Source: Ponticaulis sp. | GTDB lineage: Bacteria; Pseudomonadota; Alphaproteobacteria; Caulobacterales; Hyphomonadaceae | Assembly: GCA_002723155.1 (NCBI GenBank) | Contig: PBNO01000014.1 | Span: forward strand, 59,402-123,401 | Length of the DNA: 64,000 nucleotides | Direction: 5' to 3' | In this document: positions 1 to 64,000 of the stretch, one piece after another | How positions within the stretch are numbered: position 1 is the first letter of the stretch | How the letters are laid out: the number at the start of each line of letters is the position of its first letter | Program-made: the position numbers and the translations under genes | The notes under the pieces: model-generated | The model's database searches: none | What the model was told of the DNA's origin: nothing | What the model saw: the letters and a program-made list of their open reading frames with translations, nothing else

Positions 1-186
1 TCTGGCAAACGTGCTCGTATGGCGCCGGATGTTCGCGCAGCATTGTCCAACACCGAACCGGAAGACGGTTGGGACCCGCGCACGATCCAGCCTTACTTTA
101 TGACGATGATCGTCCAGGAACTCGGCGGTTCTTTCAGCTTCACCGAAGGCGAAGAAACCGTGAGCTTCACTGTAACTGGACTTTAA
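1..186 (+). CDS. chpT: Histidine phosphotransferase ChpT, C-terminal end (partial)
   Basis: The window opens inside a gene. The last 61 codons read SGKRARMAPDVRAAL then PEDGWDPRTIQPYFM and end at TAA 184-186. This resembles the end of the degenerate ATPase-like domain of ChpT, the dimeric phosphotransferase that passes phosphate from the hybrid kinase CckA to CtrA and CpdR in alphaproteobacteria. The upstream dimerisation domain with the phospho-accepting His lies outside the window, so the call rests on the tail only. It is followed by the chemotaxis operon on the same strand after about 160 bp, and ctrA, the expected downstream target, lies 13 kb away. Confidence 0.7.
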   Translation, partial: SGKRARMAPDVRAALSNTEPEDGWDPRTIQPYFMTMIVQELGGSFSFTEGEETVSFTVTGL

Positions 187-346
187 GAAGTCCTAACTGG
201 ATTTGATCTAATTAAATAGAAACAAGCACTCGGCGGCATCAAAAGTCGCTGAGCTTGCAATTAATTACGCAACGAAAGCATTTTTTTAACCCAGATAAGC
301 GAAGGTCAGCCCGTCTAACTCTATAAATTTATAACAGGTGGGTTTT

Positions 347-3124
347 ATGGACGATCTTCTGAGTGAATTTCTCACCGAGACATCGGAATCTCTGGAAGTT
401 ATCGACTCCGAACTGGTGCGGTTCGAAGCGGAGCCGAATGATCAGGGCATTCTGAACAATGTTTTTCGACTTGTGCATACTATTAAAGGGACGTGCGGGT
501 TCCTCGGATTACCTCGTCTTGAAGCAGTAGCCCATGCGGGTGAAACACTGCTCGGCAAGTTCCGCGACGGTACGATTGAAGTTACACCGCCTCTGGTGAC
601 TCTGGTTCTTGAGTCTATTGACCAGATTAAAGCGCTGCTTGCTCACCTTGAAAATCACGAGACAGAGCCGGAAGGCGATGACGCCGAACTGATCTCTCGT
701 CTTGAAAAGGCCGCAGACGGCGAACTTGGTACGCCTGAGCCTGTGGCAGAAGCGCCTGCGCCAGCTCCTCAGCCGGCAGCAGCCGAAGCCAAGCCGGCAG
801 CGAGCGATAAGAAGCCTCGTCCTGCAAACCTCGCTGACGATGTGCGCTGGGATGAAGATCTCGGCCGTGAACTGCGCCCTGGTGAAGTGTCTCTTGCTGA
901 ACTGGAAGCCGCGTTTGCGTCTGTTGAAGTTGAAGACTTCTCCAATCCGCCTGACGCGACAGAAGAAACAGCTGAAGCAGCTGCGCCTGAAGCAGCCGCC
1001 TCCGACGCAGAAGAGCCAGAAGCCGTTACACCGGCAGCCGTTGCTGCAGCGATCGAAAAAGCGGTTGCGAACGAGCCAGAAATGGCATCGAACACACCGC
1101 GTGCCAGCCAGTCTATCCGCGTAAACGTGGATGTGCTCGAACACCTGATGAACATGGTGTCCGAACTGGTTCTCACACGTAACCAGCTTCTTCAGATGGT
1201 CCGTCAGATGGACGACTCTGAATTCAAGACACCGCTGCAACGTCTGTCTAATGTAACAGGCGAATTGCAGGATGCGGTCATGAAGACCCGCATGCAGCCA
1301 ATCGGCAATGCGTGGAAGAAAATTCCTCGTATCGTTCGCGACGCTGCTCAGGATCTCAACAAGAAGATCAAGCTGGTCATGGAAGGTGATCAGACTGAAC
1401 TCGACCGTCAGGTTCTTGAACTCATTCGCGATCCGCTGACACACATGATCCGCAACTCATGTGACCACGGTCTGGAGCTGCCATCTGATCGTATGGCTGT
1501 CGGCAAGCCTGAAGAAGGCACAATCATTCTGCGCGCTTATCACGAAGGTGGTCACATCCACATCGAACTGCGCGACGATGGTGCCGGTCTGAAAACAGCT
1601 CGCATTCGTCAGAAAGCGCTCGATAACGGTGTGATTACGCCGGAAGAAGCGACAACTATGACGGAAGCGCAAATTCACCGCCTGATCTTTGCGCCTGGCT
1701 TCTCGACTGCCGAGAAGGTGACAAACCTGTCCGGTCGCGGTGTGGGTATGGACGTTGTTCGTACAAACATCGAACTGATTGGCGGCGCGATCGATCTGGT
1801 ATCTCGCGAAGGCGAGGGCACGACCTTCACGATCAAAATCCCGCTGACACTCGCAATCGTGTCTGCACTGATCGTCGGGTCTCAGGGCCAGCGCTTTGCT
1901 GTGCCTCAGCTCTCTGTCGTGGAACTGGTTCGCACTGGTTCGAACAGCGAGAACAAAATCGAATCTATCAACGGTACTCAGGTTCTGCGTCTGCGTGATC
2001 GTCTGCTGCCAGTGCTTCCGCTCGCGAATGCACTCAAGCTTGATGATACAAACGCCGAGAACAAGAACCGCTTTGTCATCGTGATGCAGGTTGCATCCCA
2101 GCGCTTCGGTCTGGTGGTCGACGAAGTCTTCGACACAGAAGAAATTGTTGTGAAGCCGATCAACAGCGTGCTGCGTGACATTACCGAGTATTCCGGTTCT
2201 ACGATCCTCGGCGATGGCTCTGTAATCATGATCCTTGACCCGAACGGCATTTCCAAACTGGCTGCCTTCGACAAATCAACGACAGGAACCAAGCCGGTGG
2301 TACAAGAGACACGCAAGATCGTTTCTCGTGGCGACCAGAAAACGAGCCTGCTCGTCTTCTCTGCGGGCTCTGCAGAACCAAAAGCATGCCCGCTGTCGCT
2401 CGTCACACGTCTGGAAGAAATCGAAGTTGATCGCTTCGAGATGACAAACAAAGGCCCTGTGGTTCAGTACCGCGGTCAGCTTATGCCAGTCATTCCAATG
2501 TCTGGTGGCCTGACAGCGAACGAAGAAGGCCGTCAGCCGGTTCTCGTTGTGAACAATGGTGACAGCGTTGTCGGTATCGGCGTCGATAAAGTTCTCGACA
2601 TCACTGAAGACGTTCTGAAAGTTGCAATCGGCGACACGACACCAGGCGTTCTGGGTACGGCTGTCATCGGCGGCAAGGCGACAGAAGTTATCGATATCGG
2701 TCATTTCCTCGGCCAGGCTGACTATGACTGGGCGAAGGCGATGTCTGAAGGTCCAAAAGAGCCTAAGTCTCTTCTGCTCTTCGAAAGCCATGACTTCTTC
2801 CGCAACATGTTGGCACCGCTTCTCGAAGCATCCGGCTACCGCGTAACAACGGTCTCATCTGTTGAAGAAGCTCTTGCTGCGAACATCGAGCCGTCTGACT
2901 TCGATGTGGTGCTTGCTGACATCGACAATGACGCTGAAGCCCGTGCCTTCGTCGACAAGCTTTCTACTGACGCTGAATGGGCTGATGTGCCACGCGTCGC
3001 AATGTCTAACCGCGAAGAAAGCCTCGTGACACCTGACTTCGCTGGCTGTGTCCGCAAGTCTGACCGTCATGGCCTTCTCGCAGTTCTCGATCAAACCGCT
3101 AGCCTTAAAGGACAAGCCGCATGA
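347..3124 (+). CDS. cheA: Chemotaxis histidine kinase CheA with C-terminal receiver-like domain
   Basis: Central kinase of chemotaxis; it autophosphorylates and donates phosphate to CheY and CheB. The ATG at 347 is chosen over an in-frame GTG at 338 because AGGTGG lies just upstream of it. Order of parts (about 925 aa): an Hpt domain with phospho-accepting His44 (RLVHTIKGTCGFLG), a long Ala/Pro/Glu-rich linker (about 130-245), dimerisation helices, an ATPase with N-box HMIRNSCDHGLE and G-boxes DDGAG and GRGVGMDVV, a CheW-like coupling domain, what looks like a second, more diverged CheW-like stretch (about 660-780), and a C-terminal receiver-like domain (about 790-910) retaining VVLADID. It is longer than a standard CheA of about 650-700 aa. 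It overlaps cheW by ATGA. Confidence 0.96.
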   Translation: MDDLLSEFLTETSESLEVIDSELVRFEAEPNDQGILNNVFRLVHTIKGTCGFLGLPRLEAVAHAGETLLGKFRDGTIEVTPPLVTLVLESIDQIKALLAHLENHETEPEGDDAELISRLEKAADGELGTPEPVAEAPAPAPQPAAAEAKPAASDKKPRPANLADDVRWDEDLGRELRPGEVSLAELEAAFASVEVEDFSNPPDATEETAEAAAPEAAASDAEEPEAVTPAAVAAAIEKAVANEPEMASNTPRASQSIRVNVDVLEHLMNMVSELVLTRNQLLQMVRQMDDSEFKTPLQRLSNVTGELQDAVMKTRMQPIGNAWKKIPRIVRDAAQDLNKKIKLVMEGDQTELDRQVLELIRDPLTHMIRNSCDHGLELPSDRMAVGKPEEGTIILRAYHEGGHIHIELRDDGAGLKTARIRQKALDNGVITPEEATTMTEAQIHRLIFAPGFSTAEKVTNLSGRGVGMDVVRTNIELIGGAIDLVSREGEGTTFTIKIPLTLAIVSALIVGSQGQRFAVPQLSVVELVRTGSNSENKIESINGTQVLRLRDRLLPVLPLANALKLDDTNAENKNRFVIVMQVASQRFGLVVDEVFDTEEIVVKPINSVLRDITEYSGSTILGDGSVIMILDPNGISKLAAFDKSTTGTKPVVQETRKIVSRGDQKTSLLVFSAGSAEPKACPLSLVTRLEEIEVDRFEMTNKGPVVQYRGQLMPVIPMSGGLTANEEGRQPVLVVNNGDSVVGIGVDKVLDITEDVLKVAIGDTTPGVLGTAVIGGKATEVIDIGHFLGQADYDWAKAMSEGPKEPKSLLLFESHDFFRNMLAPLLEASGYRVTTVSSVEEALAANIEPSDFDVVLADIDNDAEARAFVDKLSTDAEWADVPRVAMSNREESLVTPDFAGCVRKSDRHGLLAVLDQTASLKGQAA

Positions 3125-3582
3125 GCAGCACTGAATACATCACGCTCTATATTGGTGGGCAGCTCTTTGGCGCCGCAGTATCGCGCATCCACGACGTCTT
3201 TGCACCGGAATCCATTACACCGGTGCCACTTGCAACCAAGGAAGTCGCAGGCCTTCTGAACCTGCGTGGCCGGATCGTGACAGCAATTGATGCACGCTCC
3301 CGCCTCGGTCTTCCGAAGCGCGAAGATGATGCCTCTGTAATGGCCATCGGCATTGAGAAGGGGACTGAATCTTTCGGTCTTCTGATCGACGAAGTTGGCG
3401 AAGTGAAAACCCTGGATGATGGCGACCGGGAAGACGTACCGAGCAATCTCGACCCTGTGTGGGCGCAGATCGCATCGGGTGTCTACCGCCTTGATGACGG
3501 CCTTCTGGTTGTTATCGATATCGACAAAATTCTGGCATTCGAAAGTGAAACTGACGCTGATCGCGGCGCTAAAGCTGCGTAG
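3121..3582 (+). CDS. cheW: Chemotaxis coupling protein CheW
   Basis: Scaffold protein that links chemoreceptors to CheA at the inner membrane. The 153 residues form one CheW beta-barrel domain: the start YITLYIGGQLFGAAVSRIHDV, the central LLNLRGRIVTAIDARSRLGL and the late VYRLDDGLLVVIDIDKIL are typical family positions. Length is normal. The ATG overlaps the cheA stop codon by four bases, which implies translational coupling. cheY follows 19 bp after the stop. Confidence 0.95.
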   Translation: MSSTEYITLYIGGQLFGAAVSRIHDVFAPESITPVPLATKEVAGLLNLRGRIVTAIDARSRLGLPKREDDASVMAIGIEKGTESFGLLIDEVGEVKTLDDGDREDVPSNLDPVWAQIASGVYRLDDGLLVVIDIDKILAFESETDADRGAKAA

Positions 3583-3601
3583 TCTCTGAAGGGAATTTGA
3601 A

Positions 3602-3967
3602 ATGAAGCGGTGTTTGATTGTTGATGACTCGCGCGTCGTGAGAAAAGTTGCACGCCGCATCGTGGAAGATCTCCATTTTTCGACCGAGGAAGCGGCCGAC
3701 GGATCTGAGGCTCTTGAAGCCTGCCGTCGCGCTATGCCGGATGCAGTTCTGCTCGATTGGAACATGCCTGTGATGAACGGCATTGATTTCCTGCGGGCTC
3801 TGCGTCGCGAACCAGGCGGCGAAGACCCGATCGTTGTATTCTGCACGACTGAAAATGACATGGACCATATCGCCGAAGCGATCCGCTCTGGCGCGAATGA
3901 GTACATTATGAAGCCGTTCGATAGCGAAATTATTGAATCAAAGTTCGCCGAAGTCGGCCTCGTCTGA
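3602..3967 (+). CDS. cheY: Chemotaxis response regulator CheY
   Basis: Single receiver domain of 121 aa that is phosphorylated by CheA and acts on the flagellar switch or as a phosphate sink. All receiver residues are present: the acidic pair Asp8-Asp9, phospho-acceptor Asp52 in VLLDWNMPVMNG, the Thr82/Thr83 switch position and Lys104 in IMKPFD. A purine-rich AAGGGAATTTGAA precedes the ATG. It lies between cheW and cheB in one transcription unit, with gaps of 19 and 11 bp. Confidence 0.95.
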   Translation: MKRCLIVDDSRVVRKVARRIVEDLHFSTEEAADGSEALEACRRAMPDAVLLDWNMPVMNGIDFLRALRREPGGEDPIVVFCTTENDMDHIAEAIRSGANEYIMKPFDSEIIESKFAEVGLV

Positions 3968-3978
3968 TCGGACATTGA

Positions 3979-5127
3979 ATGACCATTGCAGCAACAATAA
4001 AACCCCAGACCGGGGCGCCTATCCGGGTGCAACTCATTGACGACAGCGCAGTCGTCCGCGGCCTTACCCGCCGCTGGCTGACCGGCGTAGATGGCATTGA
4101 GCTTGTCGTGGTGAGCACTGACGGTATGCAAGGGGTGGCGGACGCGACGAAAGTGCGTCCGGACATAATTATCCTGGATGTTGAGATGCCGCGCATGGAT
4201 GGGCTTGAAGCTCTCCCGCACCTGCGACGCGCTGCACCAAATGCCAAAATCATTATGGCGTCGACGCTCACTCATAAGGGCGCCAACGTTACGATTTCCG
4301 CGCTATCGAAAGGCGCGACGGACTATCTTCCAAAGCCGGAAGCAAGCCAGCTTGGCGGCGCTGAAGCCTATCGCGATGCGTTGATCGAGAAGATCCGTCT
4401 GTTCGGTAAGCCGGAAGAAGCCAAACGCCCATTCCCGGCGCCAATGCCGCTGCGTCCTGCATCGGTCAAGCCGAATGAAGCGCCGCGTCCTGAGCTCAAA
4501 ATTCCGTCCAAGCCGGAATTGCACAAGCCGCCGACACGCTGGACACGCCCGAACGCGATTGTTGTCGCAAGTTCAACGGGCGGGCCACAGGCTCTACAGG
4601 CTGTCCTGCCGGAGATTTGCAAGAAGACGGACCTGCCTATTCTGGTCGTCCAGCATATGCCGCCAACCTTCACGTCTATCCTTGCAGAGCACCTCAATGC
4701 GACCTGTAAGCACGAAGTCGCCGAAGGTCAGCAAGGTGAGCAGGTGATGCGTAATCGCATTTACATTGCGCCGGGCGGCTATCACATGTTCGTCGAGAAA
4801 AAAGGCGCGACGCCGACAATCGGCCTGAACCAGGATGCACAGGTGAATTTCTGCCGTCCTGCGGCTGATGTCCTGTTCAACGCTGCCGCAAAAGTCTACG
4901 GTGCAGCACTGACAGCAGTCGTGCTCACAGGTATGGGCGCTGACGGATGTCAGGGTGTTGCAACGATTGTTGATCAGGGTGGCCGGTCCATCGTGCAGGA
5001 TCAGAAATCAAGTGTGGTCTGGGGTATGCCGGGCGCGGTTTTCAATGCCGGTCTTGCACATTCTGTCCATCCACTGAACGAAATTGCTGACGCGGTCGGC
5101 AAATCACTCCATGGAGTTATGTCATGA
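3979..5127 (+). CDS. cheB: Chemotaxis methylesterase/glutamine deamidase CheB
   Basis: Removes methyl groups from chemoreceptor glutamates for adaptation. Residues about 15-125 form a receiver domain (acidic pair Asp21-Asp22, phospho-acceptor Asp67 in IIILDVEMPRMDG). A Pro/Lys-rich linker (about 145-190) joins it to the esterase domain. The catalytic residues are visible: Ser199 in VASSTGGP, His226 in VVQHMPP and the late Asp in TGMGADG. The 382-aa length is typical. The stop overlaps the cheR start by ATGA. Confidence 0.96.
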   Translation: MTIAATIKPQTGAPIRVQLIDDSAVVRGLTRRWLTGVDGIELVVVSTDGMQGVADATKVRPDIIILDVEMPRMDGLEALPHLRRAAPNAKIIMASTLTHKGANVTISALSKGATDYLPKPEASQLGGAEAYRDALIEKIRLFGKPEEAKRPFPAPMPLRPASVKPNEAPRPELKIPSKPELHKPPTRWTRPNAIVVASSTGGPQALQAVLPEICKKTDLPILVVQHMPPTFTSILAEHLNATCKHEVAEGQQGEQVMRNRIYIAPGGYHMFVEKKGATPTIGLNQDAQVNFCRPAADVLFNAAAKVYGAALTAVVLTGMGADGCQGVATIVDQGGRSIVQDQKSSVVWGMPGAVFNAGLAHSVHPLNEIADAVGKSLHGVMS

Positions 5128-5963
5128 ACGATGCTGATTTTGATTTCGTGACGTCCGAGCTGAAACGCCGTTCAGGCATCGTTATCGGCAAGGACAAAAT
5201 GTACCTCCTGGAGAGCCGACTTTCGCCGATTGCGCGCAAGGAAGGTCTTGAATCGATTGGTGAGCTGGTTTCGCTGGTGCGCCGTAATCGTGACGAACGC
5301 CTGATGAAGGTCATCGTCGACGCTATGACGACGAACGAAACCTTCTTCTTCCGCGATAAGACGCCGTTCGACCATCTTGAGAAAGCCGTACTGCCGGCAC
5401 TTCGCGAGAAGCGTCCGGGCCAGCGTATCCGCATTCTCTGCGCGGCATGTTCGACGGGTCAGGAGCCATATTCCATTGCGATGATGCTGGACCAGAACCC
5501 GGCTCTGACGGGTGGTGCGCCAGTTGAGATTACTGCGGTCGATATTTCTGATCGCGTGCTCGATAAAGCGCGCGCTGGTCTCTACAGCCAGTTCGAAGTT
5601 CAGCGCGGTCTGCCAATTCGTACGCTGATGACGTATTTCACCCAGCAGGGTGATGTCTGGAAGCTGTCTGACAACATCCGCTCTAAGGTTCAGTTCAAAA
5701 ACGTGAATCTGCTGGATCCGATGACAACGCTTGGTAAGTTTGACGTGGTGTTCTGCCGTAACGTTTTGATTTACTTCGACCTTCAGACGAAGCGTGACAT
5801 TCTTCAGCGTCTCTCCGCACAAATGAATGATCCTAGCTTCCTGCTTCTCGGTGCTGCTGAGACGGTTGTTGGCGTTGTAGATTCATTTGCGCCGAACAAA
5901 GAGTTCCGTGGGCTGTACGAAAAGTCTGGCACTGCAGGTCGTGCGGGCATTCGCGCCGCATAA
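5124..5963 (+). CDS. cheR: Chemotaxis protein methyltransferase CheR
   Basis: Transfers methyl groups from S-adenosylmethionine to receptor glutamates, opposing CheB. The 279 aa contain the N-terminal helical CheR_N part (DFDFVTSELKRRSGIVI) and the Rossmann-like methyltransferase part with the SAM-binding ILCAACSTGQEPYSIAM and the conserved FDVVFCRNVLIYFD. It is the last gene of the operon, translationally coupled to cheB, and is followed 27 bp later by an intrinsic terminator. No cheD or chemoreceptor gene is visible next to it. Confidence 0.96.
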   Translation: MNDADFDFVTSELKRRSGIVIGKDKMYLLESRLSPIARKEGLESIGELVSLVRRNRDERLMKVIVDAMTTNETFFFRDKTPFDHLEKAVLPALREKRPGQRIRILCAACSTGQEPYSIAMMLDQNPALTGGAPVEITAVDISDRVLDKARAGLYSQFEVQRGLPIRTLMTYFTQQGDVWKLSDNIRSKVQFKNVNLLDPMTTLGKFDVVFCRNVLIYFDLQTKRDILQRLSAQMNDPSFLLLGAAETVVGVVDSFAPNKEFRGLYEKSGTAGRAGIRAA

Positions 5964-5984
5964 CCCGGTCTCGAGAGTTACAAG

Positions 5985-6018
5985 AAAAAAGCCTGCCAGA
6001 CATCTGGCAGGCTTTTTT
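5985..6018. terminator. Strong intrinsic terminator after cheR
   Basis: A 10-bp perfect stem (GCCTGCCAGA, 5991-6000, pairing with TCTGGCAGGC, 6003-6012) with a 2-base apex is followed by TTTTTT and preceded by AAAAAA. It can therefore work in both directions and separates the chemotaxis operon from the convergent MFS gene. Confidence 0.93.
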
Positions 6019-6040
6019 GTTTTCAGAGACTGTAGCGCTT

Positions 6041-7705
6041 CTATTCGGGTGTGACAGGCGCTCCGGGTGCTGCATCCTCAACCGCGTGCTCTGCTTTGCG
6101 AATTGGCTTTTCCGCTTGCCCGCGACCACGCAGCTGGATCACTGGCACGAACAGAATTGAGATCAGCGCGAAGACAACGATCACGACACCGCCCATAAAG
6201 ATGAAGCTCATGGAGTCGGCAAAAGCGACTTTCAGGAATGGCGGCATCTCGACTGCAGCGCCTGCAGTTTCTGCTGACATGTATTCTGCCTGCAGACGGC
6301 CAAGATTGATGTTACCGGCAGCTTCAGGAAACTGCTGAGACAGGTTTTCGGTGAGCCTTGAGGTCATCAGAGCACCGAAGATCGCAACGCCAACCACAGA
6401 GCCTGTCTGGCGTAGGAACATGCCTGTAGAGGTCGCAACGCCGACCTGTTGGACTGGTGATGCGCTCTGGGAGACGAGCGTGAACAGGCTTTGTGACGGG
6501 CCAAGGCCGAGACCGACAAGGAACAACCTCCAGATGACGTCATAGGCGCTGGAGTTTTCGGTCAGATGCGTCATCAGCCAGAGGCCGATAATCTGCACCA
6601 CAGCGCCGCCCAACATAAAGGCTTTATACTTTCCAGTCTTCGTGACGAGCCGGCCCACGAGGAAGGCAGACAGTATAAGCCCGCCCATAAGTGGCAGCAT
6701 TGAGAAGCCGGAATTGGTGGCTTTGATACCAATCACCAGCTGCAGGTAGAGCGGCACGTAAATGATCGTGCCCATGAAGGCCATTGAGATGATGAAGGAC
6801 GAGATCATGCTTGTTGTGAAGGCCTTGTTCCTGAACAGGCCAAGTGGCAGGACCGGGTCTTTTACGCGGCTCTGCACGATCAGAAAGGCAATGCCGGTGA
6901 CGATGGCGAGGGCGAAAAGCAGATCCACCGCAGGATCAAACCAGCCGTCTGTCGGGCCGTGTGTCAGTGCGAGCATGAGCGCACCAAGCGATGTGACGAT
7001 CAGAATGCCGCCAACATAGTCAATCGTGCCGCCCGTTCGCGTGCCGATGTCTGGCATTTTGCGGTTAATCATGAAGAGCGCCAGAAGAGACGTTGGCAGG
7101 TTGATATAAAACACCCAGCGCCAGCCTGCGATGTGAACTCCCAGAATGTCCGTTGTACCATGGTCGGTGAACCAGCCGCCAATAATCGGTCCGACTACGC
7201 TCGCAAGGCCGAACACTGCGCCGAAAAGACCGGCATATTTTGCGCGTTCACGTGGTTCGAACAGGTCCGCAATCGTGGCGAAGGCGGATGTGAACAGCGC
7301 GCCGCCGCCGATACCCTGAAGGCCGCGAAACACAATCAGCTGTGTCATGCCGGACCCAAGCACGGGCAGGTCACCGAATTCGCCCGCCAGACCGCATAGC
7401 CAGGAACCGAGAATGAAGATGAAGATGCCGGCAATCAGAACACTTTTGCGGCCGTACATATCGCCGAGCTTGCCCCAGATCGGCACCATGACTGTAGACG
7501 TCAGAAGATAGGTCGTCGTTACCCATGCATAAATCTCAAGCCCGTGAAGGTCTGCCACGATGCGTGGCATCGCGGTCGAAACGATGGTCTGGTCCAGTGC
7601 GCTAAGCAGGAAGACGATCATCACAGCCAGGAAGGTGGCGCGCTTTTGCTCCGGCGTCGCTTGCGGTTGACCTGTTTCGCCAAACGGTAGGGCCTGATCT
7701 GTCAT
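6041..7705 (-). CDS. MFS drug/proton antiporter, DHA2 (EmrB/QacA) family
   Basis: Inner-membrane exporter of 554 aa with about 14 predicted membrane segments, as expected for the DHA2 family. Family signatures visible are the N-terminal LDQTIVSTAMPRIVADL, the loop motif GKLGDMYGRKSVL and the antiporter motif C region GAVFGLASVVGPIIGGWF. The C-terminal tail is charged. Substrate cannot be read from sequence; multidrug or toxic-compound efflux is the usual role. It is monocistronic and divergent from the downstream acyltransferase gene; no TetR or MarR regulator is adjacent. Confidence 0.88.
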   Translation of the reverse strand: MTDQALPFGETGQPQATPEQKRATFLAVMIVFLLSALDQTIVSTAMPRIVADLHGLEIYAWVTTTYLLTSTVMVPIWGKLGDMYGRKSVLIAGIFIFILGSWLCGLAGEFGDLPVLGSGMTQLIVFRGLQGIGGGALFTSAFATIADLFEPRERAKYAGLFGAVFGLASVVGPIIGGWFTDHGTTDILGVHIAGWRWVFYINLPTSLLALFMINRKMPDIGTRTGGTIDYVGGILIVTSLGALMLALTHGPTDGWFDPAVDLLFALAIVTGIAFLIVQSRVKDPVLPLGLFRNKAFTTSMISSFIISMAFMGTIIYVPLYLQLVIGIKATNSGFSMLPLMGGLILSAFLVGRLVTKTGKYKAFMLGGAVVQIIGLWLMTHLTENSSAYDVIWRLFLVGLGLGPSQSLFTLVSQSASPVQQVGVATSTGMFLRQTGSVVGVAIFGALMTSRLTENLSQQFPEAAGNINLGRLQAEYMSAETAGAAVEMPPFLKVAFADSMSFIFMGGVVIVVFALISILFVPVIQLRGRGQAEKPIRKAEHAVEDAAPGAPVTPE

Positions 7706-7951
7706 GAATAGCGTCCATTGTACGGTGTATAGTTGTATCTTGCTACATCCATTGCGTGAGGACGATCAACCCCGCTTTCCATCAAATGAATTCGGATGCC
7801 TGACATGTGAGCAGGGCTCACAGACCATTTTCTCCCAAAAGGGGAATTGGCGGCTCGCAGTTTGCAAAATTCGCGATTGAACACCTGCGCATGGCGGATT
7901 CTGGCACACCTGCCAGCGTTTCGTTTGCGCGCTGAGACGAGAGCGAGCGAT

Positions 7952-8998
7952 ATGCTATCCGGAATTCACCTGCTGCGCGGCGTTGCGGCCCTTCTGGTCG
8001 CAGGATTTCACATCTATGCGGCGTCGGCGGGCGGTGAGAACGGGAATCCGGTTCTCTTTTCGGCCTTCAAAGGTGGGGCACTTGGCGTAGACATCTTCTT
8101 CGTCATTAGTGGCTTCATCATTTACTACGCGGCAGCGCGCGCGCCCGTCTGGTCATCCGGGCGCTTCATGGCGGGGCGGTTTTTCCGTATCTATCCGGTC
8201 TATTGGGCCGTTCTGATTGGCTATTTCGCGCTGTTGATTGGCCTGTGGGTGCTGACAGGAGATGCAAGCCGGTTCGCAGACCCGCAAACGATGATCCGGT
8301 CCATTTTCCTGTTTCCGTCTGATGTGCACGTCATCGAGATTTCATGGACACTCACTATCGAACTTCTGTTCTATGTACTTTTCGCGGCGACTTTCCGTGG
8401 CCCGAATTCCGATACCAGCCTTGTCTTCACATCCATGCTCAGCTGGGCGTTTCTTTCTGTGCTCTACACGGTCGCAGGCGTAGATGCGGGCGGTCTGAAT
8501 GTCATCTTCCATCCGGCGGTTAGCGAGCTGCTCTTTGGTATGATTATCTGCGAGCTCTGGATGAAGGGCATGCGCCGTTTTGCGCTTCCAATGTTTGCGT
8601 TCGGGGCAGGGGGGCTGCTGGCGACGCTCATTCTTGTACCCGGCCACGAACTTCATGAGTGGCGTGCTTTGCAGGCCGGTGTGCCAGCGGCATTCCTCGT
8701 TTATGGCGCGCTGGGGCTCAATTTCCGTCTGGGTTTCTTAGGTAAGTTGTTCGGGGATGCATCTTACATGCTTTACCTTGTCCACCTGCCAGCATTCATG
8801 GTGCTTGGTTTCCTGGTCGAGAAAGCAGCCGGTATCAGCATTTATGCCAACGACCTTACCATGGGGATCACGCTGGTGCTGACCGTTGTCGCAGCCTGCG
8901 TACTTCACCTGTTGTTTGAGCGACCATATCAGGTCTGGTACAAGGCTTTGATGGCGCGTTTCGACGGTCGCGAAAAGCAGGCGCACCAGACAAGCTGA
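7952..8998 (+). CDS. Membrane acyltransferase, acyltransferase-3 family
   Basis: Multi-pass membrane O-acyltransferase of the acyltransferase-3 (OafA/NodX/ExoZ) family, which acylates cell-surface sugars. The start at ATG 7952 (MLSGIHLLRGVAALLVAGFH) is preferred: the family begins with this LRG.AAL.V..FH block, in which the His is the proposed catalytic residue. The 35 codons upstream from TTG 7847 look non-coding. Further family marks are GVDIFFVISGFIIYY and FFRIYPVYW. About 348 aa and roughly 10 membrane segments. The acceptor is unknown. Confidence 0.85.
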   Translation: MLSGIHLLRGVAALLVAGFHIYAASAGGENGNPVLFSAFKGGALGVDIFFVISGFIIYYAAARAPVWSSGRFMAGRFFRIYPVYWAVLIGYFALLIGLWVLTGDASRFADPQTMIRSIFLFPSDVHVIEISWTLTIELLFYVLFAATFRGPNSDTSLVFTSMLSWAFLSVLYTVAGVDAGGLNVIFHPAVSELLFGMIICELWMKGMRRFALPMFAFGAGGLLATLILVPGHELHEWRALQAGVPAAFLVYGALGLNFRLGFLGKLFGDASYMLYLVHLPAFMVLGFLVEKAAGISIYANDLTMGITLVLTVVAACVLHLLFERPYQVWYKALMARFDGREKQAHQTS

Positions 8999-9022
8999 GG
9001 CACCCGCTTTTCGGTATGAGCG

Positions 9023-10507
9023 TTAGTTGTTCAGCACGCTTTGCGTTTGCTTGGCCGGTGCCTGTTTGATCCAGAACGGACCGGCGACCAGTGCGGCGCC
9101 CAGAACAATCAGACATGCATTCAGTACGGCAAATGTCGTGTCAGACGCGACGTTAAAGAACATGATCTGATGCAGTATACCGGCTAGAATGAGCGCAGCG
9201 CCTGTCGCGCGCCGCAATAGGAAGCCAATTCGGCCCGCATCTGCAACGAATGGAAGGCCAACCGACAAAGCGGTCAGACCTGCCCAGAACACCCAGCTCA
9301 TAAGGTATTCGCCAAGTCCAACGAGGCTAAGCAGCAAGGTCAGCGCTAGCAGAGCGGGTGCGCCCCAAACACATGCACTCCATGCTGCGGCCAGTTTTTG
9401 CTTTGGCTGGCCTTTTTCAGCCGACTTCAGGAAATAGATATTCAGCCCTGTCGCGACGATGAAGCAGAGCAATGCACCAAGGAACAGATAGGCAATCTTC
9501 ATAGCTGTTCCGCCAAAATCGCCGAAATGCAGCCTGTAAACGGAGTAGGCGATCTGACGACCGGCTGACCCGTCACTGAAGCCAGCATGGCCCAGATATG
9601 TGCCGTCGCCATCAAACTGGTAGGCTTCACCATAAATGAGCCTGTCTGAATGCTCGGCCTGAATGTCGATGTGCTGTCCAGCCGTGCCCGGATCGTGCAC
9701 GATGATGAGGAAGGGCTCGACGCCGGGGACTTCGTTCTCGAAATTTAAGAGCGCGGTTTCAACATCTGCAAGCGGCGCCGGTGCTGCGTTCGCTGCCGGT
9801 TCATCCCCGAATATCGCTTCGGACAATGCTCTGGTGTCGCCGTCAAAGCTTGTCTGGGCGAGGACCAGTGCGACGACGACGAATAGTCCGATGACCGCGC
9901 CCGTGCCCGCGACAATGAGATTGAATGGCAGGGTCCAGACGCTGAGGCGATTGTGCAGGTCTGCCTGAACAAGGCGTTGTTGCCCGGACGTTTTCAGACG
10001 GAAGGCATCCCGAAAAACACGCGGATGCGCGAGCAGGCCCGAAATCGACATGGCGATCATCATCACACCGAAGATAGCGACCAGTATCATTCCGAACTGT
10101 TCGGGAAGGTTCAGATAGTAGTGCAGGTGGATCAGAAAGCTGTTCCATGCCGTTTCATAAGCGCCCACTATTTCGCCGTTGGAGCCTGCCGCCTCAACGC
10201 CATCATCTCCGCCAATGACGAAGCGCGGCCAGTTCTCGCGCGGAAGGTAGAGATAGACATGACTTGTATCTGGTTGAGCTGCGAGAACATTCTCGGCCGC
10301 GGTTTGTGCTGCCTGTGGTGTTACCGTCTGCACAGCAGGCGTCTGTGCCGCTTCCCACCATCCAAACTCGTCCTCAAGCACGGCGACGGTCCCGCTTAGG
10401 CAGACAATGTAGAGAATGGCGCTGATCACCAGCCCCATAACGCTGTGCGCGCTGAGCGATTGTTCGACCAGTTTGTTCGATGCGCGCGGCCAAAGTGACT
10501 GTTTCAT
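9023..10507 (-). CDS. PepSY-associated TM helix protein (iron-regulated membrane protein family)
   Basis: Inner-membrane protein of about 494 aa with PepSY-TM architecture: an N-terminal helix (LVISAILYIVCLSGTVAVL), a periplasmic region, a central helix pair (IFGVMMIAMSISGLLAHPRVF and FNLIVAGTGAVIGLFVVVALV) and four more helices near the C-terminus. Relatives (PiuB/FegB-like) are iron-regulated and proposed to reduce or release iron from siderophores. ATG 10507 is used because GAGGGGG precedes it. It is the third gene of an operon that begins with a TonB-dependent siderophore receptor. Confidence 0.82.
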   Translation of the reverse strand: MKQSLWPRASNKLVEQSLSAHSVMGLVISAILYIVCLSGTVAVLEDEFGWWEAAQTPAVQTVTPQAAQTAAENVLAAQPDTSHVYLYLPRENWPRFVIGGDDGVEAAGSNGEIVGAYETAWNSFLIHLHYYLNLPEQFGMILVAIFGVMMIAMSISGLLAHPRVFRDAFRLKTSGQQRLVQADLHNRLSVWTLPFNLIVAGTGAVIGLFVVVALVLAQTSFDGDTRALSEAIFGDEPAANAAPAPLADVETALLNFENEVPGVEPFLIIVHDPGTAGQHIDIQAEHSDRLIYGEAYQFDGDGTYLGHAGFSDGSAGRQIAYSVYRLHFGDFGGTAMKIAYLFLGALLCFIVATGLNIYFLKSAEKGQPKQKLAAAWSACVWGAPALLALTLLLSLVGLGEYLMSWVFWAGLTALSVGLPFVADAGRIGFLLRRATGAALILAGILHQIMFFNVASDTTFAVLNACLIVLGAALVAGPFWIKQAPAKQTQSVLNN

Positions 10508-10517
10508 GATTACCCCC

Positions 10518-11096
10518 TCAGATCCACGCCGTGATGGCGAATATCGCTGCGCCGGAAACAGCAAAGAGCGTGCGGCGCATAAGCTTTGCTTCCATGAGTA
10601 GAAGCATGCTGATCACGCCCCAGAGGACGACTGCGGTGATGATTGCGAGCACACCATGCGTGGCGATCTGGTCCGGCGTCCGGTTGATGACGCGGAACAT
10701 GGTTGCTGCGGCGAAGAGCGCGATGATGCCAGCGACCGGACCTGTCAGAATGAAGGTCCAGACCCGTGCAAGGTTTTTACGAACAGGAGAGGAAGGTGAT
10801 GTCGAAGTATCCGCTTTTCTGTTTCGTTCAACCACGTAATCAGCGGGTGGAAGGCCAGACAGGAGATTGGCTGCAAAGAACACGCCGGTCAGGCACATCG
10901 CGATCACGATGATCTGGGCTACGCCGCGATCTGCATTGGCTATAAACGCCGCAATCAATGCCGCCGCGATCAGCGCCCAACCTGCACCGAGAGCAACAGG
11001 TTGAGACCTGTGTTTCCATGCGTAGAAAAGCAGGAAAAGCCCTGCCGCTATCGCGGCAAGGCTCAACCCGGCTGATATGACAGCTGGCTGGATCAT
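10518..11096 (-). CDS. Small integral membrane protein of the iron-uptake operon
   Basis: A 192-aa protein with about five hydrophobic segments (for example AGLSLAAIAAGLFLLFYAW, ALIAAALIAAFIANA and FILTGPVAGIIALFAAATMF). I recognise no catalytic motif. Its ATG overlaps the TGA of the siderophore receptor gene upstream and the PepSY gene starts 10 bp after it, so it is almost certainly co-transcribed and translationally coupled. A role in iron acquisition is inferred from position only. Confidence 0.7.
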   Translation of the reverse strand: MIQPAVISAGLSLAAIAAGLFLLFYAWKHRSQPVALGAGWALIAAALIAAFIANADRGVAQIIVIAMCLTGVFFAANLLSGLPPADYVVERNRKADTSTSPSSPVRKNLARVWTFILTGPVAGIIALFAAATMFRVINRTPDQIATHGVLAIITAVVLWGVISMLLLMEAKLMRRTLFAVSGAAIFAITAWI

Positions 11097-13252
11097 GAGC
11101 CGAACTCATAGGCAAGTCGGGCGACCACCGTACGTCTCAGGCCGGGGAAGCAGTCGCCGCGTGTCAGACACGAGGTCAGATACACTTCATCGGCAATATT
11201 CCGTGCGTTGATCTGGAAGTCCCACTGATCCCATTCATAACCGATCATCAGATCGCCAAGCGTATAGGACGGTGTGTCGTATCTGACGGTAGCTGTCTCA
11301 GATACGCTTTCGCCAACATAGCGGACGCCACCACCGACACGGAGGCCATCCCATGCGCCTTCCGGGCGCCATGTGACCCATGTTGAGGCTGTGCTGTCAG
11401 GCTGGCCTGACAGGCGGAAGCCGTTCGGATCTTCAGCATCAATTGTCGACGCTGCAAACTGCAGGAAGACGTTGTCGAGTTGCAGACGGCCTTCCAGTTC
11501 GACGCCGCGCAAGGTCGAGATGCCCTGTTGCTGACCGGCATTTCCTGGCAGCGAGTTCGGGTTCGGCAGATTGCTGATCTCGATGTCGTAATAGGCGAGT
11601 GTGACCAGACCCGGGAAGTTTGTCGGTTCGTATTTGAGGCCGACTTCATACTGGCGGGCTTCTTCAGGCTCGAATTGGTTGCCGTTCAGGTCTGTGCCGA
11701 TGACTGGTTCGAAGCTTTCCGAATAGCTTGCATAAGGCGACAGGCCGTTCTCGAATTGGTAGAGCACGCCGACGCTGGTTGAAATTGCGTCGTCAGATTG
11801 TGTCACTGCGCCCGTATTGCTCTCGATCTCGTCATAGCGAAAGCCGAGGGTGAACCGCCAGTTTTCGTAGGAAATCTGGTCGGAGACATAGAGGCCGAGA
11901 TCCTCTACCTGTTGGGGCGTTCCATCCGTGTAGATAGCGTCCAGAACAGCTTGGTCCGGATAGTTTCCGTAAACCGGATTGGCGAGGTCGAAGACATAAG
12001 AAAAATCACCTGACAGAACGCCGCCGCCAAAGAAGTAGGCCGTGTTATTGTCGGTTTCGACATCCTGATACTGCATGCCCAGAAGCAGGTTGTGTTCCAG
12101 AGCACCGGTAGAGAAATCAGACTTGGCGCGCAGGTCAGCTGCGTATTGTTCAGACGTGTTGTCCGCTGCGTAGAATGAACGTGCAACCGTCGTTTCGGTG
12201 AAGAGGGGAGCGCCCAGATACTGGTTCAGGTAACGGCTTTGGCCAGCGCCAGTAAAAGTTGGCCAGGCCTGTTGGTATGCTGCCTCGCCGGAGCGCCAGA
12301 GTGCGGTACCTTCAAGGCGCCAGTAATCGTTGATGCGATGCTCGCCTAGGAGCGTGATCTGGTCGGACTTGGTGTCGAAGAAGTTGAACTCTGGTTCGCC
12401 TGCATAGACGTCCTGATCGATATATTCGCCGGTCACGTTATGAGGGAAGAGCGTGCCTTCTACAGGGATGAACTGAGCAGCGACGTCGCCTTTTGTATCC
12501 TGATGGATGCCGATTAAAGTCAGCCTTGTATCAGGCGATGGCAGCCACGTGAGGGACGGCATGAAGACGCCTGTTTCTTCGTCCACATGATCGACCTGAG
12601 AGCCGGTGTTTCGATACAGGCCTACCATTCGGAAGAGTAGTTGGCCGTTTGTTCCGGAAACCGGTCCTGTGATGTCGCCAGCCAGCTGATAGCGGTTAAA
12701 GTTGCCAAGTTCTGCTACGAGTGAGCCACCAAAGTCTTCACGGGGCGTTTTGGACACAACGTTCAACAGACCGCCCGGGGATCCCTGTCCATAAAGCACG
12801 GATGCAGGGCCGCGCAGCACTTCGACCTGTTCGACCGTCCACGGTTCGACGCGCGTGGTGTTATAGCTGCCGAAAAGCTCCTGAATGGAGTCTCGATAGC
12901 GCGGAATGGAGAGGCCGCGGGATGTGACCCAGTCGCCTCGTGTGGAGAAGCCGTATGTCTCAGCTGTTACGCCTGACACGTAAGACACTGTCTGGGACAG
13001 ATTGAGCGCGCCGCGTTCGATGAATACGTCCGCAGGTTCGATCGAAACGGAGCGGGCGGTCTCGGTAATAGGCGTATCTGTTTTGGTGGCGCCAAATGCA
13101 TCGACTTCGCCTGCGACGATGATCGTCTCCTGGCGGCTTTCTGCATCGGCTGGTTCGCCGGACGCGGCTTGCGCGAAAGCTTGTGGTGTGAAGCTGAGGG
13201 CGGTCAGCAGCGCGATGACCCCGGCGCTGTAACCTGATTTCGAAAGTGACAT
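11093..13252 (-). CDS. TonB-dependent siderophore receptor
   Basis: Outer-membrane receptor of 719 aa. A signal peptide (GVIALLTALSFTPQAFAQA) is followed by a TonB-box-like ETIIVAG, a plug domain (about 45-170, with VEQVEVLRGPASVLYGQGSPGGLLNVVSK) and a 22-strand type beta barrel ending YEFGS. The plug sequence resembles ferric hydroxamate/ferrichrome-type (FhuA/FoxA-like) receptors, but the ligand is not certain. ATG 13252 is chosen because the signal peptide begins there and AGGGGAAA precedes it. Fur-like boxes lie directly upstream and the two following genes complete an iron operon. Confidence 0.92.
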   Translation of the reverse strand: MSLSKSGYSAGVIALLTALSFTPQAFAQAASGEPADAESRQETIIVAGEVDAFGATKTDTPITETARSVSIEPADVFIERGALNLSQTVSYVSGVTAETYGFSTRGDWVTSRGLSIPRYRDSIQELFGSYNTTRVEPWTVEQVEVLRGPASVLYGQGSPGGLLNVVSKTPREDFGGSLVAELGNFNRYQLAGDITGPVSGTNGQLLFRMVGLYRNTGSQVDHVDEETGVFMPSLTWLPSPDTRLTLIGIHQDTKGDVAAQFIPVEGTLFPHNVTGEYIDQDVYAGEPEFNFFDTKSDQITLLGEHRINDYWRLEGTALWRSGEAAYQQAWPTFTGAGQSRYLNQYLGAPLFTETTVARSFYAADNTSEQYAADLRAKSDFSTGALEHNLLLGMQYQDVETDNNTAYFFGGGVLSGDFSYVFDLANPVYGNYPDQAVLDAIYTDGTPQQVEDLGLYVSDQISYENWRFTLGFRYDEIESNTGAVTQSDDAISTSVGVLYQFENGLSPYASYSESFEPVIGTDLNGNQFEPEEARQYEVGLKYEPTNFPGLVTLAYYDIEISNLPNPNSLPGNAGQQQGISTLRGVELEGRLQLDNVFLQFAASTIDAEDPNGFRLSGQPDSTASTWVTWRPEGAWDGLRVGGGVRYVGESVSETATVRYDTPSYTLGDLMIGYEWDQWDFQINARNIADEVYLTSCLTRGDCFPGLRRTVVARLAYEFGS

Positions 13253-13267
13253 GGATTTCCCCTGACG

Positions 13268-13328
13268 CAATTGCGAGTCATTATCAATAAGGGTTCGATA
13301 TTGATAATGAGAATGATTGTCAATTGCG
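13268..13328 (-). promoter_or_regulatory. Fur-like iron-box pair upstream of the siderophore receptor
   Basis: The segment 13300-13324 (ATTGATAATGAGAATGATTG, then TCAAT) closely resembles the GATAATGATAATCATTATC Fur box. A second, inverted copy (GAGTCATTATCAATAA) sits closer to the start codon, so the two form a large imperfect inverted repeat. Iron-dependent repression is the obvious reading. Whether Fur or another alphaproteobacterial iron regulator binds cannot be told from sequence. Confidence 0.72.
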
Positions 13329-13371
13329 TTTACGTGGCGAGGATTGAAATCACGCTTTCGTGGGAAAGGGC

Positions 13372-13401
13372 ATAAAAAAACGGCGCCCTGAGGCGCCGTT
13401 C
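13372..13401 (-). terminator. Intrinsic terminator of ctrA
   Basis: On the minus strand AACGGCGCC-TCAG-GGCGCCGTT is followed by a run of seven T residues. It begins about 25 bp after the ctrA stop codon and separates ctrA from the iron-regulated promoter region. Confidence 0.9.
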
Positions 13402-13424
13402 TCTTTTTCAGTTGCGTGAAGGCC

Positions 13425-14138
13425 TTAAGCGGCTTCTTCGTCGCGAAGCTGTTGAGCGTTTGGAGAAGGATCACGAAGAACGTAACCACGGCCCCAGACT
13501 GTCTCGATATAGTGGTTGCCCTTGGTAGCCTGTTGAAGCTTCTTGCGGAGCTTACAGATGAAGACGTCGATGATCTTCAGTTCAGGCTCGTCCATACCGC
13601 CATAAAGGTGGTTGAGGAACATTTCTTTGGTGAGCGTCGTACCCTTACGCAGGGAAAGAAGCTCGAACATCTGGTATTCTTTACCGGTGAGGTGAACTCG
13701 CTGCTGGCCAACTTCAACAGTCTTAGCGTCGAGGTTCACAACGATCTCGCCAGTGCGGATAACGCTTTCAGCGTGACCTTTAGAGCGGCGGACGATCGCA
13801 GTGATACGAGCGATCAGTTCGTCTTTGTTGAAAGGCTTTGTGAGGTAGTCGTCAGCGCCGTAACCGAGCGTTTTGACTTTCGCCTCAATGTCCGGGTTAC
13901 CGGAGAGGATCAGAACTGGTGTGTTCACGCGGCTCATGCGGAGCTGCTTGAGAACATCAAAGCCTGAGATATCTGGAAGTGAAAGGTCGAGAATGATGAT
14001 GTCATACTCGTACACTTTACCAAGATCGACGCCCTCTTCACCAAGGTCCGTCTGGTAGATGTTGAACCCAGCTGCTTTGAGCATCAGCTCGATGCTGCGA
14101 GCGACTGCGTGGTCGTCTTCAATCAATAGTACGCGCAT
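13425..14138 (-). CDS. ctrA: Cell-cycle response regulator CtrA
   Basis: OmpR-type master regulator of the alphaproteobacterial cell cycle, flagellar genes and replication initiation. 237 aa from ATG 14138 ([20 protein letters not shown]); the longer frame starting at 14246 has no family similarity at its start. Receiver domain with phospho-acceptor Asp51 in [13 protein letters not shown], conserved [16 protein letters not shown], and a winged-helix DNA-binding domain ending in TVWGRGYVL. The C-terminus ends EEAA; in Caulobacter a terminal Ala-Ala is needed for ClpXP degradation, so cell-cycle proteolysis is probably conserved. Divergent from fliI. Confidence 0.97.
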
Positions 14139-14570
14139 CAAGTCGTCTCCCGAATCACTAACAGTGTAACGCGTTGGCGGTCTTCGCCTATAGGTAAACA
14201 GTCGTCGGGTTGCGAAATGGTTAACGCGAACTCCTTTTCGCATCAAAAATTTTAACGAAGATTTCTAATCCGTCATTTTGATGCGTTAACCCCAGCATTT
14301 ACGGGGGGGTTGAGATTCGAGAAGCCTGTGGACAAAGACTCCCTGATTCTCATTTTCAGGCAATACCCTACGAAATTTGACTCATTTTCTTGGCACTTTG
14401 TTAACGAGTTGGGCCGGGTTCGTTACCAGATGGCGCCGTGTTTCACGGGGAAACCACACATTCGCCTCATTAATGAATGAACAAAACGGGCCACGCTCTT
14501 AACGAATGCTTAAGCGCATAGGACGACTCTCTGAGGAAACTTTCACCCTCACTCTGATCGTAGCGATATC
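14139..14570. promoter_or_regulatory. Divergent ctrA/fliI control region with GAnTC cluster and CtrA sites
   Basis: A 432-bp intergenic region without a convincing gene. It holds six GAnTC (CcrM methylation) sites, at 14152, 14314, 14337, 14345, 14379 and 14525, where about 1.7 would be expected by chance. A TTAACCAT half-site for CtrA lies on the minus strand (14217-14224), about 80 bp before the ctrA start, and a full CtrA box lies before fliI. Caulobacter ctrA promoters are known to combine CcrM sites and CtrA autoregulation; that the same holds here is an inference. Confidence 0.65.
14499..14513 (+). promoter_or_regulatory. CtrA-binding box upstream of fliI
   Basis: TTAACGAATGCTTAA is an exact match to the full CtrA recognition sequence TTAA-N7-TTAA. 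It ends 57 bp before the fliI start codon, the position expected for direct activation of a class II flagellar operon. Confidence 0.8.
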
Positions 14571-15887
14571 ATGCTTCAGGACCTCATTCGGGACGTTAAA
14601 CGCGCTTCGGCTATTCAGCTGACCGGTCGCGTTGAAGCTCTTGAGGGGCTGCGCATCGAAGCAAGTGGGCCTCGAACGGCATTACGCATTGGCGCGCTCG
14701 CACATATAGGCGCGCCGAATGGTCCTCTGGCGGAAATTGTAGGCTTTCGCGGTGAGCTCGCTGTGTTGCTCGCCTGCGAAGAAAGCCAGGCTGTTTATCC
14801 CGGCGCTAAAGTGTTCTTCCAGACAGAACCCGCCGTTCTATACCCGTCCGATAAGTGGCTTGGCCGTGTTGTTGATCCGTTTGGCCTGCCGATGGATGGT
14901 GGCCCGGAATTGCCGCATGGGCCATATGCCAAACCTGTAGATGCGCCGCCGCCCTCTGCACATACGCGCTCGCGTATTGAAGAACGCCTGCATCTCGGCG
15001 TCCGCGTCATGGATTTGTTCACGCCGTGCGGTCAGGGACAGCGCCTTGGCCTCTTCGCGGGCTCTGGTGTCGGTAAGTCGACCTTGATGGGCATGCTGGC
15101 CAAAGGCGCTGATGCAGATGTGATTGTAATCGGTCTGATCGGTGAGCGGGGCAGGGAAGTTCGCGAGTTTGTTGAAGATGCGCTCGGTCCGGAAGGGCTT
15201 GCCCGTTCTGTCATCGTTACCGCGACATCTGATGCACCTGCGCCAGCGCGTAAGCGGGCAGCAATGTCTGCGCTTGCTGTCGCCGAGTACTTCCGTGATC
15301 AGGGCAGGCAAGTGCTCTGTCTTCTCGACAGTGTGACTCGATTTGCCATGGCGCAGCGCGAGATTGGTCTTGCCGCAGGCGAACCGCCTACGACGCGCGG
15401 CTATACGCCATCTGTGTTCGCAGAACTTCCAAAACTGCTTGAACGTGCCGGCCCTGGTAAACAGGGATCAGGCGCCATAACCGGTCTCTTTACTGTTCTT
15501 GTCGACGGTGATGACCATAACGAGCCAGTCGCCGATGCTGTGCGCGGTATTCTCGACGGTCACATTGTTATGTCGCGTCATATCGGTGAGCGCGGGCGTT
15601 ATCCGGCGGTCGACATTCTGAAATCGCTTTCGCGTCTTGCGTCCCAGCTGCACGGACCGGATGAGGCTGAGCTAGTGCGCAATGTGCGCCGTCTCATCTC
15701 TACCTATTCCGACATGGAAGAATTGATCCGGATCGGAGCATATGCACCGGGTGCCGACCCTGAGACGGATCGTGCAATCCGTCTGAATGAGGGGCTGAAT
15801 GAATTCCTCACTCAAAGCCAGTCAGACCCGACAGCGCCGGACGCCGTATTTGATGCGCTTCGCCAGATCTATGATGCCAGCGCATGA
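14571..15887 (+). CDS. fliI: Flagellum-specific export ATPase FliI
   Basis: Hexameric ATPase of the flagellar type III export apparatus. 438 aa of the F1-ATPase beta-like family: Walker A GSGVGKST at 164-171, the Walker B region VLCLLDSVTRFAMAQRE, and the FliI-typical GEPPTTRGYTPSVFAELPKLLERAG. Normal length. The stop overlaps the fliJ start by ATGA, so the two are coupled. A perfect CtrA box upstream indicates cell-cycle control. Confidence 0.96.
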   Translation: MLQDLIRDVKRASAIQLTGRVEALEGLRIEASGPRTALRIGALAHIGAPNGPLAEIVGFRGELAVLLACEESQAVYPGAKVFFQTEPAVLYPSDKWLGRVVDPFGLPMDGGPELPHGPYAKPVDAPPPSAHTRSRIEERLHLGVRVMDLFTPCGQGQRLGLFAGSGVGKSTLMGMLAKGADADVIVIGLIGERGREVREFVEDALGPEGLARSVIVTATSDAPAPARKRAAMSALAVAEYFRDQGRQVLCLLDSVTRFAMAQREIGLAAGEPPTTRGYTPSVFAELPKLLERAGPGKQGSGAITGLFTVLVDGDDHNEPVADAVRGILDGHIVMSRHIGERGRYPAVDILKSLSRLASQLHGPDEAELVRNVRRLISTYSDMEELIRIGAYAPGADPETDRAIRLNEGLNEFLTQSQSDPTAPDAVFDALRQIYDASA

Positions 15888-16300
15888 GTAAGACGCTCGA
15901 AACCCTGATCAAGCGCGCCCAGAAGGACGTCGATGCCCTCGCAATCGAGATGCGTCGCGCTCTGGAAACGCGGAATGAAATCCTTGCGGAGATGGCATCG
16001 TGCGAAGCCAGCATCGAAGCCGAGGCATCCATGTTTGATGGCTCACCAATGGCTGGGCTCGGGTTTGCGGCATTTCTGGATCGTCAAAAGCTCCGCAAAG
16101 TTAATCTGGATGAAGCGCTCAAGCTTGCCGATCAGGCTCATTTAGACTGCCAGAAGGCGATCAACCGCGCCTTTGCTGAACTGAAACGACTTGAGCAATT
16201 GCTTGAGCAGCACAAGCTTCGCGAGCGTCAGGAAATTCAAAAGCGCGAACAGGCAGCCTTTGACGAACGCAGTTCGCAAATGTTTGGCCGCCAGGGTTAA
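15884..16300 (+). CDS. fliJ: Flagellar export chaperone/stalk protein FliJ
   Basis: A 138-aa protein that is almost entirely charged heptad-rich helix (TLIKRAQKDVDALAIEMRRA and AELKRLEQLLEQHKLRERQE), the antiparallel coiled coil expected of FliJ, which sits in the FliI ring. Identification rests on size, coiled coil and coupling to fliI. Its TAA overlaps the stop of the convergent gene on the other strand. Confidence 0.85.
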   Translation: MSKTLETLIKRAQKDVDALAIEMRRALETRNEILAEMASCEASIEAEASMFDGSPMAGLGFAAFLDRQKLRKVNLDEALKLADQAHLDCQKAINRAFAELKRLEQLLEQHKLRERQEIQKREQAAFDERSSQMFGRQG

Positions 16301-17307
16301 ACGATCAGCTTCAGGAACAAGTTGCCGTTGTGCACGTGAACATCGACTTGTTCAGGTGGCACTGAAAGCAGGGTCAGGCCCAGTTGCAGGGACGCTTTTG
16401 AATCCAGCCCGAGCGATGGTGCAGCTTTCGTCAGATCGAATAGTGCGTCTTTTGAAGGAATGACCGCGCGGCTAACGAAAATATTCAGCGCAATACCGTC
16501 TTCATGACGCTCTGAGCGAATGGAAACGCGGTCGCCCTTTTCGCAAGCGCGAAGAATGCCCGCAACGAGATGTTGGATGCCGAGCGTCGCGAGCGGACGT
16601 GAGCCGATCTGTGTGAACCAGGATGTTTCTGTCTCGAAGACCAGATTGACCTGCTTCGATTGGGCTGTGCTGGAAACACGCTCTGCGGTTTCCAATAATA
16701 GCTCGTGGATCGGCGTGCGTGTCGCCTGAGAAAGGTCATCTTCTGAATAAGCGCGAATGGCGCGCACGGTTTCAAGAAGATGAGCGACATAATCGGCCGT
16801 GCTGGAGCGGCCGGAGTCTTCCATGGTTTCCAGAAGCGTCTGGAGGCTGAGTTCAATGTAAGAGAACGGGCCTCTCAGTGATTCAACAGACCGTTTGATG
16901 TCCCGAGAGTTGACTTTGCCTTCAGTGGGCTGATCAGGCGCTTTGCGGCGCCATTTCGAGTTGGCCAGGATTTGCTTGAGTAGTTTCGAGCTCAGGTCGA
17001 TCTTATCGATAACGGCTTCTGCGCCGCTTGAGACAGCTTCCTGACGCATGTTCTCTGCGTCGTCAGAGGTCACAAATACAATTGGCGCGTCGGTGAATTC
17101 ACGGACGCGCTTGATATCATCTTCGATGGAAATGGCGTCTGGCCGTCGCACATCCAGCAATACAAAATCGGCTGGACCAAGTTGTGACAGGCGCTGAAAG
17201 TCTTCAATGCGTTCGCTGATATTGAGCTGAATATCGCGCTCTTCCCCAACCATTTCGGTCAGGATTTTCGCGTCGAGCGCGTTATCTTCTACATAGTGGA
17301 TGCGCAT
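16297..17307 (-). CDS. Receiver domain fused to a degenerate histidine-kinase-like module
   Basis: 336 aa from ATG 17307 (MRIHYVEDNALDAKIL). Residues about 1-120 form an intact receiver: acidic pair at ED, phospho-acceptor in FVLLDVRRP, a Ser in VTSDD and the Lys in VIDKID. The rest resembles a DHp/ATPase pair by helical pattern (RDIKRSVESLRGPFSYIELS). However, the usual H-E/D-x-R-x-P histidine motif is absent and the N-box Asn and clear G-boxes are missing. It may be a ChpT-like or scaffolding output rather than a kinase. A compact histidine kinase is encoded divergently 307 bp away and could be its partner. Confidence 0.7.
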   Translation of the reverse strand: MRIHYVEDNALDAKILTEMVGEERDIQLNISERIEDFQRLSQLGPADFVLLDVRRPDAISIEDDIKRVREFTDAPIVFVTSDDAENMRQEAVSSGAEAVIDKIDLSSKLLKQILANSKWRRKAPDQPTEGKVNSRDIKRSVESLRGPFSYIELSLQTLLETMEDSGRSSTADYVAHLLETVRAIRAYSEDDLSQATRTPIHELLLETAERVSSTAQSKQVNLVFETETSWFTQIGSRPLATLGIQHLVAGILRACEKGDRVSIRSERHEDGIALNIFVSRAVIPSKDALFDLTKAAPSLGLDSKASLQLGLTLLSVPPEQVDVHVHNGNLFLKLIV

Positions 17308-17613
17308 ATTTAGACTCAGACAGTACAAGTCCAAGATACTGTTAAATATACAAACCTGCAATAACTTAGGATAATTCTTCCACAGACTTTATAGAGCTTA
17401 ACTGTGGCTATGACTGTTAAAGGCCGAACAACTGCCGGAAGAGCACATGTAATAGAGAAGTGATTCGTGCATTTTTCTTGCGAAACTTGAGAGACTCAAT
17501 GCAGCCTTAAGGTTCTTTGAACGTTTTGTATGCTGATTTCAGATATTGATTTTTTAAAGGCGAAGAGGACCTTCGCGTTAACTTGACTACATTGAACCCG
17601 GGGTGGGGAATAA

Positions 17614-18360
17614 GTGCCTAAACGAGTATCCTTTGAACATGACCAGGCAGACTCCACCGCTCTGCTTGCAGAGCTGGCTTCTGTCATAGCTCATGATGTG
17701 AGAACTCCGGTTCGACACATTGGTCAGTTTCTTGAATTCTACGAGCGCGAGCTGGAAGCGGGGAACACCACCCAGGCTGCAGCGCATTTTGATATTGTGA
17801 AAGACAGTATTTCGCGCGTGTCCGAGATGCTTGATGGTATCGTGACATATGCGCGCCTCGGTCGAGGTCTGGACGAACCTACAGAAGTAAATCTGAAGAA
17901 GCTTGCGGCCTCGGCTTTCGAGCGTGCGATGATGTCTGAAGAGCGCAGCAATGCCGTGCTCGACTATCGCGGGGATGAAGCCTGTATCGGGCACGATGTC
18001 CGTATCCAGGAAATGTTTGTGCACCTGTTCGAGAATGCTTTGGTTCACACGCCGAAGGAGCAGGATCTGACAGTTCGCGTTGATGTCTATCGCGGCGAGC
18101 AGGACACGCATATCGAGATCAGAGATAACGGTCCGGGCATTCCTGACGGTTATGAAAAGATCATCTTCGATATGTTCCAGAAGGGCGGTAAGCGCGAAGA
18201 AGAGGACAAGCCTGTCGGCGGACTCGGATTGCCACTGGCGCGCCGTATTGCACGCCTGCATGGCGGTGATCTGACGTTTGAGCGCCAGTCGGGTGCGGGC
18301 GCAGACAAGCCCGCATCTGTCTTTGTCGTGACGTTACCGAATTCCGAAATTCTGACGTAG
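17614..18360 (+). CDS. Compact sensor histidine kinase lacking a sensor domain
   Basis: 248 aa, GTG start supported by GGGGAATAA just before it. There is no membrane segment or PAS domain: the protein is essentially only a catalytic core. H-box SVIAHDVRTPVRHI (phospho-acceptor His near residue 26), N-box HLFENALVHTP, G1 DNGPGIPDG and G2 GGLGLPLARRIARLHGG are all intact. It is therefore probably cytoplasmic and active. Divergent from the receiver/degenerate-kinase gene, which is a possible target. Confidence 0.85.
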   Translation: MPKRVSFEHDQADSTALLAELASVIAHDVRTPVRHIGQFLEFYERELEAGNTTQAAAHFDIVKDSISRVSEMLDGIVTYARLGRGLDEPTEVNLKKLAASAFERAMMSEERSNAVLDYRGDEACIGHDVRIQEMFVHLFENALVHTPKEQDLTVRVDVYRGEQDTHIEIRDNGPGIPDGYEKIIFDMFQKGGKREEEDKPVGGLGLPLARRIARLHGGDLTFERQSGAGADKPASVFVVTLPNSEILT

Positions 18361-18367
18361 AGCGGCT

Positions 18368-19402
18368 TTAAACCCGCTCGCGCAATTCATCACGAACGAG
18401 CACGGCGATATCCTCGCAGGCCTTCCGTGCTGCGGGTGAAATGCCCATAAAGGCCGTAAAGCCGTGCGCAAGGCTGTCATAGCACCGGTAAACTACATCA
18501 ACGCCTGCATCTGTCAGACGATCAGCATAGGCTTTGCCCTGATCGTGCAGAATGTCGAAGCCTGCTGTAACGATGATCGCCGGTGCGAGGTTTTCCAGCT
18601 GGGTGGAGCACATAGGCGAGATCATCGGATCCTCGCGGTCTGCGCCTTCTGGCAGATACTGGTCGATGAACCATTCCATCGTATCGCGCGTCAGCGGGTA
18701 GCTGTCGGCGTAGATATTCATGCTGGATGATTCAAACTCGATCTCTGTTGCCGGATAGATCAGAATTTGAAGCACAGGCTGCGGCTTGTGATCGCGCATC
18801 ATTTCCTGCGCGACGATGGCGGTGAAATTACCACCCATGGAATCGCCCGCCACAGCAGCATGGCCCGGAGATGCACCAAGGTTTTCAGCTTCCTGCAGGC
18901 ACCACTCATAGGCTGCAATCGCGTCATTCAGACCGGCTGGCCATTTGTGTTCGGGGGCAAGTCGATAATCGACAGAGACAACCGGCGCTTTACAGATATG
19001 GCTCAGCAGTCCGCAGAATTCGTGGCTGGTCTCAAGGTCGCCAATCACGCCGCCGCCAAAGTGGTAGAACACGATGACAGGCATGTTCGGGTCCTGACCG
19101 AACGGCTTGTAAATTCGGGCCGGAATCGAATTCGTTTCTGTCGGAATGCTTGTATCTTCCGTCGTGACACCGGATGGCAGGTCGCCTGCAAAAGGCGCAA
19201 GGCCTTCTGCTGATGCTGCGCGGGCAATCTCAGGGCTGAGTGAAGACATAGGCGGTTGCTTGCGCGCGGAGTGGGCAATCATCTGGAAGTGCGGGTCCAG
19301 CGTGCGTCCACCAAGTTGAACCGGGTGTCCGCCAGACATTTTGACCAGCCAGCTATTCGGCAGCTTCATGACCATTTTGGCCAGCATTGTGCTAAAGCTC
19401 AT
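18368..19402 (-). CDS. Alpha/beta hydrolase, hormone-sensitive-lipase-like esterase
   Basis: 344 aa of the HSL (family IV) esterase type: oxyanion-hole motif YHFGGGVIGD in place of the usual HGGG, substrate-side block VVSVDYRLAPEHKWPAGLND, nucleophile elbow GDSMGG and a late catalytic His in SLAHGFTAFMG. It most likely hydrolyses short-chain or acyl esters in the cytoplasm. It lies 39 bp downstream of a TetR regulator on the same strand, so the two form a probable self-regulated unit. Confidence 0.85.
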   Translation of the reverse strand: MSFSTMLAKMVMKLPNSWLVKMSGGHPVQLGGRTLDPHFQMIAHSARKQPPMSSLSPEIARAASAEGLAPFAGDLPSGVTTEDTSIPTETNSIPARIYKPFGQDPNMPVIVFYHFGGGVIGDLETSHEFCGLLSHICKAPVVSVDYRLAPEHKWPAGLNDAIAAYEWCLQEAENLGASPGHAAVAGDSMGGNFTAIVAQEMMRDHKPQPVLQILIYPATEIEFESSSMNIYADSYPLTRDTMEWFIDQYLPEGADREDPMISPMCSTQLENLAPAIIVTAGFDILHDQGKAYADRLTDAGVDVVYRCYDSLAHGFTAFMGISPAARKACEDIAVLVRDELRERV

Positions 19403-19441
19403 GCCCGTTTCCCCATAAATCTTTGTTCGCTGAGTTTTATC

Positions 19442-20083
19442 TTAGGTGCGAATTTCATCAAAAGCGTGGCGGATACCACACAAGATCAGATTAGTCGCAA
19501 AATCCGTCGCCTGTTCAACCAGCTTTTCGGTCTGATCCTGATCATTTGAAATCCGCGTGAGCATGACATCGCCAAGTTCGCGGGCGATCCCGATAGCGGA
19601 GGCGGTCAGATAGGCGGTGTCGATATCAGGCGAACCCTCGGAGGCGAGGATGGTCTCGATGTCCTTGCGGATCTCCTGAAAAATGGCGTTCATTTCAGGT
19701 GTATCGGACCGCACGTCGCTGATATGGATTTTGGGTGCTGCGAGCCTCAGAACTTCAGCATGTCGTTCCACGATGAAGTGGAAGTAAGCACTGAAGGCGC
19801 ATTTGAGATACTCTTCAAAGCTGATGTTTTCGCGCGGCAGTGTTCTGAGCAAGCGGCCGAATTCAGCTGCAGATGTTTCCGCGAGCGCTTCGAAGATTTC
19901 TTCTTTGGATTTGAAATAATTGTAGAACGTGCCGCTCGCCAGATCCGTGCGGCGGATGATGTCCCGCACAGTCGTCGTCTCATAGCCGAGTTCTGCGAAA
20001 ACGAGACGCGCAGCATCCAGTATTGCTTCACGGTTAGCAGCTTTGGAGCGCTCTCGTTTGCCCTGGGTCTTTGAAATCATCAT
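19442..20083 (-). CDS. TetR-family transcriptional regulator
   Basis: 213 aa with an N-terminal helix-turn-helix (REAILDAARLVFAELGYETT, then RDIIRRTDLASGTFYNYFKSKEE), the classic TetR pattern. The C-terminal ligand domain shows no diagnostic motif; the ligand is unknown, perhaps a fatty-acid-type compound given the esterase immediately downstream. Two adjacent ATG codons are possible starts (20083 and 20080). Confidence 0.88.
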   Translation of the reverse strand: MMISKTQGKRERSKAANREAILDAARLVFAELGYETTTVRDIIRRTDLASGTFYNYFKSKEEIFEALAETSAAEFGRLLRTLPRENISFEEYLKCAFSAYFHFIVERHAEVLRLAAPKIHISDVRSDTPEMNAIFQEIRKDIETILASEGSPDIDTAYLTASAIGIARELGDVMLTRISNDQDQTEKLVEQATDFATNLILCGIRHAFDEIRT

Positions 20084-20218
20084 CTGGCGCTGTCACTTGA
20101 ATCGGCTGGCGGTTTTCCGCACGAGAGGACATTACTGTAAAATTGCGGGTATCAAAACTCAATCGCTTCCGTGCACGTCACGGCGAGATAGCTGGTCTTA
20201 TGCCCAGCGAATATCCAC

Positions 20219-20710
20219 TCAGGACTGCGTATCCTCACCGTCCGTGTCCGGAGGAGTTGAGGGTGAAGTTAATTCATCTGGAAGCTGGAAGGCGGGCGAT
20301 TCGACCGAGAATATGGCGTCAGCTTTTGAATTTCGTCGTGACAGGCGCACCATTTCGAAGTGACCGGACAGAAAATCTTCGCCGGTTCCGACATGCCATT
20401 CGCCAAAGATACGGCTCGCCTCATCCGACAGTCGTCCAAGGTACTGAATATGGGCCTGATGGACTTCCGGTCCGGGGTGATACAGCTTTTCGAAAATCAC
20501 GCTTTCACCGGCCATTTCTCCCATGACATCGGCTGAAAGCTCACGCAGCATGGGCGCGGCGAAGGTGTTTGGTTCCAGAGTGGTGCCGGTGAATTCCAGT
20601 TGGGCAACCGACTCAAGAAAGGCTGAAAACGGTATACGCTGATCGTCTGCGGCGGTGCCATAGGCATACCATCCGGTCCAGTATCCGGCGATGTCGTTCG
20701 CGTCAGTCAT
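20219..20710 (-). CDS. Hypothetical protein, 163 aa
   Basis: A soluble acidic protein (MTDANDIAGYWTGWYAYGTA) with no signal peptide, membrane segment or motif I recognise. The opening 'GYW.G.Y' pattern and the beta-rich middle (FTGTTLEPNT, ASRIFGEWHVGTGEDFLSGHF) suggest a small beta-barrel or lipocalin-like fold, which is only a guess. The tail is Pro/Asp/Thr-rich and probably disordered. It is divergent from the thioesterase pair with a 47-bp gap. Confidence 0.6.
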   Translation of the reverse strand: MTDANDIAGYWTGWYAYGTAADDQRIPFSAFLESVAQLEFTGTTLEPNTFAAPMLRELSADVMGEMAGESVIFEKLYHPGPEVHQAHIQYLGRLSDEASRIFGEWHVGTGEDFLSGHFEMVRLSRRNSKADAIFSVESPAFQLPDELTSPSTPPDTDGEDTQS

Positions 20711-20757
20711 GGTGATTATCTATTTCCATACGCTGACACTCGGTGTAGTGAGGTGCC

Positions 20758-21231
20758 ATGACAGAGAATCCTGATTTCTTCGATCTTATTCGGCAATATG
20801 CGCCTAATATCATAAATAAGGTGCCGTATGCGAACACGCTAGGGTTTGAGCTGGTCGATCTTGAGCCGGGTAAGGCGATCGCGCGCGCGCCCTATAAACC
20901 AGAGACAATTGGCGACATCGAAACCGGTATTATTCACGGTGGTGTTGTAACGGCTTTGCTGGATAATGTGTCCGGTGTTTCGGTGATCGCAGCCCTTTCA
21001 GAGATGAAGTCTACAGCCACGCTCGATCTGCGTATTGATTATATGCGCCCGGCAGAAGTGGGCCGCGATATCATCGCCGAGGCAGAGTGCTATCATATGA
21101 CCCGCACCGTCGCGTTTACACGCGCCTGGGCCTATCATGAAAGCCGCGACCGTGTGATTGCAACAGCGTCCGGATCATTCGCCCTGAACACCATTAAGGG
21201 CTTTCCCGCGAATACCGGGGAGGGCAGCTGA
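20758..21231 (+). CDS. Hotdog-fold thioesterase, PaaI-like (first of a pair)
   Basis: 157 aa with the PaaI/YdiI-type hotdog pattern: GFELVDLEPGKAIARAPYKP, the signature IIHGGVVTALLDN, and TATLDLRIDYMRPAEVGRDI. The family hydrolyses acyl-CoA thioesters in the cytoplasm. Its TGA overlaps the ATG of a second hotdog gene, so the two are translationally coupled and may form a heteromer. Confidence 0.85.
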   Translation: MTENPDFFDLIRQYAPNIINKVPYANTLGFELVDLEPGKAIARAPYKPETIGDIETGIIHGGVVTALLDNVSGVSVIAALSEMKSTATLDLRIDYMRPAEVGRDIIAEAECYHMTRTVAFTRAWAYHESRDRVIATASGSFALNTIKGFPANTGEGS

Positions 21232-21659
21232 TGAGCGAGGACATTCTCCAGCGTCAGAAGAAGTTGCAGGACTATCTTAACCGGACGCCGTTTGCTGATT
21301 TTATTGGTTTCAAATGCGAAATCATGGGCGATGAAATGACGGCGATCCTTCCATTTGAAGAGAAGATCATCGGCAACCCGTCCATCCGTGCGCTTCATGG
21401 CGGCGCGACCGGTGCGTTTCTTGAGCTGACGGCGATGGCTCAGCTGTTTCTGCTCTCTGATGAGGTCAGCCTCGCCAAACCGATTAATCTGACAATCGAT
21501 TACCTGCGTCAGGCGAAGGCAGAAAACCTCTATGCCCGCGCGACTGTGACCAAGCAGGGGCGGCGCATCGCGAATGTTCATGCTGAAGCATGGCAATCGG
21601 AACGGGCCCGGCCAGTGGCAACGCTTAGTGCGCATTTTTTGCTGGGTAATGGTGAGTAA
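21231..21659 (+). CDS. Hotdog-fold thioesterase, PaaI-like (second of a pair)
   Basis: 142 aa, again with the hotdog pattern: FIGFKCEIMGDEMTAILPFE, RALHGGATGAFLELTAM and NLTIDYLRQAKAENLYARA. The usual acidic residue after HGG is displaced compared with its neighbour, so activity may differ. Start codon overlaps the stop of the preceding hotdog gene (TGATG). This kind of pair is common in alphaproteobacteria; the substrate is not known. Confidence 0.82.
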   Translation: MSEDILQRQKKLQDYLNRTPFADFIGFKCEIMGDEMTAILPFEEKIIGNPSIRALHGGATGAFLELTAMAQLFLLSDEVSLAKPINLTIDYLRQAKAENLYARATVTKQGRRIANVHAEAWQSERARPVATLSAHFLLGNGE

Positions 21660-21746
21660 TCGTCAACGCCAATCGATAAAATTGTAAATGTCTGCTCCCG
21701 CAAAATTAAACCTTTTGTGGGTAAGACTGCATGCTGAGGTCACAGC

Positions 21747-23261
21747 ATGCACGAGAAGCTGAAATTTAAAAATCTGTTCCGGATCCATTCCGACGAACCT
21801 GAGCTTGTGCAGGCTCAGATGGCGGCTATGTCACGCCAGATACCTCTGATTTACATCATTGTCGCGTTCAATGTGTTCGGCCTCGCCGTCAGTTTTGCGT
21901 CAGCTGCGCCGCCGGAACTGGCCATATGGACGCCTGCTGTTCTGATCGGTCTGTTTATCGTCCGCAGCCTTTTCTGGTTCATGCGGCCGAAAGAGTATGC
22001 AAGCCATCTTGATGCGGCGAGGGAGCTGCGGAAACTCTCAGCGCTTCTTGCCGGCATGGCAGTTTTCCTGTCCGTCTGGTGTATTCTGCTTTTCCCGTAT
22101 GGCGATGCAAACCAGCAGACACATATCGCGTTCTTTATCTCTGTAACGCTGATCGGGACTGTCTTCGCTGTCGTTCAGGTCCCGCTGGCTGCACTCGTCT
22201 GTATGACGATTAGCGGCACAACGTTCGTCCTGTTCTTTGCGACGCGCGGAAACCTTGCTTACACCGCAATGGCGTTGAACTTCATTACGGTGATGCTTGT
22301 CGTCTTCATGCTGGTGCGTAGCTATTTTCACAATCTCTACGGCTTCATCACGTTGAATAAACAGCTGACGGAGGCGAACGCAGAGCTTAATTCGCTCTAT
22401 GCCGAACTTCAGACGCACCGCGATAACCTTGCCCAACAGGTTTGTCTGCGCACTGCCGAGCTTGAAGAGCAAAAGCTGAAGCTGGAGCAGGCGCTGAAGG
22501 CAGAACGTGAACTCAATGCGATGCAGAATGATTTTGTGTCCATGGTTAGCCATGAATTCCGTACGCCGCTCGCGGTGATCGACGGCATGGCGCGCCGTGT
22601 CGAGAACCGGGCTGACAGCATGGATGCAGATGCTGTTCGCGAGCGGATGGAAAAAATTCGCGGCTCTGTTGGACGTCTTTCCAATCTGGTCGAGCGTACG
22701 CTGGATGCCTCACGCATGGCAGCTTCAAAGCTGCAGTTCGAGCCGGAAATGGTGGACATCCAGTCGCATATTCTCGACGTCCTGGACCGTCACAAGGAGA
22801 TTGCGACCGAGTACCAGTTCGAGATCGATATTGAAGACCTTCCGGATGAGCTTAGCTGTGATCCGCGCCTGATGGAGCATGTGCTGGGAAATATGATCGG
22901 CAATGCCGTGAAATACTCCAAAGTGGACCCGCGCATCGATATTTGTGGTTATGTCGAGGGCAATTGGGCGATCATCAAGGTTCGCGATCACGGTGTCGGC
23001 ATTCCGAAAGCAGAATTGGCTCGTGTGACAGAGCGTTTCTTCCGGGCATCAACAGCGACCAGCATTCAAGGCACAGGCATCGGGCTCAATCTCGTTAAAG
23101 AGATTGTTCAGATGCACGGCGGCAAGTTTAAAATTGACAGTGAAGAAGGCAAATGGACTGAAGTCAGCGCCTTCTTCCCAATCTCAAGGGATTCCGCCGA
23201 TCCTGTCATTCTCGGCGTTCACGATGATGATGAGCCGGACGCTTTAGTCCGCCGCGCCTGA
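21747..23261 (+). CDS. Membrane-bound sensor histidine kinase
   Basis: 504 aa. The N-terminal half has about six membrane helices (IPLIYIIVAFNVFGLAVSFA through AMALNFITVMLVVFMLVRSYF) with hardly any periplasmic loop, so it probably senses within or near the membrane. A coiled coil (about 210-260) leads to HisKA with MVSHEFRTPLAVIDGMARR and an ATPase with N-box NMIGNAVKYSK, G1 RDHGVGIPKAE and G2 GTGIGLNLVKEI. No response regulator is adjacent, so it is an orphan. The final codons overlap the convergent oxidoreductase gene. Confidence 0.9.
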   Translation: MHEKLKFKNLFRIHSDEPELVQAQMAAMSRQIPLIYIIVAFNVFGLAVSFASAAPPELAIWTPAVLIGLFIVRSLFWFMRPKEYASHLDAARELRKLSALLAGMAVFLSVWCILLFPYGDANQQTHIAFFISVTLIGTVFAVVQVPLAALVCMTISGTTFVLFFATRGNLAYTAMALNFITVMLVVFMLVRSYFHNLYGFITLNKQLTEANAELNSLYAELQTHRDNLAQQVCLRTAELEEQKLKLEQALKAERELNAMQNDFVSMVSHEFRTPLAVIDGMARRVENRADSMDADAVRERMEKIRGSVGRLSNLVERTLDASRMAASKLQFEPEMVDIQSHILDVLDRHKEIATEYQFEIDIEDLPDELSCDPRLMEHVLGNMIGNAVKYSKVDPRIDICGYVEGNWAIIKVRDHGVGIPKAELARVTERFFRASTATSIQGTGIGLNLVKEIVQMHGGKFKIDSEEGKWTEVSAFFPISRDSADPVILGVHDDDEPDALVRRA

Positions 23262-24206
23262 AAGAGCGTCGCCGAGCGCTTTGCCGCTCGCCCAGGCATC
23301 TTCGACACTCCCTCCCATAAGCCAGTCTCCGCAAACTCCGAGTGTCTTGTCTTCGGTCAGCATGAAGGGCTCGCCAGCGGGCTTGGATGTAACGGCATAG
23401 CGCCAGCGGTGGGCATGCTCTACGGCGGGCAATGGTAGCTTTATCGATAATGTCTCGGCCAATGCAGATTTCATGGCGTGCAGAACATCACTCGCGTCGT
23501 CTTCAAGGTGCGCTGTCGACCAGTCTGTGCTGGCATGCAGAACAAGACAGTCCTTCGCAGTATCTCTACCCGGCTTGGTCTGGTTCCGGATGATCGCATC
23601 GATGGAGCTTTGTTTCGGTTTCAGAGTGGTGAAATCCACTGCGAGAGGTGTCTCGAAGCCCAGCATCGTCACCCAGCGCGGCTCTGAAATAACCTTGCCA
23701 GCTTTCGCGGCAAACTCGGGCGCGGCATCGGCAAGAAGAATGGTCGCCTGTTCTGCTGGAATTGCGCAGACAACAACATCGCAGTCGAATGGAGGGGAAT
23801 CCTGTTCGAAACACAGCGCCCAACCGCGCGGTGTGCGCGTTATGCGCTCTACACGTTGGCCAAAGCGAACGTCGAGGCCCTCGGCCAGACCCTTGATGGT
23901 GGAGTTCATGCCGGGCGTGCCGACAAAGCTTTTCGGAAAGCCGTTATCATTTGCATGCAGCTCTGCGACGAAACCTGCTTCGATGAGTGGTTGAAGCGCG
24001 TGTGCGAACGCCTCAGAGCGAGCCTCGAATGCGCTTGTTCCGTGGTCGAAGCGATATTCGGTACCGTCCGCGCTGATACGCTTGGTCGACAGCCGACCGC
24101 CTGCGCCGCGCCCTTTATCAAAAACTGTGACGTCCATTCCGTTCTGACGGGCAATGCGTGCGCAAGTGAGGCCTGAGAATCCGGCACCGATAATAGCGAG
24201 TTTCAA
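23244..24206 (-). CDS. FAD-dependent oxidoreductase, renalase-like
   Basis: 320 aa with an N-terminal dinucleotide-binding motif (LAIIGAGFSGLTCARIARQN), the flavin-contact block DKGRGAGGRLSTKR and C-terminal GVCGDWLMGGSVEDAWASGKALGDAL, all typical of the small renalase-like NAD(P)/FAD amine-oxidase superfamily. Cytoplasmic; substrate unknown. Convergent with the histidine kinase, overlapping its 3' end by 18 bp. Confidence 0.83.
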   Translation of the reverse strand: MKLAIIGAGFSGLTCARIARQNGMDVTVFDKGRGAGGRLSTKRISADGTEYRFDHGTSAFEARSEAFAHALQPLIEAGFVAELHANDNGFPKSFVGTPGMNSTIKGLAEGLDVRFGQRVERITRTPRGWALCFEQDSPPFDCDVVVCAIPAEQATILLADAAPEFAAKAGKVISEPRWVTMLGFETPLAVDFTTLKPKQSSIDAIIRNQTKPGRDTAKDCLVLHASTDWSTAHLEDDASDVLHAMKSALAETLSIKLPLPAVEHAHRWRYAVTSKPAGEPFMLTEDKTLGVCGDWLMGGSVEDAWASGKALGDALSGAAD

Positions 24207-24445
24207 GAGTTCTATCCCGTTCAGAAATGTGATGCTTCAGATACTCAATACGAAGATGGAAGACGGGCGGATTTTATTTTTACCGGAGGTCAGACGCCTC
24301 AATCGCCAGGATAGTATTTCGCTTAGGCGATCTAGCGCTCAGACGCAGTTCTGCAGAAACTAAAACAGCGCCACGCAGAAGACGCGGCGCTGTATCAGAA
24401 ACTATGTGAAGGCGGACCGATGAGGTCGCTGCCTTAAACTGGCTT

Positions 24446-26263
24446 TCAAGCGGCGCCTTTGACCTTCGCGTCGGAGCCTTTTGTAGCTTGCTCTGTAAGC
24501 CACTCTCGGAAGTTCTTCATTGCGGGCTTCCAGTTGTTGATCGTGTCAGGCGCAAAGACTTTCGCAGTCGGATACCAGGGCAGTTCACCCGTGCCGAGAT
24601 AAGGCCACGCATTCGGCGCACCGATAATGGCGGTACGCGCACCAGAGCCTGCCGCGATGTTCGTCGTTGCGTTCATTGGGCCGACGACCAGATCAAGCGC
24701 AACGCAAAGTGCAGCCAGATCATCCAGATCGTCTTTCAGATTGATGCCTTCCATCTGGTGGATTTTGACGCCGAACTCTTTCTCAGCGCGTTCAATATCT
24801 TCCGCGCATTCGCCATACTGAAGGTTTACCCAGACAACGCCTTCGGTTTTCAGCGTGTCCTTCCACTGCGTGAACGGAGAATAGTATTTCGAACGCTTCG
24901 CCGTCATCAGCATGGACTTCCAGAGGATGCCGGTTTTGAGGCCCGGGCCGAGCTTGGCCAGTTCGCTTTTCCAGTGTTCGATACGGTCCGGATCAGGTGT
25001 CAGGAAGCCACCTTCTGTCGGGAAGTCTTTGATATCTGTACGCAGAGCACGCAGAACGCTCGCCATTGGTGCCCAGAAATCATAGGTGTCCCAGTCGGTG
25101 ATCAGCGGGCAGCCACGAAGTGGAATGGCGTTAGAGCGAACCGTAGAGTGCTTAGTGACTTTCGCTGTCGGGAAGGAGCGCTGCATTAGCGCTTCCAGAC
25201 GCGGCACCACACCGATGGTCAGCGACCCTTCAGGGCCGAGCCGGTCAATCAGATCATGGCCCATATTCAGGAACATGACTTCGTCACCGAGACCCTGCTC
25301 GCCTACGACGAGGATTTTCTTTCCTTCCAGCGGTTCGCCATCCCATTGCTTCAGCGGAATGGAGTAGGACGTCGCACCGCCATAGCGCGGGTTGTTACGG
25401 CATTCGTATGCGTCCCACGCTTTGTCGAGCTGACCGGAACCAATGAGGGAGATCGCAATCGCGTGCTCGGTTTCCGCGCGCTCATTTGCTGGCATGACGC
25501 CTAGATCGAGCGCTTTTTGAAGATAGTCGAGCGCCACGTCATGGCGGCCCTCTGTCGCGCGGCAATAGCCGATATTGTGATAGGCGCGCGCAAGGTTTGG
25601 CTCCAGCTGAAGCGCTTGTTCATAGAACAGAACCGCATTGTCGAATTCTGTCTGCTCCATCATGACAGTGCCGAGCGAGTTCCACAGAAGCGAGCTTTCC
25701 TGATTCTCGTAAATCGCGGCGCGCAGTACTTCGATAGCGCTCTCAAATTCGCCTTTATCGCGCAGAACGCAAGCGAGGTTGTTCGGGCCTTCTACATGGT
25801 TCGGCATCATGCGGCAGAAAATGCGGAAGAATTTCTCTGCGACGTCATAAAGGTCCATGCGCCAGGCCAGCAGGCCAAGGTTCTGGTAGATCTCCGGCTC
25901 TTCCGGCGAGAGTTGAAGCGCGCGTTCATACATGCCGAGCGCAAGGCTCGCGACGCCGAGCTTATCGAGTGCGATAGCTGTAATATGGCAGGCGAGGGCG
26001 AGGTTCTCGTCAATATTGACGGCTTGCAAGCCAAGCTGCGCTGCCTCGCGGTATTTCTCTTCATTGATAAGCCGTACAGCGCGCTTCATCAGCGGCATAG
26101 CCTTACGCAGCTTATCGTCTGACTTGTTATTCTTATAGCGAAGAACCGTTTTCAGCGCCTGACTCTTGGCTGCATCGCCCAGGGCGTCAGCCGGCATTGG
26201 ATTGGCGAGAGGTGCCGCGTCCAGCGCTTGATCGAGAGTTGTGTTCTGGGTGGCGTCGGTCAT
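24446..26263 (-). CDS. flmG: TPR-domain flagellin glycosyltransferase, FlmG-like
   Basis: 605 aa. Residues about 40-290 are a run of TPR repeats (for example SLALGMYERALQLSPEEPEI and AVLFYEQALQLEPNLARAYH). Residues about 300-590 are a glycosyltransferase-like domain (VVGEQGLGDEVMFLNMGHDL, GPMNATTNIAAGSGARTAII). This modular layout matches Caulobacter FlmG, whose TPR part binds flagellins and whose C-terminal part attaches pseudaminic acid. Context agrees: divergent from flbT-flaF, beside five flagellin genes, with a nonulosonic acid cluster 14 kb away. Acts in the cytoplasm before export. Confidence 0.8.
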   Translation of the reverse strand: MTDATQNTTLDQALDAAPLANPMPADALGDAAKSQALKTVLRYKNNKSDDKLRKAMPLMKRAVRLINEEKYREAAQLGLQAVNIDENLALACHITAIALDKLGVASLALGMYERALQLSPEEPEIYQNLGLLAWRMDLYDVAEKFFRIFCRMMPNHVEGPNNLACVLRDKGEFESAIEVLRAAIYENQESSLLWNSLGTVMMEQTEFDNAVLFYEQALQLEPNLARAYHNIGYCRATEGRHDVALDYLQKALDLGVMPANERAETEHAIAISLIGSGQLDKAWDAYECRNNPRYGGATSYSIPLKQWDGEPLEGKKILVVGEQGLGDEVMFLNMGHDLIDRLGPEGSLTIGVVPRLEALMQRSFPTAKVTKHSTVRSNAIPLRGCPLITDWDTYDFWAPMASVLRALRTDIKDFPTEGGFLTPDPDRIEHWKSELAKLGPGLKTGILWKSMLMTAKRSKYYSPFTQWKDTLKTEGVVWVNLQYGECAEDIERAEKEFGVKIHQMEGINLKDDLDDLAALCVALDLVVGPMNATTNIAAGSGARTAIIGAPNAWPYLGTGELPWYPTAKVFAPDTINNWKPAMKNFREWLTEQATKGSDAKVKGAA

Positions 26264-26308
26264 GTGGCGCTCCGGTGATTGCGTTTATACCGAATTGCCA
26301 CGGTCTCT

Positions 26309-26323
26309 TTAAGAAACGGCTAA
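26309..26323. promoter_or_regulatory. CtrA-like box between flmG and flbT
   Basis: TTAAGAAACGGCTAA matches TTAA-N7-TTAA with one mismatch (CTAA). It lies in the 140-bp divergent region, about 80 bp before flbT and 46 bp before flmG, where it could act on both genes. Confidence 0.4.
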
Positions 26324-26403
26324 CTTCGAATTACTCGATCTAAAACTTGCATTAACCTCATGGAGGTAAAACCAGTCTGAATGTTTACTGGCTGGAGGAC
26401 ACC

Positions 26404-26841
26404 ATGCCGCTTAAATTGTCGCTGAAACCAGGCGAAAAATTCGTTGTAAACGGCGCTGTCATTCAAAATGGCGATCGTCGCGGTGTTCTGCTTCTGCAGA
26501 ACAAAGCGTCTGTTCTGCGTGAGAAAGACATTATGCAGCCGCACGAAGCAGATACGCCTGCGAAGCGCATCTATTTCCCGGTTATGATGATGTATCTCGA
26601 TCCTTCGGACGTATCGAGCCAGTACGAAGAATTTGTGGTGAGAATGACGGAATTCATGTCCGTCATAAAAAATCCTGATATCCTCAAGGAATGCATTTCC
26701 TGTTCCAAGGATGTGATGGCGGGTCAATATTATAAGGCGCTTTCAAGGTGCCGGAACATTATGTCATACGAAGAGGAGCGCTTGGGGCATGTCCATCAAG
26801 GCGTATCAGCAGACAGCACGCCGGACCGAGAATCCGCGTGA
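26404..26841 (+). CDS. flbT: Flagellin synthesis repressor FlbT
   Basis: 145 aa, matching FlbT, which in Caulobacter binds flagellin mRNA and limits translation until the hook is finished. Family pattern visible: MPLKLSLKPGEKFVVNGAVI, then RRGVLLLQNKASVLREKDIM and a central IYFPVMMMYLDP. CTGGAGGACACC precedes the ATG. The gene overlaps flaF by 53 bp and flmG is divergent, an arrangement specific to alphaproteobacterial flagellin loci. Confidence 0.94.
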   Translation: MPLKLSLKPGEKFVVNGAVIQNGDRRGVLLLQNKASVLREKDIMQPHEADTPAKRIYFPVMMMYLDPSDVSSQYEEFVVRMTEFMSVIKNPDILKECISCSKDVMAGQYYKALSRCRNIMSYEEERLGHVHQGVSADSTPDRESA

Positions 26842-27139
26842 AATTGAGTATCGCCTCTTTGCTCAGGTAACCGCCGCGCTCGTCGAGGCACAAAAAACCG
26901 GCAAGAGCGATCTCCATAAGCTCATGGACGCGCTGGACTGGAACCGGCGGGTCTGGTCTGCGCTGTCTCTGGACTGTGCGAATCCGGACAACGGATTGCC
27001 GGCTCAGCTGCGTGCCAGCATTATTTCTCTGTCGATTTTCGTCAGTAAGCATACCTCTGAGATCATGCGCGAAGACGAAGACATTCAGGATCTGATCGAT
27101 ATCAACCGACTGATCATGCAGGGACTGAACGGCGAATAG
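26789..27139 (+). CDS. flaF: Flagellin synthesis/secretion facilitator FlaF
   Basis: 116 aa with family pattern AYQQTARRTENPREIEYRLF and LDWNRRVWSALSLDCA. FlaF is required for flagellin production and secretion and acts opposite to FlbT. It overlaps the end of flbT; GAGGAGCG upstream supports the start at ATG 26789. A terminator hairpin follows 45 bp after the stop and runs into the start of the next gene. Confidence 0.94.
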   Translation: MSIKAYQQTARRTENPREIEYRLFAQVTAALVEAQKTGKSDLHKLMDALDWNRRVWSALSLDCANPDNGLPAQLRASIISLSIFVSKHTSEIMREDEDIQDLIDINRLIMQGLNGE

Positions 27140-27183
27140 GGGCGTGCCCTTTCGTCATCTTTGCCCTGTGTCTAAACCGAGCT

Positions 27184-27218
27184 AACCTCCCTGAAAATAT
27201 ATACGGGGAGGTTTTTTT
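27184..27218 (+). terminator. flaF terminator that also contains the next gene's ribosome-binding site
   Basis: AACCTCCC (27184-27191) pairs with GGGAGGTT (27206-27213), followed by TTTTT. The ATG of the hydrolase gene begins at 27219, directly after the T run, so GGGGAGG in the 3' arm is also its Shine-Dalgarno sequence, at a spacing of 7. Confidence 0.8.
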
Positions 27219-27998
27219 ATGAGCCGCAGACTGCTTCTGATTCATGGCATCGGATGCGCTGGTAGTGTCTGGACGCCGATGCGCCGCTTTCTGGAGCGTG
27301 CAGGCTGGACCTGCGAGGCGCCAACGCTCTTCCCCGAATATCGGTTGGCTGAGAACCCACCCGATGAGCTGAACAAGCTCGGGCTGGACGATTACATCAC
27401 CGCTATGTCGGAGGAATGCCGCCGCATCCGTGAAGAAACCGGCGAAAAGCCGGTGGTGATCGGGCACTCTATGGGCGGTCTGATTGCCCAATCGCTCGTG
27501 GAAATGAACATGACCTCTGGCGGTGTGTTCCTGACGCCGGCCCAGCCCCGCGACTGCCATGCCGTAACTCCCGCCGTGGCGATCACCTTCCTGAACATTG
27601 TATTGTCGCAGAACCGCTCCACGGCGCATAAAGTCTGGAAGACAGGTTTCAAATGGGGCGTTCTGAACTGTGTGCCACGCGCCCGTCACGATGAAATCTA
27701 CGCAACCGCGCTTTATGATTCAGGCAAAGTATATGGAAATCTGGCGGATGGAATTGTTATCCGCGAAGAACGCTTTCAGGTGCCAACGCTGACGATAGCC
27801 GCCAGTAAGGACAGGGCAACGCCAGCTAAAGCGGTCCGGAAAATGAAGGACAAATACGCCAGGGCACCGGTGCCGGGTGATTTCCGCGAGTACGAAAACC
27901 ACGCGCACTGGATTTTGGATGAGCCAGGATCAGAGCAGGTTGCAGCTGATATTCTGGACTGGCTCGAGCTGAAAGTCGGATTGCCGGCAAATGCCTGA
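27219..27998 (+). CDS. Alpha/beta hydrolase
   Basis: 259 aa. Oxyanion region LLLIHGIGCAGSVW, nucleophile elbow VIGHSMGGLIAQ and late catalytic His in YENHAHWILDEPG show a complete alpha/beta-hydrolase triad (an acidic residue near ASKDRATP). No signal peptide, so it is cytoplasmic. Substrate not predictable. It sits inside the flagellar region but nothing in it indicates a flagellar role. Its ribosome-binding site lies within the terminator stem of flaF. Confidence 0.82.
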   Translation: MSRRLLLIHGIGCAGSVWTPMRRFLERAGWTCEAPTLFPEYRLAENPPDELNKLGLDDYITAMSEECRRIREETGEKPVVIGHSMGGLIAQSLVEMNMTSGGVFLTPAQPRDCHAVTPAVAITFLNIVLSQNRSTAHKVWKTGFKWGVLNCVPRARHDEIYATALYDSGKVYGNLADGIVIREERFQVPTLTIAASKDRATPAKAVRKMKDKYARAPVPGDFREYENHAHWILDEPGSEQVAADILDWLELKVGLPANA

Positions 27999-28469
27999 CT
28001 AGTCGTCGCTGCCTGACGCTGGCGCTGCTTGCAGGGTTCCTAGACGGTTCTCAATCGGATTGCCGGCGTCAACCCAGGCTGTCAGGCCTTCATGCGCGTG
28101 CACATTGGTGTAGCCAATTCCGCGTAGAATTTTTGTAACGGCAGCTGCGCGTGTTCCGTGCGAGCAGGTGACAATAATTTCCTGATCAGCGTCTGGCGCG
28201 AGCGCGCCAATCCGAAACTCGACGACACCGCGCGGGGTGGACTGCGCACCTGAGATGTGTCCGGCTTCATACTCTTCTTCCGTGCGCACATCGATCAGAA
28301 CAATGTCTTCATTTGCGGCAATGCGACTCATGAGTTCATCGTTTGAAATATGATCGACGCCAGCGCGCATGCGCTCGCGGATCTCGTCCGCTGTCATGAG
28401 GTCAGCGGCGTATGCCGGGCCAGCAAACGTGGCGAGCAGTGATACTGAAACAAGAGCCTGACGGATCAT
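27999..28469 (-). CDS. Periplasmic rhodanese-like protein
   Basis: 156 aa from ATG 28469, which has an ideal GGAGGA before it. A signal peptide (LVSVSLLATFAGPAYAADL) precedes one rhodanese domain with IVLIDVRTEEEYEAGHISGA and active-site loop TCSHGTRAA containing the catalytic Cys. It probably handles sulfane sulfur or redox chemistry in the periplasm. It is convergent with the hydrolase; its upstream side faces the first flagellin promoter. Confidence 0.85.
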   Translation of the reverse strand: MIRQALVSVSLLATFAGPAYAADLMTADEIRERMRAGVDHISNDELMSRIAANEDIVLIDVRTEEEYEAGHISGAQSTPRGVVEFRIGALAPDADQEIIVTCSHGTRAAAVTKILRGIGYTNVHAHEGLTAWVDAGNPIENRLGTLQAAPASGSDD

Positions 28470-28560
28470 CGCGGTTCCTCCAATTATGTTTGTCGGGAAG
28501 CTATCATGGCTTTGGCCATTTTCCATAGCAGATCGCAGGTTTGTGATGGGTGAGGAGCGA

Positions 28561-28577
28561 CCCGGCAAAGACTGCAC
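28561..28577 (+). promoter_or_regulatory. FlbD/ftr-type enhancer of flagellin 1
   Basis: CCCGGCAAAGACTGCAC carries an intact left half (CGGCA) and a weaker right half (TGCAC) with a 5-base spacer. Its centre (28570) lies 123 bp before the sigma-54 GG, the same distance as the better copies upstream of flagellins 2-4. Confidence 0.5.
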
Positions 28578-28691
28578 TACAGGGCTGAACAGGCTCGGAA
28601 ATCCCTGCCTATCCGCGGGCGACTTGTGTGGATATTTATAGAAAATTCAATGAAATAGGGGCTTTCGCAGTTAAGTTTCCATTTACCAAAA

Positions 28692-28708
28692 CGGCACGCC
28701 ATTTGCGC
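28692..28708 (+). promoter_or_regulatory. Sigma-54 promoter of flagellin 1
   Basis: CGGCACGCCATTTGCGC has GG and GC 10 bases apart, matching TGGCAC-N5-TTGCW. It lies 76 bp before the start codon. Confidence 0.75.
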
Positions 28709-28783
28709 ACGCGTATGCAGGACAAAATGTCCAGCTGACTAAAATGGTCAGAACAATACCTGCCAGAATGGAAGGAAACTAAA

Positions 28784-29614
28784 ATGGCTGCCCTTTCTGT
28801 AAATACCAATTATGGGGCGATGGTCGCCCTGCAACAACTGAACAGCACCAACATGGCTCTCAGCGGGACCCAAGAACGTATCAATACCGGGCTAAAGGTT
28901 GCATCGGCTAAGGACAATGGCGCGATTTACGCCATTGCTCAGGGCATGCGTGCAGACCTTTCCGGCTTTGGCGTTGTTCTTGACAGTCTCGACCGCACCG
29001 GGTCGACGGTGGATGTCGCAATCGCGGCCGGAAGTGCAATTTCCGACCTTCTCATCGATATGAAAGAGAAAGCGCTTGCTGCATCTGACGAAACACTGAC
29101 TACGGCGCAACGAGCTGCCTTCAGCGAAGATTTCAAGGCGCTGCGTGATCAGATCGATACCATTGTCAGCAATGCTGAATTCAATGGCGTGAACCTGATC
29201 AACGGATCGACTGCAGAAATCACGGCATTTGCCGATGCTGATGGCAATTCTGTCATCACGGTGCAAGATGAAAACCTTTCTCTGGGTGGTGGCGTAGTGA
29301 CGATCGCTGCGACGGCATCGCTCGACACAGCTACCAATGCTTCAGCTCTGGTCTCTACGATTGAAACATCGCTGACTAACCTGAACCAGGCGCTCGCGCG
29401 TCTGGGCACGTCTTCGAAGGCGCTCACGATTCACTCTGAATTCGTGACAAAGCTGCGTGATTCCCTCGAGAAGGGTGTCGGCCAACTGGTCGATGCGGAC
29501 ATGGCAAAAGAGAGTGCCAAACTTCAGGCTCTGCAAACAAAGCAGCAGCTTGGCGTGCAGGCACTGTCGATCGCGAACCAGGCTCCGCAGATCATCAACA
29601 GTCTGTTCCAGTAA
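28784..29614 (+). CDS. Flagellin 1
   Basis: Filament subunit of 276 aa with the conserved N-terminal D0/D1 helices (VNTNYGAMVALQQLN, RINTGLKVASAKDNGA) and C-terminal helix (SAKLQALQTKQQLGVQALSI). The variable middle domain is short, as usual in Caulobacter-type flagellins. Its end, PQIINSLFQ, differs from flagellins 2-4, which end ALSFFR. GGAAGGAA precedes the ATG. First of five paralogs in tandem; probably a target of the FlmG-like glycosyltransferase. Confidence 0.95.
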   Translation: MAALSVNTNYGAMVALQQLNSTNMALSGTQERINTGLKVASAKDNGAIYAIAQGMRADLSGFGVVLDSLDRTGSTVDVAIAAGSAISDLLIDMKEKALAASDETLTTAQRAAFSEDFKALRDQIDTIVSNAEFNGVNLINGSTAEITAFADADGNSVITVQDENLSLGGGVVTIAATASLDTATNASALVSTIETSLTNLNQALARLGTSSKALTIHSEFVTKLRDSLEKGVGQLVDADMAKESAKLQALQTKQQLGVQALSIANQAPQIINSLFQ

Positions 29615-29717
29615 GACCTTCAGTCGTAAATGGGGGAGGGATGTATTCCTTCCCCCTGCTACGAACACCGTAAGTTGGAAACAATGCGTAAGAACACGCA
29701 CACAGAAGCACAGGCGG

Positions 29718-29749
29718 CCGTCGGCGGAGAGATCCCCGGCGGTTTTTTC
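29718..29749 (+). terminator. Terminator of flagellin 1
   Basis: CCGTCGG (29718-29724) pairs with CCGGCGG (29736-29742) through one G-U pair and is followed by TTTTTT. An earlier GGGGGAGGG / CCTTCCCCC stem at 29632-29656 lacks a T run. Confidence 0.65.
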
Positions 29750-29753
29750 ATGG

Positions 29754-29776
29754 CCCGGCAGGCAGTAATTGCCGGG
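29754..29776 (+). promoter_or_regulatory. FlbD/ftr-type enhancer of flagellin 2
   Basis: The core GGCAGTAATTGCC (29761-29773) lies within a larger CCCGGCA...TGCCGGG inverted repeat. Its centre is 123 bp before the sigma-54 GG of flagellin 2. Confidence 0.65.
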
Positions 29777-29874
29777 GGAGGAAAGTTTTGCCTGGTCGAA
29801 ACTGCCTCGCGGGAAAATTGCATCCTTTTTCGTAACATTTTCATCCGTAATTACGGGGGCTGACGCTTCATCCC

Positions 29875-29905
29875 TTAACCATTCTGTTTGGCATCGCGCT
29901 TGCTT
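29875..29905 (+). promoter_or_regulatory. Sigma-54 promoter of flagellin 2 with adjoining TTAACCAT box
   Basis: TGGCATCGCGCTTGCT (29889-29904) fits TGGCAY-N5-TTGCT. TTAACCAT, a CtrA half-site, sits at 29875-29882, seven bases before the GG. The start codon is 75 bp further on. Confidence 0.78.
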
Positions 29906-29978
29906 TTACTAGTCCGCAGGCAAAACGCCTGAGCGAGCAAAATGCACGCGTTACATAACCAGAATGGAGATCGCTAAA

Positions 29979-30803
29979 ATGGCGAGCGTAAATACGAACT
30001 ATGGCGCTATGGTTGCGCTGCAGCAGCTGAACTCTACAAACTCTCAGCTCGAAATGACTCAGACCCGTATTAATACGGGCATGAAAGTCTCCTCCGCAAA
30101 AGACAATGGTGCTGTTTATGCGATCGCTCAGGGCATGCGCGCTGACGTTGCTGGCTATGGCGTTGTCACAGACTCACTAGATCGTTCAAGCTCTACAGTC
30201 GACGTTGCTATCGCAGCTGGCGAAGCGATCGGTGATCTCCTCATCGATATGAAAGAGAAAGCGCTTGGTGCAGCTGACTCTTCCCTGACTTCAAACCAGC
30301 GTGCTGCCTTCAACGAAGACTTTAAAGCGCTTCGTGACCAGATCGCGACTGTTGTCTCTAACGCTGAATTCAACGGCGTGAACCTGATCAACAACTCTAC
30401 TGCTAACATTGAGGCGTTCGCGTCTGCTGACGGTACATCCGTCATCACAGTTCTCGACGAAAACCTGTCTCTGTCCGGCTCTATCGTGACGCTGACATCT
30501 ACTGCTGTCATCGATACAGTCACGAAAGCGTCTACAGCAGTTTCTACAATCGAGACATCGCTGACAAACCTGAACCAGGCGCTTGCTCGTCTCGGTACAG
30601 CATCTAAAGCGCTCGGCATTCACTCGGACTTCGTTACGAAGCTTTCTGACGTAACCGAGAAAGGTATCGGCAACCTCGTCGATGCGGATCTCGCAAAAGA
30701 ATCTGCGAAACTGCAAGCCCTGCAAACCAAGCAACAGCTCGGCGTTCAGGCGCTCTCTATCGCCAACCAGGCGAGCGGTATCGCTCTGTCCTTCTTCCGT
30801 TAA
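29979..30803 (+). CDS. Flagellin 2
   Basis: 274 aa from ATG 29979. An earlier in-frame ATG at 29964 is rejected because its own GGAG is the ribosome-binding site for the later codon and because the protein then begins MASVNTNYGAMVALQQLN like its paralogs. Standard flagellin N- and C-terminal helices; ends SGIALSFFR. A 43-base stretch spanning the leader and first codons is identical to that of flagellin 3, a sign of recent duplication or gene conversion. Codon use is strongly biased (TCT, ACA), fitting very high expression. Confidence 0.95.
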   Translation: MASVNTNYGAMVALQQLNSTNSQLEMTQTRINTGMKVSSAKDNGAVYAIAQGMRADVAGYGVVTDSLDRSSSTVDVAIAAGEAIGDLLIDMKEKALGAADSSLTSNQRAAFNEDFKALRDQIATVVSNAEFNGVNLINNSTANIEAFASADGTSVITVLDENLSLSGSIVTLTSTAVIDTVTKASTAVSTIETSLTNLNQALARLGTASKALGIHSDFVTKLSDVTEKGIGNLVDADLAKESAKLQALQTKQQLGVQALSIANQASGIALSFFR

Positions 30804-30864
30804 GAAGCGACGGCCTCTCAGAGGCGAAACAGTTAAGATATTGAAGGTGGCAGCCTTCATTCCT

Positions 30865-30898
30865 GCCGGGTCCCTCAGGGGCCCGGCTTTTTCTTTTT
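30865..30898 (+). terminator. Terminator of flagellin 2
   Basis: GCCGGGTCCCTCAGGGGCCC followed by GGC folds into a GC-rich stem (30865-30887) and is followed by TTTTTCTTTTT. Confidence 0.9.
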
Positions 30899-30967
30899 CG
30901 TGATCCGTGCGACCAATTTATAAATTTCTGAATAAAATCAATACTTTGTAAAGGGTGGTAAATTGTG

Positions 30968-30984
30968 CCCGGCAATTATTGCCG
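30968..30984 (+). promoter_or_regulatory. FlbD/ftr-type enhancer of flagellin 3
   Basis: CCCGGCAATTATTGCCG is a near-perfect inverted repeat (CGGCA-N5-TGCCG) centred 119 bp before the sigma-54 GG. It is the best copy in the window and close to the ftr element bound by FlbD in Caulobacter. Confidence 0.72.
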
Positions 30985-31094
30985 ATAGGCAGAAAAAGCG
31001 GGAGGTCGGAGAAAATTTAATAAAGCTTCCGTGCCGCGTTAACATTTTTGCCCCTGAAAACCGGCCAAAACTCTTTTTCTGTTAAGCAGGAAAC

Positions 31095-31110
31095 TGGCCC
31101 GTCATTTGCG
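31095..31110 (+). promoter_or_regulatory. Sigma-54 promoter of flagellin 3
   Basis: TGGCCCGTCATTTGCG has GG-N10-GC at exact spacing; the start codon is 74 bp downstream. Confidence 0.78.
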
Positions 31111-31183
31111 AAGCCATTCTGCGGACAAAAGGTCCGTTCAGGCAAAAGGCCTGAGTTACATAACCAGAATGGAGATCGCTAAA

Positions 31184-32008
31184 ATGGCGAGCGTAAACAC
31201 TAACTATGGCGCAATGGTTGCGCTGCAACAGCTGAACCAAACCAACTCAGCTCTCGAGACAACTCAGACCCGCATCAACACGGGCATGAAAGTCGCTTCC
31301 GCAAAAGACAACGGTGCTATCTATGCGATCGCTCAGGGCATGCGCGCTGACGTTGCTGGCTACGGCGTTGTTAAAGAGTCTATCGACCGCACAAGCTCTA
31401 CAGTTGACGTTGCTATCGCTGCTGGCGAAGCAATCGGTGATCTCCTCATCGACATGAAAGAGAAAGCACTTGGTGCTGCTGACTCTTCTCTGACGTCTTC
31501 CCAGCGCTCTGCGTTCAACGAAGACTTCAAAGCGCTTCGTGACCAGGTTGCGACAGTTATCTCTAACGCTGAATTCAACGGCGTGAACCTGATCAACAAC
31601 ACAACAGCTTCTGTAGAGGCATTCGCATCTGCTGACGGCGGTTCTGTGATCACAGTTCTCGACGAGAACCTGTCTCTGGGCGGTTCAATCGTTACTCTGG
31701 CTGCAACTGCGTCTCTGAACACAGTGACTAACGCTTCCGCAGCTGTTGGCACTATTGAGACATCTCTCACAAACCTCAATCAGGCTCTGGCCCGTCTTGG
31801 CACGGCGTCTAAAGCGCTTGGTATTCACTCTGATTTTGTCACGAAACTTTCTGACGTGACTGAGAAAGGTATCGGCAACCTCGTCGATGCGGATCTCGCA
31901 AAAGAATCTGCAAAACTGCAGGCTCTGCAAACCAAGCAGCAGCTCGGCGTTCAGGCTCTGTCCATTGCCAACCAGGCAAGCGGCATTGCCCTGTCCTTCT
32001 TCCGATAA
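31184..32008 (+). CDS. Flagellin 3
   Basis: 274 aa from ATG 31184 (MASVNTNYGAMVALQQLN); the longer frame from 31106 only adds leader sequence that contains the ribosome-binding site. Very close to flagellin 2 throughout, differing mainly in the central variable part. Ends SGIALSFFR. Same enhancer and sigma-54 promoter architecture, same 5' leader and its own terminator, so each copy is an independent transcription unit. Confidence 0.95.
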   Translation: MASVNTNYGAMVALQQLNQTNSALETTQTRINTGMKVASAKDNGAIYAIAQGMRADVAGYGVVKESIDRTSSTVDVAIAAGEAIGDLLIDMKEKALGAADSSLTSSQRSAFNEDFKALRDQVATVISNAEFNGVNLINNTTASVEAFASADGGSVITVLDENLSLGGSIVTLAATASLNTVTNASAAVGTIETSLTNLNQALARLGTASKALGIHSDFVTKLSDVTEKGIGNLVDADLAKESAKLQALQTKQQLGVQALSIANQASGIALSFFR

Positions 32009-32058
32009 GGGAAGACCAAAAAAACGAAGACATAAAAGGCGTAAGACCTTTCGTGACT

Positions 32059-32084
32059 GCCGGGCCCTTGTGGCCCGGCTTTTT
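32059..32084 (+). terminator. Terminator of flagellin 3
   Basis: GCCGGGCC-CTTGT-GGCCCGGC (32059-32079) followed by TTTTTCG. Confidence 0.9.
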
Positions 32085-32170
32085 CGTTTCTGGCGCACTC
32101 TCGTGATGTGATTGCGCGACCGAAATCTATAAAATTTCAATAAAAACAGTGAAAGGGTAGGCAAATTTAA

Positions 32171-32188
32171 CCCGGCAATTTATGCCGG
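32171..32188 (+). promoter_or_regulatory. FlbD/ftr-type enhancer of flagellin 4
   Basis: CCCGGCAATTTATGCCGG is an inverted repeat (CCGGCA-N5-TGCCGG) centred 122 bp before the sigma-54 GG of flagellin 4. Confidence 0.7.
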
Positions 32189-32287
32189 TGGGCAGGTTTG
32201 GTCACCACCTTCATATTTCGCTAACCATACCGGAAATTTTGTTAACCATAGGCGTGCAGCAGCCGCCGAGAATCCTGAAAATCACGC

Positions 32288-32317
32288 TTAACCATAAGTC
32301 TGGCCCAGCTTTTGCCT
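32288..32317 (+). promoter_or_regulatory. Sigma-54 promoter of flagellin 4 with adjoining TTAACCAT box
   Basis: TGGCCCAGCTTTTGCC (32301-32316) has GG-N10-GC. TTAACCAT (32288-32295) lies just before it, as for flagellin 2, and a second TTAACCAT is at 32242-32249. Confidence 0.78.
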
Positions 32318-32402
32318 AGTCATATGCGGGAAGAATCCCAGTGAGCAAAAAGCTCTGAACATGCCTGCCTGCAGGCATTGAAGACCAGAAAGGACCACCA
32401 AA

Positions 32403-33227
32403 ATGGTGAGCGTGAATACAAACTATGGCGCAATGGTTGCGCTGCAACAGCTGAACAACACAAACTCGGCTCTCGAAACATCTCAGTCCCGCATCAACAC
32501 GGGTATGAAAGTTGCGTCTGCTAAAGACAACGGCGCTATCTTCGCGATTGCTCAAGGCATGCGCGCTGACGTTGCCGGTTTCGGTGTTGTTAAAGAATCC
32601 ATCGACCGCACAAGCTCTACTGTCGACGTTGCTATTGCTGCTGGTGAAGCAGTTGGTGACCTTCTCATCGACATGAAAGAAAAAGCACTTGGTGCTGCTG
32701 ACGGATCTCTCACAACATCTCAGCGTGCAGCATTTAACGAAGACTTCAAAGCGCTTCGTGACCAGATCGGCACAATTGTCAGCAACGCTGAATTCAACGG
32801 CGTGAACCTCATCAACAACTCTACAACCGGCGTGGAAGCGCTGGCTGATGCAGATGGTGGTTCTACTATCACTGTTGTGGACGAAAACCTGTCTCTCGGC
32901 GGCTCAATCGTGACGCTCGCAGCGACAGCATCTCTTGACACTGTGACAAACGCTTCTGCAGCGGTTGGCACAATCGAAACCTCGCTCGACAACCTGAACC
33001 AGGCGCTCGCTCGTCTCGGTACAGCGTCTAAAGCGCTCGGCATCCACGGCGACTTCGTTCAGAAGCTGTCTGACGTGACCGAGAAAGGTATCGGCAACCT
33101 GGTCGATGCGGACCTCGCAAAAGAATCTGCGAAACTTCAGGCTCTGCAAACCAAGCAACAGCTTGGTGTTCAGGCTCTGTCTATCGCGAACTCTTCTGCA
33201 GGTATTGCATTGTCCTTCTTCCGATAG
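32403..33227 (+). CDS. Flagellin 4
   Basis: 274 aa (MVSVNTNYGAMVALQQLN). Same family and length as flagellins 2 and 3 but slightly more diverged in the centre (STTGVEALADADGGSTITVV) and near the end (ANSSAGIALSFFR). AAAGGA precedes the ATG. The flaG gene follows after 72 bp containing a stable hairpin without a T run, so some read-through into flaG is likely. Confidence 0.95.
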   Translation: MVSVNTNYGAMVALQQLNNTNSALETSQSRINTGMKVASAKDNGAIFAIAQGMRADVAGFGVVKESIDRTSSTVDVAIAAGEAVGDLLIDMKEKALGAADGSLTTSQRAAFNEDFKALRDQIGTIVSNAEFNGVNLINNSTTGVEALADADGGSTITVVDENLSLGGSIVTLAATASLDTVTNASAAVGTIETSLDNLNQALARLGTASKALGIHGDFVQKLSDVTEKGIGNLVDADLAKESAKLQALQTKQQLGVQALSIANSSAGIALSFFR

Positions 33228-33240
33228 AGGCAAGGGTATC

Positions 33241-33268
33241 GGGGCCGGTGATTTTGGTCATCGGCTCC
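33241..33268 (+). other. Stable RNA hairpin between flagellin 4 and flaG
   Basis: GGGGCCGGTGA (33241-33251) can pair over 11 bp, with two G-U pairs, with TCATCGGCTCC (33258-33268). No T run follows, so this is more likely an mRNA-processing or stability element than an intrinsic terminator. Confidence 0.5.
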
Positions 33269-33299
33269 GGTCCTTCCTTATACGGTTAGGAGACAAACT

Positions 33300-33677
33300 A
33301 TGTCAGGAGATCTCAAACTTACTCCGGTATCTGGTGCACTGGCTTCCGATATCAGACAGGAACGGTTCGCGTTCCGTGAAGCTTCCGGTCAGGAAGAACA
33401 GTCTGCAGTTTCAGACATCTCGAAAAACGAAGATGCCGAAGCGACTGACCCTGCCGAGCAAAGACGCCAGCTTCTGAAAGAGGCGCTGGAAGAAACTCAG
33501 AATGTGCCAAACGGCCGGCTCGTCATCGAGCGGGATGAAGACACGGGCAAATATGTCCAGAAGGTTCTTGATCCGAAGTCCGGCGAGGTTCTTAAACAGT
33601 GGCCAGAAGAGCAGTTTCTCGAGCTCGCCAAGTCTATGGGCGAAGCTTACGGACTGATTGTTGACCGTCAGGTCTGA
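33300..33677 (+). CDS. flaG: FlaG-family flagellar protein
   Basis: 125 aa. The C-terminal half (PNGRLVIERDEDTGKYVQKV then LDPKSGEVLKQWPEEQFLEL) matches the FlaG family pattern of a two-stranded beta unit followed by a helix, whose members affect filament length. The N-terminal half is acidic and probably disordered. AGGAGAC precedes the ATG. It is downstream of flagellin 4 and upstream of the divergent fifth flagellin copy, consistent with co-expression with flagellins. Confidence 0.82.
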   Translation: MSGDLKLTPVSGALASDIRQERFAFREASGQEEQSAVSDISKNEDAEATDPAEQRRQLLKEALEETQNVPNGRLVIERDEDTGKYVQKVLDPKSGEVLKQWPEEQFLELAKSMGEAYGLIVDRQV

Positions 33678-33728
33678 AGCCGGTCCAACGAATATCTGAG
33701 AAACTTTTTTCTCTTTGCCAACGTTTAT

Positions 33729-33736
33729 TTAACCAT
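33729..33736 (+). promoter_or_regulatory. TTAACCAT half-site upstream of flagellin 5
   Basis: An exact TTAACCAT lies 58 bp before the flagellin 5 start. No GG-N10-GC sigma-54 core and no CGGCA-N5-TGCCG enhancer can be found nearby, so this copy may have another promoter type or be read from flaG. Confidence 0.4.
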
Positions 33737-33794
33737 CGCGAGCGAAACCTTTACTCCGAGGCAGGAAATTTAGCTTCCCTGCGGGAGAGAACTT

Positions 33795-34628
33795 ATGGTT
33801 TCTAGTGTACATACAAATTCAGCTGCAATGAGCGCATTGCAGGTTCTGAACAAAACCAATAGTGATCTTGAGCAGACCCAAAACCGGGTCGCGAGCGGGT
33901 ATAAAGTCGGCGGCGCCAGAGACGACTCAGCGGTTTTTGCGGTTGCGCAAGGCATGCGGGGCGACATCGGAGCACTAGCCGCGGTTCGAACCAGTCTGGA
34001 TCGCGCCAACTCGATTGTTGACGTCGCGATTGCCGGTAGTGAATCCATCTCTGACTTGTTGATTGAGCTGCGATCGAAAGCCCTTGCAGCGTCCGATACA
34101 TCGATTAACGGCGCGGCGCGTTCCGCATATGATGAGGATTTCAAATCGCTCATCAGCCAGATCAGCACGATCATCAGCAATTCCGAATTTGACGGTGCGA
34201 ACCTTCTCGATGGCTCGCAGACGAACGGTATCGGCTTCATCGCTGACATCGACTCGACTGATCAGATCACTCTGGATACTGAAAATCTGTCACTTGGCGG
34301 ATCAATTATCACCTTCGCGGCTACGGCGAGCCTCGGCACAGCAACGCTGGCGTCCGGTCTTGTCAGCACGATTGATACAAGCCTGAACAATGTGAACGCA
34401 GCGCTGTCCCGCCTCGGCGCGACGGCCAACCGCGTTGATACGCATGTCAGCTTCGTATCCAAACTTAGTGATAGTCTTGAGCAAGGCGTGGGTAACCTCG
34501 TCGATGCTGACCTCTCCAAAGAGAGTGCGCGACTGCAGGCCTTGCAGGTTAAACAACAGCTCGGCGTTCAGGCGCTGTCTATCGCGAACCAGAATTCTCA
34601 GACGATCCTTTCCCTCTTCCAGGGATAG
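33795..34628 (+). CDS. Flagellin 5 (divergent paralog)
   Basis: 277 aa with flagellin terminal helices (SSVHTNSAAMSALQVLNKTN and SARLQALQVKQQLGVQALSI) but clearly less similar to the other four: the opening is VHTNSAAM instead of VNTNYGAM, and the variable part and end (SQTILSLFQG) differ. Codon use is less biased than in flagellins 2-4. GGGAGAG precedes the ATG. In Caulobacter the more divergent flagellins occupy special positions near the hook; a similar role is possible here but not shown. Confidence 0.93.
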   Translation: MVSSVHTNSAAMSALQVLNKTNSDLEQTQNRVASGYKVGGARDDSAVFAVAQGMRGDIGALAAVRTSLDRANSIVDVAIAGSESISDLLIELRSKALAASDTSINGAARSAYDEDFKSLISQISTIISNSEFDGANLLDGSQTNGIGFIADIDSTDQITLDTENLSLGGSIITFAATASLGTATLASGLVSTIDTSLNNVNAALSRLGATANRVDTHVSFVSKLSDSLEQGVGNLVDADLSKESARLQALQVKQQLGVQALSIANQNSQTILSLFQG

Positions 34629-34684
34629 GGCATCTGACATCTTTTCAGCGATTATGGATCTGGTCTTCCCTAGTCGCTTTACTT

Positions 34685-34720
34685 GGGTCCGGAGTAATTC
34701 TCCGGACCCATTTTTCTTTT
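34685..34720. terminator. Terminator after flagellin 5
   Basis: GGGTCCGGAG-TAATT-CTCCGGACCC (34685-34709) followed by ATTTTTCTTTT; it separates flagellin 5 from the convergent antiporter gene. Confidence 0.93.
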
Positions 34721-34723
34721 GAA

Positions 34724-36469
34724 TCAGGCGTCTTCACTCGATTTGGTGTGATAGGCCTCCTCGCGTTCAGTCGCGAGAAGCGCACGTACAGTTTCGTATT
34801 CATAGCCGAAACTGCGCAGCGCATTACCCGATAACTGAAGACCTGTTTCGACAACTTCCGGAACGACATAGTTTGCGCCAGCGCGCTCTAGTTCTGTCGC
34901 GTGCAAGGCATCGTGCGCCCGCGCGAGGATTGGAATATCAGGACGGACTGCGCGCACCGACCGCACCAGCATCTCAGTGATTTGCGGATTGTCGACGGTG
35001 ATGATGAAGACGGATGCGCCTTCCAGACCTACCGAATGGAGAAGTTCTGGCCGTGACGCATCGCCCAGATAGGCGCGATATCCGGCCTCGCGCGCGTTGG
35101 AGACAAGCCGCGCATTCATGTCCAGCGCGACAACATCGGCAGACTCCTGAGACAGAATTCGCGCCACAACCTCGCCGACGCGACCAAACCCGGCGAGCAG
35201 GACGTGGCCCTGATGATCGGAAAAGTCTTTAACTTCCTCGGCGACGGGTGCGTCATCAGGCAGCGTCTTTTTGGCGAGAAATTGCCCGATCTTCGACATT
35301 GCGGGAATGCAGAGCATGGACAAACCGGCGACTGCGGTAAGCGGCGCCGCGATGTCTGATGGTAGAATGCCGGTCGCCGACGCTGTTGCGACGACGACGA
35401 ACGCAAACTCGCCGGCAGGCGCTAGCAGGAATGCACTCTCAATTGCGATGGCGTTATCCTTGTTCAGAATACGCACCGCACAGTAAGCGGCGACAAGTTT
35501 TACGCTGATCAGAATGACCAGACCGAGCACAATGGTCAGAGGCTGTGAGGCGATGGCTGGTAAGTCCAGCCCCATGCCCACCGTCATGAAGAACAGGCCA
35601 AGCAGAATGCCCTTGAACGGCTCCAGATCAACTTCTGTCTGGTGTTTGAATTCTGTCTCACCAAGAAGAAGACCAGCCAGAAACGCGCCCAGCGCCAATG
35701 ACAGTCCCGCGCTGGCGGTAATCGCTGCTGCACCAACAACTGTCAGCAGTGTGAGCGCCATAAGGAAATCGCGGCCACCGGCAATGGCGACCATTTTAAA
35801 CAGCCGGCGCAGCACGAATTTGCCGATGAAGAAGATCACGGCAATGGCGATAACGCCCTGAATAAAGGCCTGCAAAAGCACGGATGTCAGGTTTGCGCCT
35901 TCTCCAATATTCAGAAGGCCGACAAAGATCAGGATCGGCGCAACCAGAATGTCCTGAAACAATAGAACGCCGAAGCTTGTCCGACCGACAGGTTTTGCTG
36001 CGATTTTCTCCTCGACCAGAACCTGCATGACAATCGCAGTGGAGGAGAGGGCGAGCGCCAGACCACAGACAATCGCGACGCTAGGGTCGGGAATGATGAG
36101 CCAGAACGCAATTGCCGCGAGCGACAGCGCGCTGACGGAGGCTTGCATGCCGCCAACGCCAAATACGGTTTTCTTCAGCGCCCAGAGCTTCTCGAAAGAG
36201 AATTCGAGCCCCAGCAAAAATAGAAGAAAGAGCACGCCAAGTTCGGCAAAGGGGGCGGCGGCTTCTGGCTCGGATATCGAAATATATTCCAGAACGGGCC
36301 AATGCTCGGCCAGCATGCCGACGCCAAACGGGCCTAGCGCGAGACCGGATACCATGAAACCGATAACCGCAGGCAGCTTCAGAAAGCGGAAGAAGGGAAC
36401 GGCCACGCCTGCAGCGAACAGGAACACCATTGCGTCCTTGATCAGGATTTCTTCGCCTGCCGTTGCCAT
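34724..36469 (-). CDS. CPA2 cation:proton antiporter with TrkA-N domain (KefB/KefC-like)
   Basis: 581 aa: about 12-13 membrane helices (for example VIGFMVSGLALGPFGVGML and LLFLLFLLGLEFSFEKLW), then a cytoplasmic Rossmann regulatory domain (GHVLLAGFGRVGEVVARILS) that binds nucleotide. This is the architecture of Kef-type potassium/proton antiporters and related YbaL proteins. Likely role is potassium or pH homeostasis. It lacks the KefF/KefG partner nearby. Single gene, convergent with flagellin 5. Confidence 0.88.
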   Translation of the reverse strand: MATAGEEILIKDAMVFLFAAGVAVPFFRFLKLPAVIGFMVSGLALGPFGVGMLAEHWPVLEYISISEPEAAAPFAELGVLFLLFLLGLEFSFEKLWALKKTVFGVGGMQASVSALSLAAIAFWLIIPDPSVAIVCGLALALSSTAIVMQVLVEEKIAAKPVGRTSFGVLLFQDILVAPILIFVGLLNIGEGANLTSVLLQAFIQGVIAIAVIFFIGKFVLRRLFKMVAIAGGRDFLMALTLLTVVGAAAITASAGLSLALGAFLAGLLLGETEFKHQTEVDLEPFKGILLGLFFMTVGMGLDLPAIASQPLTIVLGLVILISVKLVAAYCAVRILNKDNAIAIESAFLLAPAGEFAFVVVATASATGILPSDIAAPLTAVAGLSMLCIPAMSKIGQFLAKKTLPDDAPVAEEVKDFSDHQGHVLLAGFGRVGEVVARILSQESADVVALDMNARLVSNAREAGYRAYLGDASRPELLHSVGLEGASVFIITVDNPQITEMLVRSVRAVRPDIPILARAHDALHATELERAGANYVVPEVVETGLQLSGNALRSFGYEYETVRALLATEREEAYHTKSSEDA

Positions 36470-36698
36470 AGTTCAATCACCCCCTGAATCGCCGATGTCT
36501 ATCGTTTACCAGCTTTGCGGCGCGGTGAAGAGGTGGCGGCCTTAAAAGAGTGCTGCGGTATACTTTCGCATTATTTTGCTTCAGAAATGCAGGCGAGCCG
36601 CTTTATTCGTGCTCAAGCTGTTCGGTGCAGTGAAGAGTTCAATTCAGATATGCAAATTTAGCGCTTGAACTTTGCCGCTAAAGGCGTAGAGGGGCCTC

Positions 36699-37337
36699 AT
36701 GTCTCAGGATCTTATCTCTCTTTTCTCGGCAAGTTTTGTCACCTTCTTCGTGCTGGTGGACGCGCTGGGCGTTGCCCCTGTTTTCGCATCCATGACTGCG
36801 CCAGGCGGACCTGCGTATTCGCGCAAAATGGCGGTCAAATCAGTTTTTGTGGCGACCATTATCGTGTTTGCGTTCGCCTTCGGTGGCTCATGGCTGCTTG
36901 AGAAGATGCATATCTCTATCGATGCGTTCCGTGCAGCCGGTGGTTTGCTGCTCTTTCTGATCGCGCTCGACATGGTGTTTGAGAAGCGCACAGAGCGCCG
37001 TGAGCATCGTGCCGAAACGCACATGGCGGAACACGCGATGGAAGATATTTCCGTTTTTCCGCTCGGTATTCCAATGCTCGCGGGTCCGGGTACGATCGCC
37101 ACAGCGATGCTCTATATGAGCAACTCCAGCAATTTCGCAGAGCAAGGCGTGGTTCTCGCCGCATTTGCGCTCAACATGGTGATTTGCCTTGCCATGTTCC
37201 TGCTGGCTGGTCCGCTCGTTCGCATGATGGGCGACAGTGTGGCCGGTGGTCTGACCCGTATCCTCGGCGTTATTCTGGCGGCGCTGTCTGTTCAGCTGCT
37301 CATTGACGGCATTAAAGGCGCGTTCAATCTGGGATGA
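36699..37337 (+). CDS. MarC-family integral membrane protein
   Basis: 212 aa with six membrane helices and the family pattern FFVLVDALGVAPVF near the start, AAGGLLLFLIALDMVF in the middle and FPLGIPMLAGPGTIATAMLY at the centre. The MarC family (UPF0056) has no firmly established function; the once-proposed role in multiple antibiotic resistance was not supported. GGGGCC precedes the ATG. Confidence 0.88.
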   Translation: MSQDLISLFSASFVTFFVLVDALGVAPVFASMTAPGGPAYSRKMAVKSVFVATIIVFAFAFGGSWLLEKMHISIDAFRAAGGLLLFLIALDMVFEKRTERREHRAETHMAEHAMEDISVFPLGIPMLAGPGTIATAMLYMSNSSNFAEQGVVLAAFALNMVICLAMFLLAGPLVRMMGDSVAGGLTRILGVILAALSVQLLIDGIKGAFNLG

Positions 37338-37474
37338 TCTCACCCCCGATGTCAGTCTGCCTTACACACGAATGTGTGAGGCAGAGTTGAACTGGTAGTC
37401 GCCAGATTGTCTCCCACATATCCCGCTCAGGTAGGGGCATGGACGAGGCTGTTCGGGCAGAACTGCCGTAGATT

Positions 37475-38425
37475 GTGGGAACGGGAATCTTGAAATTTTT
37501 GAAATGGACCGGCGCTGTGCTGGTCGTCGTCGCAGTGTCGCTTGTCGGCCTGCTTTATGCCTATGTCAGCTGGATCCCCCGTGGACCGGAACTGACCGAC
37601 CCTGTGCAAACGGCTGAAGGTACATCCAGTTTTGTGATGACCGCATATGAGACGTCGGACAGGCGGACCATTCGGGTCTGGACGCATCGCCCTGAGAGTT
37701 GGACGCCAACAGATCCGGTGCTGTTTGTAATGCACGGCATGGGCCGCAATGCGGACGATTATTTGGATGCCTGGGCTGAAACGGCAGACGCACAGGGCAT
37801 ACTCGTCATCGCGCCTGAATTTGAAAACCGGTTCTCGCGCTATGTCACTGCGGACTATCAGGAGGGCAATGTCCGGAACGTGTTCGGAGCGATGAACCCT
37901 GAAAGCGAATGGGCCTTCACTGTCATCGAAAACATTGTCGACGAGCTGAATGCACGCAATGACTGGGCGATCTCAGAATATGATATGTTCGGGCATTCTG
38001 CGGGCTCTCAGTTCATTCAGCGTATGGTGATGATGAAGCCGGAGGCGCGTATTCGTCACGCTATTGCGGCAAATGCAGGCACGTACACATTCCCTGACGA
38101 AAACGTGCCATATCCGTATGGCCTTCAGAATATGCCATTCTCTGCGGCAGAGACGTATGGAACTGAGCTGACAATTCTACTCGGTGAGAACGACAATACC
38201 GCTGATCAGGGGTTTCTGGAGCAGACAGATCGCGCCATGGCGCAGGGCAATTTCCGGTTAGACCGCGGACAGAACCTGTTTGCTGCAGCTGAGGCGGACG
38301 CTGAGGCGCGGAACGTGCCATTCGTATGGCAAGTTCAGATCGTGCCCGGTGTAGGACATAATTATCGCGCCATGTCGGATGCAGCAGCAGAGCTGTTGGT
38401 GACATTGGGTAATGATGCAGAGTGA
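37475..38425 (+). CDS. Membrane-anchored alpha/beta hydrolase-like protein
   Basis: About 316 aa. One N-terminal helix (WTGAVLVVVAVSLVGLLYAY) anchors or exports the protein; the rest has an esterase pattern: VLFVMHGMGRNADDYLDAW, nucleophile elbow MFGHSAGSQFIQRM and a late His in VPGVGHNYRAM. It resembles poly(3-hydroxyalkanoate)-depolymerase or peptidase-S9-like hydrolases, but no substrate can be given. The start is uncertain: GTG 37475 is used, TTG 37490 is possible, and no ATG is available. A terminator follows. Confidence 0.72.
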   Translation: MGTGILKFLKWTGAVLVVVAVSLVGLLYAYVSWIPRGPELTDPVQTAEGTSSFVMTAYETSDRRTIRVWTHRPESWTPTDPVLFVMHGMGRNADDYLDAWAETADAQGILVIAPEFENRFSRYVTADYQEGNVRNVFGAMNPESEWAFTVIENIVDELNARNDWAISEYDMFGHSAGSQFIQRMVMMKPEARIRHAIAANAGTYTFPDENVPYPYGLQNMPFSAAETYGTELTILLGENDNTADQGFLEQTDRAMAQGNFRLDRGQNLFAAAEADAEARNVPFVWQVQIVPGVGHNYRAMSDAAAELLVTLGNDAE

Positions 38426-38451
38426 CGCCGACTTAATCTGATCCCAAACAG

Positions 38452-38486
38452 AAATGCCGCCTCCATCCGGAAGCGGCATTTTTTTG
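38452..38486. terminator. Terminator between the hydrolase and pseB-like genes
   Basis: AAATGCCGCCTCC (38452-38464) pairs with GGAAGCGGCATTT with one mismatch and is followed by a run of T residues. A preceding AAA allows use from the minus strand too, serving both convergent genes. Confidence 0.88.
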
Positions 38487-38504
38487 AAGTCCGTGTCAGG
38501 CGCG

Positions 38505-39620
38505 TTAGCCGGCCTTGCTGACGTCTGATGTCGGTGCGAGTGGAAGCTCGCCCATTTCAGGGAAGGCTGCCTGCAGCATACCCAGAAGGCCGCGCGCATC
38601 CATGCGCTCAGGGTTGCGGTTAGACGCATAATAGAAGCCGTCTTCCATCTGGCTTGCGCCGCGTTCCAGCCATTTTGCCATCAGCTTCTCATCGAGCGCA
38701 GGCAGAATTGCGAAACGGTCTGGGATTTCGATGGTTGAACGGCCATCATCTTCGGCGACCATGGTTTCGTGCAGCTTCTCGCCCGGACGAATACCGATCA
38801 CTTTATGCGGCAGGTGCGGGGCGACAGACTTTGCCAGCTCAACCACGGTTGTAGACGGGATTTTTGGAACAAAGATCTCGCCGCCTTCCATCAGTTCGAG
38901 GCTGGAGAGCACGAAATTCACGCCTTGCTCCAGCGTGATCCAGAAGCGTGTCATGCGCTCGTCAGTGATTGGCAGGTGATCTGCACCTTCCGCGACCAGT
39001 TTCTTGAAGAACGGAACGACAGAGCCGCGAGAGCCGACAACATTGCCATACCGCACCACCGAGAAGCGGCAGCCATTGCGACCGGAAAGGTTATTGGCTG
39101 CTGCGAAAATCTTGTCGGAGGCCAGCTTGGTCGCGCCATAAAGGTTAATCGGGCTGGCGGCTTTATCGGTGGAAAGCGCTACAACCTTCTGCACGCCAGC
39201 GCGGATGCAGGCATTCACCACGTTCTCTGCGCCCATAATATTAGTTTTGACGCATTCCATCGGGTTGTATTCAGCGATCGGAACATGCTTCAGCGCGGCG
39301 GCGTGGATAACGAAATCAATGTCGCGCATTGCCATTTCAAGGCGGGCCTGATCGCGAACATCGCCGATAAAGTAACGCAGAAACTCATGTTTCTGCATCG
39401 GAAACTCCTGAGCCATCTCGTATTGCTTCAGCTCGTCGCGAGAGAAGATAACAAGGCGGCGCGGCGTCCAGTTGTCGGTGATGATCTTTACGAGCTTCTT
39501 GCCGAAAGAGCCGGTACCACCTGTAATCAGGATGGATTTTCCGTTGAGATCAGGAAATGGCGTACGGAAATCGCGTGTGATCCCTTGCAGATCAATGTCG
39601 GAAGCTGCTGCGATACTCAT
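38505..39620 (-). CDS. pseB: UDP-N-acetylglucosamine 4,6-dehydratase, PseB/FlmA-like
   Basis: 371 aa from ATG 39620 (GGGG upstream; the longer frame needs TTG). Short-chain-dehydrogenase fold: NAD-binding ILITGGTGSFGKKLV, catalytic TDKAA with the following YGATKLASD (in place of a plain YxxxK), and the family block VVRYGNVVGSRGSVVPFFKK. This is the inverting dehydratase that starts pseudaminic acid synthesis and is needed for flagellin glycosylation (PseB in Campylobacter, FlmA in Caulobacter). It faces away from the other sugar genes; the PseC aminotransferase that usually follows is not in the window. Confidence 0.88.
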   Translation of the reverse strand: MSIAAASDIDLQGITRDFRTPFPDLNGKSILITGGTGSFGKKLVKIITDNWTPRRLVIFSRDELKQYEMAQEFPMQKHEFLRYFIGDVRDQARLEMAMRDIDFVIHAAALKHVPIAEYNPMECVKTNIMGAENVVNACIRAGVQKVVALSTDKAASPINLYGATKLASDKIFAAANNLSGRNGCRFSVVRYGNVVGSRGSVVPFFKKLVAEGADHLPITDERMTRFWITLEQGVNFVLSSLELMEGGEIFVPKIPSTTVVELAKSVAPHLPHKVIGIRPGEKLHETMVAEDDGRSTIEIPDRFAILPALDEKLMAKWLERGASQMEDGFYYASNRNPERMDARGLLGMLQAAFPEMGELPLAPTSDVSKAG

Positions 39621-39721
39621 GGTCTGAACCCCTTCAATTTGGTTCAAATTTGTTCTTTCGGTTAAAGATATGCGTGCTTTGCTTTACCAATCCTTAGCGC
39701 CTGAAATGTTTAACTACGCGC

Positions 39722-40594
39722 ATGATACGCGCGCCTGTTTCCGTTGTGCTCTGTGCACGCAACGAAGCGAGCCGGATTGAGAAATCGATCCGGGCTATTG
39801 AGGCGTGCCAGCCGGACGAGCTGATTGTCGTGGATGGTGGCTCGACAGACGACACTGTCGCGATCGCCGAAGGTCTCGGCGCGAAGGTGATCGGCTCTGG
39901 TGGACGAGGGCTGGCGCCAGACCGCCAGCTTGGGGCCGACAATGCCACGCACGACCTCATAGCCTTCATTGATGCCGACCACCGTCCTGCGCCGGATGCG
40001 CTCGTTTCGCTCCAGCGAGACATGGACGAGTTCGGTCTGGATGTCGTTCAGGCGGGTGTCGGTATTGAAGATAATGGCTTCTGGAACCGTGCAGAGCATG
40101 ACGCGATGGCGGTCTTCCAGCACCAGCCGGGCCCGCGCACTCTTATGATCGGTGTCGCTCCAACCCTCTACCGCAAAGAGGTGTTGCAGGCCGTTCGCTT
40201 TGACGAGGTGAACAAAGACCAGTCCGATGATGCGGACCTCTTCAAGCGTATCGTCGATACGGGACGGTTCACATTCGGGGTAGGGCGCACCATCGTGCCG
40301 CAATATCACCACCCTGAATTCTCCGATTATTTGGGCAAGTTCCGCTGGTATGGACGCCGCGATGCCGAGTTCATCCGCACCCATCCGGACCGTGCCCATT
40401 CCATGTATTTTCACCTGTTCGTTCGCTATCCGATCTGGCGGCCGATCAAATCTGTTTTCACCGGCCGTCCACGCGCCGCGATCTATTTCTGGGTCTGCGG
40501 GCTGACGCGACTTGGTGTCGTAATCTCGAAGCGTACGCAGGCCCTGTTCTCACGGCCCCAGACGCAACCTTCAGAATCCGGAGATGCAGCATGA
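39722..40594 (+). CDS. Family 2 glycosyltransferase
   Basis: 290 aa, GT-A fold: SVVLCARNEASRIEKSIRAI, the nucleotide-binding VVDGGSTDDTVAIAEGLGAK, and the metal-binding region IAFIDADHRP. The C-terminal part has a weak hydrophobic segment (AAIYFWVCGLTRLGVVI), suggesting membrane association. First gene of a tightly overlapping set (it overlaps the SpsF-like gene by 4 bp), so it probably uses or modifies the sugar the set produces. Donor and acceptor are unknown. Confidence 0.85.
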   Translation: MIRAPVSVVLCARNEASRIEKSIRAIEACQPDELIVVDGGSTDDTVAIAEGLGAKVIGSGGRGLAPDRQLGADNATHDLIAFIDADHRPAPDALVSLQRDMDEFGLDVVQAGVGIEDNGFWNRAEHDAMAVFQHQPGPRTLMIGVAPTLYRKEVLQAVRFDEVNKDQSDDADLFKRIVDTGRFTFGVGRTIVPQYHHPEFSDYLGKFRWYGRRDAEFIRTHPDRAHSMYFHLFVRYPIWRPIKSVFTGRPRAAIYFWVCGLTRLGVVISKRTQALFSRPQTQPSESGDAA

Positions 40595-41373
40595 CGCTTG
40601 CGGTTATCGTTCAGGCCCGCATGGGCTCTTCCCGTTGCCCGGGCAAAGTGATGATGGATCTTGGCGGCGAGCCATTCCTGAAGCGCTGCCTTGATCGCTG
40701 CGACCAGATACCGGGTGCGGATATGGTTGTGGTCGCTGTACCTGATCTGGCACAGGACGATCCCGTTGCTGAAGCTGCCGAAAGCTGGGGCTATAAGGTT
40801 GTGCGCGGTCCTGAAAAGGACGTTCTCGCCCGTTATGCGCTGGCGGCGCGTGAAGTGATCGCAACGGCCGTTATGCGCGTGACCTCGGATTGCCCGCTCA
40901 TTGATCCGGAAATCTGCGGCGAGACGATCCGCTTCTGGAAAGAGACGCAGGCCGACTATGGCTGCAACAACATGCCTCCGGGCTTTCCGCACGGGCTGGA
41001 CTGTGAAGTCTTCCATGCCGGCCATCTGCATGCTGCTAATCATCTGGCTGAAGACCCGTATGAGCGTGAACACGTCACGCCATGGATACGCAATCATCCA
41101 AACCTGACACACGCATCCATTAAAGGCCCGAAAGGCGGTATGGAACGCCTGCGCTGGACACTCGACTATGAAGAAGACGTCGAAATGTTCCGCGCGCTTT
41201 ACGCAGCGATGGGCGAGGATGCACCGTTTGCGCGTGCTGCTGACTATCTGGCGATGTGCATGCGCCGCCCTGATATTCCGGCGATTAACGACATGCGTAT
41301 TGATCCGGCGCGACTGGCCGCCGAACAGGAAGCGGACGTGTCTGGCGCAAGCCAGACATCGCTTGCCGCGTAA
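40591..41373 (+). CDS. SpsF-like cytidylyltransferase
   Basis: 260 aa. N-terminal VIVQARMGSSRCPGKVMMDL is the signature of the SpsF/CMP-sugar nucleotidyltransferase group, and TSDCPLIDPEI supplies the metal-binding Asp. Later residues RWTLDYEEDVEMF fit SpsF relatives. In a nonulosonic acid cluster the natural role is activation of the sugar with CTP to the CMP form, the PseF or LegF step. It overlaps both neighbours by a few bases. Confidence 0.82.
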   Translation: MTLAVIVQARMGSSRCPGKVMMDLGGEPFLKRCLDRCDQIPGADMVVVAVPDLAQDDPVAEAAESWGYKVVRGPEKDVLARYALAAREVIATAVMRVTSDCPLIDPEICGETIRFWKETQADYGCNNMPPGFPHGLDCEVFHAGHLHAANHLAEDPYEREHVTPWIRNHPNLTHASIKGPKGGMERLRWTLDYEEDVEMFRALYAAMGEDAPFARAADYLAMCMRRPDIPAINDMRIDPARLAAEQEADVSGASQTSLAA

Positions 41374-42263
41374 TGAGCGTTCTGGTTCTCGGCGCAACCG
41401 GCCTTCTGGGCACGGAAGTGATGGCGGTGCTGCAGGAGCGCGGCGTACGCGCGCTTGGTGCTGCCCGTTCGGGCGCTGACCTCCAGATTGATGTGACAAA
41501 CCAGATGGGGCTGTTTCGTCTGCTCTGTCAGACGGATGCCACGGCTGTCATCAACTGCGTTGCCAATGTGAACCTTGCCGCCTGCGAAGCCGATCAGGAA
41601 ATGTCCTATCGCGTAAATGCAGCGCCGGTCGCCGTGCTTGCGGCATGGAGCCAGCAGACCGAAGGGCGTCTCATTCACGTCTCAACCGATCAGTTCTTCC
41701 GTGGCGATCCCCGCGAAAAGCATGATGAGGCCGCGCTCGTTCATATGATCAATGCCTATGGCGCGTCCAAATTTACAGCCGAGACCATGGCACGTGAAGC
41801 ACCGAACGGTCTCGTTGTGCGCACCAATATTTGCGGCGCGAAGAAGGGCTTTGGTCGCTGGGCAATCGACAGCCTGACAAAACGCACGCCTATCGGTGCC
41901 TTCACTGACTATTTTACCTCCACCATGCATGTCCGCGCCTGCGCTGAGGGGCTGGTGGACCTGATGGCGACGGACGAGACCGGCGTGATCAATCTGGCGT
42001 CGCGTGATGTCAGCTCAAAAGAAGAATTCATGCAGGCGCTTGCCGCTGAGCTTGGCATCAATCCGGACTGGATGGTGCAGAGTTCCGCGCGCGATATGAC
42101 GCCGGAACGCGCGCTCTCCTGCGGACTGGATGTCTCGCGGGCCGAAGCCGTCCTTGGCCGCGCCATGCCAACCCTTTCGGACACCGTCCGTTCACTCGTT
42201 CACGAGGATGCACAATGCGTTACGACCACGAATTCAGCATCGGCGACCGTAAGATCGGCCTGA
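41373..42263 (+). CDS. RmlD-like NAD(P)-dependent sugar reductase/epimerase
   Basis: 296 aa of the extended SDR family: VLVLGATGLLGTEVMAVL binds the cofactor, NCVANVNLAACEADQEMSYRVNA matches RmlD, and the active site reads HVSTDQFF with YGASKFTAETMA. RmlD reduces dTDP-4-dehydrorhamnose, but rmlA/B/C are absent, so this enzyme more likely reduces a 4-keto intermediate or side chain of the nonulosonic acid. Begins at the last base of the preceding stop and overlaps the NeuB gene by 49 bp. Confidence 0.8.
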   Translation: MSVLVLGATGLLGTEVMAVLQERGVRALGAARSGADLQIDVTNQMGLFRLLCQTDATAVINCVANVNLAACEADQEMSYRVNAAPVAVLAAWSQQTEGRLIHVSTDQFFRGDPREKHDEAALVHMINAYGASKFTAETMAREAPNGLVVRTNICGAKKGFGRWAIDSLTKRTPIGAFTDYFTSTMHVRACAEGLVDLMATDETGVINLASRDVSSKEEFMQALAAELGINPDWMVQSSARDMTPERALSCGLDVSRAEAVLGRAMPTLSDTVRSLVHEDAQCVTTTNSASATVRSA

Positions 42264-43291
42264 ACGAGCCGACTTATTTCATCGCTGACATTGCAAGCTC
42301 GCATGATGGAGAGCTCTCCCGCGCTAAAGACCTGATCTGGCTGGCGAAGGAAGCTGGCGCCGATTGCGCGAAATTCCAGCACTTTCTGGCGCGCGATATT
42401 GTCTCCGATGAGGGCTTTCGCTCGCTCGGCGGGCAGATGGCGCATCAGGCGGCATGGAAGCAGTCTGTCTACGACATCTTCGAGAAGTATCAGACCCCAC
42501 GGGACTGGACGGATGAACTCGTCGCCGAGAGTAAGAAGGCTGATATCGATTTCATGACGACGCCATATGATCTGGCCGCGATTGATCTGGTCGATAAGCA
42601 TTTGAAAGCCTGGAAAATCGGCTCGGGCGATATTGGCTGGAACCAGTTCATTGAAGAGGTGTGTTCGCGCGGTAAGCCTGTCTTCCTAGCTACAGGTGCA
42701 GCTGACATGGAAGATGTCGAGCGCGCGGTGGATGCGGCGCTCGCGAAAACCCGTGAACTCTGCCTCATGCAGTGCAATACCAATTACACGGGAAGCCTTG
42801 AAAACTTTGCGAATGTGAACCTCAACGTGCTTCGCGCTTTTGCTCTGAAATATCCGGGAATGCCGCTAGGCCTGTCCGATCACACTCCGGGCCATGCTGC
42901 CGTACTTGGTGCTGTGACGCTGGGCGCATGTGCAGTCGAGAAACACTTCACGGACGACAATAACCGCGATGGCCCTGACCATCCATTCTCCATGAACCCG
43001 CAAAGCTGGCGCGACATGGTCGATCGCACACGCGAACTTGAGCTGGCGCTGGGCGACGGTGTCAAACGCATCGAAGCGAACGAGCATGACAGTGCTGTAG
43101 TGCAGCGTCGTTGCTTGCGCGCGACACGCGATCTGGAGGCCGGTGAAACGATTACGGATGCTGATCTCGTGGCGCTTCGTCCGCGCCCTGAAGGCTCCGT
43201 TGAGCCGTTCGAGCAGGATCTGGTTGTTGGTCAGCCTCTGACGGCCGCTGTGAAAAAGGGCGATGCCCTGATGTGGGAGTATGTGGGCTGA
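42215..43291 (+). CDS. neuB: Nonulosonic acid synthase, NeuB family (PseI/LegI/NeuB)
   Basis: 358 aa. Residues about 1-280 form the NeuB TIM barrel that condenses phosphoenolpyruvate with a hexose derivative (FIADIASSHDGELSRAKDLI, KIGSGDIGWNQFIEEV, GLSDHTPGHAAVLGAVTLGA, then VEKHFTD). The C-terminal part (about 295-358, RCLRATRDLEAGETITDADL) is the antifreeze-like SAF domain typical of these enzymes. Which sugar is made (pseudaminic, legionaminic or another) cannot be fixed from sequence. Overlaps neighbours on both sides within the cluster. Confidence 0.9.
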   Translation: MRYDHEFSIGDRKIGLNEPTYFIADIASSHDGELSRAKDLIWLAKEAGADCAKFQHFLARDIVSDEGFRSLGGQMAHQAAWKQSVYDIFEKYQTPRDWTDELVAESKKADIDFMTTPYDLAAIDLVDKHLKAWKIGSGDIGWNQFIEEVCSRGKPVFLATGAADMEDVERAVDAALAKTRELCLMQCNTNYTGSLENFANVNLNVLRAFALKYPGMPLGLSDHTPGHAAVLGAVTLGACAVEKHFTDDNNRDGPDHPFSMNPQSWRDMVDRTRELELALGDGVKRIEANEHDSAVVQRRCLRATRDLEAGETITDADLVALRPRPEGSVEPFEQDLVVGQPLTAAVKKGDALMWEYVG

Positions 43292-43818
43292 TGCTGACGG
43301 GTGAAATCACAGGCCTTCGCGCCATTGAAGAGAACGATTTGGAACAGCTTCTGGCCTGGCGGAACGATCCGCGTATGCGCCGCTTCTTCCGCGAATACCG
43401 CGAGCTGAACATGACCCAGCAAAAGAGCTGGTTTGATGCAAAGGTGAACAACGATCCGGCGACACGTATGTTCGCTATCGTCGACCTTGAAACCAAAGAA
43501 CTGATGGGTGCGGCAGGGCTCTGCTATATTGATGGCATCAACCGCAATGCAGACTTCTCGATCTATCTGGGGATCGATGATCTCTACATAGATGAGGATT
43601 ACGCGCCGGATGCGGGCCGCGTTCTGCTCCGCTACGGGTTTGAAGAGCTGAACCTTCACAAGGTCTGGGCCGAGATTTATTCGATCGACAAGCCGAAGCA
43701 GCAGCTATTCTACGAGCTGGGCTTTACGCGCGAAGGCGTGCATCGCGAAACACACTGGACTGAAGGCCAATGGGTGGACAGCCTGTTCTATGGATTGCTT
43801 GCGAAAGACTTCCGCTAG
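43291..43818 (+). CDS. GNAT N-acetyltransferase, PseH-like
   Basis: 175 aa from ATG 43291, which overlaps the neuB stop (TGATG). RimJ/RimL-type GNAT fold: GLRAIEENDLEQLLAWRNDP at the start, the acetyl-CoA region near EDYAPDAGRVLLRYGFEELN and the C-terminal LFYELGFTREGV. PseH acetylates the 4-amino sugar intermediate of pseudaminic acid and is the expected partner here. Ends convergent with, and 4 bp into, the next gene. Confidence 0.83.
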   Translation: MLTGEITGLRAIEENDLEQLLAWRNDPRMRRFFREYRELNMTQQKSWFDAKVNNDPATRMFAIVDLETKELMGAAGLCYIDGINRNADFSIYLGIDDLYIDEDYAPDAGRVLLRYGFEELNLHKVWAEIYSIDKPKQQLFYELGFTREGVHRETHWTEGQWVDSLFYGLLAKDFR

Positions 43819-45098
43819 TACGGGCTGGATTTCGGAATATGGAAACTGCGGGTGAATGTGCTGAGCGCAATCAGGCCCATAAGCACGCTTAGAACGACGA
43901 ATCCCGCAATCAGCGATACCAGCTTCATGGACCAGTCCATCACAGTTGTTGCTGCGTTCAGCGCATCTTCGCCATAGTGTTTTGCCAGAGCGATAGCGCG
44001 GTCGCCGCCTGCCTGCGAAATGAGCTCGGCGCGTTTCAGATCGCTCTGTGATGAGATCGTTTCAATCAACATAAGCGCATCGACCGTTGCACGACCTTCG
44101 TTCAGCGCCGCCAGACGTTCCAGATCGCTGATGAAGATGCGTAGACGTGGCTGGTCCACCGACTCTGCGAAGGCCGCGAAAATGGCATCAGTCTGGATCA
44201 ACAGGTTGGAGTTTGATGCAAAGGCGGCCTCAAGGTTAGCCCGCAACGTGTCTTCCGGCATTGCGCGTTCCAGATGATCGCGCAGCGTGCGCTCGAAATC
44301 AGGCGCCAGCCTGTCTGCACGGATAGCCGTTTTCAGAAGCGATGCGCCCTCAAAAAAGCGGCTATCAAGCTCTAATTCGTCCAGAAGACCATCGCGGGCG
44401 ATAAGACCGAGGCCTGAAATGGATAGCGCAAAAACGTCCGTGCGGTCACCGCGTATCCAGCCAGCGCTCTGAAAGGCGAGGTCACGCGCATCGCCAAGCA
44501 CGAAGAATTCAGGCTCGGGCGCAGCGTCTGTCTCGTCTTCGATCAGAGCTTCAGACTGCAAGCCGTCTTCTTCTGTTTCGGGCATGGTTTCAGTCTCTGT
44601 TTCCGCAGCCTCAGCAGGTGGTACGGGCGTCATGTCCATCACCGGCGGCGCGACAGCGCGCTCATAGCGGGCGCGGACATCATCAGGCAGGAACAGCTTA
44701 GCTGCTGTCAGAAGCCGGTCATCATGCTGGCCTGTGCTCTCTGTGGAAGCGGCAGCGCTTACAGCGGCTGCGTCCTGCCGGTTAAGCATAGAGGGCGCTG
44801 AAAGCAGGAAACCGCGCGCGCTGGTAATATCTCCCTGTCGGACTTCGGCATCGATCAGCTCTGCCCAGTACTGCCTGTTATTCTCATGGCTTGGGATGAG
44901 GTCTGCGAACATGCGTCCCATACGGTCCTGCGTGGCCGTGATAGCCTCTGAAGTCGGCTCATATTCGGCACCGCGAGCGTTCCGTGTCTCCTGAATAATC
45001 AGGAAAACGACAATGCCGCTGATGATCAGTAGAATGTTGAAAATCAGGGCGGAAATCCATCCGAATGATCTTTGCGAATTTCGACTGCGTGAACGCAT
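43815..45098 (-). CDS. Hypothetical two-helix membrane protein, 427 aa
   Basis: I do not recognise a family. An N-terminal helix (ISALIFNILLIISGIVVFLI) and a C-terminal helix (LVSLIAGFVVLSVLMGLIAL) bracket a long region, most likely periplasmic, with an acidic Glu/Thr/Pro linker (about 155-205) followed by helical segments rich in Leu/Ala/Glu. It is placed between the sugar cluster and a large beta-propeller gene, divergent from the latter. An envelope or motility role is only suggested by position. Confidence 0.65.
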   Translation of the reverse strand: MRSRSRNSQRSFGWISALIFNILLIISGIVVFLIIQETRNARGAEYEPTSEAITATQDRMGRMFADLIPSHENNRQYWAELIDAEVRQGDITSARGFLLSAPSMLNRQDAAAVSAAASTESTGQHDDRLLTAAKLFLPDDVRARYERAVAPPVMDMTPVPPAEAAETETETMPETEEDGLQSEALIEDETDAAPEPEFFVLGDARDLAFQSAGWIRGDRTDVFALSISGLGLIARDGLLDELELDSRFFEGASLLKTAIRADRLAPDFERTLRDHLERAMPEDTLRANLEAAFASNSNLLIQTDAIFAAFAESVDQPRLRIFISDLERLAALNEGRATVDALMLIETISSQSDLKRAELISQAGGDRAIALAKHYGEDALNAATTVMDWSMKLVSLIAGFVVLSVLMGLIALSTFTRSFHIPKSSPY

Positions 45099-45166
45099 GG
45101 AATGGTTTCCGGATTCTACCGATTTGCTGGGACCTATTAGTACTTTCGTTAGGTCGATGACGGATA

Positions 45167-47920
45167 ATGATCAAGTCTCGCCTGCGCGTCGCAGGTGTTT
45201 TGTCGCTGAAAGATGGCGAAACGATGGAACCGATTAATTTCGATTTTTCTCCGCTTGCGGGGTATTACAACGCGAAGATTAATCTCAGCCTTGCATCCGC
45301 ACAGGCTCGCTCTGTCTCGTCTACGCAAGCGTCGGAAGAAACCGCAACATCCAGCAGCGACCTGCCATGGCGCCAGGAAGTTGATCCTGATGACGCGCTG
45401 CGCAAAGCACTTGGCGCAGCCTCTTTCCTTCCCGATAGCGTAGCGCGTGATGCGCGCGACGAACGCGGCGACGTACCGAAAATTTTTGCGGCATACTCTG
45501 CGCTGGCCAGCATCACGGCGATCGCGCAGGCTGCCAAAGAAGACCGCCTTCCGGTCGGTCAGGAAAGCCGCGCTCAGAAAAGAATGCTGGAAGGCATTCT
45601 GGAAGTTAAGAACTTCCTCGCCAGCGTGGATATGCAGAAGACCATTCTGATCACCGGCGAGCGCCTGTCTGCGGCGCAGAGTGAAGCAGCGATCACGCGC
45701 TCTTCTTACGAGTACAATACTAAGGTTCTGCACTCCGGCGAGTATGACGCTGAAGTCGCTGCGTTCACTGGCGACAAAGTGTTCACAGTCACGGCCAAGA
45801 AGATCAACACGACCGAGTCGGTGACGATTGATCTTGCCGACATGGAAGCCACGACCGGCAAAACAGTCCGCAATCTCGACAACGTCGCCGAGTTCATCAA
45901 TTTCAAACTTGAAGAAGCTGGCGTTCGTAGCTCGTTCGTCCGCGAGAAGATCGGCATTAAAGACGAAAATGGCGTCATTCAGGGTGATGATTTCGGCTTC
46001 AAGATTAAAGGCGTTTCGACCGAGACGCTGAGCTTTTCTGCAGCTGACGCTGCGCCTGCGGCGATCATGGTTGGTCAGTCCGGCATGGGCGATAATGGCG
46101 GCGGCCAGCTTTCTGTCTGGACCGGTATCGACGGTGGCACGCCTGTCATGGCGAATGCCGCGCGCCTCGGCGAAGACGGCAAAGAAACGAATATTGCAGC
46201 TACGGCGGTTCATCCTGATGGTGGATACGTTGTCGTTGGCACGACTGAGGGCGTGATCGGCGAAAGCGGTATTCGCGGTGAAGAAGATACCTTCATGGCG
46301 CGCTATGACAGCCAGGGTCAGATGGTCTGGTCACGTACGCTCGGCGCTGCGACCTCTGCTGAAGGTCTGGCACTCGCTGTATCCGATGATGGCAAGATCG
46401 CTATTACGGGCAAGACATCCGACGAGCTGATCACCAATGCGATTGGCGGCGGCGATGACACATTCGTCACCATGTATGATGCCGATGGTATCGAGCAGTG
46501 GACCCGTCAGCGCGGCAGCACATACGATGATCAGGGTAACTCGATTGCTTTTGCGGCAGACGGGTCGCTCGTCATTGGTGGCACAACGGCTGGCAGCCTG
46601 ACCGAAGACCTGCTCACAGGTGGCAAAGACGCGTTCGTCGAGAAACTGGACGCTGACGGCAACCAGCTCTGGCTGCGCCAGTTCGGCACGACCGAGAATG
46701 ACTCCGTGAAAGAGGTGAAGGTCGCAGATGATGGCTCCGTCATCGTCGCGAGCATCGAGAACGGTGAAGCCATTCTGCGCAGCTATGCGGGTGGTACAGA
46801 CGATCCATCCGACTGGACATACTCTCTTGGTAATCTCAATGGCGGCGATATCGGCGCGCTCGAGATTGCAGACGACGGCACAATCTATCTTGGCGGTTCG
46901 ACACGCACGACGGGTACCGATGCAACGGGATTTACAACGGGTACACAATCTGACCGTGATGGATTTGTTGCGAGCATCAACGTCAATGGCGGCGGCGTGG
47001 TCAGCACGAACTGGCTGCAACGTATTGGTGGAGCTGACTATCAGTCTGTTGAAGGGCTGAAGGTTTCGGGTAGCGAAGTGATTATCGCAGGCACCGGCGA
47101 AGGTGAGTTCGGTACAGCAACGTCTGATAAAGATCAGTCTGCGTTCCTCAGCTCTCTGTCTGTTGCAGACGGTACGCAAGGCTGGTCGTCCAGCCTGTCA
47201 GGCCGCGGCGGCATTTCTTCTGCCAGCGACGTGGTTCTCTCTGACAGCTTCTCAAACACACTTGATGCGTTCGGCCTTCCGGATGGCGATATGGTGTTGG
47301 CGGATACAGCGGCGGTGACGGACCGCCTGTCTATTCGTCCTGGCGACCATTTCTACGTCTCCGTTGACGGCGGGCGCGATAAGAAGATCACGGTCGAGCA
47401 GGGCGACAATCTGCGGTCTCTGACATTTAAGCTGAGCGCTGCGCTTGTGCTGGACGGCAAAGCAGACGTGCGCCGTAGCAATGGCGCGCAGTCGCTCAAG
47501 ATTACTCCGAATGAAGGTGTCCAGATCGAGCTGAAATACGGCGCTGAAGGCCGTGATGCGCTGGCCGCACTTGGCCTGCCAACTGGCGTCATTATGGAAA
47601 AGCCGATCCCGGGCAGCGACTCTGTCAGCGACAGTCCTGAAATCGTCGCGCTTGGTCTGCTGGATAATCTGAACTTCGACACCAAAGAGTCCCGCGACGA
47701 CGCATTCGACGTTCTTGAGGGCGCGCTTCGCGGTCTGCGTACAGCCTATCGTTGGGCGGTTGATGACCCGACGCTTCTGGCGCTCCGCAATAATGATCAA
47801 GGGCCGGGCCGGAATTCGGGCGGTACACCGCCTGCTTATCTGACAGCGCAGATTGCCAATCTTCAGGCCGGTCTGCAGCGTCTGACGGCTGGTGGTGGCG
47901 GAGTGAACTTCTTCGCCTGA
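45167..47920 (+). CDS. Large SBBP-type beta-propeller protein with a C-terminal domain resembling flagellar hook-associated motifs
   Basis: 917 aa, no signal peptide. About 130-270 is an alpha/beta region. About 300-690 holds repeats of the SBBP type: GGYVVVGTTEGVIGES, DDTFVTMYDADGIEQWTRQR and DAFVEKLDADGNQLWLRQFG each pair a glycine-rich strand with a D..V...D..G...W blade. About 700-800 contains HFYVSVDGGRDKKITVEQGD and LRSLTFKLSAAL, which looks like the flagellin hook IN motif of FlgK/FliD. The tail is helical, ending in Gly-Gly-rich sequence. Start uncertain: ATG 45224 (MEPINFDFS) is equally possible. A secreted flagellum-associated protein is an inference. Confidence 0.72.
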   Translation: MIKSRLRVAGVLSLKDGETMEPINFDFSPLAGYYNAKINLSLASAQARSVSSTQASEETATSSSDLPWRQEVDPDDALRKALGAASFLPDSVARDARDERGDVPKIFAAYSALASITAIAQAAKEDRLPVGQESRAQKRMLEGILEVKNFLASVDMQKTILITGERLSAAQSEAAITRSSYEYNTKVLHSGEYDAEVAAFTGDKVFTVTAKKINTTESVTIDLADMEATTGKTVRNLDNVAEFINFKLEEAGVRSSFVREKIGIKDENGVIQGDDFGFKIKGVSTETLSFSAADAAPAAIMVGQSGMGDNGGGQLSVWTGIDGGTPVMANAARLGEDGKETNIAATAVHPDGGYVVVGTTEGVIGESGIRGEEDTFMARYDSQGQMVWSRTLGAATSAEGLALAVSDDGKIAITGKTSDELITNAIGGGDDTFVTMYDADGIEQWTRQRGSTYDDQGNSIAFAADGSLVIGGTTAGSLTEDLLTGGKDAFVEKLDADGNQLWLRQFGTTENDSVKEVKVADDGSVIVASIENGEAILRSYAGGTDDPSDWTYSLGNLNGGDIGALEIADDGTIYLGGSTRTTGTDATGFTTGTQSDRDGFVASINVNGGGVVSTNWLQRIGGADYQSVEGLKVSGSEVIIAGTGEGEFGTATSDKDQSAFLSSLSVADGTQGWSSSLSGRGGISSASDVVLSDSFSNTLDAFGLPDGDMVLADTAAVTDRLSIRPGDHFYVSVDGGRDKKITVEQGDNLRSLTFKLSAALVLDGKADVRRSNGAQSLKITPNEGVQIELKYGAEGRDALAALGLPTGVIMEKPIPGSDSVSDSPEIVALGLLDNLNFDTKESRDDAFDVLEGALRGLRTAYRWAVDDPTLLALRNNDQGPGRNSGGTPPAYLTAQIANLQAGLQRLTAGGGGVNFFA

Positions 47921-48469
47921 TCAGGCGTCCCGCCACGCGCCGGATGCCAATCCGTCAATGCTCCAGCTTCCAACCGAATAGCGTATAAGCCGCAAGGTCG
48001 GGTGACCGACTGCGGCTGTCATACGCCGTACCTGACGGTTTCTGCCTTCCGTAATTGAAAGCTCGATCCAGCTGTCCGGCACGCTTTTGCGGACTCGTAT
48101 AGGCGGGTCTCGTTCCCATAGCTCTGCTGGTGCATCCATCGGGCGTACGATCGCCGGGCGTGTCAGCCCGTCTTTCAGTTCGACGCCATTCTGTAGAGCA
48201 GACAGGGCGGCTTCATCCGGCACCCCTTCAACCTGAACCCAATAGGTTTTGGGCTGTTTGAATTTCGGGCTGGCTATTTTGTTCTGGAGCTTGCCGTCAT
48301 TTGTCAGAACAAGCAGGCCCTCGCTGTCACGATCCAGACGACCGGCAGCATAAACGCCCGGAATGTCGATATAGTCAGACAGCGTCTGGCGGTCCGTGCC
48401 TTCATTTCCCTTATCGGTGAATTGAGACAGCACGTTGAATGGTTTGTTGAACAGAATAGTGCGCGACAT
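47921..48469 (-). CDS. rluE: rRNA pseudouridine synthase, RsuA/RluE family
   Basis: 182 aa from ATG 48469 (MSRTILFNKPFNVLSQF). The catalytic Asp is in AAGRLDRDSEGLLVLTNDG; TYWVQVEGVP and TEGRNRQVRRMTAAVGHPTLRLIR complete the family pattern. No N-terminal S4 domain, which together with length and sequence points to RluE (23S rRNA U2457). Cytoplasmic, housekeeping. Convergent with the propeller gene and 20 bp downstream of the small zinc-ribbon-like gene. Confidence 0.85.
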   Translation of the reverse strand: MSRTILFNKPFNVLSQFTDKGNEGTDRQTLSDYIDIPGVYAAGRLDRDSEGLLVLTNDGKLQNKIASPKFKQPKTYWVQVEGVPDEAALSALQNGVELKDGLTRPAIVRPMDAPAELWERDPPIRVRKSVPDSWIELSITEGRNRQVRRMTAAVGHPTLRLIRYSVGSWSIDGLASGAWRDA

Positions 48470-48489
48470 GGCGCCCTTGTACCGCGGCT

Positions 48490-48804
48490 TTACAGACTTG
48501 CAAAAAGATCCGGCGTTTTGACATCGCGCGCATTGCGGATGTCCTCGCCAACATAGAAACACGGATGCTTCAGAGACTGCAGCCCGCCTCGCGCTTCATA
48601 ATGCGACCAGCCGCCATTAGGCATTTTTGCTGAGCGAACCTTGGCGCCGCACATCGGGCAGTCATGAAGCCATGTTTTGGAGCCGTGAGAGGTGAGTGCG
48701 GTTTCGCGCACCATCCAGCTGCCGGGAATACGTGTGTATGCGCCGGATTTGAGTTTCCGGTCGTGAGCTTTGCGATAAATCAGCTGCACCGTCATGCCTT
48801 TCAT
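48490..48804 (-). CDS. Small hypothetical protein with CxxC motif
   Basis: 104 aa, basic, with a CPMCGAKVRSAKM block that could be half of a zinc ribbon, plus a single later Cys (HPCFYVGED). No function assigned. It is 20 bp upstream of the pseudouridine synthase on the same strand and may be co-transcribed. Two possible starts, ATG 48804 and ATG 48795. Confidence 0.6.
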   Translation of the reverse strand: MKGMTVQLIYRKAHDRKLKSGAYTRIPGSWMVRETALTSHGSKTWLHDCPMCGAKVRSAKMPNGGWSHYEARGGLQSLKHPCFYVGEDIRNARDVKTPDLFASL

Positions 48805-48975
48805 CTCAGGTCATGGAGTCTCGCCTGATATACTTAATGAAAACTTGGCAAACGGGCCTTCGGCCGGATCCGTAGCGAGGTTTTTTATCGAACAGCGGTG
48901 TAGGCGGGAAAGTGCGAATACGTATAGGTTACCACGCAGTGCCTGAGGGCCTGATATTCAGTTTGGGTTTTGTCG

Positions 48976-49470
48976 ATGAGTCTGCCGTTTCTTCCTAATA
49001 TTCCTGTCAGTGATATTTCGGCTGCAATTCAGGTCGCGATTGGTCCGATCTTTCTTCTGGTCGGTACAGGCTCGCTTCTGAATGTTGTGACAGGGCGGCT
49101 GGGGCGCGTTGTGGACCGTGCGCGCGTATTGGAACGCCTCATTGAAGAAGGTGAGGAAGAAGTTCTGGAGCGTCGTCATCTGATGGAGCTGAAGGCGCTG
49201 GACCGGCGCATGAAATATGGCAACCGCGCTGTACTTCTGTGTTCGCTCTCAGCCGTGCTGATCTGTATTCTGGTCGCGCTGGTTTTCGTACTCGATTTTA
49301 TCGGTGCGGCAGCAGGGATCATCATCGCCATCCTGTTCATGATGGTGATGGCAGCCCTCGCGGCTGGGCTGATCAGCTTTCTTCTGGAAGTTCACACAGC
49401 GACGCGGTTTCTCCGGGTGCGCCATGAAGTGCTAGCGCGTCAGCACAAGAGTGCGTCGAGCGAGGCTTAG
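48976..49470 (+). CDS. DUF2721-family membrane protein
   Basis: 164 aa from ATG 48976. Three membrane helices (AIQVAIGPIFLLVGTGSLLN, VLLCSLSAVLICILVALVFV and IIIAILFMMVMAALAAGLIS) and the DUF2721 pattern TGRLGRVVDRARVLE between the first two. No function is known for the family. Its stop is 2 bp from the end of the convergent OmpA-like gene. Confidence 0.82.
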   Translation: MSLPFLPNIPVSDISAAIQVAIGPIFLLVGTGSLLNVVTGRLGRVVDRARVLERLIEEGEEEVLERRHLMELKALDRRMKYGNRAVLLCSLSAVLICILVALVFVLDFIGAAAGIIIAILFMMVMAALAAGLISFLLEVHTATRFLRVRHEVLARQHKSASSEA

Positions 49471-49472
49471 GC

Positions 49473-49940
49473 TTATTCCCGGAAATAGACGTCGACCCGG
49501 CGGTTCATCGGGTTGATCAGATTGTCTTCGGTGACAGCGTTGGTTTCACCCATGGCGACAATCGCAATGCGGTCCACGTCGAGATCAGCTGCCATGAGCG
49601 CGTCCAGAACATTGTCTGCGCGCTCCTGCGATACGGTCATGTTCACTGTGTCACTACCGAGCGCATCTGACTGGGCGACAATCTCAATTGCTGAAAGGTC
49701 GCAGTTCTCTGCGGCTTCGACCGCGATAGCGATGGCATCCTGAGCGATTTCATCAAGGTCGGTCTCGTTGGACGCAAAATAGATCGGGAAGTTTCTGTCA
49801 GCGCAAACAGGCGTGGTCGCTTCAGCTTCCATAACCGGTGCTTCCGGTGGTGGCGGCGGCAATGAAGTGGTCGTGCAGGCGGCGGCCATCATCATCAGGC
49901 CTGAAGTCAGTACGGCGCGTCGGACAGAAAGCGTTTTCAT
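49473..49940 (-). CDS. OmpA-like lipoprotein
   Basis: 155 aa from ATG 49940, which has GGGGG upstream. A lipoprotein signal (LTSGLMMMAAACTTT, lipobox Cys near residue 22) is followed by a proline-rich spacer and an OmpA-type peptidoglycan-binding domain (IYFASNETDLDEIAQDAIAI, then VDRIAIVAMGETNAV and NPMNRRVDVYF). It probably tethers the outer membrane to the cell wall. Smaller than typical Pal. Confidence 0.85.
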   Translation of the reverse strand: MKTLSVRRAVLTSGLMMMAAACTTTSLPPPPPEAPVMEAEATTPVCADRNFPIYFASNETDLDEIAQDAIAIAVEAAENCDLSAIEIVAQSDALGSDTVNMTVSQERADNVLDALMAADLDVDRIAIVAMGETNAVTEDNLINPMNRRVDVYFRE

Positions 49941-50204
49941 TTCAAAATTCCCCCAAACTCCATTAGACCATGTGATGGAACGCATTATCTGGCAATCGGT
50001 TCCTGATCGATAAAATTTAAATAATGCCATTCATTAAACAGTAATCAGTATTAATGGAAATCGGCCCACTTTTTACCAAGGTAAATGCAAGCGGGTATTT
50101 CATTAATCGGTTTTGTTAGTTTCTCCTGTGGACTGCCGCATTTGCTTAACCATACGGAAATCCATAGCTGCGTTAATCAGGGTGTGCCTCACTATGGAGC
50201 CCTT

Positions 50205-50627
50205 ATGATGAAAGCTATGATCAAACACGTCGCGTCAGCGACCGGTCTGTCCCCTAAGCGTGCTGAAAATGCCCTTGGCATTGTTCTTAATGCATCCGAA
50301 CGACAAGGCTCTGTGTTCGTAGCCCAGCTATATAAGAAGCTTCCAGGCGCTAAAGCGCTGTCTGCGAAGGCAGGTAAGGCAACCGGCGCTGCCACGGGTG
50401 AGCTTGCGCGCCTGATTGAACAGACACCGGGTGGTCGCATGGCGGTCGCGACAGGTATGATCCGCAATCTGCAAAAGGCTGGCCTCGGCCATAACGAGAT
50501 TTCCGGCATCTTCCCGGCTGTTTCTTCATACTGCGAAGAGGCGTTCGGCCTTAAGGGCTTTGGCCATCTCGGCGACTTGTTGGGAACGCGCGGGGCGGAC
50601 GCAGCGACGGACACGGCTGTTGCCTGA
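50205..50627 (+). CDS. Hypothetical protein, about 140 aa
   Basis: The start is placed at ATG 50205 (or 50208), which has GGAG upstream; the earlier in-frame extension from 50085 is poorly coding. The protein begins MMKAMIKHVASATGLSPKRAENALGIVL, a helical opening that resembles short DUF2780/DUF2267-like helix-turn proteins, but the match is not certain. An Ala/Gly/Lys-rich middle follows. No membrane segment. A terminator hairpin follows 28 bp after the stop. Confidence 0.6.
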   Translation: MMKAMIKHVASATGLSPKRAENALGIVLNASERQGSVFVAQLYKKLPGAKALSAKAGKATGAATGELARLIEQTPGGRMAVATGMIRNLQKAGLGHNEISGIFPAVSSYCEEAFGLKGFGHLGDLLGTRGADAATDTAVA

Positions 50628-50653
50628 CCTGCAAGGCACAAACTGAGTTTCTG

Positions 50654-50681
50654 AAGAGCTACCTGAGCGGGTGGCTCTTTT
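50654..50681 (+). terminator. Terminator after the 140-aa hypothetical gene
   Basis: GAGCTACC pairs with GGTGGCTC through a TGAGCG loop with one U-G pair, flanked by AA and TT to extend the stem, and is followed by TTTT. Confidence 0.75.
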
Positions 50682-50719
50682 CGTTTGCGCAGATGTGTGA
50701 CGCTGGATAAACCGGCGAT

Positions 50720-50980
50720 ATGGCCGATAACGATATCCTCTCTTTCGAAATGATCCTGACTGCGCTCCGTGAGGAGGCGGCAGACTGTTTCACCGATCCT
50801 GTGTTGGTGACGATTGATTTCAGTAAGATTGCTGATGTTGATCCGAAGGGCGGCGAGGCAAAAGTCCAGCGTCTGAAATCGTCACGCCGCGTCGCTTTTC
50901 TGAAGGCGGAACTCTATCAGGAAGATGCTCTGATCTTTAGCGCGAAAGCAGTCTTCAAGGCCCGCGCCGGACTCGAATAA
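50720..50980 (+). CDS. Short hypothetical protein, possible half hotdog domain
   Basis: 86 aa. The second half (FSKIADVDPKGGEAKVQRLK, then RRVAFLKAELYQEDALIFSA) resembles the C-terminal beta strands of a PaaI-type hotdog thioesterase, without the HGG-containing N-terminal strand-helix. It may be a truncated relative of the hotdog family or just a similar fold. The gene is followed by an unusually AT-rich intergenic stretch. Confidence 0.55.
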   Translation: MADNDILSFEMILTALREEAADCFTDPVLVTIDFSKIADVDPKGGEAKVQRLKSSRRVAFLKAELYQEDALIFSAKAVFKARAGLE

Positions 50981-51005
50981 AGTAAACAAAAAGTAAATAT
51001 AAAAC

Positions 51006-51037
51006 TTTATTCCAATTTATTCTAAATTTGTTCCAAA
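51006..51037. repeat. Three tandem 10-11-bp repeats in an AT-rich promoter region
   Basis: TTTATTCCAA, TTTATTCTAAA and TTTGTTCCAAA follow one another directly, each about one helical turn long. They stand in an AT-rich stretch (about 50980-51070), unlike the surrounding sequence, 60 bp upstream of the next small gene, and could be an operator array. Confidence 0.6.
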
Positions 51038-51096
51038 ACAATATTTACATGAGAACAAAAGAGGAATATCTATGACCCATGGAACGGAGGGTGAAC

Positions 51097-51426
51097 ATGC
51101 CTGTTGTGAATTTCTGTGGTCAGTCTGGTCGGTCAGTGTCTTTCGAACGCGTCTCCCCGGACTCTGATTGGGCGGCGCGTGAAGGCATCGCCATGTTTGC
51201 TTCTCATACCGGTTTCGGATGGCGCATTATCCGTATCGTCGAGCTGGATGGTCGCCCTGACAATATCCAGCCGATCTGGGCTTATCGTGACGCACAGCGA
51301 TATGGTGCCCGCGCTGTCTTCTTTATGGAACATACCCGAATTCTGGATCGCAAAACAACTATCGCCGATCTGCGCGAAGGTCTTGATCCTGTCTGTGACA
51401 CCCAACGCGCGAGCCGCGCTGCCTAA
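51097..51426 (+). CDS. Small hypothetical protein, 109 aa
   Basis: ATG 51097 is chosen because a near-ideal GGAGG stands 7 bp before it; an in-frame ATG at 51079 lacks one. The protein (MPVVNFCGQSGRSVSFERVS) has mixed alpha/beta character with many aromatic residues (FGWRIIRIVELDG, PIWAYRDAQRYG) and no known motif. It has its own promoter region with three short tandem repeats and its own strong terminator, so it is a single regulated gene. Confidence 0.65.
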   Translation: MPVVNFCGQSGRSVSFERVSPDSDWAAREGIAMFASHTGFGWRIIRIVELDGRPDNIQPIWAYRDAQRYGARAVFFMEHTRILDRKTTIADLREGLDPVCDTQRASRAA

Positions 51427-51431
51427 ACTGA

Positions 51432-51470
51432 AAGGCCGGTCCGCTGCCCGTGGACCGGCCTTCTTTTTAT
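51432..51470. terminator. Terminator after the 109-aa gene
   Basis: AAGGCCGGTCC (51432-51442) pairs perfectly over 11 bp with GGACCGGCCTT (51452-51462), followed by CTTTTTATT. Confidence 0.93.
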
Positions 51471-51486
51471 TAGCTTGGGGCGTGAT

Positions 51487-53187
51487 TTATTCGCCGCGAC
51501 CCGGTGTCTGCAATGCAGCCTGATCTGCCGCGACTTGCGCCGCTCTCACCAGCTGAACAAACTCGCTGCGATAGCCGAACTCATCACGGCCGCGCGCATC
51601 AAGCGCCAGTTCAATGACGTCCTCATATCCAAAACCGTTTTGCATATACGGATCGCCGCGCAGAAGCTGGCCGAAGGCTGCAACGGATGTTGCAAACCGC
51701 GTGTAGAGCGGGGCGTCATCAATGTCTTCGAACACCAGGCCGTCCGTTACAGGCAGGGACACCAGAATGGATTCGTCTTCCTGTGGTGGCTTGTAGCGCA
51801 GTTGCACGAAAGCCCATTCGTCTGACGTGCTCTCGCCTGCCGGTTCGTCATTCCCGTAACGACGTGGGTTCAATAAACCCGTCTCACCTGACGGTGTGAT
51901 TTCATAAATAGCCGTTACTGTATGACCCGCGCCGATTTCACCGGCATCCACAGCATCATTGTTAAAGTCGGCTTCGTTGAGCATTCGCGTCTCATAACCG
52001 ATCAGGCGGTACTCGCTCACACGGTCAGGATTGAACTCGACCTGAATTTTTACGTCTTCGGCAATGGTGAAGAGCGACCCTGACAAATCATCGCTAAGCA
52101 GTTTGCGCGCTTCATTCAGCGTGTCGATATACCCGGCGGTTCCGTTACCAGCCTGAGAAATCGTCTGCATCATATGGTCGTTATAATTGCCGCGGCCAAA
52201 GCCCATGACAGAGAGATAAATCCCGCTATCGCGTTGACGGGCAACGAAGTCCTCAAGACGTTCATTGCTCGTGATACCGACATTAAAGTCGCCATCTGTC
52301 AGCATCATGACGCGGTTGACGGAGTCTTCATCGAAGTTCTGCTCGGCAAGGGAGTAGGCGAGGCGAAGGCCTTCACCGCCCGCAGTCGAGCCACCAGCGC
52401 TGAGACGATCTAGCGCTGCCATGATCGCCGCTTTGTCATCGCCGGAGGTCGGCTCTAACACCGTGCCTGCTGCGCCAGCATAGACGACGATGGAGATCGT
52501 ATCCTGCTCTGTCATCTGGTCGATCAGCATGCCGAGCGCCTGCTTGGCGAGTGGCAGCTTGTCCGGCGCGTTCATGGAGCCTGAAACATCTACAAGCAGG
52601 GTCAGATTGATCGGCGGGCGCTCATCGACCGGAATTTCATATCCCTGCAGGCCAACCTGCATGAGGTAGTTATTGTCTGCCCATGGCGACGGAACGAGCG
52701 TGACATTCGTTGAGAATGGCGGATCGGTACTTTCCGGCACGGGGTAGGTGTAATCGAAATAATTGATCAGCTCTTCAATGCGTACGGAATCGACCGGCGG
52801 CATTGTGCCGTCATTCAAATAGCGACGCATGACCGAATATGATGCCGTATCCACGTCAACCGAGAAGGTGGACACCGGCTCGTCACTCACGCGGCGCACA
52901 GGGTTCGCGTCGAAATCCTCATACTGCTCGCGGTCTACGACATCTTGCTGAGGTGGCGCGATATTCCCCGCAACCGGTGAAGGGGCCATTCTCAATTGCG
53001 GCGATGCCATTGCCTGCATCGGAGGAGGCGGCGGAGGCGGAGGAGGAGGTGGTGCTGGAGGCGGCGGTGGCGGAGGCGGTGGTGCCACTGCCGGATGATC
53101 TGAAGAACTGGAACCGGTGGACTCGCAAGCGGTAAGCGCAAGCATGCCGCAGGCAGCGAGTAGTGCAAGTTTAAGTGTGGGTTTCAT
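51487..53187 (-). CDS. VWA-domain lipoprotein (YfbK-like)
   Basis: 566 aa. Lipoprotein signal peptide with lipobox LTAC, then a proline run of about 22 residues broken once by Ala. A von Willebrand factor A domain follows, with metal site LLVDVSGSMN (DxSxS), flanked by a conserved N-terminal segment (EDFDANPVRRV...FSVDVDTASYSVMRR) and a C-terminal DUF3520-like part (ELALDARGRDEFGYRSEFVQ). The YfbK family is exported but its function is not settled. GAGGGGAAG precedes the ATG. The proline run should need elongation factor P. Confidence 0.85.
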   Translation of the reverse strand: MKPTLKLALLAACGMLALTACESTGSSSSDHPAVAPPPPPPPPPAPPPPPPPPPPPMQAMASPQLRMAPSPVAGNIAPPQQDVVDREQYEDFDANPVRRVSDEPVSTFSVDVDTASYSVMRRYLNDGTMPPVDSVRIEELINYFDYTYPVPESTDPPFSTNVTLVPSPWADNNYLMQVGLQGYEIPVDERPPINLTLLVDVSGSMNAPDKLPLAKQALGMLIDQMTEQDTISIVVYAGAAGTVLEPTSGDDKAAIMAALDRLSAGGSTAGGEGLRLAYSLAEQNFDEDSVNRVMMLTDGDFNVGITSNERLEDFVARQRDSGIYLSVMGFGRGNYNDHMMQTISQAGNGTAGYIDTLNEARKLLSDDLSGSLFTIAEDVKIQVEFNPDRVSEYRLIGYETRMLNEADFNNDAVDAGEIGAGHTVTAIYEITPSGETGLLNPRRYGNDEPAGESTSDEWAFVQLRYKPPQEDESILVSLPVTDGLVFEDIDDAPLYTRFATSVAAFGQLLRGDPYMQNGFGYEDVIELALDARGRDEFGYRSEFVQLVRAAQVAADQAALQTPGRGE

Positions 53188-53287
53188 CTTCCCCTCCCAA
53201 AAGCTGATCTACCATAACAGCTTGAGAGATATGTTCGAAATGGGGCCGAAACTTGCCGGACTGCACGGCGTATATGGAAATCCTGTG

Positions 53288-55282
53288 TCAGTTCACCTGT
53301 GACGCAATCCAGTTATCGACGTCGCGTTCGACGAGCGCAAGCGGGCGAGAACCGGTCGAGAGCAGTACGTCATGGAAATCTCTGATGTTGAGTCGATTAC
53401 CTAGAACACCGCGCGCGCGGTCCCGCAGGCTTGAAAACATCACATAACCTTCAGTCGCAGCGCAGCCGAGGCCGGGTTCTGCTTTGAAGGTCTGTAGTCG
53501 TTCACGGGCATCGTCTTCGGAAATGCCAAGGCGTGTCGTCAGAAGGTTCGCGGCTTCGTCCTCGCTCATTGTGCCGGTCATTAGTCCGATTTCCGCTTCG
53601 GCCTCGGTGAAGGTAACCAGGCGTTGGTACAGCATGGCGGCTTCCAGTTGCGGCGCATCTTCAAACGCAGACCGGCGGGCCAGCACATCCAGCGCATAGG
53701 CAGGCCAGCCCAGATCAAATGCAAGCGTGCGAAGTTCGCGGGACAAGAGGGGCAAGTCCTCGCGGCGCTCTTCTTTCATCTCGCGAAAGGCGTGGCCCGG
53801 ATAATAGGTTTGAAGGATCTCAATCACTGACAGGGCCATTGGATTGGCCTCAAGATATGCGGTCGACACCCGAAGCGGCACAGTGTCGAAAATTGCGAGG
53901 CTGGACGGCGCATCATACAGCTGTTCCGGGACAGGTGGGGCAGGGCCTCGCGGAGGTGTTTCGGGTGGCAGAACAGGTGTCAGCTCGTACTCTGGCAGGC
54001 GTTGAACCGAGTAGGCCGCCAGATAACTGGACAAATGCTGCAGCGCTCGCTCGAAATTCACAAAGCTCTCAGGCGGGGCGCCTTCGGTCGGCTCTGGCGT
54101 TGGTGATGCAACGGGCTGGCCGTCTGCATCAGTCGCAGGTGCCGCCGGCGGCGGAACGAGCGGCGCTCTTTGTTGCCACACCATCATGGCACGGAGCGGA
54201 TTGTCCGGAATGGCTACATTGTCGAGAAGCGCATTGCCTTCCTCGTCCAAAGGGGCGTGGTCGTTCCAGCGATCAATGAGCAGCTGATCGAAGGCAGCTT
54301 CGGTCTCTTCTGCGAGGCGTTGCGCGTTAAACAGGCAGTCTTCTGCATTTGCGACGCCCGAGGTCACCTGCTGCAGCAGCGCGTCATAATAGGCGCTGGT
54401 CGCGCCAGCGGTGGCATCGTCCGCGGCCGTTTGCGGCAAGGCTTCAATCGTCGCCAACAGCGCGGTCATCTCCGGCAGCAATAGCCGCTCGACGCCTTCG
54501 GCAAGCTGGATCGTCCAGTCAGAACGAGGAAACTCTTCAGTCTCCAACGCTTCCCATTGTGCGCGCCAGGCCTCAAACGCTGTTTCGGACGCGAAAGGCG
54601 AACGCGTGATCTGTTCGGTAACGTCGCGCAGAATGTCTTCCGGCGGCACAACACCCGATACGGCGTCCATGGCAAGTCGGCGGTGTGCGCTGCGAATATC
54701 ATTCGAAATTTCCGGAAGAAGACCCAGCAGCATTGGAACATCAGCCGTTTCATAATCCAGCTGAAGCACGCCCATAATGTCCAGCGCAGCCAGATGTGGC
54801 CCGCTTAGCTGGTCGATCGGGTAGGGGCGGGAATAGATGAGACCGGTCTGGCCATGGCTGAACCGACTGACTTCGCCCGCACGAACATAAGCGCCGTGGA
54901 TTTCCCAGAAGGCGTTGAAGTCCGGCGCATCAGCTTCCGGAGCCTGCAAATCGGACAGCTCCTCCATTGCGATAATCCGGCGCACACGCGCATTCTCAAA
55001 TGCCGCCGGCCCCGGAACGCCCGTATCCCGTAACCAGACGCGCGGGTTGCGCGTAGGGATGCCATAAAGATCGAGTGGAATCGGTTGCGGCAATTGTGCT
55101 TCCAGCTGTTCGAGCTGGATGTAGAGGTTCTGGCGCTGGACCGCAGCGGCTTCCGGTGACAAGGCTCCGTTTTCGGGCTGACAGGCGGCTAGCGCTAAAA
55201 GCGCGATTGCCCCCGCCGACAGCCGCAATGGCGCGAATTTTTCCCGGCTCGGGCGCAGTTTGGAAAAAAAGTTAGCCTGCAT
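53288..55282 (-). CDS. DUF885-family lipoprotein
   Basis: 664 aa from ATG 55282, where a lipoprotein signal begins (LRLSAGAIALLALAACQPE, lipobox Cys near residue 34). The long upstream extension of the open frame is antisense to the sapC gene and is rejected. The C-terminal half matches DUF885 (ALSVIEILQTYYPGHAFREM, AFDLGWPAYALDVLAR), a family with a predicted gluzincin-like metallopeptidase fold, though I cannot point to an intact HExxH zinc motif. Middle part is Glu/Ala/Pro-rich. Confidence 0.72.
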   Translation of the reverse strand: MQANFFSKLRPSREKFAPLRLSAGAIALLALAACQPENGALSPEAAAVQRQNLYIQLEQLEAQLPQPIPLDLYGIPTRNPRVWLRDTGVPGPAAFENARVRRIIAMEELSDLQAPEADAPDFNAFWEIHGAYVRAGEVSRFSHGQTGLIYSRPYPIDQLSGPHLAALDIMGVLQLDYETADVPMLLGLLPEISNDIRSAHRRLAMDAVSGVVPPEDILRDVTEQITRSPFASETAFEAWRAQWEALETEEFPRSDWTIQLAEGVERLLLPEMTALLATIEALPQTAADDATAGATSAYYDALLQQVTSGVANAEDCLFNAQRLAEETEAAFDQLLIDRWNDHAPLDEEGNALLDNVAIPDNPLRAMMVWQQRAPLVPPPAAPATDADGQPVASPTPEPTEGAPPESFVNFERALQHLSSYLAAYSVQRLPEYELTPVLPPETPPRGPAPPVPEQLYDAPSSLAIFDTVPLRVSTAYLEANPMALSVIEILQTYYPGHAFREMKEERREDLPLLSRELRTLAFDLGWPAYALDVLARRSAFEDAPQLEAAMLYQRLVTFTEAEAEIGLMTGTMSEDEAANLLTTRLGISEDDARERLQTFKAEPGLGCAATEGYVMFSSLRDRARGVLGNRLNIRDFHDVLLSTGSRPLALVERDVDNWIASQVN

Positions 55283-55375
55283 GGGTGAGTCATCGCCTGT
55301 CGGTGTGCGCAGAAGGTTGTCGCAGAAATTGTTTTCCTTTAAGAGGCCTGCTGCACTGTGTTTTGGGAGACTATT

Positions 55376-56164
55376 ATGGAATCGAATCCAGCCGGACAAG
55401 GCCCTGCGCTGTCTGGGAACGTCATGTTCTACAAAAAGCCGGAGCCACTGTCTCCGGAAGCTCACGGTTCGCTCGGCGTTAAGCGTATCGATCAGCCGCT
55501 CGGCTTCCTGCGTTCCGCGCACGCTGTACCGGTAACTGTAAGCGAATTTGGAATGGCTGCGGCATCTTTCCCGGTCATCTTCGTCGGTAACGACAAAACG
55601 CCTGTAGCTGTTATGGGCATCCGTGAAGGTCAGAACCTTTTCGTTGGCGCTGATGGCAACTCTGATCAGGACTTCTACCTGCCAGCATTCGTTCGTCGCT
55701 ATCCGTTCGTGTTCGCATCTGACAATCAAAGCGACCGTCTGCTGCTCTGCGTTGACCGCGAAGGTCCGATGGTTACAGACCAGCCGGAAGTTCCGTTCTT
55801 CGAGAATGGCCAGCCGACTAAGTTCACAAACGACGCAATCGAGTTCTGTAAAGAATTCGAACGTCAGCGCCGCGCGACTATGGAATTCGTCAAGCTGGTC
55901 GACAGCTATGGCCTGTTCGAGCAGAAGTCAGTGAACTTCACGCCGCGCGACCAGAACGGCCAGGAAGGCCCTCAGCAGAAAATCGCTGATTACTGGGCAG
56001 TTTCCGAAGAGAAGCTGAACCAGCTCCCAGCGGACAAGTTCCAGGAACTGCGCGACAATGGCGCGATTGGCGCGATCTACGCTCACATTCTGTCTCTGCT
56101 CAACTGGCAGCGCGTGATCCAGCGTGCTCTGCGCACACCGCCTCCGGGCCAGCCGCTGAGCTAA
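55376..56164 (+). CDS. SapC-family protein
   Basis: 262 aa from ATG 55376, with GGGAGA upstream. The sequence matches the SapC family found next to S-layer secretion genes in Campylobacter and widely in alphaproteobacteria (GFLRSAHAVPVTVSEFGMAA, FPVIFVGNDKTPVAVMGIRE, AFVRRYPFVFASD). No signal peptide. Function in alphaproteobacteria is not established; no S-layer or type I secretion genes lie beside it. Divergent from the DUF885 gene. Confidence 0.85.
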   Translation: MESNPAGQGPALSGNVMFYKKPEPLSPEAHGSLGVKRIDQPLGFLRSAHAVPVTVSEFGMAAASFPVIFVGNDKTPVAVMGIREGQNLFVGADGNSDQDFYLPAFVRRYPFVFASDNQSDRLLLCVDREGPMVTDQPEVPFFENGQPTKFTNDAIEFCKEFERQRRATMEFVKLVDSYGLFEQKSVNFTPRDQNGQEGPQQKIADYWAVSEEKLNQLPADKFQELRDNGAIGAIYAHILSLLNWQRVIQRALRTPPPGQPLS

Positions 56165-56198
56165 ACTGCTTCGGGGGAAGCAGGAACCACTTCGTCGG

Positions 56199-56235
56199 GC
56201 GCGCAGAGGCAACTCTGCGCGCTTCGTCGTTTTAG
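56199..56235 (+). terminator. Terminator after the sapC-family gene
   Basis: GCGCGCAGAG-GCAA-CTCTGCGCGC is a perfect 10-bp stem with a GNRA loop; the T run after it (TTCGTCGTTTT) is interrupted. Confidence 0.7.
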
Positions 56236-56360
56236 GGATGAGATCAACAGATGGGGCATTGTGCCTCACAAACGCGCGAGAGCCCTTTCGTGCTAACTTT
56301 TCCCTTTATATTCCATGCTAGACGACAAAACTGTCATTGATCGAGACACAGGTAGTACGC

Positions 56361-58514
56361 ATGCGCATGAATTCTTTTTCCGCTTTTTGGGCAGGTCTGA
56401 TTGCTCTTATCAGCCTTTCCTTTGCCGGATTTTCTGCGTCGGCATTGCCGCACGATTCAGGTCATGCGCGCGTTGAACTGATCTCGGACCATGTGAGTGT
56501 CGTGCCGGGCCAGACGGTACGCGCAGCGCTGGTGCTCGAACTCGATGATCACTGGCATGTCTACTGGAAAAACGCTGGCGACTCCGGGCTGCCAACCGAA
56601 ATTATCTGGGATGATACGTCTGGTGTGACCGCAGGCGAGTTCAACTGGCCGGCGCCATTCCCGCAGCCGCTCGATATCCTGATGAATTACGGATACGAAG
56701 ACGAGCTCATCCTGCCATTCGATCTGGTTATTCCTGAAGACGCTGTCGGCAGCGTGACAATGTCGGGCCTCGCAACATTCCTTATCTGCGCCGACATTTG
56801 TATTCCGGAAGACGCGCCGATCCGTCTCGACCTCTGGATCTCCGATACGCCTGAACTCAACACAGACCGCGCAGATGTCTTCCAGCGCGTGGATGCCCAG
56901 CTCCCAATGGCGTTTGAGGGCGATGCAGCGATTGATCGTAGCTCCGACCCATGGAAGCTCTCAATCGAGAGCGATATCGTGCGCGCTGCGTTTGAAGCAG
57001 ATATTGCGAATGTGCGTTTCTTCCCGACAGATCATCAGATCCTCCACCCGCCAGAGCAACCGGTCAGCATTGGTCCAAACGGCATCACGCTGGAACTGCA
57101 AAGCTCGGGTCGCAGCCGCGTGCCGGACAATATTGAAGGCGTTCTGGTCGTTGAAGATATCGATGCGAACCGTATCTCATTCGAGCTGACTGCACCGGTT
57201 GGTGACGTGATTGCGGGCACAAGCGGAACGGTGCTTGCTGGTGGCGCATCATCCTCTTCCGCCTCTGCTCCACCGCTTTCTTTCAGTGGGCTGCTGGCTA
57301 TCCTTGGCGGTGCGCTGTTGGGTGGTATTATTCTGAACCTGATGCCGTGTGTGCTTCCGGTTCTCTTCATTAAAGCGCGTAGCATTCTGTCTCTGGCGGG
57401 CTCTAACGAGATGGGCGAAGTGCGTGCCCATGGCCTGTTCTACACTGCAGGCGTCATCACGTGTTTCCTCGGCTTTGGTATCATTCTCGTCGCGCTGCGC
57501 TCAGCGGGCGAAAGCGCGGGCCTTGGCTTCCAGCTGCAATATCCGATCGTGATTGCTGGCCTGTCGCTCCTCATGTTCATTCTTGGCCTCAACATGCTTG
57601 GCTGGTTCAGCTTTGGTAGCTCGCTCATGGGTGTGGGTAGCAATCTGGCCGAGCGCGGCGGGCATCAGGGCGCATTCTTTACCGGACTTCTGGCGGCATT
57701 TGTTGGTGCGCCATGTATTGGTCCATTCCTTGGTGCAGCCGTTGGCGCGGCCGTAAATCAGCCGCTTCACATTGTACTTCTGGTCTTCTTTACGCTTGGC
57801 CTTGGTATGGCTCTGCCATTCCTGCTGGTTAGTCTCGTGCCGGGTATTGCGAAATACCTGCCAAAGCCGGGTGGCTGGATGGAGCGTCTGAAGCAATTCT
57901 TCGCATTCCCGCTCTTCCTCACGGCGATCTGGCTTCTCTGGGTTCTTGCGAACCAGTCCGGCGCTGATGCGGTTGCGCTTGTTGGTCTCGTCGCTGTCGG
58001 CCTCACCTTCGCTATCTGGCTGCTGAAAACATCGCCGGAAAAGGGCACAGGCCGTAAGATCAGCCTTGGCGTTGCGCTTGTGGTCACGCTCGTATCGTTG
58101 ATCATTCCGGCGCAAATGCTGATGGGACCAGTTGGTAACTACGCGCAGGCAGGCAGTGCAGGCGGCGCACATGCGGGCTATGACGGCGAATGGTCACCTC
58201 AGACGGTCGCAGATTTGCGGGCAGAAGGTCAGGGCGTGTTTGTAGACTTCACCGCAAGCTGGTGCGTGACCTGTCAGGTGAACAAGCGCACGACGCTGTT
58301 CGGTGACCGCGTGCAGAATGCTCTGGATGACCAGAATGTGTCCTTGCTGATCGCTGATTGGACATCCCGCGACGATCAGATCGCTGAAGAACTCGCTCGC
58401 CATGGACGCGCAGGCGTACCGCTCTATCTCTACTACGCACCGGGCGCGGAAGAGCCGGCTGTTTTGCCGCAAATCCTTAGCCCGTCAATTGTGATAGATA
58501 CAATCAGTCAGTAG
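56361..58514 (+). CDS. DsbD/ScsB-like thiol:disulfide reductase
   Basis: 717 aa from ATG 56361. A signal peptide (LIALISLSFAGFSASALP) precedes a periplasmic domain (about 30-290, DHWHVYWKNAGDSGLPT with LICADICIP). A DsbD membrane core of about eight helices follows, carrying the paired cysteine motifs LMPCVLPVLF and GAPCIGPFLG. The C-terminal thioredoxin domain has SWCVTCQ. This is a full electron relay moving reducing power from cytoplasmic thioredoxin to periplasmic substrates. Substrate and partner are unknown. Confidence 0.9.
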   Translation: MRMNSFSAFWAGLIALISLSFAGFSASALPHDSGHARVELISDHVSVVPGQTVRAALVLELDDHWHVYWKNAGDSGLPTEIIWDDTSGVTAGEFNWPAPFPQPLDILMNYGYEDELILPFDLVIPEDAVGSVTMSGLATFLICADICIPEDAPIRLDLWISDTPELNTDRADVFQRVDAQLPMAFEGDAAIDRSSDPWKLSIESDIVRAAFEADIANVRFFPTDHQILHPPEQPVSIGPNGITLELQSSGRSRVPDNIEGVLVVEDIDANRISFELTAPVGDVIAGTSGTVLAGGASSSSASAPPLSFSGLLAILGGALLGGIILNLMPCVLPVLFIKARSILSLAGSNEMGEVRAHGLFYTAGVITCFLGFGIILVALRSAGESAGLGFQLQYPIVIAGLSLLMFILGLNMLGWFSFGSSLMGVGSNLAERGGHQGAFFTGLLAAFVGAPCIGPFLGAAVGAAVNQPLHIVLLVFFTLGLGMALPFLLVSLVPGIAKYLPKPGGWMERLKQFFAFPLFLTAIWLLWVLANQSGADAVALVGLVAVGLTFAIWLLKTSPEKGTGRKISLGVALVVTLVSLIIPAQMLMGPVGNYAQAGSAGGAHAGYDGEWSPQTVADLRAEGQGVFVDFTASWCVTCQVNKRTTLFGDRVQNALDDQNVSLLIADWTSRDDQIAEELARHGRAGVPLYLYYAPGAEEPAVLPQILSPSIVIDTISQ

Positions 58515-58525
58515 TTCCCTGACCG

Positions 58526-58699
58526 ATGTTGCAGACGGATAGAGTTGTGTTGAAGTTACTTCAACAGAGAAAAGGTTTGATTGCAGGCATGGTGCTCGCC
58601 ATTGCGCTGACAGCTGGTGCCTTCATTTTCTCGACGGATCAGGGCGACCCGCATGGCGCTCTGACGGTCAGCGCAGATCTGGTGCACGAAGCGAACTGA
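58526..58699 (+). CDS. Possible small single-helix membrane protein
   Basis: 57 aa directly after the DsbD-like gene (gap 11 bp): a basic start (MLQTDRVVLKLLQQRKG), one hydrophobic helix (LIAGMVLAIALTAGAFIF) and a short polar tail. An inside-positive, single-pass protein is plausible. GTG 58547 is an alternative start. Its 3' end overlaps the convergent gene by 32 bp. No clear ribosome-binding site, so it may be translated by coupling. Confidence 0.42.
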   Translation: MLQTDRVVLKLLQQRKGLIAGMVLAIALTAGAFIFSTDQGDPHGALTVSADLVHEAN

Positions 58700-59165
58700 T
58701 ATCTCCGCCGCCACACTGGCCGTCAATGTCAGAGTGGAGGTTCATCTCGATGACTTCGCCAGCCTCCAATACGATTGCAGCGGCTTCACCTACAGATACA
58801 GCATCTTCCAGCATCTTGGAGAGCCGCTCCTCAGCCTGCATCCGCGCCGCTTCAGAGCTGTCATCAGCGAAGGCTGAGAGCTGGAGGTCTGTTTCTTCCG
58901 CCATGCCCCGGAATATACAGCCAAGGTCTTCTGGCAGCGGGGCGTCCTCTGAACCGGATGCGGAAAGCCGCGTTGCCGTTCTGCCAAAGCGCTGCAGTCG
59001 AAAGCGCAGATCATCGGGAAGCGTGTGCGTGTCCATCGCCTCAATCCGCGTGTGCAGCTCTGCGGCCTCCTCAGACCAGCTTCTGGCCAGGGCAGGGGAT
59101 GCGCTGGCGGATCCAGCGAACAGAAGGGCGCCCATTACGAGCATAAAAGACGGGGTCGTTTTCAT
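58668..59165 (-). CDS. Secreted hypothetical protein, 165 aa
   Basis: ATG 59165 begins a signal peptide (FMLVMGALLFAGSASASPALA). The mature part is mostly helix with two Cys (DLGCIFRGM and DGQCGGGD) that could form a disulfide, which may be relevant next to a DsbD-like reductase. No domain recognised. The frame upstream of 59165 is not supported by a ribosome-binding site. Confidence 0.6.
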   Translation of the reverse strand: MKTTPSFMLVMGALLFAGSASASPALARSWSEEAAELHTRIEAMDTHTLPDDLRFRLQRFGRTATRLSASGSEDAPLPEDLGCIFRGMAEETDLQLSAFADDSSEAARMQAEERLSKMLEDAVSVGEAAAIVLEAGEVIEMNLHSDIDGQCGGGDISSLRAPDLR

Positions 59166-59314
59166 GGCGCGAGTGTCCCGCGTGCCGGTTAACAGACCTG
59201 AAAGGCAGGTGTATTTGGGCGTGTGCGACACGTAAAAATATGCGACAGGCAATACATGAGGTTGGCAAGGCGCTCACAAGGCTCTATCCCGACCAAAAAT
59301 TCCGGCGATATATC

Positions 59315-60784
59315 ATGGCAAAAAACAAGAAACCCAATCCGAAATCTCTCGCTCGCAAACCTCGCGGTTTCCCGGACAAACGGGAAGACGTGCTGAAAGC
59401 TGAGCTGGATATGATCCATCGGGTTTCATCTGTTTATCGTCTCTGGGGCTTTGAAGGCATTGAAACCGGCGCATTCGAATATGCGGACGCGCTGGGTAAA
59501 TTCCTGCCTGATCAGGACCGCCCGAATGCGGGTGTCTTCGCCATTCAGGATGATGACGAACAGTGGATGTCATTGCGCTATGACCTGACAGCGCCGCTCG
59601 CGCGTTTTGCGGCAGAGAACTGGGACACGCTGCCTAAGCCGTTCCGTCGCTATGCGTATGGTCCGGTCTGGCGCAATGAGAAGCCTGGCCCGGGCCGCTT
59701 CCGTGAGTTCATGCAGTGCGATGCCGATACCGTTGGCGCGAAAGGCCCTGCGGCTGACGCCGAGATGATTGCGATGATGGCTGAAGCCCTCAAAGCGGCT
59801 GGTGCGCAGCGTTTCAATGTTCGCGTCAACACGCGTGATCTGATGTCCGGCCTTCTGGACTCCATTGATGCGCGTGATGAAGAAACGCGTCTCACCATTC
59901 TGCGTGCGCTCGATAAGCTCGACCGCCTTGGTCTCTCCGGTGTAGCTGATCTTCTTGGTGAAGGCCGTGAAGACGAGTCCGGCGACTATACTAAAGGCGC
60001 TGGCCTTGATGCAGAGCGCGTGAAGCGAGTTCTGGCATTTGCCGAGTCCGGTAAATCCTCACGCGGTGAAACGCTTGAGGCTCTGGCGGCAGTCGTTTCC
60101 GGCAATGAAGCCTATGACCGCGGTATTGCAGAACTTCGCGAGATTGACGGTCTTCTCTCTGCGATGGGCACGCCGGATGGCGTCGTTGTGTTTGACCCGA
60201 CAATCGTGCGCGGCCTCGAATACTATACCGGCCCGGTCTTTGAGGGTGAGTTGCTCGACGAAATTCTCGACGAGAAGGGCCGTGCGGTTCGTATCGGCTC
60301 TGTCGGCGGCGGTGGTCGTTATGACGGTCTGGTGTCCCGTTTTCGTAATGAAGAAATTCCGGCGACGGGCTTCTCTCTGGGCATTTCCCGCCTTGCAGCC
60401 GCAATGTCACTGACAGGTGAGCTGGATGCGCTGTCCGGTCCTGTTGTCGTTCTGGTGCTTGACCGCGAGCATGTCGCTGACAGCCACGTGCTGGCGCATC
60501 AGCTGCGTGCGGCGGGTATTCGCTCTGAAGTCTATATGGGCAGCTCCGGCATGCGCCCGCAGATGAAATATGCAGACCGTCGCGGCGCGCCTGCCGTCGT
60601 CATCGTTGGCGAAGACGAGCGCCAGAAGGGAACTGTCACGATCAAGGACCTGATCGTGGGTGCCCAGAAAGCCAAAGCGATCAAAGACAATACAGAATGG
60701 CGTGAATCGCGTCCGGGGCAGGTTGAAGTCTCGCGTGACGAAATGGTCGCGACCATTAAAGGTATGCTGGAGGCAGACAATTGA
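59315..60784 (+). CDS. hisS: Histidyl-tRNA synthetase
   Basis: 489 aa from ATG 59315 (MAKNKKPNPKSLARKPRGF). Class II synthetase: motif 2 region RRYAYGPVWRNEKPGPGRFR, EFMQCDADTVG, the histidine-A region RGLEYYTGPVFEG and motif 3 GFSLGISRL, then an anticodon-binding domain ending IVGAQKAKAIKDN. Charges tRNA-His. Translationally coupled to hisZ, so histidine use and synthesis are co-expressed. Confidence 0.95.
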   Translation: MAKNKKPNPKSLARKPRGFPDKREDVLKAELDMIHRVSSVYRLWGFEGIETGAFEYADALGKFLPDQDRPNAGVFAIQDDDEQWMSLRYDLTAPLARFAAENWDTLPKPFRRYAYGPVWRNEKPGPGRFREFMQCDADTVGAKGPAADAEMIAMMAEALKAAGAQRFNVRVNTRDLMSGLLDSIDARDEETRLTILRALDKLDRLGLSGVADLLGEGREDESGDYTKGAGLDAERVKRVLAFAESGKSSRGETLEALAAVVSGNEAYDRGIAELREIDGLLSAMGTPDGVVVFDPTIVRGLEYYTGPVFEGELLDEILDEKGRAVRIGSVGGGGRYDGLVSRFRNEEIPATGFSLGISRLAAAMSLTGELDALSGPVVVLVLDREHVADSHVLAHQLRAAGIRSEVYMGSSGMRPQMKYADRRGAPAVVIVGEDERQKGTVTIKDLIVGAQKAKAIKDNTEWRESRPGQVEVSRDEMVATIKGMLEADN

Positions 60785-61893
60785 CCTCATTTCAGTTTGA
60801 AGCGATTGGCGGAGACTGGATTGATCCGCCTCTGCTGATCCCTGCGGCTCTGCCGCTGGAGCTTTCAGGTGAGAGTATCCGTTCCCGCCTGATCACCAGC
60901 TCTGATACGCCGGGCGAGGAACTGGCGCTGCGCCCCGACCTCACGCTGCCTGTCGCCAACCACTATCTGGCGGAAGCGGGCGGTGAGCCGGTGTCTTATC
61001 GCTATTTCGGCCGTGCCTTCCGTCAGGCGCGCACAGAGGGCGAGCCGGTTGAATTCAATCAGACAGGCTTTGAGAATTTCGGTCACACAGATCGCCTTGA
61101 GCGCGATGTGGCGACGCTGACAACAATCTGTTCGGAGATTGCAGGCGCAGGCATTCGCAATGCGCAGCTTAATCTTGGCGATGTATCTATCTTCCACGCT
61201 GTCGTGGACGCGCTGGCGCTCTCTGATCACTGGGATGCCCGCATCCGCCGCGCAAACAAGCGCCGTGAGGGCGTAGAAGCTGTTCTGGCGAGCGCTGAAG
61301 GTCAGACTGTGAAAGCATCGTCTGCACTCGCTCAGACGCTTGCCAAGCTGCCTGCGGACGATGCACGTGACCTGCTTGATGAAGTCATGTCGATTTCCGG
61401 AACGGAAGTCGTCGGCGGCCGCACGAAAGAAGAAATTCTGGAACGCCTTCAGGCGCGCGCTGAGGCAGCGAATGCCGGCGCAATGCCGGATAAGGCGCGC
61501 GCTGTGCTTGGCGCGCTCAAAGGCGTCTCTGGTACGCCTGACGTGTTCCTTGAAAAGCTTCGCGCCCTCGCAAGCGAATATGCGCTGAACCTGTCATCCG
61601 TTCTTGAATACACTGAGAAACTTTTCTCGGCGCTTTCAGAACGCGACATGCCATTCTGGGCGAATGCTCATGTCTCCGTACAGTTCGGGCGTCGTTTCGA
61701 TTATTATGATGGTCTCGTATTCGAGCTGTATCACGCTGGTTTAACCCGCGAGAAGCCGCTGGCGCTCGGTGGCCGATATGACGGCCTTGTCTCCTGGCTC
61801 AGTAAAGGCGCGAAAGATGTGCCCGCTGTTGGCGGCGTTGTACGCCCTGACCGTGTAGACGCAGCACTTAACCTCGAAGGAGGTGCAGCATGA
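60781..61893 (+). CDS. hisZ: ATP phosphoribosyltransferase regulatory subunit HisZ
   Basis: 370 aa, a HisRS-like paralog without tRNA-charging motifs that activates HisG in histidine biosynthesis. Family pattern: LRPDLTLPVANHYL, YRYFGRAFRQARTEGEPVEF and VQFGRRFDYYDGLVFELYHAG. The start codon is TTG at 60781, overlapping the hisS stop (TTGA); it is supported by GGAGG seven bases upstream, and no better start is in frame. Ends overlapping hisG. Confidence 0.9.
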   Translation: MTSFQFEAIGGDWIDPPLLIPAALPLELSGESIRSRLITSSDTPGEELALRPDLTLPVANHYLAEAGGEPVSYRYFGRAFRQARTEGEPVEFNQTGFENFGHTDRLERDVATLTTICSEIAGAGIRNAQLNLGDVSIFHAVVDALALSDHWDARIRRANKRREGVEAVLASAEGQTVKASSALAQTLAKLPADDARDLLDEVMSISGTEVVGGRTKEEILERLQARAEAANAGAMPDKARAVLGALKGVSGTPDVFLEKLRALASEYALNLSSVLEYTEKLFSALSERDMPFWANAHVSVQFGRRFDYYDGLVFELYHAGLTREKPLALGGRYDGLVSWLSKGAKDVPAVGGVVRPDRVDAALNLEGGAA

Positions 61894-62837
61894 CACAGCT
61901 TATGCTGGCGATCCCGTCCAAAGGGCGCCTTAAGGAACAGACTGAAGCCTTCTTCGCAGACTGTGGCCTGAAGCTGAAACAAGTTGGCGGCGAGCGGGGC
62001 TATTCTGCCGTGCTCGAAGGCGCGCCTGGTATCCAGATTATGCTGCTCTCGGCGTCAGAGATCGCCAAAGGGCTTCTGGACGGTACGCTCCACCTCGGTG
62101 TGACCGGCGAAGACCTGTTGCGTGAGCACGCTGACAATTTTGATTCGCAGGTTCATCTGCTGCGCGCGCTCGGCTTTGGGTATGCGGATATGGTCGTTGC
62201 CGTGCCGCAGAGCTGGGTAGACGTCGATACGATCGAAGATCTAGAAGATGTCGGCCACGCTTTCCGTGCGCGCCACGGACGCCGTATGCGTGTTGCAACC
62301 AAGTATCTGCGTAGCAGTCGCCGATTCTTCGCTGAGCGTGGACTGACACAGTATCGCCTGATCGATTCTGCGGGCGCGACAGAGGCAGCACCGGCGTCCG
62401 GTACAGCAGAGCTTATTGTCGACATCACAACGACAGGTGCGACGCTGAGGGCGAACAATCTGAAAATCCTCAGTGACGGCGTTATGCTGAAATCTCAGGC
62501 GCAGTTATCGGCGTCTTTGAATGCTGACTGGAATGAGGACGCACTGGCAGCGATCAAGAATCTGCTGGATATTTTTGAGGCACGCCGAGTCGCGCGGGAC
62601 GTCTCCGTCCTGACAGGTGGGAAGTCTCTCCGGTCCGCAGCCGCATCAATTAGTGATGAGGTCACTCTACTTGGTGATTCTGTGGTTCTTTCGCGCAAAA
62701 AGGCAAAATCTGTCGCAAACGCACTGTCTAGCGCGGGCTTTGGCCCGGTATCCGTAGTGAATCCGGAGTTTCTGTTTCTTGAGGACAACGTAGTCTTCGG
62801 AGAATTTTCCCGCGCGATTACGCGAAATGCCCAGTAA
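61890..62837 (+). CDS. hisG: ATP phosphoribosyltransferase catalytic subunit HisG
   Basis: First enzyme of histidine biosynthesis: ATP + PRPP to phosphoribosyl-ATP. 315 aa: LMLAIPSKGRLKEQTEAFFA, GVTGEDLLREHADN, RVATKYLRSSRRFFAERGL and the PRPP loop LIVDITTTGATLRANNLKIL. The C-terminal part beyond about 220 makes it longer than the usual HisZ-dependent short form (about 210-230 aa), though it does not look like a typical ACT-type regulatory domain. GGAGG precedes the ATG, four bases before the hisZ stop. Confidence 0.92.
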   Translation: MTQLMLAIPSKGRLKEQTEAFFADCGLKLKQVGGERGYSAVLEGAPGIQIMLLSASEIAKGLLDGTLHLGVTGEDLLREHADNFDSQVHLLRALGFGYADMVVAVPQSWVDVDTIEDLEDVGHAFRARHGRRMRVATKYLRSSRRFFAERGLTQYRLIDSAGATEAAPASGTAELIVDITTTGATLRANNLKILSDGVMLKSQAQLSASLNADWNEDALAAIKNLLDIFEARRVARDVSVLTGGKSLRSAAASISDEVTLLGDSVVLSRKKAKSVANALSSAGFGPVSVVNPEFLFLEDNVVFGEFSRAITRNAQ

Positions 62838-62883
62838 TTTAGCAGCAAGCGCTTAGTTTGTTCCCAAATCCGGTTTTTTCTTG

Positions 62884-62913
62884 TTGACACTTTGATGAAG
62901 CTCGGGCCTTATC
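62884..62913 (+). promoter_or_regulatory. Possible housekeeping promoter downstream of hisG
   Basis: TTGACAC (62884-62890) and GCCTTATC (62906-62913), 15 bp apart, partly match the Caulobacter-type sigma-73 consensus TTGACGS / GCTANAWC. A strong hairpin follows about 70 bp from the expected start. Confidence 0.35.
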
Positions 62914-62919
62914 TTCTTG

Positions 62920-62990
62920 CAGTTCGGGAGGAAACGTCCTGCTTTATAAAGAACAAACGGCGCGGCTTTCAGCTGCGCCGTTTATAATTT
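62920..62990 (+). ncRNA. Candidate small RNA of about 70 nt
   Basis: Bounded by a possible promoter and a terminator-like hairpin. A short stem-loop AGGA-AACG-TCCT lies at its 5' end with an exposed GGAGG-like sequence. No known RNA family was recognised; this is a prediction from layout only and the region may simply be the hisG trailer. Confidence 0.3.
62955..62990 (+). terminator. Strong hairpin, terminator of hisG or of a small RNA
   Basis: AAACGGCGCGGCT (62955-62967) pairs over 13 bp, with one G-U pair, with AGCTGCGCCGTTT (62971-62983) around a TTC loop, then TATAATTT. Confidence 0.75.
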
Positions 62991-63176
62991 CAGCCTACTC
63001 CATCTAAATCGAAGTAATAACGCGCGCTCTAGTCTTGTTTATCTTGCATAGCATTCAACAAGCGTTGAAAATGTGTGCAGGTATATTGATCTAAATTTGC
63101 TGGGCGCCTGTCCGGCTAATTTTGCCGCGTCTCACGCCCTCTGCCGTCCGACATCGTGTATCTCCTTCAAACGCAA

Positions 63177-63200
63177 AGAGCAGGTCCGAAGACCTGCTCT
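63177..63200. repeat. Perfect 10-bp inverted repeat with UUCG loop on the minus strand
   Basis: AGAGCAGGTC-CGAA-GACCTGCTCT. Read on the minus strand the loop is C(UUCG)G, a highly stable tetraloop, followed by TTTGCGTTTG. It could end a minus-strand transcript, though no gene is seen there. Confidence 0.55.
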
Positions 63201-63876
63201 CGTGCCCTGGGGAGGCAAACGTGAAAGGGACAATGAGAGGCCGCCAGCAGCTCGGGGGTAGGGGGCAGTGATGAATTGCCAGCGACCTTTGTTGTTCCTT
63301 GTTGATAAACAATAAGGATTATCTGTTAAACGTCAAGTGAAATCATCGTTATTCGATGAAGTTTCTGTAACGGGCATAGAATTATCCCATATTTCGGTGT
63401 CGTTGGGCTGATATTTCATGTTTCGCAGAAATGTTGGACGGTTTGCGCACTTTAGTGCGGATGTTGGTCTGGCTGCGGCAGCACGCCGCAGAAATAATTA
63501 CAGCGCCATGTGCAAAAAATTTCTACCGGGGCGAGCTATTATGGCTCGGTAAATGTCGAAGTTGTGCGCTCGCTGAAGCGCGAACTCCGGGTCCGTTAAT
63601 CCTTTGATCCGGTCATGACAGCAACTGGTTCGAAAAGGCGTGAGCGCCGGGATCATAAAGTTCTGATTTCATGACGATTTGCGGTTTATTCAGGAAAAAA
63701 TGAATAAATATTTCAGTAAATCCGTTAATGTTGAGCCGGTCTAAGACTTTGCGGGATCTGTGTTTCTTAAATGAATAACAGATGTCAGCTTTATTTTAAC
63801 TCAACTGTTGTTTCTTTTGCCAAATATCAACGCCCTTAAAGAATGTAAGGGTATGAATGGACAAAGGAACTAACGG

Positions 63877-63910
63877 ATGAGAAAGTCTCTTACGGCACTT
63901 TCAATCATTG
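63877..63910 (+). pseudogene. 5' end of a secretory gene interrupted by an insertion sequence
   Basis: A start with AAAGGAA upstream encodes MRKSLTALSIIV, the beginning of a signal peptide (basic, then hydrophobic), and then runs straight into IS-type sequence. The frame continues only to TGA 63997. The remainder of the gene, if present, would lie beyond the element and outside the window. Confidence 0.6.
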
Positions 63911-64000
63911 TGGTCTGCTCCCTGAAAAGTGGTCCATTATTTGAGTTAGTTCCGGCTTCAGATATGGAGCTGAGACATGGGCAAGAGATCTACGCCTGAA
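63911..64000 (+). mobile_element. Left end of an IS3-type insertion sequence (partial)
   Basis: Starting near 63911, TGCTCCCTGAAAAGTGG and the following TTTGAGTTAGTT are typical of IS3-family left ends with the 'CCCTGAAAAG' inverted repeat. The exact terminus and any target duplication cannot be fixed because the right end is outside the window. Confidence 0.65.
63977..64000 (+). CDS. IS3-family transposase OrfA, first 8 codons (partial)
   Basis: ATG 63977 begins MGKRSTPE, the usual opening of IS3-family OrfA proteins (MGKR..TPE). GGAG lies 9 bp upstream. The window ends here. Eight codons alone would be weak, but the IS-end-like sequence before it agrees. Confidence 0.6.

Follow-up and report, generated by a model that had tools for sequence, protein, structure and literature searches.

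Predicted FlbD-type promoters and twin mRNA hairpins, candidate FlbT targets, at four tandem flagellin genes of Ponticaulis

The 5' UTRs of four tandem flagellin genes of Ponticaulis sp. (flagellins 1-4, in a 64-kb stretch of DNA referred to here as the window) each begin with a pair of hairpins whose loops are of the ARAA type; these hairpins are candidate targets of the post-transcriptional regulator FlbT. Judged from sequence, the promoters of these genes are very probably ordinary FlbD/ftr-RpoN promoters, with FlbD and RpoN as the presumed binding proteins. The hairpins matter more than the enhancers, because the passages on FlbT in a 2015 review leave its sequence selectivity blank and call the mechanism of flagellin mRNA recognition unresolved (PMC4347634).

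Results

Gene cluster

Flagellins 1-4 are adjacent tandem paralogs (listed protein identities 78-91%) with 5' UTRs that are clearly homologous to one another, and the gene preceding flagellin 1 is divergently oriented. FlbT and FlaF genes were located by Pfam in the window, close upstream of the flagellin genes (Table 1), and were not found in the other loci searched.

Table 1. Features of the flagellin cluster (positions in the window)
Feature	Positions	Strand	Details
FlbT gene (post-transcriptional flagellin regulator)	26404..26841	+	Pfam PF07378, E 2.2e-46
FlaF gene (secretion chaperone/regulator of flagellin)	26789..27139	+	Pfam PF07309, E 1.7e-38
ftr-like palindrome 1a (flagellin 1)	28563..28577		centre 28570; 2 mismatches; 123 bp before sigma-54 GG
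ftr-like palindrome 1b (flagellin 1)	28596..28610		2 mismatches; 90 bp before flagellin-1 sigma-54 GG
Sigma-54 core, flagellin 1	28692..28706	+	GG at 28693
UTR hairpin 1, flagellin 1	28720..28732	+	GGAC-AAAAT-GTCC
UTR hairpin 2, flagellin 1	28735..28751	+	
Flagellin 1	28784..29614	+	
ftr-like palindrome 2 (flagellin 2)	29760..29774		centre 29767; 1 mismatch; 123 bp before GG
Sigma-54 core, flagellin 2	29889..29903	+	GG at 29890
UTR hairpin 1, flagellin 2	29917..29931	+	CAGGC-AAAAC-GCCTG
UTR hairpin 2, flagellin 2	29933..29949	+	contains A.A mismatch
Flagellin 2	29979..30803	+	start set by homology; longest ORF from 29964
ftr-like palindrome 3 (flagellin 3)	30970..30984		centre 30977; exact; 119 bp before GG
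Sigma-54 core, flagellin 3	31095..31109	+	GG at 31096
UTR hairpin 1, flagellin 3	31121..31137	+	
UTR hairpin 2, flagellin 3	31139..31153	+	
Flagellin 3	31184..32008	+	start set by homology; longest ORF from 31106
ftr-like palindrome 4 (flagellin 4)	32173..32187		centre 32180; exact; 122 bp before GG
Sigma-54 core, flagellin 4	32301..32315	+	GG at 32302
UTR hairpin 1, flagellin 4	32328..32339	+	GGGA-AGAA-TCCC
UTR hairpin 2, flagellin 4	32343..32355	+	GAGC-AAAAA-GCTC
Flagellin 4	32403..33227	+	
FlaG gene	33300..33677	+	Pfam PF03646
Flagellin 5	33795..34628	+	without sigma-54/ftr pair (scan) and without UTR hairpins

Enhancers and sigma-54 promoters

The ftr consensus and the ftr distances used for comparison are those of Caulobacter, where the palindrome lies roughly 100 bp from the start. 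A -24/-12 core (GG-N10-GC) was found at 4/4 promoters of flagellins 1-4, as was an ftr-type palindrome within 2 mismatches, the flagellin-1 site being weak. The inverted repeats that the first-pass annotation had placed 123, 123, 119 and 122 bp before the cores were reproduced exactly. Two features had been overlooked there, namely the second flagellin-1 site (palindrome 1b) and the UTR hairpins.

By itself, the exact palindrome shows no genome-wide enrichment (9 sites vs 12 for the reversed control), and the flagellin-1 site is uninformative alone because palindromes with up to 2 mismatches occur at 79 sites in the window. The composite pattern (gap 100-130) had eight matches in the whole genome, comprising the four flagellins and four others (control 3). 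A matrix was built from the four flagellin sites, and strict pairs were defined by scores of at least 12 (ftr) and at least 18 (sigma-54), 40-200 bp apart. Such pairs numbered 0 in a 400-kb background of the same genome and five in the window; four of these are the flagellin 1-4 pairs by construction of the matrix, and in the fifth the partner of the flagellin-1 site is a core-like sequence on the minus strand. Looser thresholds (at least 10 and at least 16, 115-127 bp) yielded three pairs in the 400-kb background and four in the window. In leave-one-out scoring, sites 2, 3 and 4 outscored every position of the background, and the flagellin-1 site was equalled or beaten there 243 times. Outside the window, the top score of the four-site matrix among the DNA scanned fell on a site 86 bp before fliQ. 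Within the flagellar loci, the second-best site after fliQ (C4, 204.99 kb, score 18.3) falls inside a terminator-like repeat flanked by convergent genes and was left out of the enhancer count. The first-pass annotation had proposed a matrix scan and had raised the frequency of matches at random positions; strict palindrome-core pairs proved absent from the background and the composite rare in it, whereas the palindrome alone is unenriched and the flagellin-1 site stays at chance level. The putative flagellin-1 enhancer is nonetheless supported by the conservation of its site pair, as two sites near 123 and 90 bp are kept in the window and in five congeneric genomes.

As GC-rich inverted repeats in intergenic DNA, the palindromes might alternatively be transcription terminators of the preceding flagellin and not protein sites. 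Palindrome 4 is terminator-like on the minus strand by mechanical scan, and a similar repeat on C4 (204.96 kb) is flanked by convergent genes. On the coding strand, however, the mechanical scan reported none of the four palindromes, and separate terminator-like hairpins lie before sites 3 and 4 (30865-30887 and 32059-32079); one before site 2 was recognized by eye only and is absent from the mechanical scan. This coding-strand result, together with the divergent gene before flagellin 1 and the palindrome positions relative to the core that are conserved in congeners, makes the terminator reading highly improbable, and it was rejected.

The flagellin sigma-54 promoters of relatives were compared in two sets. 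In set 1, 26/211 promoters were dropped for a sigma-54 score <16 and 41/185 as redundant; the same filters removed 102/313 and then 86/211 promoters in set 2. A palindrome of at least 8/10 at 30-200 bp accompanied 130/144 (set 1) and 101/125 (set 2) of the non-redundant promoters and was not detected at that range in the other 14/144 and 24/125. In total, 440 sites were counted in these 269 promoters, compared with 44 in mononucleotide shuffles.

The genome encodes FlbD (equivalog NF050807, 788 bits vs a cut-off of 750), on a 20-kb stretch that also carries fliF, fliG and flhA, as well as FliX (PF10768, E 8.3e-36) and two copies of RpoN, the second on contig C17. Because FlbD, FliX and two RpoN are encoded, ordinary FlbD/ftr-RpoN promoters are very probable; the two RpoN and, besides FlbD, seven other strong AAA+ activator matches (eight in the genome) count against taking the FlbD/RpoN pairing as certain. 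Another NtrC-type activator might drive the promoters of flagellins 1-4, perhaps with the second RpoN, and one activator does share C17 with that gene. We consider this quite improbable, given that only one of the three activators scanned passes the FlbD cut-off, that it is encoded near flagellar genes and that FliX is present. The first-pass reading of FlbD enhancers with RpoN promoters is therefore backed by the FlbD, FliX and RpoN genes, by a composite that is rare in the background and by recurrence in relatives.

Under the Caulobacter mechanism of FlbD, FliX and RpoN, as set out in parts of PMC3930126 and PMC3096577, flagellins 1-4 would be late flagellar genes. FlbD would bind the ftr palindromes, roughly 90-123 bp upstream, presumably reach the RpoN polymerase on the -24/-12 core by looping and open the promoter via ATP hydrolysis, once FliX signals that the early flagellar structure is complete.

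Enhancer-promoter spacing

The constant spacing over 'otherwise diverged' sequence, which the first-pass annotation took as an argument for function, is a weaker argument than was stated: the FlbD/RpoN reading holds, but the fixed distance as a rule does not. The site-to-core spacers of flagellins 1-4 align only weakly (51-59% identity, z 0.3-3.2), and 'otherwise diverged' is largely but not entirely correct because 3/6 spacer pairs exceed most shuffles (P 0.01-0.023). As flagellins 1-4 are tandem paralogs with homologous UTRs, the spacing may be inherited. We find the evidence evenly balanced on whether equal spacing is a mere relic of recent tandem duplication, uninformative on function. The adjacency and protein identities of the paralogs, the homologous UTRs and the three alignable spacer pairs favour a relic, as does the variation of the best-site distance inside the genus (102-136 bp); against it, the spacer DNA is weakly alignable among the four while both ends are conserved, and palindromic sites reappear in diverged genera. 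In relatives, the best-site distance was 58-146 bp (set 1) and 72-198 bp (set 2), and a profile scan over offsets gave no one preferred distance (best z 2.5). Fixed spacing is not a family rule. The near-equal spacing would instead reflect inheritance from tandem duplication inside a tolerated window. Site distance and number vary widely, yet the pairing of ftr site and core persists.

A variable enhancer distance might still be locked to one DNA helix face, in steps of about 10.5 bp. The exploratory analysis of set 1 gave a best period of 10.4 bp (jitter-null P 0.0025), and set 2 by itself was periodic at about 10.7 (Rayleigh P 0.0013 at 10.4). Further, distance differences between homologous promoters cluster near 0, 10, 20 and 30, and single-site and farthest-site subsets appear periodic post hoc. 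However, set 2 did not pass the V-test specified ahead for it (P 0.67), its phase being different from that of set 1, one promoter per homologous group gave R 0.12 (P 0.13), and the small P values are untrustworthy because the rows are related. Helical phasing of enhancer to promoter is improbable and was dropped, having failed replication in set 2 and being not significant per homologous group. Similarly, helical spacing of tandem sites was dropped (R 0.248 at 10.5 bp; null 95% 0.230, 99% 0.262), with no peak at 10.5 in the inter-site spacings.

UTR hairpins

AAAA-loop hairpins occur in many relatives and were detected in 162/257 non-redundant flagellin UTRs, compared with 21.9 in dinucleotide shuffles (12/269 UTRs, outside 40-150 nt, were left out). 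The AAAA loops cap 122 different stems in this search, which itself required AAAA. In a covariation test with loops picked irrespective of pairing, pairing at -2/+2 was 79% vs 44%, and it was 68% vs 42% with one UTR per homologous group. The hairpins had no Rfam match; SorX, a weak match (18.4 bits vs a gathering threshold of 46.6), was taken as chance. Folding was unremarkable against shuffles for 2/4 of the window's own UTRs (z -1.2, -1.6).

The flagellin tree started from 452 rows, of which 45 were dropped by length and 222 remained after clustering; 120 of these were taken (5 window rows and 115 random). Hairpins are missing from 16/83 members of the group holding flagellins 1-4 and mostly missing from a second group that includes flagellin 5 (present in 7/37), a split compared by Fisher's test and picked after tree inspection. 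Flagellin 5 lies outside the group of flagellins 1-4, and the scans found neither an ftr/sigma-54 pair nor UTR hairpins at this gene. It is apparently exempt from both FlbD-promoter and UTR-hairpin control and may be a FljJ-like regulatory flagellin or co-repressor.

The first hairpin begins within a few nt of the start predicted from the core, a position that would suit a generic 5'-end stabiliser against RNase decay and not a regulator target. We regard that explanation as rather unlikely. A stabiliser requires no particular loop, whereas AAAA loops recur on many different stems, with the search restriction noted above, and the covariation was obtained from loops chosen without regard to pairing. 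Moreover, the second hairpin is internal, and the second flagellin group mostly does without hairpins.

We favour a regulatory role, in which the tandem ARAA-loop hairpins of the flagellin 1-4 mRNAs would be the site of a second, translational FlbT checkpoint. Our broader proposal is tentative, and we give it slightly less than even confidence: throughout Caulobacterales, tandem ARAA-loop hairpins opening the mRNAs of structural flagellins would be an RNA operator read by FlbT and a flagellin co-repressor. Flagellins 1-4 would have two assembly checkpoints, FlbD enhancers in DNA and twin mRNA hairpins, and regulatory (FljJ-type) flagellins would escape the second. If true, this would define where FlbT recognizes its mRNAs and open that site to direct tests, and the compact covarying hairpin motif can be taken straight into binding and reporter assays.

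Comparison with known systems

The promoters of flagellins 1-4 resemble the class III/IV promoters of Caulobacter crescentus in their sigma-54 core, palindromic upstream sites and flagellin targets, and FlbD, FliX and RpoN are encoded in the Ponticaulis genome too. Against the Caulobacter distances, the Ponticaulis sites lie at 119-123 bp, with a second at 90. A further difference may be that the four Ponticaulis spacers are without a clear IHF site: their best matches to the IHF consensus reach 6-7 of 9, and among relatives 77/230 spacers reach at least 8/9, vs 19.3 when shuffled. Full CtrA sites (TTAA-N7-TTAA) occurred in 1/269 of the relatives' spacers. The enhancer result would extend the FlbD/FliX regulon to a genus other than Caulobacter.

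The hairpins invite comparison with FlbT control in Caulobacter, including FljJ. Both systems have FlbT and FlaF genes near flagellins and structured 5' UTRs, and flagellin 5, which is divergent and showed no late promoter unit in the scan, may correspond to FljJ. In comparison, a specific tandem ARAA-loop hairpin is defined here, where the FlbT passages of PMC4347634 are blank on selectivity. Flagellin translation is likewise under protein control via the 5' UTR in the CsrA-FliW system, according to the relevant part of PMC4894983. CsrA, however, binds GGA in hairpin loops, as the corresponding passage of PMC4347634 states, whereas the Ponticaulis loops are of the ARAA type.

Palindrome-core pairs before the flagellin genes

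The first-pass annotation had placed an ftr-like palindrome, the predicted FlbD enhancer, before the sigma-54 (RpoN) core of each of the tandem paralogs flagellins 1-4, and all four pairs were reproduced at the exact coordinates, with palindrome centre to GG distances of 123, 123, 119 and 122 bp. Two palindromes are exact and the others carry one and two mismatches, respectively; the genes 3' of all four pairs are flagellins. Flagellin 1 is 100% identical to its Ponticaulis koreensis homolog, the closest named record among the best 80 of 167 matches. Flagellin 5 (33795-34628) is more divergent (60% identity to flagellin 1), and the matrix scan found no ftr/sigma-54 pair for it among the composites of the window. 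The annotation is correct here, and as enhancers the sites are very probably ordinary, belonging to the known FlbD/ftr-sigma-54 kind.

Coordinates of the predicted elements (window positions; L024 and L026 are other stretches of the genome that were scanned)
Feature	Coordinates	Remark
ftr-like palindromes 1-4	centres 28570, 29767, 30977, 32180	type CGGCA-N5-TGCCG
Sigma-54 cores, flagellins 1-4	GG at 28693, 29890, 31096, 32302	GG-N10-GC
TTAA or TTAACC elements, flagellins 1-4	28671, 29875, 31082, 32288	14-22 bp before GG
Tandem ARAA-loop hairpins, flagellins 1-4	28720-28751, 29917-29949, 31121-31153, 32328-32355	at mRNA start
CCAGAATGG or CCAGAAAGG	28763-28771, 29959-29967, 31164-31172, 32385-32393	shortly 5' of start codon, 4/4 genes
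Second RpoN gene	L026:10209-11882	contig C17
NtrC-like activator	L026:61-1494	same contig, C17
flgK / divergent flgD-/flgE-like operon intergenic region	L024:4881-5220	minus-strand sigma-54 core

The palindrome alone is not beyond chance, whereas its combination with a core is. The window holds 79 palindromes with at most two mismatches, and the exact form lacks genome-wide enrichment (9 sites vs 12 for the reversed control). Against a 400-kb background sample of this genome, a matrix built from the four flagellin sites gave five strict pairs in the window (ftr at least 12, sigma-54 at least 18, 40-200 bp apart), four of them those of flagellins 1-4, and none in the background; the four sites' own scores are favoured by construction because the matrix was built from them, which leaves the background count unaffected. 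Looser thresholds at 115-127 bp gave three background pairs vs four in the window, and a loose composite pattern matched four places in the whole genome besides the flagellins vs three for the control. On leave-one-out, sites 2, 3 and 4 each score above the entire background, and site 1 is equalled or exceeded there 243 times. By its sequence, site 1 is at chance level. Support for the weak site 1 comes from the flagellin 1 group, where a pair of sites near 123 and 90 bp is kept in all six members (the window and five congeneric genomes). Site 1 also lies 149 bp from a minus-strand sigma-54-like sequence at 28421, inside a rhodanese-domain gene, a pairing that is probably chance.

Spacing and other elements near the core

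The near-constant distance over diverged sequence had been taken as an argument for function. The sample of relatives comprised 75 loci (from the best 80 of 167 matches) plus 120 regions in genomes of the order, with 144 (set 1) and 125 (set 2) non-redundant flagellin sigma-54 promoters. A palindrome of at least 8/10 was present at 30-200 bp in 130/144 and 101/125, respectively. At least two palindromes occur in about half of the promoters (139/269), and promoters of this sort turn up in 87 of 159 homologous groups. The four distances are indeed near equal, but best-site distances span 58-146 bp in set 1, 72-198 bp in set 2 and 102-136 bp within the genus, so that no rule of spacing holds. The enhancer-core DNA of the four promoters is only weakly alignable (z 0.3 to 3.2; three of six pairs at P 0.01-0.023) while their UTRs are clearly homologs (z 3.4 to 11.3). 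The near-equal spacing would best fit a tolerated range of distances, with the spacing inherited through tandem duplication. Helical periodicity of the distance was considered and dropped when its pre-specified replication in set 2 failed.

The flagellin 1 spacer contains 16 bases, AAAATTCAATGAAATA (28642-28657), invariant in an alignment of six genomes of the genus. IHF-like sites matching the consensus at 8/9 or better occur in 77/230 spacers of relatives vs 19.3 when shuffled, and the same scan found no enrichment in our four spacers. TTAAC lies 8-24 bp before GG in 49/269 promoters and, at a distance of 52-68 bp, in 27/269; four further intervals of the same width gave 4 to 12 of 269. The TTAA distance is 14-15 bp in three of the four window promoters and 22 bp in the remaining one; one possibility is that these elements may be CtrA half-sites.

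Candidate regulators and related sites in the genome

Of eight strong activator matches three were scanned, and one of these three reaches the FlbD cut-off; it shares a 20-kb stretch with fliF, fliG and flhA. FliX is encoded, as is RpoN, twice (contigs C4 and C17). These genes agree with the FlbD/RpoN reading of the annotation, in which binding itself is a prediction from sequence. Outside the window, the top matrix score among the DNA scanned (25.3) belongs to an exact palindrome at C14:26693-26707 (L046:1501-1515), 86 bp before fliQ-fliR, whose products both exceed their cut-offs. Since the matrix scan paired it with no proper sigma-54 core and TTAA boxes, read by eye, adjoin it, this candidate ftr likely has a repressor role, as at fliF. 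Between flgK and the divergent operon, ftr-like sites of modest score (11.2 and 9.8) lie 125 and 103 bp from the core; the flgD-/flgE-like genes match their families mostly below equivalog cut-offs. Beside flbT, a 605-aa TPR protein (24449-26263) is similar to FlmG in its length and in having TPR repeats at the N-terminus, and a Pfam search found no glycosyltransferase domain in it.

Hairpins in the flagellin leaders

Each UTR of flagellins 1-4 opens with a pair of short hairpins whose loops are of ARAA type, and that of flagellin 1 is strongly conserved across six aligned genomes. Flagellin 1 carries GGAC-AAAAT-GTCC, then CTGACT-AAAAT-GGTCAG; the stems differ in flagellins 2-4, and the second hairpin of flagellin 2 is imperfect. 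Folding predicts both hairpins in all four UTRs (z-scores -3.8, -1.2, -3.0 and -1.6; flagellin 5, 0.0). Across about 0.73 Mb of this genome, searched on both strands, the twin arrangement matched four times, three being flagellins 1, 3 and 4; flagellin 2 was missed because a mismatch breaks the stem rule. CCAGAATGG or CCAGAAAGG might form one more mini-hairpin with this type of loop, beside the ribosome-binding site.

Across Caulobacterales, flagellin UTRs repeatedly carry AAAA-loop hairpins whose stems covary. At least one is present in 162 of 257 non-redundant UTRs of the order vs 21.9 in dinucleotide shuffles, and two in 40 vs 0.6; the stems are of 122 different kinds, and 95 UTRs have none. 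When every AAAA was taken regardless of pairing (287 cases from 184 of the 257 UTRs), positions -2/+2 and -3/+3 paired in 79% and 78% of cases vs 44% and 49% with shuffled 3' arms; when each homologous group contributed a single case (n=63), the values were 68% and 66% vs 42% and 40%. Among loop lengths 3 to 7, excess pairing appeared with five bases only. Rfam held no family for the hairpins at 10 loci of relatives, where two tRNAs alone reached gathering level, and its one weak match in the window was taken as chance. Among the best 12 to 25 records listed for FlbT, no title or abstract opening gives an earlier description of them.

Possible role of the hairpins

The FlbT and FlaF genes lie directly upstream of the flagellin cluster. 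FlbT reportedly acts on the flagellin mRNA 5' UTR, in a source that leaves its selectivity blank and calls the mechanism unresolved (PMC4347634). When 120 flagellins were placed in a tree, 67 of the 83 rows grouping with flagellins 1-4 (branch support 91, not starred) had hairpins, vs 7 of the 37 remaining rows, flagellin 5 included (Fisher P 3e-10, for a split chosen after the tree was seen and rows that are not independent). The main rival is that the hairpins are a generic 5' stabiliser. Their presence in the flagellins 1-4 group and general lack in the flagellin 5 group place them where FlbT targets would be expected, and it is the hairpins, more than the enhancers, that make this locus worth following. 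The partner of Caulobacter FlbT is a regulatory flagellin, FljJ, that is under CtrA control and shares 49% identity with the other flagellins (PMC7591256); we infer that the flagellin 5 group is of this FljJ type.
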